20,723 nt of DNA from Pseudomonadota bacterium (lineage in GTDB: Bacteria; Bdellovibrionota_C; UBA2361; OMIW01), in the NCBI GenBank assembly GCA_900299205.1, contig OMIW01000055.1, positions 1 to 20,723 on the forward strand, in the 5' to 3' direction. Shown piece by piece: positions 1 to 20,723 of this stretch. Under the pieces are notes generated by a model. It did not search any database. It had not been told where the DNA came from and saw only the letters and a program-made list of their open reading frames with translations. The translations under genes were made by a program, and so were the position numbers. Each line of letters opens with the position of its first letter. Position 1 is the first letter of the stretch.

Positions 1-249
1 CGGTCCGTCATTGAAGGATTTTACTTCCGCGATCTCACGATTACCGAGGTGGCCGAAGAGGTGGTGGGAGCTTCTAAGTCTTGGATTTCCCGCGTACACC
101 ACCGGGCGATTCAGCGACTTAAGGCGCGATACATCGCGGACCAGCGACGGGCTCAGGTACCTGTGCTTGAGACAGTTGACTCCAGCGGCTCGAAGAAGGT
201 TCGCCCACCCCGCCGAAAATCTCCTCTCAAACGAGGGGCGAAAAGATGA
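1..249 (+). CDS. FliA/sigma-28-family sigma factor, C-terminal end (5' truncated by window edge)
   Basis: Only the last 82 codons are present; the frame is open from base 1 and stops at 247-249. The visible part is sigma-70 region 4, the helix-turn-helix that binds the -35 element. It has an initial IEGFYFRDLT helix, TEVAEEVVGASKSWISRVHH and then RAIQRLK. The SRVHHRA pattern is like FliA/WhiG/SigF sigma factors (SRVxQxHxxA) rather than RpoD, which has RIRQIE at this place. A basic tail (RPPRRKSPLKRGAKR) follows the domain. The stop overlaps the start of sctJ as ATGA, so the two are probably translationally coupled. This makes a flagellar-type sigma factor part of a non-flagellar secretion operon, and I infer that it controls that operon. 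Regions 1-3 lie outside the window, so the class is based on region 4 alone. Confidence 0.85.
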   Translation, partial: RSVIEGFYFRDLTITEVAEEVVGASKSWISRVHHRAIQRLKARYIADQRRAQVPVLETVDSSGSKKVRPPRRKSPLKRGAKR

Positions 250-1169
250 AAACCGATGCCACTATCCCCCTCCCTCTTGCGCGACCAATCTTCATCATCC
301 CCCCCCTTCTCCTGACTGCCACGGCCCTCAGTGGATGCCGGACCGAAATTCTGTCTGATCTTAGCGAACGAGAGGCGGCAAAGATCGTCCACGAACTTAG
401 TGTTCGTGGAATTGAGGCCTCTGTAACTCAGGAGGGAAAGCAGCGTCATGCTATCTCGGTCACAAAGGCTGACTCGAGCAAGGCCGCAGGGATTGCCGCA
501 CTGATTCGCCCCCTTCTGCCGAGCCGGAGTGGATTAGAGAAACCTCCCAGCATCCTTTCCAGTCCCGACCAGGAACGGCTTTACATCGCGCGGCAGCTTG
601 CCAATCAAATCGAGGAATCGATCCAGCTCCTCCCCGAGGTAGTCTCCACCCGTGTGACGATCGCATATCCCCCGCGCCCCTCAATCGAGGGCAACCGTCT
701 CATTCAGCCGCCACCGGGCTCTGCGAGTGTCCTCGTTATAACCTCTTCAAACTCACTCCTCGCGAGTGAATCAATCGCTTCCTTTGTCGCCAACGGCACA
801 TCCATTCCGAAGGACCGGATTCATGTGATCGTTACTGAGCTTCCCAAGGCCATCAACATGCGAAGAGGCGAACAGAAAGAAACCGAGCCATCCCCTCCCT
901 CCTCTCCGAACATCGAAATCGCGCACAAACAATCGGCGTCGAGCACTGAGATAGCATCAGACGACGTTCCACCCGAGGAGGGAAGCATCCCGATCTCAGA
1001 AAATCCCGACCCTCCGCCCTCTCTCACTACTCACGAGAGGTGGTTGAGATCGACCTCTTTGATGACTTGTATCACATCATGCGCTGTTCTCTTCCTTTGT
1101 TTCGTCGGCAATCGAAAGTTTAGTCGGTACAGCCTTCGGCTTGCATTTCGAAATCTTGGTGCTCAGTAA
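246..1169 (+). CDS. sctJ: SctJ (YscJ/HrcJ/PrgK) type III secretion inner-membrane ring lipoprotein
   Basis: 307 residues. It starts with a signal peptide ending in the lipobox LSGC (Cys31), directly followed by the YscJ-type sequence ILSDLSEREAAKIVHELSVRGI. The ring-building module continues to about residue 200, including a second subdomain (about 108-200) with RQLANQIEESIQLLPEVVSTRVTI. A Pro/Ser/Glu-rich linker (about 205-265) leads to one membrane segment (about 270-288) and a short basic cytoplasmic tail. This is the SctJ layout: a lipid anchor plus a C-terminal helix, forming the inner-membrane ring of the injectisome basal body. FliF, the flagellar relative, is much longer and has no lipobox. 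The ATG overlaps the sigma-factor stop by 4 bases (ATGA), which fixes the start and suggests coupling. The linker is longer than in model SctJ proteins. Confidence 0.9.
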   Translation: MKTDATIPLPLARPIFIIPPLLLTATALSGCRTEILSDLSEREAAKIVHELSVRGIEASVTQEGKQRHAISVTKADSSKAAGIAALIRPLLPSRSGLEKPPSILSSPDQERLYIARQLANQIEESIQLLPEVVSTRVTIAYPPRPSIEGNRLIQPPPGSASVLVITSSNSLLASESIASFVANGTSIPKDRIHVIVTELPKAINMRRGEQKETEPSPPSSPNIEIAHKQSASSTEIASDDVPPEEGSIPISENPDPPPSLTTHERWLRSTSLMTCITSCAVLFLCFVGNRKFSRYSLRLAFRNLGAQ

Positions 1170-1217
1170 ATAAGATTTTCGACCCCGCTCATATCTCAGA
1201 TATTTCCCCTCTCTCAA

Positions 1218-1610
1218 ATGACGATGAAGCACTCTGCAATTCCATCATGCTGGCTTAAGCGTGCTGCCACAGTTCGGCTCTTACCGAATGCCGAGTCTCC
1301 TTCGCTTCCCCGCCCAGCCGAGATTTCAATACCACTGATTGTGTCTCTTACGGGTAATCTTAATACTCCGCAACTTGGGGTACCGCTTCCGTTGGTTCAG
1401 TCGTTACTCCCCTCTCTCCCAATAGTGGTGATGTTCACCCAAGAAGGGGGCACGCTCACATCAGACACAGCAGATTCAAGGAGCACGCAACCGCACAGTT
1501 CCCTGAGTCGTGAGTGTCTACTTGGAACAATTTATCTCGAACTGTCAGAGCTTTTGCAATTAATTCGAGGAGACTCGGTATCATTCTCGATGGTCCACCG
1601 TGAAAAATAG
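1218..1610 (+). CDS. sctQ: SctQ/FliN-like SPOA protein, reading frame ends inside the domain
   Basis: 130 residues in the same frame as sctJ, 48 bases downstream. The C-terminal 33 residues, with ECLLGTIYLELSELLQLIRGDSVSF, fit the first half of a SPOA domain: FliN has ELGRTRMTIKELLRLTQGSVVAL there. The stretch around residues 36-72 (ISIPLIVSLTG onward) may be a weak first SPOA-like unit. The frame stops at TAG 1608-1610, just after GAAAAA. The missing second half of the domain is in the -1 frame directly after this point (separate entry). SctQ forms the cytoplasmic sorting platform of the injectisome; the position between sctJ and sctV suits this. No Shine-Dalgarno is visible before ATG 1218, and ATG 1224 is an alternative start. 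The protein is much shorter than usual SctQ (about 300 residues). Similarity is by eye; the family call is moderate. Confidence 0.55.
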   Translation: MTMKHSAIPSCWLKRAATVRLLPNAESPSLPRPAEISIPLIVSLTGNLNTPQLGVPLPLVQSLLPSLPIVVMFTQEGGTLTSDTADSRSTQPHSSLSRECLLGTIYLELSELLQLIRGDSVSFSMVHREK

Positions 1611-1801
1611 CACGTCTCTTTTTTCTCTTCTTTTCAGGAAACTTTGGACGTTTAGGAACGATAAGTATTTATCAAAACGGTGATGCCTCGATGATTCCGA
1701 GAATACACACGAAAACTATCCAAAGTAATCAAGGTCGGATTTATCTGAACGGATCGGGAGAGCAGCACACCAAACAACTTATTGGCAATCAAAGGAGAAC
1801 T
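1604..1801 (+). other. Second half of the SPOA domain in the -1 frame
   Basis: The frame starting with codon AAA at 1604 is open through 2080, and its nearest upstream stop is TGA 1601-1603. It reads KIARLFFLFFSGNFGRLGTI and then SIYQNGDASMIPRI. This fits the end of a SPOA domain: FliN has INGYLIAQGEVVVVADKYGVRI. The Asn, the Gly before the hydrophobic strand, the polar turn and the final R-I all fall in place. The only window in which a ribosome or polymerase could change from the sctQ-like frame to this one is 1604-1608, inside an A5 run. About 30 more residues without recognisable features follow before the start of the next gene in the same frame. There is no stop in between, so a frameshift product would be fused to the 92-residue protein. 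Confidence 0.5.
1791..1801 (+). promoter_or_regulatory. Strong ribosome binding site deciding the start at 1802
   Basis: AAAGGAG at 1791-1797 lies 4 bases before ATG 1802. It is the best Shine-Dalgarno in the sctQ-sctV stretch. It argues that translation starts at 1802, even though the frame is open far upstream. Confidence 0.6.
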
Positions 1802-2080
1802 ATGAACGTCGCCGCATGTCGCATCTTTCCAGAAGCCCTAAGGTCCGTGGGAACCACCCTTACCCAGATAGGTCAAGGGACAACCCCTGCTCTCTCTCAG
1901 GTATTTCAAAGTCTGCTCTCTCGGACGAATCTCCTTGGAATGGACCCAGACTATCAGTCACTGATGGTCCAGCAGATGCAATTCCAAAAACAGATGCAAC
2001 AGGTATCTATGCAGTCAAACACATCTCGTAATGAACATGAGACCCGAATGGCGATCGTGCGAAATGTCCGGGTATCATAG
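1802..2080 (+). CDS. Small unknown protein in the type III secretion operon
   Basis: 92 residues and not recognised. The frame is open upstream past 1691, but the AAAGGAG box before ATG 1802 makes this the likely start. There is no signal peptide or membrane segment. The N-terminal half is mildly hydrophobic (PEALRSVGTTLTQIGQG). The C-terminal half is a Gln/Met-rich helix, MVQQMQFQKQMQQVSMQSN, followed by RNEHETRMAIVRNVRV. Size and helix content would suit a small injectisome component such as a needle, inner-rod or chaperone protein, but I see none of their signature residues and do not assign it. It lies 60 bases before the preferred sctV start and within the T3SS operon, so a role in secretion is inferred from position only. 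Confidence 0.6.
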   Translation: MNVAACRIFPEALRSVGTTLTQIGQGTTPALSQVFQSLLSRTNLLGMDPDYQSLMVQQMQFQKQMQQVSMQSNTSRNEHETRMAIVRNVRVS

Positions 2081-2140
2081 CGACCTCTCGAGGAAGTGGG
2101 CAGAGAGTCTCTTTGCCCACTTCCCTTTAAGGGACCTGAC

Positions 2141-4051
2141 ATGAAGGGCCTTATATTTCCTCTTATCCTCGTTCTCATCGTGGGAAGTGCTATTGTACCG
2201 CTTCCCTCACCGGCACTCGACGGATTGATCGTTGCAAATTTTCTACTCGCCCTCTTTCTCCTCGTGGGGAGCTTTTCTCTTTCCGACCCGATTCAGTTCT
2301 CGACACTTCCGGCGATCCTCCTCCTCGGCGTCGTAGCCCGTCTCCTCGTCACGATCTCAACCACTCGCGCAATCTTATCTGATGGAGATGCTGGAGCAAT
2401 CGTCGCAGCCTTCGGCTCAATCATGGTCAATGATGATCTGCTCGTGGGCGCCATTCTCTTTGTAATCATCTCAATCATTCAATTTGTCGTTATCAGCAAG
2501 GGGTCTGAACGGGTGGCCGAGGTCTCGGCTCGCTTCGCCCTTGATGCTCTTCCCGGTCGTCAGATGTCGCTGGATGCCGATCTGCGGGCAGGGCTAATTG
2601 ATCCGATGACCGCTCAACAGAAACGGCAAGAGCTCCAGATTGAATCCCGTCTATACGGCGCTCTCGATGGAGCGATGAAGTTCATCAAGGGAGATACGAT
2701 AGCAACATTCTGCGTCACCATCGTTAATTTGCTGGGTGGCATTATCTCCGGGACCTTGAGAGATGAATTGCCGATCGGCGAAGCATTATCGACCTATACA
2801 GTCCTCTCGATAGGGGATGGTCTCGTCGGACAACTACCATCGTTGCTTACCTGTGTCGCCGCCGGTATTCTCGTAACCCGGGTTCCACGGGGAGATAACG
2901 CCTCCGCTGAGGCTGATATTCTAGCTCAGCTCGGCTCTTTCTCCAAAGCTCGCTCGATAACCGTGATGGGTGCCCTTCTCCTCGCATGTGTTCCGGGGAT
3001 GCCAACTCTCACGTGCCTTCTTGTTGGCCTCCCGCTCGCACTTCCAAGCCTTTTTGCAAAGTCACACGCTCCACAAAGCGAAAAGCCCCTCCCCTCCTTT
3101 GCACCCACTCCGCTATCTCCCATATCGGTCCTCATCACGGTCGGTCGAGGTTCTATCGCAGTGTCAGCGTCTCAGATAGTTGAAGTCATCGACCGGATTC
3201 GCCAGGTAATTTTCGATAAAAGGGGTATTATTCTTCCTCCATTTGCCCTCTCGCTCGTATCTGCCCACGACGATGTGCCAACTCAATTGAGAGTTGAGCT
3301 CCATGGGGGAACCGTGCTTACTATCTCTGCCTATCCCGGCGGAGAGGATCCTGTGATCACTTTCGAGGAAAAGCTTACGGAAATTCTCCTCCAAGAACTC
3401 CCCGCCCTTCTCGACGATACCATGACCCGAGCTGTCGTCGACCTGCATCAAAGCCAAGTCAGCGAGCATATTTCGCTTCTCATACCGGCTCAATTCTCAA
3501 TGTCCCAACTAACCCAGCTCTTGAGAGAACTGATAGCCGAAAATGTTTCGGTGAAACCATTTGACAGACTTATTCAGACAATCAGCGAAAAACTCCCCCA
3601 GGTTGGGCCTGGCCGTCCGCTTCTTGAGGAGGCACGGATCTCACTTCGACGCACGATTGTCGAGCAATTTATACTTTCGGGCACAAAACCCATATTTCTT
3701 GGGGTTTCCCCTCATATCGAAGGCATGGTAATCCACGCAGAGAGAACGGGAGCACTTCCGCCCCTTTCCGTTGCGACTGCGTTATCCGAATTACGGTTGA
3801 GAGAGGAGGATGCACAGATTCTATCAGGTATTCTTGTGTCACGAGGAGCTAGGGCATTAGTGCGAGACATCATTCGCCACTCAGGTTGGTCCTTGCCCGT
3901 TTTTGCTCGTGAAGAACTAGTCGGGGTTCAGTATTCAGTTTCGGAGATAGTGGAACTTGCTGAGGATGACCTATTCGATACTCGGCAGGATCCGATGGAA
4001 GACGGAAGAAGGCAACAAAACCTCGGTGTTAGTTACATAACGCCAAATTAA
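2141..4051 (+). CDS. sctV: SctV (YscV/InvA/HrcV, FHIPEP family) type III secretion export gate
   Basis: 636 residues from ATG 2141, which has AAGGG 7 bases upstream. A GTG at 2096 in frame would add 15 residues, but I see less support for it. The N-terminal half (to about residue 305) is highly hydrophobic with several membrane segments. It contains the FHIPEP signature region at about 124-147, with SARFALDALPGRQMSLDADL, followed by IDPMTAQQKRQELQIESRLYGALDGAMKFIKGD. The C-terminal half is the soluble domain that forms the nonameric ring and binds chaperone-substrate complexes. SctV works with SctR/S/T as the export gate in the inner membrane. The protein is shorter than typical SctV/FlhA (about 690), mostly from compact ends. 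The flagellar paralogue FlhA is the alternative; the SctJ lipoprotein next door favours SctV. Confidence 0.93.
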   Translation: MKGLIFPLILVLIVGSAIVPLPSPALDGLIVANFLLALFLLVGSFSLSDPIQFSTLPAILLLGVVARLLVTISTTRAILSDGDAGAIVAAFGSIMVNDDLLVGAILFVIISIIQFVVISKGSERVAEVSARFALDALPGRQMSLDADLRAGLIDPMTAQQKRQELQIESRLYGALDGAMKFIKGDTIATFCVTIVNLLGGIISGTLRDELPIGEALSTYTVLSIGDGLVGQLPSLLTCVAAGILVTRVPRGDNASAEADILAQLGSFSKARSITVMGALLLACVPGMPTLTCLLVGLPLALPSLFAKSHAPQSEKPLPSFAPTPLSPISVLITVGRGSIAVSASQIVEVIDRIRQVIFDKRGIILPPFALSLVSAHDDVPTQLRVELHGGTVLTISAYPGGEDPVITFEEKLTEILLQELPALLDDTMTRAVVDLHQSQVSEHISLLIPAQFSMSQLTQLLRELIAENVSVKPFDRLIQTISEKLPQVGPGRPLLEEARISLRRTIVEQFILSGTKPIFLGVSPHIEGMVIHAERTGALPPLSVATALSELRLREEDAQILSGILVSRGARALVRDIIRHSGWSLPVFAREELVGVQYSVSEIVELAEDDLFDTRQDPMEDGRRQQNLGVSYITPN

Positions 4052-4093
4052 CGATTAATCGTGACCGAATATTCTTGATCAAAGGAGCAAGAC

Positions 4094-4399
4094 ATGAACG
4101 TAAAACCGAAAGAACTCTCTCAACCTGACAGAGGTCGTAGGTCGCGAAAGACCAAGAAGGAGTCTGCAGAGGGCCTTCAACCGATTGTTACGGTGAATTG
4201 GGCCGATACCGTTTCACGGTTAAAAGAAGGGTCCTTCACCTCTATCCAAGATGCTATTGATGGGGTCATAAATGAGGTGCTCGGAAAATTCGGAGCACCT
4301 CACGACCAAGACGCACGAGATACGTTAGCCCTCTTGCTTGAATCCAATCCTCACATCGTAGCCACCATCGAACGGCTCCTGGTGAGGAAGCCGGAATAA
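4094..4399 (+). CDS. Small unknown protein at the end of the type III secretion operon
   Basis: 101 residues, not recognised. ATG 4094 has AGGAG 6 bases upstream (4083-4087), so it is well supported as a gene. The first 30 residues are polar and basic (RGRRSRKTKKESAEG) and probably disordered. Residues 31-101 look like a compact helical domain: NWADTVSRLKEGSFTSIQDA, then VINEVLGKFG, and ending DTLALLLESNPHIVATIERL. There is no signal peptide or membrane segment, so the protein is cytoplasmic. It is 42 bases after sctV and is the last gene before a hairpin pair and a convergent gene, so it is probably the last gene of the operon. A chaperone or regulator is possible; nothing in the sequence decides this. 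Confidence 0.65.
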   Translation: MNVKPKELSQPDRGRRSRKTKKESAEGLQPIVTVNWADTVSRLKEGSFTSIQDAIDGVINEVLGKFGAPHDQDARDTLALLLESNPHIVATIERLLVRKPE

Positions 4400-4452
4400 G
4401 TGAGCGCTGATCAGAATTCAAATCGCCATTCCCCCCTTAATCGGTGGATAGC

Positions 4453-4486
4453 GCCTCCTGAAAAAAGGGTGACTTTTTCAGGAGGC
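4453..4486. terminator. Strong palindromic hairpin between convergent genes (possible bidirectional terminator)
   Basis: A perfect 13-bp inverted repeat: GCCTCCTGAAAAA at 4453-4465 and TTTTTCAGGAGGC at 4474-4486, with an 8-base loop. The A/T run is on the loop side of the stem, and no T tract follows, so this is not a textbook Rho-independent terminator. It lies between the ends of the T3SS operon (+) and the ECF sigma gene (-), where a two-way terminator is expected. Confidence 0.55.
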
Positions 4487-4509
4487 ACTGCGGACAACGG
4501 ATGATCCGT

Positions 4510-4538
4510 CCTGAAAACTCATGGATGGCTTTTTCAGG
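4510..4538. terminator. Second hairpin with the same arm sequence
   Basis: CCTGAAAA at 4510-4517 pairs with TTTTCAGG at 4531-4538 around a 13-base loop. The arms repeat the inner part of the hairpin 23 bases upstream. It lies 9 bases after the stop of the ECF sigma gene on the - strand. Confidence 0.4.
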
Positions 4539-4547
4539 TCCCACTCG

Positions 4548-5192
4548 CTAATTTGCTGCGAGCAACAGATCCGTTTCCACCGGCACCACAACCGGTCGGT
4601 CCACGTACTCCTCGAATAGGCGGTGAAGTTTTCGTCGCAGCATCAGTCGTGCTCGATGAAGGCGAGATTTGACCGCGGGAATACTTAGATCAAGGATGTT
4701 ACCGACTTCGGTATTTGAAAGGCCCTCGACATCACGAAGCAGAAACACTGCTCGGTACTGGTCCGGTAGCTTGTCTACCGCTGCCGCTAATATCTCCCGC
4801 AACCGGCTATTTTGCAGCTGCTCTTCGAGCGACACCTCGGAGCTTTTTTCGTTCTCAATGACGCTCCTCGAGCCGTTATCTCCCTCATCATCGATCGCAA
4901 CTATCAGCGAACTTCTTCTTTTTCTTAACTTCATGAAGGAGGAATTTACAATTACTCGATAGAGCCAACTCGAAAAGGCAGATTTGCCCTCAAACCCCTT
5001 TACCTTCGTGAATATGGTGAGGAAAACATCCTGAAGAACCTCCTCTGCATCTTCTTGATTGCGGGTGAATCTCATAGCGAGATTGTAGACCGTCGATTCA
5101 TATCGGGAGACAAGCTCCTCAAACGCAACTATCGAGCCTGCCCGCACTTGGTCTATCAACACAACGTCACTCAGCCGTTTATCTCGTGACAT
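4548..5192 (-). CDS. ECF (RpoE-like) RNA polymerase sigma factor
   Basis: 214 residues. Region 2 (about 24-93) has LVSRYESTVYNLAMRFTRN, EDAEEVLQDVFLTIF and SSWLYRVIVNSSFMKLRKRR. Region 4 (about 141-190) has LPDQYRAVFLLRDVEGLSN, TEVGNILDLSIPAVKSRLHR and ARLMLRRKL. A loose acidic linker joins them, and about 20 extra residues follow region 4. This is the two-domain form of extracytoplasmic-function sigma factors, which direct polymerase to stress or envelope genes. The start is fixed by AAGGAG on the - strand (5199-5204), 6 bases before ATG. No anti-sigma gene is adjacent on either side, which is unusual, so how it is controlled cannot be read here. It does not appear to belong to the T3SS operon, since it is convergent to it. 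Confidence 0.93.
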   Translation of the reverse strand: MSRDKRLSDVVLIDQVRAGSIVAFEELVSRYESTVYNLAMRFTRNQEDAEEVLQDVFLTIFTKVKGFEGKSAFSSWLYRVIVNSSFMKLRKRRSSLIVAIDDEGDNGSRSVIENEKSSEVSLEEQLQNSRLREILAAAVDKLPDQYRAVFLLRDVEGLSNTEVGNILDLSIPAVKSRLHRARLMLRRKLHRLFEEYVDRPVVVPVETDLLLAAN

Positions 5193-5480
5193 GGTACGCT
5201 CCTTGATGAAAGAAAGATGGTGTAACCAAAACCGATACCACCGTAATGCGAGAGAGCCTTATCTAACTCCCGATTATCCTGAATGTGTCGATACGGAACC
5301 AACGATAAGAACCAAACCATCGTCGAAAGGGCTCGCGGAGCTTCTCTCGATCAAAGTTCTGAAGAGTATATCATGAAACGAGAGGTCATTTGTCGCGAGG
5401 ATTCGGCCCGGATGTAATTATTTTGTAAAAAGATGATTCGGTGACGATCTCGTTTTAAAAGTCCTTCGTGTCCCGCCCCT

Positions 5481-6308
5481 TCATGCACAGGAGTCAGGAG
5501 CAGTATGAGATGAAACGTCATGATCGACAACCAACCTTCGATGTCTGAGGATTATGAGGATGATCTGAAAGAACATTTTGAGAGGGTCAATCAGAAGATT
5601 GACCTTTGATCCCGCGATAGCGCGCCAATTTACGGGAACCTCGGCCCATCGCAAGCCAAGACGTCGGGCAAGAAACAGCAATTCCACGTCAAAAGCATAA
5701 CCATCGAGGGTCTGACGGGGGAATAGATCCCTAGCCGCGTGGCGGGTGAATAACTTAAATCCGCACTGCGTATCTTTGACCCCCGGAACCGCGAGAGAAT
5801 TAACGAGAAAGTTGAAGCTGCGTCCGATGATCCTACGATACCATCGGGCTGACACGATAACCTGATTGTCAACAAGCGCCCGCGAACCGATAGCAATATC
5901 AACGGTGCCTACCTCCAACGCCCGCCGGAGCCGAGCGAGTTCGGGGAAAGGTGTCGAGCCATCAGCATCAGCAATGAGCACGAATTCTCCCCGTGAGTTG
6001 AGAGCGCCTGTTCGTACGGCGTGCCCCTTGCCACGGTTGCGAGGAAGCCTGATAAGGACGATCTCTGGGCGAATCCGTTGAAATCGCCGCACCATTTCGG
6101 AGGTTCCATCGCGACTACCGTCATCAACGACAATTATTTCGTAGAGAACCCCCTCCTGCTCGAGATAATCGATCGCCTGTATGAGAGTGGGAGGGAGCCG
6201 AAGCTCCTCATTATAGGCGGGAATCACTACCGATACCTCAACGGCCTTTTCAGCAGCTTCGGATTGTCGCGCCAACCATTCAATAACAAAGGGGGGCTGA
6301 ACTTCCAT
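5481..6308 (-). CDS. Family 2 glycosyltransferase, dolichyl-phosphate beta-glucosyltransferase-like
   Basis: 275 residues with a GT-A fold. VSVVIPAYNEELRLPPTL (25-42) is the nucleotide-binding start. VVDDGSRDGT (60-69) follows, then the metal-binding DADGS at 114-118, GSRAL at 141-145, and the ALG5/DPM-type block DTQCGFKLF (179-187) and GYAFDVELLFLARRLGLR (203-220). These proteins move a sugar from a nucleotide donor to a polyprenyl phosphate at the inner membrane. Unlike GtrB-type enzymes there are no clear C-terminal membrane helices, only one weak hydrophobic stretch (about 246-254), so membrane contact may come through a partner. It lies 97 bases after the flippase-like gene on the same strand. 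AGGA stands 6 bases before the ATG. The sugar and acceptor are not known from the sequence. Confidence 0.88.
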   Translation of the reverse strand: MEVQPPFVIEWLARQSEAAEKAVEVSVVIPAYNEELRLPPTLIQAIDYLEQEGVLYEIIVVDDGSRDGTSEMVRRFQRIRPEIVLIRLPRNRGKGHAVRTGALNSRGEFVLIADADGSTPFPELARLRRALEVGTVDIAIGSRALVDNQVIVSARWYRRIIGRSFNFLVNSLAVPGVKDTQCGFKLFTRHAARDLFPRQTLDGYAFDVELLFLARRLGLRWAEVPVNWRAIAGSKVNLLIDPLKMFFQIILIILRHRRLVVDHDVSSHTAPDSCA

Positions 6309-6405
6309 CTATGTTCCTATTGGAAGATACACGCTAGCCAAGAACTGCCTTCACCGAATCATCGTGTCAGTTGGGCAAAGGTTCTCCCTTTCACCTACCA
6401 CACAC

Positions 6406-7413
6406 TCACGAAGGTGAAGCAACGACTCCTCGCAATTCACGAAATCGCAATAATAAATAGAGGCCTGGCACCCCTACCATTGCATACTGAATGACATGTT
6501 GCGTCAACGCCATTGCAAATGCCGATTCTCGCGCAACTCCCATGGAAACCAGCACCGCCGTCGCCACGGCCTCGACAATCCCAATACCTCCCGGAGCAGC
6601 AGGAATCAGCGACGCAAAATTACTCGAAACAAGGAAAAAAATGGCCTGATAGAGTGTCAGATGGACTCCATAGGCTGATGCGACTACCCAAAAAACCATG
6701 AGCTCCAGACCCCACACAACCGAGGTCCACCCCAAAATAATCGGCAATCGGCGAGGGCAGAGAAGGGGTGTCAATCCTTCGATAAAATGGCGAATCTTCG
6801 AGAGTACGACGGTGAATCTCGACCCTGCGAGCATTCCCTCAAATTTCAGTAAAAGCGAGTCTACCAAGCCTCGCTGCGAAACGAGAAGAACTGTCAGAAG
6901 GCCCCCCACCCCAAACGCCACTCCAACGTACTGAAGCTGATGGGCGTACTCCGCAACATGAAGGCCAAGAATCCCCATCGTAATCGAGCCGATGGCCAAC
7001 AAAACGCTAAGTGCTACTCCGTCCAACAACCGTTCAGCCGCTATCGTGGCGAGCACCAATGATCGAGACTCACCGGATAGCCTCGCCCCCACATGAGCCC
7101 GTACCAGTTCACCAGCCCGCGCCGGCAAGATATTATTCATGAAAAAGCCGAAAATCAGCGCTTTATAGGCAACTTTAATCGAGGGAACTTCTCGAGGGAA
7201 AAGGTGTCGCCATCGAAGGGTGCGCCAAAAATAGGAGAGCACCGTCAACGCTATCGGAAATCCGAGATAAGCAGGCCGAACCCCCTGAATACAGCTCCAG
7301 AACTGCCCCCATTCCATGCCACGAGATACCATCCAGACGGCACCAACGGTGAGGGACCAAGGAATGACAATTCGAATCAGAAGTCGAGAGATTCTCTGGG
7401 AAAGGGGAGACAT
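6406..7413 (-). CDS. Flippase-like membrane protein (lysylphosphatidylglycerol synthase TM / AglD family)
   Basis: 335 residues with about 7-8 membrane segments and short loops. Family marks are SYFWRTLRWRHLF (60-72), NNILPARAGELVRA (93-106), ERLLDGV (127-133) and SSNFASLIPAAPGGIGIVEA (263-282). These are typical of the UPF0104/LPG_synthase_TM family, the membrane part of MprF and of hopanoid- and glycolipid-linked proteins. There is no catalytic MprF domain, so it should not make lysyl-phosphatidylglycerol itself. The glycosyltransferase next to it on the same strand suggests a joint role in making or moving a lipid-linked sugar. I see no good Shine-Dalgarno before ATG 7413. Confidence 0.88.
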   Translation of the reverse strand: MSPLSQRISRLLIRIVIPWSLTVGAVWMVSRGMEWGQFWSCIQGVRPAYLGFPIALTVLSYFWRTLRWRHLFPREVPSIKVAYKALIFGFFMNNILPARAGELVRAHVGARLSGESRSLVLATIAAERLLDGVALSVLLAIGSITMGILGLHVAEYAHQLQYVGVAFGVGGLLTVLLVSQRGLVDSLLLKFEGMLAGSRFTVVLSKIRHFIEGLTPLLCPRRLPIILGWTSVVWGLELMVFWVVASAYGVHLTLYQAIFFLVSSNFASLIPAAPGGIGIVEAVATAVLVSMGVARESAFAMALTQHVIQYAMVGVPGLYLLLRFRELRGVVASPS

Positions 7414-7478
7414 AAAGAATTAAGACAAGAGAATAGAGTGCGGAGAGTTAGGTTTCTTGATCGTCGGTTAAAAGGGAT

Positions 7479-8222
7479 CTAATCACCATCGGCCTTGAAA
7501 ACACCGGTCATAAGACAGCTCACCGCGAGCTCCATAAGCCGTCGATATTCCGGTAGCTGTTGCCCTCGCTTTGCGAGACCAAGGCTCGCTCCCAGATCGC
7601 GCGCAAGTTGCGATCGTGAATCGACCTTCGCGCGACCGTACCACAATGTGACTTGCTTCGTCACATCGATTAGCTTTCCGGTAATAGTCACCGATTCAAG
7701 GGATGAAAGAGGCTCAAGCTGCCCGATAAACACGAGATCGTACCCCTGGGTCCTTGCCCACTCCATCGCCTCGTAGTTTCCTCCGAACATATCCGCATAA
7801 GAAGCAACCCGCGGACCCTGAGTTGCCAATGATACGACCGGTACAACCCCATGTTCGAGCATTTGACCCTGCACAAGCCGCGCTATCTCTGTGCCAAACG
7901 ATTCTGAAAACTGCCCGAATCGAGTTGCTCCGATCCCTACGTTCTGAGGCGCGACGAACGGAAGTATTACAACACTGGCAGCATGGTTCGGCGGGAAAGC
8001 TGCTTTGAGATAGTCCTCCACATTGACCGTTAGATAGGCATGGCTCTTGCACCCTGTTTGGACATGGCGCTCGAAGAGGCCACATGCAGACAGGAGCAAA
8101 GAGCTAACCGTCATTATGTTGACGGCGAGACGTCGCCCGACGGGTTGGGATGATGACGGATCCCGATCCTCTCCGGGTGCGATTATCGATAGTCGCACTT
8201 TCATTCGTTTCTGTGTGATCAT
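7479..8222 (-). CDS. Predicted outer-membrane lipoprotein, function unknown
   Basis: 247 residues. The lipobox LSAC with Cys47 follows the hydrophobic stretch MTVSSLLL. The N-region before it is unusually long and basic (about 36 residues), so the true start may be internal, though no better start codon is obvious. The mature part has a strand-rich fold with VVILPFVAPQ, a helix FSESFGTEIARLVQGQMLEH and YDLVFIGQLEPLSS, then TGKLIDVTKQVTLWYGRAKV. This general pattern resembles the CsgG/FlgO/TolB-N type of periplasmic lipoprotein domain, where a cofactor-free helix packs on a sheet. It is divergent from a FlgO-domain lipoprotein, so the two may belong to one envelope function. The call as lipoprotein is firm; the fold is my inference. 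Confidence 0.75.
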   Translation of the reverse strand: MITQKRMKVRLSIIAPGEDRDPSSSQPVGRRLAVNIMTVSSLLLSACGLFERHVQTGCKSHAYLTVNVEDYLKAAFPPNHAASVVILPFVAPQNVGIGATRFGQFSESFGTEIARLVQGQMLEHGVVPVVSLATQGPRVASYADMFGGNYEAMEWARTQGYDLVFIGQLEPLSSLESVTITGKLIDVTKQVTLWYGRAKVDSRSQLARDLGASLGLAKRGQQLPEYRRLMELAVSCLMTGVFKADGD

Positions 8223-8305
8223 GCAATGACTCTCTTTCCCCTGCTACCTCACCGACAACCGGATTCGATGGAGCTGCCCCCGTTGGAACATCTGTAGGAG
8301 ATCAC
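8223..8305. promoter_or_regulatory. Divergent promoter region between two lipoprotein genes
   Basis: 83 bases separate the two divergent starts, so it must hold at least the + strand ribosome binding site (AGGAG 8296-8300, 5 bases before GTG 8306) and probably both promoters. I do not see a convincing -35/-10 pair in either direction. Confidence 0.4.
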
Positions 8306-9154
8306 GTGACAATAAAAAGATCCGCCTCGATCCATCTCAGCTCATCGGCCCTTAGCTCGACAAGGCGATTGACCGAGCTTTTCGTCCTAGAACAACGATC
8401 TTACCAGCCAAGGCAATCTCGCCCACGGTCACTTCTAGTCCTGCTGCTTACTTTGCTCCTCTCCGTGGGGTGTAGCAAACGGTATAGTGACCTTCCCTCA
8501 TTTTTACCTTTCAGCTTTCGTGATTACGACAATCAATCGGTGGGTCGGTTCAAAACCTCGTACATTGCGGATCAGATCGATGAATACTTTCGGGGTACCG
8601 ATCCCGGACCCGTCGGAATAACAACGTTCGTTAATCTCGATGACCTCGCAAGCACCTCTCCTTTCGGCAGACTGTGTGGTGAGCAGCTTATGAGCGAGCT
8701 CGCGATGCGGGGATACGATGTTATCGAGCTGCGCCATGGGGACGCGATCACCTTTCTCAATCCCGAGGGTGAATTTGGACTCTCCCGAGAGGCGACGGCG
8801 GTGAAGCAATCGCAACGTCTAGGCGCGGTATTAGTAGGGACCTATTCGGCATCGCCCGAGCGGGTATATGTTAATGTGCGGCTGGTTGACCCTTCAACAT
8901 CACGAGTTTTATCAGCTTCATCGGTCGAGATGGGCAGAACCGCAGAGCTAAGCAAGCTGCTCCGCGGGGGGGCGGTGCCGCTCACGTTGGAGCGGGTGCC
9001 GGTGAGGAGTGCAAATAGTTCGGGCGGAACAGTAGCCGCAGGACCCACCGCAGTAGCTCCGTTTTCACCGGCGGTAGGAGGAGGCGCGGTAGCTGGCACG
9101 GGGGCGCGATCATCGGGGGGAGGAAGTATTGGGGCGCCGACGGTGCGGTATTGA
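8306..9154 (+). CDS. FlgO-domain lipoprotein
   Basis: 282 residues from GTG, with AGGAG 5 bases upstream. A long N-region precedes the hydrophobic segment SLLVLLLTLLLSVGC with lipobox Cys56, so it is probably an outer-membrane lipoprotein. The domain at about 84-208 matches FlgO: CGEQLMSELAMRGYDVIELR, GEFGLSREATAVKQSQRLGA, VLVGTYS and VNVRLVDPSTSRVLSAS. FlgO proteins are outer-membrane lipoproteins associated with the flagellar H ring in Vibrio, but the domain also occurs in non-flagellar settings. The last 50 residues are Gly/Ala/Ser/Pro-rich and low in complexity (SSGGTVAAG, AVGGGAVAGTGARSSGGGS), encoded by G-rich DNA; this tail is unusual and may be a linker or disordered anchor. No flagellar gene is adjacent. 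Confidence 0.82.
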   Translation: MTIKRSASIHLSSSALSSTRRLTELFVLEQRSYQPRQSRPRSLLVLLLTLLLSVGCSKRYSDLPSFLPFSFRDYDNQSVGRFKTSYIADQIDEYFRGTDPGPVGITTFVNLDDLASTSPFGRLCGEQLMSELAMRGYDVIELRHGDAITFLNPEGEFGLSREATAVKQSQRLGAVLVGTYSASPERVYVNVRLVDPSTSRVLSASSVEMGRTAELSKLLRGGAVPLTLERVPVRSANSSGGTVAAGPTAVAPFSPAVGGGAVAGTGARSSGGGSIGAPTVRY

Positions 9155-9223
9155 GCCAACCTGTCCGCGAGCTTGATCCACAGGGGCTCGAACATTTCAC
9201 CATCGGATACGATGCAGATGCCG

Positions 9224-9243
9224 CCCATTTCGGCTAAAATGGG
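9224..9243. other. Intercistronic hairpin
   Basis: CCCATTT at 9224-9230 and AAATGGG at 9237-9243 form a 7-bp inverted repeat with a 6-base loop, 26 bases before the next start. No T tract follows. It may be an RNA-processing or attenuation hairpin between the FlgO-like and kinase-like genes. Confidence 0.35.
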
Positions 9244-9269
9244 GCTGCCTTCCGAAACGCCCCGGTCCC

Positions 9270-9884
9270 ATGAACGAAAGTCCGATTATCCACACCCTCA
9301 AGAACAATCTCCAGGTACTCCACAGCCTCTGCGCCCTTCACACCAGAAGAATCACCGATCCCGATGCTCAGTCGATCCTCGCGCGCACGAAGACTGCACT
9401 GATGATTTACGCAGACGCCTACGACCTCGCAAAACCTCACCTCGAGTATTTTCTTCTCGGACCGCTTCTTCAGCGGGTCATCACTCGTGTCGTCGCCGCA
9501 CACCCAGGGGTGCGACTTGCCTCAGAGGGTCCCGTTTTGAGGTGTGATGCTCAGGTGCCCTGGGGATTAGGAATCAGCGCAGCTTTGCTCGTTAACGAGG
9601 TGGTGGCTGAAGTGGTGCTGGTACGTCAGACGCAGTGGGAAGATGGGCCTCTCGGAGAGCTGGTCTTCACCGCCGATGTGACCTCGACAGAGGAGGGGAA
9701 TGAGCTTCAGGTGCGGGTAAGATGGAGGGAAGATTCTCCTCGGGAGTTGGCGGCGAGCAGGGACAGTAGCTCGCAGGGAAGGGGAAGCGAAAATCCGGTT
9801 ATTGAGGCGCTGGCAGCCCAGTGCGAGGCGACTCTGTGGTGGGAGGGGAATGAAGGAGTGAAGTTAGTAGTGGGGATGGCATAA
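9270..9884 (+). CDS. Short histidine-kinase-like protein (HisKA_2 type) with degenerate ATPase domain
   Basis: 204 residues, no sensor domain. Residues 6-50 match a HisKA_2 dimerisation helix: IIHTLKNNLQVLHSLCALHT then RITDPDAQSILARTKTAL. Usual members read HRVKNNLQ, so His8 is the likely phosphoacceptor. The rest has the outline of a GHKL ATPase: an N-box-like helix LGISAALLVNEVVAEVVL (100-117; Asn109) and a last helix-strand ENPVIEALAAQCEATLWWEG. However, the G1 (DxGxG) and G2 (GxGL) glycine motifs are absent, so ATP binding is doubtful. It could be a phosphotransfer or scaffold protein, like the ChpT or RNA-binding/partner-switch relatives of this fold. Start ATG 9270 has no clear Shine-Dalgarno. 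It follows the FlgO-like gene by 115 bases; no response regulator is near. Confidence 0.65.
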   Translation: MNESPIIHTLKNNLQVLHSLCALHTRRITDPDAQSILARTKTALMIYADAYDLAKPHLEYFLLGPLLQRVITRVVAAHPGVRLASEGPVLRCDAQVPWGLGISAALLVNEVVAEVVLVRQTQWEDGPLGELVFTADVTSTEEGNELQVRVRWREDSPRELAASRDSSSQGRGSENPVIEALAAQCEATLWWEGNEGVKLVVGMA

Positions 9885-10185
9885 CCTTACGAAAACATTA
9901 GACCTTTACCAAAAAAGGTGGCTTGCCCAACATTCACGCCATCCTAATTCCGCGGTAGCTTTAGCATCGACAACTTCGGCTCAGCCCAGGATAAGTAAAA
10001 TGCAGCAACTAGCCTATGATACCCCCCTCTTTCAGAAGCGCCCTCGACCGTAAGGCATCTGACAACAAAGGGCATCGTGAGGTTCGAGCACACAGCCTCT
10101 TTTCGATCATTTCATCGTGATATCAGGAGAATGGATTCATCTCCGCACTCATCGGCACTCACCTAATCGGCGTTTACCAGCCCTA
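9885..10185. other. Gap between convergent genes, no gene seen
   Basis: 301 bases. The only structure I see is a weak hairpin, ACCTTT 9902-9907 with AAAGGT 9914-9919, just after the kinase-like gene. A GGTTCGAGC motif near 10082 recalls a tRNA T-loop but has no matching stems. There is no clear coding frame and no repeat. Confidence 0.5.
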
Positions 10186-10806
10186 TCACCGCCGCACCTC
10201 GCACCCCTCCCGTACCCCACACCCGGCGCACTTACGCGGGTGGGGGGTTGCGACACACGGCCCACCCTCAAGAGCTCTTCTCATCTCAAGCAGCACCCCA
10301 TCGAGCCATTCCCGTCTCTCGGAGGAGTTCTCTATCCTCCACCGTTTCGCCGCAGGACCAAGAATCAGGTAACCGTGTGATGGTCGTACGCCTACCTGCT
10401 CCTCTATCAGCCGGCAATACACGAGCAGCTGGGCAATGTCTTTATCGGTGGGGCGCTTGCCGAAAGCTTTTCTCTCAATCGGAATAAGAAGACCCCCCTC
10501 CTCAACGAGGGCATCAGGCCGCCCCGCTAGTCCCAACCGATGAGAGTAAAACTCTCGAGCTGGTACGAAAGACCCCCCATCAACCGCCTTTACAACCATG
10601 CGTCGCGTTATTCCGGTATCACGACGCAACCGCTTCATGCCTCCGAGAATACCGTCGACCACTATCGCAGCAATGACCAAAATGGTGACCAAGAGGGCGA
10701 AATTGCCGTCCACTTCGAGAAGCTGGCGTACCACCTCGGGAGCACCTTCCACCCCCACTCGCCTGACCGCACTCACCCAATAATCCTCCACCGATACACG
10801 AGGCAC
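10186..10806 (-). CDS. Cas4/RecB-like PD-(D/E)XK nuclease, C-terminal part, with membrane segment
   Basis: 206 residues; catalytic part of a Cas4-like nuclease. RLGLAGRPDALVEEGG carries the metal ligand Asp98, IPIERKAF carries E111-x-K113, and DIAQLLVYCRLIEEQ carries the Q126...Y130 motif typical of Cas4/RecB nucleases. The C-terminus has Cys193, Cys196 and Cys202 (KCAGCGVREGC), three of the four ligands of the Cas4 4Fe-4S cluster. A membrane segment, FALLVTILVIAAIVV (36-50), precedes the domain. The fourth Cys and another membrane segment are in the overlapping upstream frame (10773-11066). The frame would start at GTG 10806, which has no Shine-Dalgarno, so independent translation is poorly supported. 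No cas1, cas2 or repeat array is near, so this is a stand-alone relative. DNA here looks more GC-rich than the neighbours. Confidence 0.75.
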   Translation of the reverse strand: MPRVSVEDYWVSAVRRVGVEGAPEVVRQLLEVDGNFALLVTILVIAAIVVDGILGGMKRLRRDTGITRRMVVKAVDGGSFVPAREFYSHRLGLAGRPDALVEEGGLLIPIERKAFGKRPTDKDIAQLLVYCRLIEEQVGVRPSHGYLILGPAAKRWRIENSSERREWLDGVLLEMRRALEGGPCVATPHPRKCAGCGVREGCEVRR

Positions 10807-11066
10807 GCCGTCACACTAAGTGCGAACAGCACTCGAAGCCCGAGCCGCACCGCTTCCAAGACATCAACGGCCTCCCCCCATCGCTCGTGCTCGGCCTCTC
10901 CCCGCCCGGCTCTTTCATCACCAAGGTGCGACGTTGACGGACCAGGACGAGGCCCTCGACCGCGAGACAATCTCCAAGCCTCGGGACAGAACACAAACTT
11001 CCCTACCTCTCCTGCCGCGAGAATCTCAACCTTTTTACCCTTTTCATCGACAGAAAGGCCCTCCAC
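10773..11066 (-). CDS. Cas4-like nuclease, N-terminal part (first iron-sulphur Cys and membrane segment)
   Basis: 97 residues from GTG 11066, preceded by a purine-rich GAGGGGG about 6 bases away. AAGEVGKFVFCPEAWRLSRG matches the Cas4 N-terminus (ISxxxxYxxCPRxxxL), with Cys27 as first cluster ligand. A basic, Gly-rich stretch with AEHERWGEAV follows; related membrane-bound members have a similar H..H/WG helix. Then comes a membrane segment, LGLRVLFALSVTACLVYRW (75-93). The frame stops at 10773-10775, before any nuclease motif. The rest of the protein continues in the -1 frame, which overlaps by 34 bases. So the two frames together make one Cas4-like protein with two membrane segments between the first Cys and the nuclease core. 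Whether this is a broken gene, a programmed shift or a sequence error is open. Confidence 0.7.
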   Translation of the reverse strand: MEGLSVDEKGKKVEILAAGEVGKFVFCPEAWRLSRGRGPRPGPSTSHLGDERAGRGEAEHERWGEAVDVLEAVRLGLRVLFALSVTACLVYRWRIIG

Positions 11067-11222
11067 TCTTCCCCCTCAAAAACATCCTTTATTTTTTAAC
11101 CGGCAGATGATTGCACACATTTAAAGCACACGGAACTCTCGGCCCTCTGGTACCGATTAAAAACGGACGAGATGCGCATCGCCGGGGCAATTTGAGGAGG
11201 AACGATTAGTTTTAAGGCGTAA

Positions 11223-11747
11223 TTACCTTCGCATACGACTCATAAAGCCCCGAACCACGGCGCTCCGGTGCGCAATCCAACGACCTACACCAGGCATGAC
11301 ATGTTTCGCGCGCGTCGGACCTTGGTTGTTTTCCGATCCGCCGATGAATGACGCCGGCCGAAGGTCCGGCGCGACTGCCAAATGCAAGGGACCATTTCTC
11401 GCTTCCGGAACGTGCGCAACCTCAAGCTGATACTGAGCCTCGATAGCCTGCCCGTGAGTCAATCGCCAAAATGCATACCGTCCGCACGCCGAAACGAAAG
11501 TACACCTCAATGCGTAACATTCATCCTCTTGGCAGGCTACGACTGATAGTTCGAAATCGTGCTCCTTCTCGAGGAGGAAACTAGACATGAAGATTTTTGT
11601 CCACCCTCGGCGCGCCCGGTGAGCACACAGCTCATCGGAGTACCGCCCCTCTAACATGATGAGCTCCGCATCAAAAAAAACCTCCCCTCGGAACTCCACC
11701 CCCAGCATCGGGGGGGTAATCGGCACCTGAAGCTCTGACTTCTGCAT
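11223..11747 (-). CDS. Unknown soluble protein
   Basis: 174 residues from ATG, not recognised. The central part looks strand-rich: FRGEVFFDAELIMLEGRY, KEHDFELSVVACQED and ALRCTFVSACGRYAFWRL, followed by AIEAQYQLEV. The order of short strands with a hydrophobic core could suit a PilZ-like beta barrel, but the PilZ c-di-GMP motifs (RxxxR, D/NxSxxG) are not seen. The last 25 residues are basic (RWIAHRSAVVRGFMSRMRR) and could touch membrane or nucleic acid. There is no signal peptide. It lies 156 bases upstream of the Cas4-like gene on the same strand, so co-transcription is possible. Coding status rests on length, even composition and no competing frame. Confidence 0.6.
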   Translation of the reverse strand: MQKSELQVPITPPMLGVEFRGEVFFDAELIMLEGRYSDELCAHRARRGWTKIFMSSFLLEKEHDFELSVVACQEDECYALRCTFVSACGRYAFWRLTHGQAIEAQYQLEVAHVPEARNGPLHLAVAPDLRPASFIGGSENNQGPTRAKHVMPGVGRWIAHRSAVVRGFMSRMRR

Positions 11748-12272
11748 GAAACCACCGTCCTTTCACAACACCTCGGCAACCATGAGGAATCAGCCTGAAA
11801 ACCCTCCCCTCAGACGACATGAGCCGGCTCCTCCGACCTCCCCCTTTCCTACCAGTGTATCGGCAACAGCGTCTCCAACCTTAAGTAAACAAACTACGTT
11901 CTTATTCAGCGAGTGCGTACTACCGAGAGGCTGGTTGACTGATGACGTTTTTTCCCGTGTAATCGGTCGAAAGCCTCAGATCCGCGTTGAGTCCCCTCTC
12001 TGAAGGGGTCAGCCAGCATTTTTAGTTAAAATGGCTCGGCGGAGTTTCCACTAACAGCACCGGCTCAACGCGGATGTGCTCGATTACAGCAGGATCGGGG
12101 GGAGGTTCAGACAGAACTGAAAATTGGAACGGTTATTACGGTAAGAGATGCCCCTTCATCTTCGTCTGGGACTCTCCTTTCATAAACCGCACATGTTCTC
12201 CAGTTCGCACAATTTACAATTTTTGGGGCAAGGTCCTTGACGCCTCATCTTCACGGAGCAGCAGTCATATTT
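11748..12272. other. 525-base gap between divergent genes
   Basis: No convincing gene. It must hold the promoters of the unknown gene at 11747 (-) and the Gly/His/Arg-rich gene at 12273 (+). The main content is the inverted-repeat structure at 11980-12075 (own entry). A small hairpin, GTTC/GAAC, lies near 12105. Frames that are open here have low-complexity Pro/Ser/Thr translations and no ribosome binding site. Confidence 0.5.
11980..12075 (+). ncRNA. Candidate structured RNA (multi-stem, closed by a 12-14 bp helix)
   Basis: ATCCGCGTTGAG at 11980-11991 is the exact reverse complement of CTCAACGCGGAT at 12064-12075. On the + strand the helix extends inward by a U-G and a C-G pair (11992-11993 with 12062-12063), while on the - strand the U-G pair would be a C-A mismatch, so + is favoured. 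Between the arms lie hairpin CCCCT/AGGGG (11993-11997 and 12004-12008; the C at 11993 can pair in only one of the two helices), and hairpin AGCC...ATTTT/AAAAT...GGCT (12011-12036, with a 3-base bulge). A weak third helix may form at 12041-12055. The layout is that of a junction RNA such as a riboswitch or small RNA. It lies about 200 bases upstream of the gene at 12273. I could not match it to a known class. Confidence 0.35.
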
Positions 12273-12944
12273 ATGGAAAAGCGATTTAATAAGAGGCGAG
12301 GCCCGACGGGCGAATCAGGACAAGGATACCGACAAGGGGGGGGGGGACACCATGGAGGGGGTCATCACCGTGGAAATAGAGGCTTCCGCCGACGGCCTGG
12401 CTTTGATAGTGGCAATCAGCGAGAGCGGATTGCCGTTGAAAGCGGGAGCCTTGTCGTCATCGATCAATTCATGCTCGCCAACCCTGAGTTCATCGAGGCC
12501 TATGCTGAAATTGTTGATGAACCGATAGCGAAGAAAGTCGCCCTCGTAGAGCGATTCGGCGGTGTCGTCGTGCAGGTTGCCCCTGGCACTTATCGGATTG
12601 ACCGAGACCCGTACCGATTCTCAATCGTCGTTCACCCAGAGGATGTCTCCCCTTCTGACCTTTCGCTCGATGCGGGAGAATCTGCAGGCACACTCTTTGT
12701 CAATACGCGCTGCCTTGCGATGATTGACCGCGAGCTGCTTGACGACAGTGCCCTCCTCGATAAGTATCAGCAGCTTTGGTTCGGCGGTAAGGACAAAGCA
12801 TGTCGCGATCTTCTCAGAGATAATGGAGGTGCGGTGCGGTACGGGTTCTCCCGATTCTCCGATGACCTGACCGTCAAGCTGGACCGCCAGGAAAATCTGC
12901 TCGTCCTTGCCCCGGAGAGTCTCGGCGAGCACACCCCTCACTAA
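12273..12944 (+). CDS. Unknown protein with Gly/His/Arg-rich N-terminus and a G11 tract
   Basis: 223 residues from ATG 12273; a TTG at 12237 in frame is possible, but neither has a clear Shine-Dalgarno. Residues 1-50 are disordered and rich in Gly, His and Arg (GGGGHHGGGHHRGNRGFRRR), as in RGG-type RNA-binding tails. Residues 52-215 form a folded domain I do not recognise: VESGSLVVIDQFMLANPEF, VALVERFGGVVVQVAPGTYR, SAGTLFVNTRCLAMIDREL, YQQLWFGGKDKACRDLLRDN and VRYGFSRFSDDLTVKL. No signal peptide or membrane segment. A run of 11 G (12336-12346) inside the disordered part encodes the Gly block; a change of one G would shift the frame before the folded domain. It precedes ilvD by 170 bases on the same strand. 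RNA binding is inferred from composition only. Confidence 0.7.
   Translation: MEKRFNKRRGPTGESGQGYRQGGGGHHGGGHHRGNRGFRRRPGFDSGNQRERIAVESGSLVVIDQFMLANPEFIEAYAEIVDEPIAKKVALVERFGGVVVQVAPGTYRIDRDPYRFSIVVHPEDVSPSDLSLDAGESAGTLFVNTRCLAMIDRELLDDSALLDKYQQLWFGGKDKACRDLLRDNGGAVRYGFSRFSDDLTVKLDRQENLLVLAPESLGEHTPH
12336..12346 (+). repeat. Poly-G tract (G11) in coding sequence
   Basis: Eleven consecutive G at 12336-12346, reading GGG GGG GGG GGA as four Gly codons. Tracts of this length slip in replication and are used as on/off switches in several bacteria. It is the longest homopolymer in the window. Confidence 0.9.
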
Positions 12945-12950
12945 GCCCGT

Positions 12951-13031
12951 TGATCCAAAGTGTCTCAGTGACTCTGGATCACCGAGGAGACTCTTGATTA
13001 ACGAGAAACTCTGCATTCTTGAATGCATTTT
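12951..13031 (+). promoter_or_regulatory. Leader region of ilvD with hairpins
   Basis: The 170 bases before ilvD contain TGATCCA (12951-12957) paired with TGGATCA (12975-12981), and then TGCATT (13012-13017) paired with AATGCA (13022-13027) around a 4-base loop and followed by TTTT. The second has the shape of a weak intrinsic terminator. Together they may end the upstream gene or attenuate ilvD. I see no leader peptide rich in Ile, Leu or Val codons. Confidence 0.3.
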
Positions 13032-13114
13032 CCGCGGTGGGGCGAAAATAAACGCCCCCATCGCTTCGACCCGAACCGCTTTCGGTTACTCGCTATGTTA
13101 CAACGGGGCTTACC

Positions 13115-14794
13115 ATGACCCTTAATCGTTACAGTAGTCGTATCACACAACCGAAATCACAGGGAGCCTCCCAGGCGATGCTTCACGCAACGGGGCTCCG
13201 TCTCGAGGACCTCTCAAAGGCGCAGGTCGGCGTCTGTAGTGTTTGGTTTGAGGGGAATCCCTGCAATATGCACCTCCTCGACCTCGGTGCTGCCGTTAAG
13301 GAGAGTATCCAGCAGGAGGGGCTCGTCGGTTTCCGCTTCAATACTATAGGAGTGAGCGACGGTATCTCGATGGGGACCGACGGGATGAGCTATTCGCTCC
13401 AATCTCGCGACCTCATTGCTGACTCGATAGAAACGGTCATGGGAGCCCAGTGGTACGACGGACTCGTCGCGATCCCCGGCTGCGACAAAAATATGCCCGG
13501 ATGCCTCATCGCCATGGGACGACTCAATCGTCCCGCACTGATGGTATATGGGGGCACTATACGGGCGGGATGCTCCGCTCAGGGGAAAAAGCTCGATGTG
13601 GTTTCCGCGTTCCAGAGCTTTGGTGAGTACATTGAAGGTCGCATCACCGAAGAAGAGCGACAAGACGTGTTGCGAAAAGCCTGCCCCGGGCCAGGCGCGT
13701 GTGGGGGCATGTACACCGCGAACACCATGGCGAGCGCGATAGAGGCTATGGGGATGGCTCTTCCGTATTCTGCATCGATCCCCGCGACCGACCCCGCGAA
13801 ACGAGAGGAGTGCCGTCGTGCCGCCACAACGATCAAGAAACTTCTCCAATTCGACATTAAACCCCGCGACATCATGACCCGGCAGGCGTTTGAGAACGCC
13901 ATAACCGTCATCCTCGCGCTCGGGGGTTCAACGAATGCCGTGCTCCACCTCATTGCGATGGCCCGAGCCGTTGATGTTGATATTCGTCTCGACGATTTCC
14001 AGCGACTCAGCAATCTTGTGCCATATCTGGCCGATCTCAAGCCCAGTGGGTCCTACGTCATGGAGGATCTCCATACCATCGGTGGAGTGCCCGCTGTGAT
14101 GAAGCTCCTTTTGGCAGGCGGTCTCATTCATGGTGATTGCCTTACCGTGACGGGCAACACCGTTGCCGAGAATCTTGCCGACCTTCCCGAACTGAGTGAA
14201 GGGCAACAGATCATTCGCCCCCTCTCAAACCCGATCAAAGCGACGGGACACATCCGTATCCTAACGGGGAACCTTGCGCCGGAGGGCGCCGTGGCAAAAA
14301 TTACGGGTAAAGAGGGAGACCTTTTCTCGGGGCCCGCACGGGTTTTTGACTCAGAAGAAGAGATGCTCCAAAGTCTTGAGCGCCACGGTATCGGAGCAGG
14401 TGACGTCGTCGTTATCCGTTACGAAGGTCCCAAAGGGGGCCCCGGGATGCCTGAAATGCTAACCCCGACCTCCGCCATTATTGGAGCTGGACTCGGTAGC
14501 TCTGTGGCTCTCCTGACCGATGGGCGCTTCTCAGGAGGCTCACACGGATTTATCGTCGGGCATATCACGCCCGAGGCTCAAGAGGGTGGACCGCTTGCGT
14601 TGATTCGCGATGGCGACCTCATCTCGATCGATGCCGTAAAGAGCACGATATCAGTCGCCCTGTCTGACGAGGAGCTTTCCCTGCGTCGCGACCAATGGCA
14701 GGCACCTCCGCTCAAGGCATCAAGGGGAACTTTGTTCAAGTATATCCGAAACGTCAAAAGTGCAAGTGAGGGGTGCGTGACCGATGAAGGGTAG
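13115..14794 (+). CDS. ilvD: Dihydroxy-acid dehydratase IlvD
   Basis: 559 residues, full length. It turns 2,3-dihydroxy-3-methylbutanoate (and the 3-methylpentanoate form) into the 2-oxo acids that give Val, Leu and Ile, in the cytoplasm. The three Fe-S cysteines are seen as GNPCNMHL (Cys50), [10 protein letters not shown] (Cys123; the following Lys125 is the carbamylated residue in the family) and [16 protein letters not shown] (Cys196). GVSDGISMG (79-87) has the Mg-binding Asp, and [12 protein letters not shown] near the C-terminus has the catalytic Ser loop. The start [20 protein letters not shown] matches the family start just before AMLHATGL, so ATG 13115 is right, although its Shine-Dalgarno is weak. 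Spacing of the clusters suits a [2Fe-2S] enzyme. No other branched-chain gene is adjacent. Confidence 0.97.
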
Positions 14795-14850
14795 CCGCCT
14801 TCACGCGGGTCTATCGGTCCGTTAAGCCACATCGTTGGTCGATCTGAGCC

Positions 14851-15798
14851 ATGAATCAAAATCCCCATCAAACTTCATCCCACCCCATCCCAACCCCCAA
14901 ACGGTACGCTCTCATGAGTGCCTGCTTTGGTCTGGCATCTCGTCGTCGTGGTGCTGTTCGAGGCCCCTCAGCGCTTCGTGATGCAGGGATTCTCTCGCGA
15001 ATCCAGGAGCTCGGTATCGATATCGTTGATGCGGGGGTCATCGCCGAGCCTGCTGAGCAGGAGATAGTCGACGCGACCAAAAAGCATCTCCCTGAGGTGC
15101 TCTCCTTCGGCAATCAACTCCTCGATACCCTCCGACCAGTGTATCGCGATGGAAGAACACCTGTGATCCTCGGAGGCGATCACTCATTGTCGATTGCATC
15201 CTTTACCGCCGCCGCCGAGCATGCGCGCAATAAACAACTCGGTGATATCGCGTTGCTCTGGATCGACGCACACCCCGACATCAATACCCCCGAGACAACC
15301 CCCTCGGGAAATATCCACGGGATGTCGGTTGCTCACCTCCTCGGCATGGGAGAGCCTACCCTCACTCACCTCGGGGGTTTTTCACCCAAATTAAATCCCA
15401 GTCAGGTCATCTACCTCGGACTCCGTTCAGTCGATGCACCCGAGGTGCAACGCATCAAAGAGCTCGGCATCACCGCGTTCACGATGCATGAAATTGATCG
15501 TTTCGGGATCGGGAGCGTTTGGGATCAGATTAGCAACCGCCTTCGATCGTTTGGCGGATTTGTCGTCTCATTCGACCTCGATGTGTGTGACCCTATCGTT
15601 GCCCCCGGAGTCGGCACCCCTGTCCGTGGTGGCCTCACCTATCGTGAATCTCACCTCATCATGGAGCTTGCTGCCGAATTACCCGGCCTCCTTGCAGTCG
15701 AGCTCGTTGAGTACAATCCGGACACTGACAATCGTGGGACGACCGCAGAGTTTGCGATAGGGCTCATTGAATCGGCGGTGGGGAAGAGAATTCTTTGA
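14851..15798 (+). CDS. rocF: Arginase-family ureohydrolase, probably arginase
   Basis: 315 residues. Arginase splits arginine into ornithine and urea with two Mn ions. All metal motifs are seen: GGDHS (108-112), DAHPDINTPETTPSGNIHGM (139-158) and SFDLDVCDPIVAPGVGTPVR (240-259), then GGLTYRE (260-266). The NTPETTPSGNIHGM loop is the arginase form (NTPxTSxSGNxHGMP) rather than that of agmatinase. There is a Ser in place of the usual Pro after HGM, and Cys246 within DxDxxDP; neither is a metal ligand. ATG 14851 lacks a clear Shine-Dalgarno. ATG 14914 is another option, but it would remove part of the first strand (RYALMSACFGL). The gene follows ilvD by 56 bases and may share its transcript. An agmatinase or formimidoylglutamase role is less likely. 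Confidence 0.92.
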   Translation: MNQNPHQTSSHPIPTPKRYALMSACFGLASRRRGAVRGPSALRDAGILSRIQELGIDIVDAGVIAEPAEQEIVDATKKHLPEVLSFGNQLLDTLRPVYRDGRTPVILGGDHSLSIASFTAAAEHARNKQLGDIALLWIDAHPDINTPETTPSGNIHGMSVAHLLGMGEPTLTHLGGFSPKLNPSQVIYLGLRSVDAPEVQRIKELGITAFTMHEIDRFGIGSVWDQISNRLRSFGGFVVSFDLDVCDPIVAPGVGTPVRGGLTYRESHLIMELAAELPGLLAVELVEYNPDTDNRGTTAEFAIGLIESAVGKRIL

Positions 15799-15894
15799 CC
15801 ATTTCCTTTTCAATCGCCCTCTGTTCCGACTTTTAGCATCATAAACGATGTGAAGGGTACCATGCTCTGCGCCTTAAGAGGGCTAATCAGCTTC

Positions 15895-16773
15895 CTACCT
15901 ACCGCTAACCTTGGCCCCAACCCGAGCCACGGGTCGTGACAGCCCCCTTTTTGGCGCGGTTCCCTCTCCCTGTCCCCCGATCATCATCTCAATCAAACGA
16001 TCAGAAACCGCCCCCGAAAAATCAGTCGTGACCTCTCGTACTACAACCTTATCCGGGAGTATCTCAACCACCTCCCCATTATCGAGGCCGATCTTTGTTC
16101 CCTTCTTGACCGGATATCCCATCCCCTCCTGCGTCTCCACCATCGCCGATGGATCATTCCCCCCTACCAAAATCGCTGAGACCTTGAGCTGTCCGAGGGC
16201 AAACCGTTGAAGAGGAGGAACTGTGGTATCAACAGACACCTTTACCGAGAAATCAATCGGAGTGAACGGGTCACGAAGACCGGTAGGATCATAAACGTAT
16301 TGATCCTCATGATCGGGGCGGTCAAGAGAACCTATCAAGCGATCCTCCTCATCATCAGTGATACCGCCACCCCTCTCATCGGCCACATTCCTTGATTCAT
16401 CCCCGATAAAAAATCGATTTCTCTCGACTCGGTATTCGAGCGGTTTATTTGTCTTCGGATCCAACGGCACGGCATCAAACCAACCAGGCACTAACTCCTG
16501 AAGTCGTGCAGGCAACCGTCCCCTCTTCGCCCGAAACTGGTTCACCGACAGTACCACCCGACGTTCTAGCCGTCGCCGCGGGTCTTTGATCGCCGCTACC
16601 GCCTGCTCAATGTCTGCCTTCGGGTCAGAACTGCTCTCATCATCAACCCCAAAAAATTGGAGAGACAGAATAAGCCCACCAATGAGGACCCCTCCTCCAA
16701 TAAGTAATGGTTTGACCGCCGAACGCTTTTTTCTCTTCACTTCGGTACCGATTTTTGAAAAATAATATATCAA
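15895..16773 (-). CDS. pilP: PilP-like type IV pilus assembly protein with long N-terminal region
   Basis: 292 residues from TTG 16773, or 281 from GTG 16740; neither start has a strong ribosome binding site. A membrane segment (about 22-38, LLIGGGVLIGGLILSLQFFG) anchors it to the inner membrane. Residues about 160-255 match PilP: YDPTGLRDPFTPI, VPPLQRFALGQLKVSAILVG, AMVETQEGMGYPVKKGTKIG and EVVEILPDKVVVRE. PilP is a periplasmic protein that links PilN/PilO to the secretin PilQ. Most PilP proteins are lipoproteins of about 175 residues. Here the lipobox is replaced by a transmembrane helix, and an extra 100-residue insert (residues about 60-155, with NQFRAKRGRLPARLQELVPG) recalls a type II secretion pseudopilin-like segment. 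No pilM, N, O or Q is next to it, so it is an orphan gene or serves a remote cluster. Confidence 0.82.
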   Translation of the reverse strand: MIYYFSKIGTEVKRKKRSAVKPLLIGGGVLIGGLILSLQFFGVDDESSSDPKADIEQAVAAIKDPRRRLERRVVLSVNQFRAKRGRLPARLQELVPGWFDAVPLDPKTNKPLEYRVERNRFFIGDESRNVADERGGGITDDEEDRLIGSLDRPDHEDQYVYDPTGLRDPFTPIDFSVKVSVDTTVPPLQRFALGQLKVSAILVGGNDPSAMVETQEGMGYPVKKGTKIGLDNGEVVEILPDKVVVREVTTDFSGAVSDRLIEMMIGGQGEGTAPKRGLSRPVARVGAKVSGR

Positions 16774-16921
16774 TTATTCCGATAGCCACTTTCATTAGAT
16801 GGCTGGAGTTCAACTCCTGGTTCCCTTCACAAGTATCGGCTTGAGGAAGTGCATAATCCTCACAAAAGCTCATATATTTTCCGAGATTTGCCGGCAATCG
16901 GGGTGTGCCGAAAGAAGACAC

Positions 16922-16951
16922 CCTATCGAAAAGCGTTCTAATCCATGTCAA
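16922..16951 (-). promoter_or_regulatory. Possible sigma-70-type promoter upstream of the pilP-like gene
   Basis: On the - strand TTGACA (16951-16946) is followed after 18 bases by GATAGG (16927-16922). The -35 is perfect, the -10 is weak (three of six). It lies about 150 bases upstream of the pilP-like start, in the only gap before it. Low confidence. Confidence 0.2.
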
Positions 16952-17011
16952 CCCATCGGCAAAACCCCAATCTTGGCTGATTTCGGTGGCATATTCATAG
17001 TTTGAACTAAG

Positions 17012-17539
17012 TCACTTTCCCCTGCTCACCTCCTCGACTAACGTGTACGCCCACCAAAAACCGGGAGATTGATCGAATGTTGCATTCCAAAACCAAGCTG
17101 AGACATCGGTGTATTCTCCTCCGAACTGATCAAAGATTCGCTCACAAACCCGGAGGCGCATTTTCCTTTTAGCCGCCTCAAAGCACCCCCACCGATGCCC
17201 CTCCCTATCAACTCGGATCGGTTTAAAGGTGACCGAGAAGCCAGATCCCCGAAAACAATCGACCGCCGGATGTAACTTACGAGTCGGTCGGTTCAGAAGT
17301 CTCAGAATTAGTTGGTCGGAACCCGCTTGATATTTGCGGATCTCCCCCGGAAAATCCTGCGCAAAAACCTTGTCCTCCTCGCTGAGTGGCAGGGGCGATA
17401 GCCGTTTATCCATGAAATACTCAGGCCATTCGGCCGCGATCTGTCGTTGGCCTGATAGTCTCGTGTCATCAGGTGCCTGTAGCAACGGAACGACCGCGGT
17501 AAGAGTGGCCAGCACGATGTACACAAGGTTATGCCACAT
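17012..17539 (-). CDS. EpsI-like exosortase-associated protein
   Basis: 175 residues from ATG 17539. A start at 17581 would overlap the exosortase by 53 bases. ATG 17539 has AGGAG 8 bases upstream (17548-17552, inside the end of the exosortase gene) and starts directly with a membrane or signal segment, MWHNLVYIVLATLTAVVPLL, so I prefer it. The mature part has a weak EpsI-like outline: RKLHPAVDCFRGSGFSV (88-103), where EpsI proteins have hxPexCyxxxGW, then GHRWGCFEA and FDQSPGFWWAYTLVEE near the end. EpsI-type proteins occur next to or fused to exosortases and are thought to help sorting. The coding regions overlap by 11 bases, so translation is coupled. The protein is shorter than typical EpsI (about 200-230). 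Confidence 0.65.
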   Translation of the reverse strand: MWHNLVYIVLATLTAVVPLLQAPDDTRLSGQRQIAAEWPEYFMDKRLSPLPLSEEDKVFAQDFPGEIRKYQAGSDQLILRLLNRPTRKLHPAVDCFRGSGFSVTFKPIRVDREGHRWGCFEAAKRKMRLRVCERIFDQFGGEYTDVSAWFWNATFDQSPGFWWAYTLVEEVSRGK

Positions 17540-18362
17540 GACCGAGTCTCCTATTGCGAGACGTGATACATACCGCGGCACCAGTGAAGCAAACCACCCC
17601 TATCCCGGCATGTGTCCACGATGGTAGTGGCACCATCCCAGACTCTTTAAAAAAGAGTAGGGTAACCCTCACAACATTTCCAACGAATATCGCCCGAAGG
17701 GCAAACGCCGTAGCGATGAGGGTTTGGCGGGCGGAAAACTTCATCAGCGACGCAAGAAGAAAATTAATAAACATACCCACCCATAGCATCTTGATGCCAC
17801 TGCACGGCGCGTCCACTATCACGATGGATCCATCCCAATTAAGAACAGTTCCCTCAGCGGCAACGTTAAAACCACCACCATATCGCAGAAGAATTGCGAC
17901 GATATACGAGAGAACCAGTCGAAGCGGATAGCCGAGATAAAATTCCAGAGAAGAGACTAAAGGAAGAGACAACAGAAGAAGAGCGTAAATCGCTGTTCCT
18001 CCTTTAATAGTTCGAAGATGAAGTCCTGTAAGTGCGGAGATGACGAGAACCCCCTTCACGAGGAAGGGGGTCCACTGATAGGTAGTAATGTATAAGACAG
18101 AAAAAAGAAGGAAACCGAGAGATGGAAGATGACATCGGATTCTACCGATAGGAGCAAACGGAGGCACTATATCCGAGACGATATTCGCAGCTTGCCTCTT
18201 TTGACCGGTCCTACCCTCTTCTTTCAATCGCATTACGATGATCATCACGGAGCAGAGCAGGGCAAAAATACCCCACGGCTCATCAGAGCCATCAAGCATT
18301 CTGTCTCCGTACCAGCGCCATATTGGCCAAAAGCTGAGGAGTTGAATCAATACCACCATCAC
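17529..18362 (-). CDS. Exosortase (PEP-CTERM-sorting transpeptidase-like membrane protease)
   Basis: 277 residues with about eight membrane segments. The catalytic triad of the exosortase/archaeosortase family is visible: Cys187 in DAPCSGIKMLWVG, Arg232 in VGNVVRVTLLFF (Arg223 before it is also conserved-looking) and His251 in WTHAGIGVVCF. The N-terminal RMLDGSDEPWGIFALLCSVM fits the family block before the first long helix. Exosortases cut PEP-CTERM tails at the inner membrane and pass the protein to the cell surface or matrix. The likely substrate is the VIT-VWA protein encoded just upstream, 125 bases away, which ends in a PEP-CTERM signal. ATG 18362 starts a double ATG ATG; no strong Shine-Dalgarno is obvious. 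No glycan-synthesis genes typical of large Xrt clusters adjoin. Confidence 0.87.
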   Translation of the reverse strand: MMVVLIQLLSFWPIWRWYGDRMLDGSDEPWGIFALLCSVMIIVMRLKEEGRTGQKRQAANIVSDIVPPFAPIGRIRCHLPSLGFLLFSVLYITTYQWTPFLVKGVLVISALTGLHLRTIKGGTAIYALLLLSLPLVSSLEFYLGYPLRLVLSYIVAILLRYGGGFNVAAEGTVLNWDGSIVIVDAPCSGIKMLWVGMFINFLLASLMKFSARQTLIATAFALRAIFVGNVVRVTLLFFKESGMVPLPSWTHAGIGVVCFTGAAVCITSRNRRLGHVA

Positions 18363-18400
18363 TCCGCCCTCTCGAGAAACCTCAAATCGTATTAGAAGAG

Positions 18401-18435
18401 CGGTTCAGCGATCGTTGATTACCATCGCCGAACCG
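18401..18435 (-). other. Hairpin between the VIT-VWA gene and the exosortase gene
   Basis: On the - strand CGGTTCGGCGAT pairs with ATCGCTGAACCG (12 bp including one G-U pair) around an 11-base loop. No T tract follows. It could limit read-through from the target gene into the exosortase gene, or stabilise the upstream mRNA. Confidence 0.5.
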
Positions 18436-18487
18436 TCTGCACCCCGAGAAACGCGATATGAATCCACGCTTCACCAAAGGCCGGATA

Positions 18488-20509
18488 CTACCGCAGTTCG
18501 CCCCCGATAAATCGAGACCTCATTCCTAGAGTCACAGGTACTAAGGTCATTGCAACCAGCAACAAAGCCCACGTTTCTGGCTCGGGCGAAGTTGAAATTT
18601 CCCCACCCAAGGAAGCTTCTGAAACTCCCTCAGGCAAAGGGAGGGGTTGTGTTATTGTTTGCAGAACCTCACTCGCCTGGTTACGGGCAATGCGATCGAC
18701 AGCGATGAATGAGGTGAAGTCTGACAGCAGATTGTAACTAAGCCCCAAGTCGATGATTTCCTTTTTTCTCGCATCAGTCGCATACAGTTTGTCGTAATCA
18801 CCGAGATCTCTCATTCGACGGCGGGCCCAAAGGTACTTTATGGCCTCATTACTCTTTAGGGGATGAGCATCGGTGACAGGAAGCCACTTCTCGTAACGGC
18901 CCTTACCAGTCGACCCGGTTAACCGAATAGCCCCTTGCCTCTTTCCTCGCCATTTCCCAAATACAGCAATCGGTCTATTCGACAATACATCGGGTATACT
19001 CTGAGGAATTACGTCATAAGCATCAAATCCGTCAAAATGAATCTTCGCCTGAGTGAGGAGGGGAGAAGTTACATATGACTGAAAACGACTACTCACCTTG
19101 GCCGATTCCTCTTTGGTGGTAACCACGAAAGGCTCTCCCAATCCGATATGAGCGAGTCCCTCGATCAAGTACCGGTTGACAGAGCTCCCTATCCCGAATG
19201 CGAACACATTTCCCTTGTCGAGATTCTTGCTCACGATATCAAAAGCTTCGGTTTCAACATCAACAAAGCCGTCCGTGACAATTACGATACTTCTTGACCT
19301 ACCCTCCGGAAGGGCCATCTCGTAAGTCTTCTTAAGCGCCGGTAAAAGATTGGTTCCTCCACCCCCATTGACAGCCTCAACAAAACGGACACCTCGGTCG
19401 ATGTTTTCATCAGTGGCGGGCAGCGGCACGGCGGAGAGCAGATCGCTCCCTCCTGCGAATGTCAGAATATTGAAGGTATCAGTCGATCGAAGATTCCCAA
19501 CCAGATTCTTAATCAAACTCTTGGTGACCTCGATCGGAAAGCCCATCATTGATCCCGATACGTCGACAACGAAGACAAAATCGCGACCAGGAATTTCCTC
19601 CTGCTTGGGCCGGTATGGCGGCTCCAGCAGGGCCAAAAAGAATTTTTCTCCATCTCCCTCATGAAGAAGCAGGCCCGTCTGGAGTGCCTCTCCAGCAAGT
19701 CGATATTTTAAGATAAAATCCCTATTGCTATTACTCGCACCGGCCCGACTGAGCCCAACTCGGGCGCTGGTCGCACTTTCAAAATCAACTCGCACATCGT
19801 GCGATATCGACGAAATATCTCTTATCGGCATCCCGCCTTCAATTCTGACCTTTATATCAAAATCGCTCTGCGAATCCTCTCCCTCATTTAGATAGGGGTT
19901 TTTTGTCCAACTCTCAGAGCGAGCATCCCCGACCTTGCCACGGGCATATCGAGGTCCTACAACGGTAGGAACTACGAACTCATACATTCGTTCCGTTGGC
20001 ATAAGCATCTCGGTGTAGCTGAGAGTTACCTTTATCTCATCTCCCGGGAGGATATTTGCAACATTCATCTGAAAAACATTCGGTCGACGTTGCGCCAGAA
20101 GACTTGCCGACTTGCCTACCTGTTTTGCCAGAACGTATTCAGCCCGCGCATCGCTCTTTTCTTTAACCTTCGCGACGATCTCACGGTCTCCGAGGGTCAT
20201 CGTTAGCCCGTGAACGGCGACCGAAGTCGAGGCGGGAAATACATAGACCGCTTCAATCGGGCCTTTTCCCTGATTGCGATAAATCTGCGTGACAGTGACT
20301 TGAGCAATCACTCCCGCAATCGTCGCATCGACCTTGGTCGACTTGAGGGGTAAGTCATCAGTTGCACCACCCTCCCCATACACTTCAAACCGCGGAGCCT
20401 CGGACCGTCCCCTCCCATCGAAATAGTCGGCAAATGCTTGTCGGTGGAAGATTGAGGCAAAAATGCCGATCATCCACGCAATGATTCGTAAGATAGGAAA
20501 TACTTTCAT
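18488..20509 (-). CDS. VIT-VWA domain surface protein with C-terminal PEP-CTERM sorting signal
   Basis: 673 residues from ATG 20509, with AGGTGA 7 bases upstream. An in-frame start at 20650 would put 47 polar residues before the signal peptide, so I reject it. The signal peptide is MKVFPILRIIAWMIGIFASI...AFA. Residues about 45-170 form a VIT domain (inter-alpha-trypsin type): VTQIYRNQGKGPIEAVYVFP, LAQRRPNVFQMNVANILPGD. Residues about 308-485 form a VWA domain with an intact metal site: DVSGSM (316-321), GGGGTN (Thr386) and TDG (Asp413). The tail PEPETWALLLVAMTLVPVTL (642-661), followed by Arg664 and Arg666, has the PEP motif, hydrophobic helix and basic end of PEP-CTERM substrates. The exosortase gene directly downstream probably sorts it. 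VIT-VWA proteins bind proteins or matrix; the ligand is unknown. LSYNLLSDFTSFIAVDR before the tail is the usual end of the VIT-VWA core. Confidence 0.92.
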   Translation of the reverse strand: MKVFPILRIIAWMIGIFASIFHRQAFADYFDGRGRSEAPRFEVYGEGGATDDLPLKSTKVDATIAGVIAQVTVTQIYRNQGKGPIEAVYVFPASTSVAVHGLTMTLGDREIVAKVKEKSDARAEYVLAKQVGKSASLLAQRRPNVFQMNVANILPGDEIKVTLSYTEMLMPTERMYEFVVPTVVGPRYARGKVGDARSESWTKNPYLNEGEDSQSDFDIKVRIEGGMPIRDISSISHDVRVDFESATSARVGLSRAGASNSNRDFILKYRLAGEALQTGLLLHEGDGEKFFLALLEPPYRPKQEEIPGRDFVFVVDVSGSMMGFPIEVTKSLIKNLVGNLRSTDTFNILTFAGGSDLLSAVPLPATDENIDRGVRFVEAVNGGGGTNLLPALKKTYEMALPEGRSRSIVIVTDGFVDVETEAFDIVSKNLDKGNVFAFGIGSSVNRYLIEGLAHIGLGEPFVVTTKEESAKVSSRFQSYVTSPLLTQAKIHFDGFDAYDVIPQSIPDVLSNRPIAVFGKWRGKRQGAIRLTGSTGKGRYEKWLPVTDAHPLKSNEAIKYLWARRRMRDLGDYDKLYATDARKKEIIDLGLSYNLLSDFTSFIAVDRIARNQASEVLQTITQPLPLPEGVSEASLGGEISTSPEPETWALLLVAMTLVPVTLGMRSRFIGGELR

Positions 20510-20723
20510 ATATCTGTCACCTCGATTTTTTTGTAGTTGGCGCTCGGCACCTCGTCTCAATCTATGCTCGAGAATTATGAAGTATGCTTGTGAGGCTGCG
20601 GTGTTCTCTCCATGAAATCGAGGTGAAATCTTCACATCTGACGAACTCAATCCGACGATATCTCTTCACCCCCGAGGACACTCACCCTCGCGGGTTCAAA
20701 GAACCGCCCCGAAGGAGACCGGA

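Follow-up and report, generated by a model that had tools for sequence, protein, structure and literature searches.

The analysed stretch of DNA (the window, 20,723 nt) carries on its minus strand two overlapping open reading frames at 10186-11066, as had been noted in a preliminary description made from the sequence alone; we refer to the upstream frame as gene N and to the downstream frame as gene C, and list their coordinates and associated features in Table 1. The minus-strand sequence at the N/C join is TGGAGGATTATTGGGTGAGTGCGG, in which gene N ends with ATT ATT GGG TGA and gene C, in the -1 frame, opens with GTG AGT GCG. The preliminary description had given the two frames a 34-base overlap and had seen no ribosome binding site for the downstream one. 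That overlap is obtained when the open reading frame of gene C is extended to its earliest in-frame GTG (10186-10806), and because this codon was taken as the start, the binding site was overlooked. More likely, gene C starts with the GTG at 10776; this reduces the overlap to the GTGA shared by the stop and start codons, and a GGAGG Shine-Dalgarno sequence precedes that GTG with an 8-nt spacer. With gene C starting there, the N/C junction is that of ordinary translational coupling.

Table 1. Features of the gene N/gene C locus and its flanks in the window.
Feature	Position	Strand	Remarks
Gene N	10773..11066	-	97 aa; GTG start, TGA stop; putative N-terminal Cas4 segment, then TM1
Gene C	10186..10776	-	196 aa; GTG start; TM2, then nuclease core
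GTGA, gene N stop/gene C start	10773..10776	-	four-base overlap; read from sequence
Shine-Dalgarno GGAGG of gene C	10785..10789	-	within the 3' end of gene N; 8-nt spacer to the GTG
GAGGGGG before the gene N GTG	11071..11077	-	purine-rich, Shine-Dalgarno-like; read from sequence
TM1	10797..10853	-	gene N residues about 72-90; hydropathy
TM2	10645..10701	-	gene C residues about 26-44; hydropathy; then a strongly positive KRLRR segment, presumably cytoplasmic
Upstream co-directional neighbour	11223..11747	-	174 aa; no Pfam, NCBIfam or PADLOC match
Divergent neighbour	12237..12944	+	235 aa; Gly/Arg-rich N-terminus; no significant family match

The motif residues of a Cas4/RecB-type nuclease were found to be distributed over the two genes. 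As the preliminary description had it, the first cluster cysteine and one hydrophobic segment are encoded by gene N, and the second hydrophobic segment, the D/ExK/QxxxY residues and the other three cluster cysteines by gene C; the motif-I His, a catalytic-site residue which that description did not mention, is likewise located in the upstream frame. In the alignments, including one of 63 rows, the conserved residues of gene N are C27 (Cys1), W31, G56 and H60 (the motif-I His), and the aligned core residues of gene C are D88, E101-x-K103 and Q116-x3-Y120, with Cys2-4 at C183, C186 and C192. Over N plus C the set of RecB motifs (His, D, ExK and QxxxY) is complete, and the four cluster cysteines, one in N and three in C, are invariant in 63/63 rows. 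Cys1, His, D, E, K, Q and Cys2-4 do not vary among the 25 rows from the window's order or among the 25 rows from other lineages, and the Y of QxxxY is present in 25/25 and 24/25 rows, respectively; in the split genomes, Cys1 and His lie in N and the remaining motif residues in C. The earlier observation that all active-site and cluster residues are kept is confirmed.

Profile searches returned the RecB/Cas4 similarity that had been anticipated for the locus. Gene C passes the Pfam model PF01930 (Cas4) with 33.1 bits at a cut-off of 22.7, scores 62.3 bits against TIGR00372 (cas4), slightly below the cut-off of 65, and 63.3 bits against the PADLOC Cas4 model, and its profile matches a small set of membrane-less (canonical) Cas4 proteins with an E value of 1.9e-16. 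Gene N has no family match in Pfam, NCBIfam or PADLOC. Its profile aligns with the canonical Cas4 N-terminus around the first Cys at an E value of 9.7e-5 and a probability of 58%, a moderate result when taken alone; gene N also aligns with the N-terminal part of fused homologues, and in a profile search against the PDB the N region of these fused proteins places Cys on Cys and the motif-I His region on GQHLHKK of the Cas4 8d3l. Mainly by way of the fused homologues, gene N may be read as the N-terminal segment of a Cas4.

Two 19-residue stretches above a hydropathy of 1.6 were found in 61/63 homologue rows, and five membrane-less canonical Cas4 controls reached at most 1.35. The net charge after TM2 is +5 in the window pair, with a median of +3 in the 63 rows, which under the positive-inside rule would give the nuclease core a cytoplasmic location. 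The N/C break falls in the TM1-TM2 loop, which is expected on the outer face of the membrane. The earlier proposal of a membrane-anchored Cas4/RecB-type nuclease outside CRISPR loci is supported.

Structure predictions were made on fused or linked chains of relatives of the window pair. The AlphaFold2 model of a fused homologue (L042; pLDDT 88.1, pTM 0.84) gave Foldseek matches to Dna2, Cas4, AdnA, AddB and Exo5, and its top VIA-align match was the Cas4 of the 7mi5 Cas4/Cas1 fusion (Z 17.8, 185 aligned residues, rmsd 3.3); this alignment covers model residues 7-280 and therefore includes the N part. A natural same-frame split pair (L043), read through two stops, was modelled with pLDDT 83.0 and pTM 0.70, and matched 7mi4 with Z 16.9, 187 aligned residues and rmsd 3.3. 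Both the fused homologue and the linked split pair are predicted to adopt a complete Cas4 fold.

The distribution of the two genes was determined in the genomes of the window's phylum. With the single window protein as query of the genome contigs no relative was obtained, and relatives were recovered with the alignment as query; their records are labelled, for example, Deltaproteobacteria, Oligoflexia, Bdellovibrionales or Dadabacteria. A gene C homologue is present in 40/45 genomes of the phylum and in 19/20 of the good-quality ones, and a profile search located gene N in each of these 40 genomes and in 0/5 of those without C. The two parts are split between TM1 and TM2 in 17 of these genomes, joined in a single ORF in 22, and cut by contig ends in one (G043). 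Within the phylum, the nuclease is nearly universal, single-copy and mostly vertically inherited. One genome, whose main copy is fused, carries in addition a second, divergent split copy (L093; G031:C56:19070-19800). At another locus (L059; G019:C425), gene C is apparently frameshifted in the TM2/core region, either a real break or a read error, and this break within gene C contrasts with the conserved N/C split.

Further split pairs were recovered from a domain-wide sample (G103, G374, G354, G141, G149 and G285). In the phylum of G103, with 201 genomes sampled, a hand count gave at least 53 genomes in which C is matched strongly (E no higher than 4e-21), at least 38 of those 53 have an N match in a separate ORF among the matches listed, and no uninterrupted full-length fused ORF was found among the matches listed. 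Reading 20 loci in this phylum revealed N and C about 150-760 nt apart in G392, G459, G563 and G443, with other ORFs between them in the first three and a short repeat-like stretch in G443; in G416 and G531, N and C are on different contigs. The intervening ORF at two of these loci (L146 of G392 and L152 of G563) has, by eye, an L,D-transpeptidase-like C-terminus. Judged from these sequences, the two-gene form is a conserved pair in several bacterial phyla.

This recurrence bears directly on whether the split is an artefact. One gene might have been broken by a recent frameshift, or by an error of sequencing or assembly, as the draft genome consists of 206 contigs, fused single-ORF relatives occur within the same order, and the window pair forms a long branch. 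However, 16 other genomes of the phylum are broken at the same place with differing frame relations, lineages outside the phylum are also split, a start codon with a Shine-Dalgarno sequence stands exactly at the gene N stop, N and C can be unlinked, and all catalytic and cluster residues are conserved; we consider an error or recent break extremely improbable, and the possibility of a read error considered in the preliminary description is not upheld.

The junctions of 36 split pairs were then scored. An exact four-base overlap occurs in 17/36 pairs and an N/C spacing within -11 to +20 in 28/36, the junction of G015 being scored from a distant ATG with its likely start a GTG at +12. A Shine-Dalgarno match of at least 4 bases precedes gene C in 11/36 pairs, compared with 10% of random 13-mers. 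The frame relation is +2 (i.e. -1) in 25 pairs, +1 in 8 and 0 in 3, and the in-frame cases have stops between the two parts. Programmed ribosomal frameshifting, which would yield one fused protein from two frames, could be invoked for the window, where the frames overlap with gene C in the -1 frame, and the fused homologues indicate that a joined product is viable. Yet, in place of the fixed frame relation characteristic of such a mechanism, all three relations were found, the in-frame pairs are separated by stops, some pairs are distant or on different contigs, and gene C of the window has its own start and Shine-Dalgarno sequence, which leaves programmed frameshifting very unlikely for this locus. 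Because three frame relations and unlinked copies coexist, programmed frameshifting and read errors are both excluded as the general cause, and frameshift or decay was rejected along with read error on the recurrent split, the varied frames and the unlinked N and C. The preliminary view of a single gene split across frames thus gives way, given the Shine-Dalgarno sequence at the GTGA, the recurrence of the split in other families and phyla in all three frame relations and the occasional lack of linkage. On this sequence evidence, N and C are best regarded as two genuine genes and not as a product of frameshift or decay.

When the split and fused states were mapped on a tree of 39 proteins, joined or fused, 6 changes were required, at least 4 of which are forced by well-supported branches. 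In a rooted tree, a second and quick one with many inner forks open, 24/24 outgroup rows, which had been picked for having both parts, are split, and the second copy of G031 is split too. Since all outside rows are split, fusion looks derived; most simply, the ancestral state of the family would be two genes, with fusion occurring later several times. The window pair sits on a long branch in the trees, so that constraint may be relaxed in its lineage.

The sequences and models together point to two real, co-occurring genes, to a split at the topological joint and to conservation of the composite residues, and we consider that the two translationally coupled genes probably encode the halves of one Cas4-type nuclease. 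In the arrangement proposed, N would contribute TM1 and, at its cytoplasmic end, Cys1 and the motif-I helix with its His, C would contribute TM2 and, likewise in the cytoplasm, the PD-(D/E)XK core with Cys2-4, and the halves could pair through their TM helices and the cytoplasmic domain, the break being in the outer loop. The 4Fe-4S cluster (1+3 Cys), if bound, would be a composite of N and C, as would the metal site (His plus D/E/K, with QxxxY), and since both sites would be composite, neither protein is expected to be active alone. The heterodimer, cluster binding, nuclease activity and topology are what we infer from this layout of residues and segments.

Informative for such a composite site is a sister clade within the same class, represented by 13 rows (L090, L092, L097, L100 and others). 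Its four Cys are invariant, the His of gene N is replaced by Arg in 12/13 rows, and in gene C the E is mostly D, the K is lost in 5 rows and the Q is mostly lost; this clade probably has weak or no classical nuclease activity. That residues of N and of C are altered together is what is expected of one composite site. It also bears on a reading in which N and C are not assembled, C being the enzyme alone and N a regulator or an independent membrane protein, to which the D/ExK/QxxxY core and three Cys of gene C, its recognition as a Cas4 by itself, and the lack of a family match for gene N in the libraries used would lend weight. We hold this reading to be unlikely, for exactly these two parts have been fused repeatedly and in the same order, their co-occurrence within the phylum is perfect, gene N has the Cas4 Cys1 and motif-I His at aligned positions, and in the sister clade the His of N and the E/K/Q of C are lost in a coordinated way. 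Returning to the two paired halves, the family as a whole probably represents a widespread class of Cas4 nucleases embedded in the membrane and encoded ancestrally by two genes, whose cluster and catalytic metal site would be completed only by pairing. Several fusions would have followed later, and the sister clade would have given up the nuclease residues while keeping the cluster.

The neighbourhood of the pair was inspected for indications of its role. Counting the window, 21 genomes of the phylum have the upstream co-directional gene beside the nuclease and 20 have the divergent gene there; both are conserved neighbours across many families, only within the order. Outside the phylum the neighbours are others, in several genomes a site-2-protease-like or NAD-kinase-like ORF by eye, and no nuclease neighbour common across phyla was found. 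Elsewhere in the window, 17529-18362 (minus strand) encodes by eye an exosortase-like membrane protein, near which 18488-20650 (minus strand) encodes a VIT/VWA-type protein with a PEP-CTERM-like end signal, likewise by eye.

Competence genes had been named beforehand as possible conserved neighbours, and a competence (DNA-uptake) nuclease at the ComEC channel would fit the membrane tethering. Directly upstream of the split pair in G354 (L134) lie comEC- and comEA-like ORFs, and in G011 a ComEC gene adjoins the nuclease, but adjacency was confined to these two genomes. In the other genomes of the phylum ComEC is located elsewhere, the window's genome has no ComEC match despite its nuclease pair, and the ComEC genes listed for the G103 phylum are not near the nuclease. 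From the position of ComEC in the 45 + 201 genomes, a competence link is not general, and we regard a function at the ComEC channel as improbable.

No cas genes are among the window ORFs, and the pair has none of the adjacent cas1/cas2 that mark a CRISPR-associated Cas4; with two genes and two TM segments it is also distinct from a canonical soluble single-chain Cas4. The pair is not a CRISPR adaptation part. The earlier statement that no CRISPR genes are near is accurate for the window; elsewhere in this genome, however, the 7.2 kb contig C93 (G000, L001) carries a Cas4-Cas1 fusion ORF of 590 aa, and an ORF beside it resembles by eye the C-terminal portion of a type V (Cas12-like) effector. 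The genome thus seems to have its own CRISPR system in addition to the membrane Cas4.

The near-universal, single-copy and mostly vertical presence of the nuclease favours a housekeeping role over a mobile defence system. A Cas4-like nuclease of Synechococcus was reported to reduce the transfer or maintenance of a plasmid (PMC10653904), which hints at an action of stand-alone Cas4 proteins on DNA that enters the cell. With low confidence, the pair may be suggested to act as a vertically inherited housekeeping exonuclease, tethered to the inner membrane and either trimming DNA ends during repair or degrading DNA that turns up at the membrane. That the enzyme is a membrane-tethered DNA exonuclease of two subunits is likely; the process, end processing or DNA clearance at the membrane, is a guess.

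The pair defines a lineage-wide, non-CRISPR form of Cas4, for which membrane tethering and two putatively obligate halves provide a handle. It explains why no family model covers gene N (about 80-115 aa) and why annotation may present gene C as a Cas4 truncated at its N-terminus. A composite cluster and active site would make activity dependent on pairing and suggests control by assembly or location. Splits of this sort in metagenome genomes should not be dismissed as frameshift errors.

Among known systems, the RecB-family 4Fe-4S nucleases AddB, AdnA, Dna2 and Exo5 have one Cys far upstream and three C-terminal ones around the PD-(D/E)XK core. The pair shares with them this 1+3 Cys layout and the fold matches of the models, whereas in the pair the long stretch inserted between Cys1/motif I and the core forms a membrane hairpin that is usually divided over two genes, and a helicase domain is absent. 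The closest solved folds (Z 16-18) are those of CRISPR Cas4 (type I-C 8d3l; Cas4/Cas1 fusions 7mi4 and 7mi5), with which all motifs align, the N-terminal Cys helix included; CRISPR Cas4, however, is a single soluble chain or a Cas1 fusion working with Cas1-Cas2, and the window pair has no cas genes nearby. ACE1, an Argonaute-associated Cas4 family protein (9iab, 9iac), is similar in having a stand-alone Cas4-family fold outside CRISPR, but its solved structure is that of a single polypeptide, its name refers to an association with Argonaute, and no Argonaute gene was identified in the window. Solo-Cas4 (COG1468; PMC5704561) resembles the pair in its Cas4 fold, four cluster Cys, His/D/ExK/QxxxY motifs, non-CRISPR loci and largely vertical inheritance; it occurs in many Chloroflexi (Hudaiberdiev et al. 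2017, PMC5704561), and the role of Cas4 outside CRISPR was described there as an open question. The main text of that study makes no mention of transmembrane, split or frameshift, and in the open-access literature searched we found no published description of a split or membrane-bound Cas4, a prior description being possible elsewhere. In contrast to solo-Cas4, the window pair consists of two polypeptides and has two additional membrane helices, placed after motif I and ahead of the nuclease core. By fold and motifs the pair belongs to the Cas4 family, and in its two-gene membrane architecture it appears to be new.
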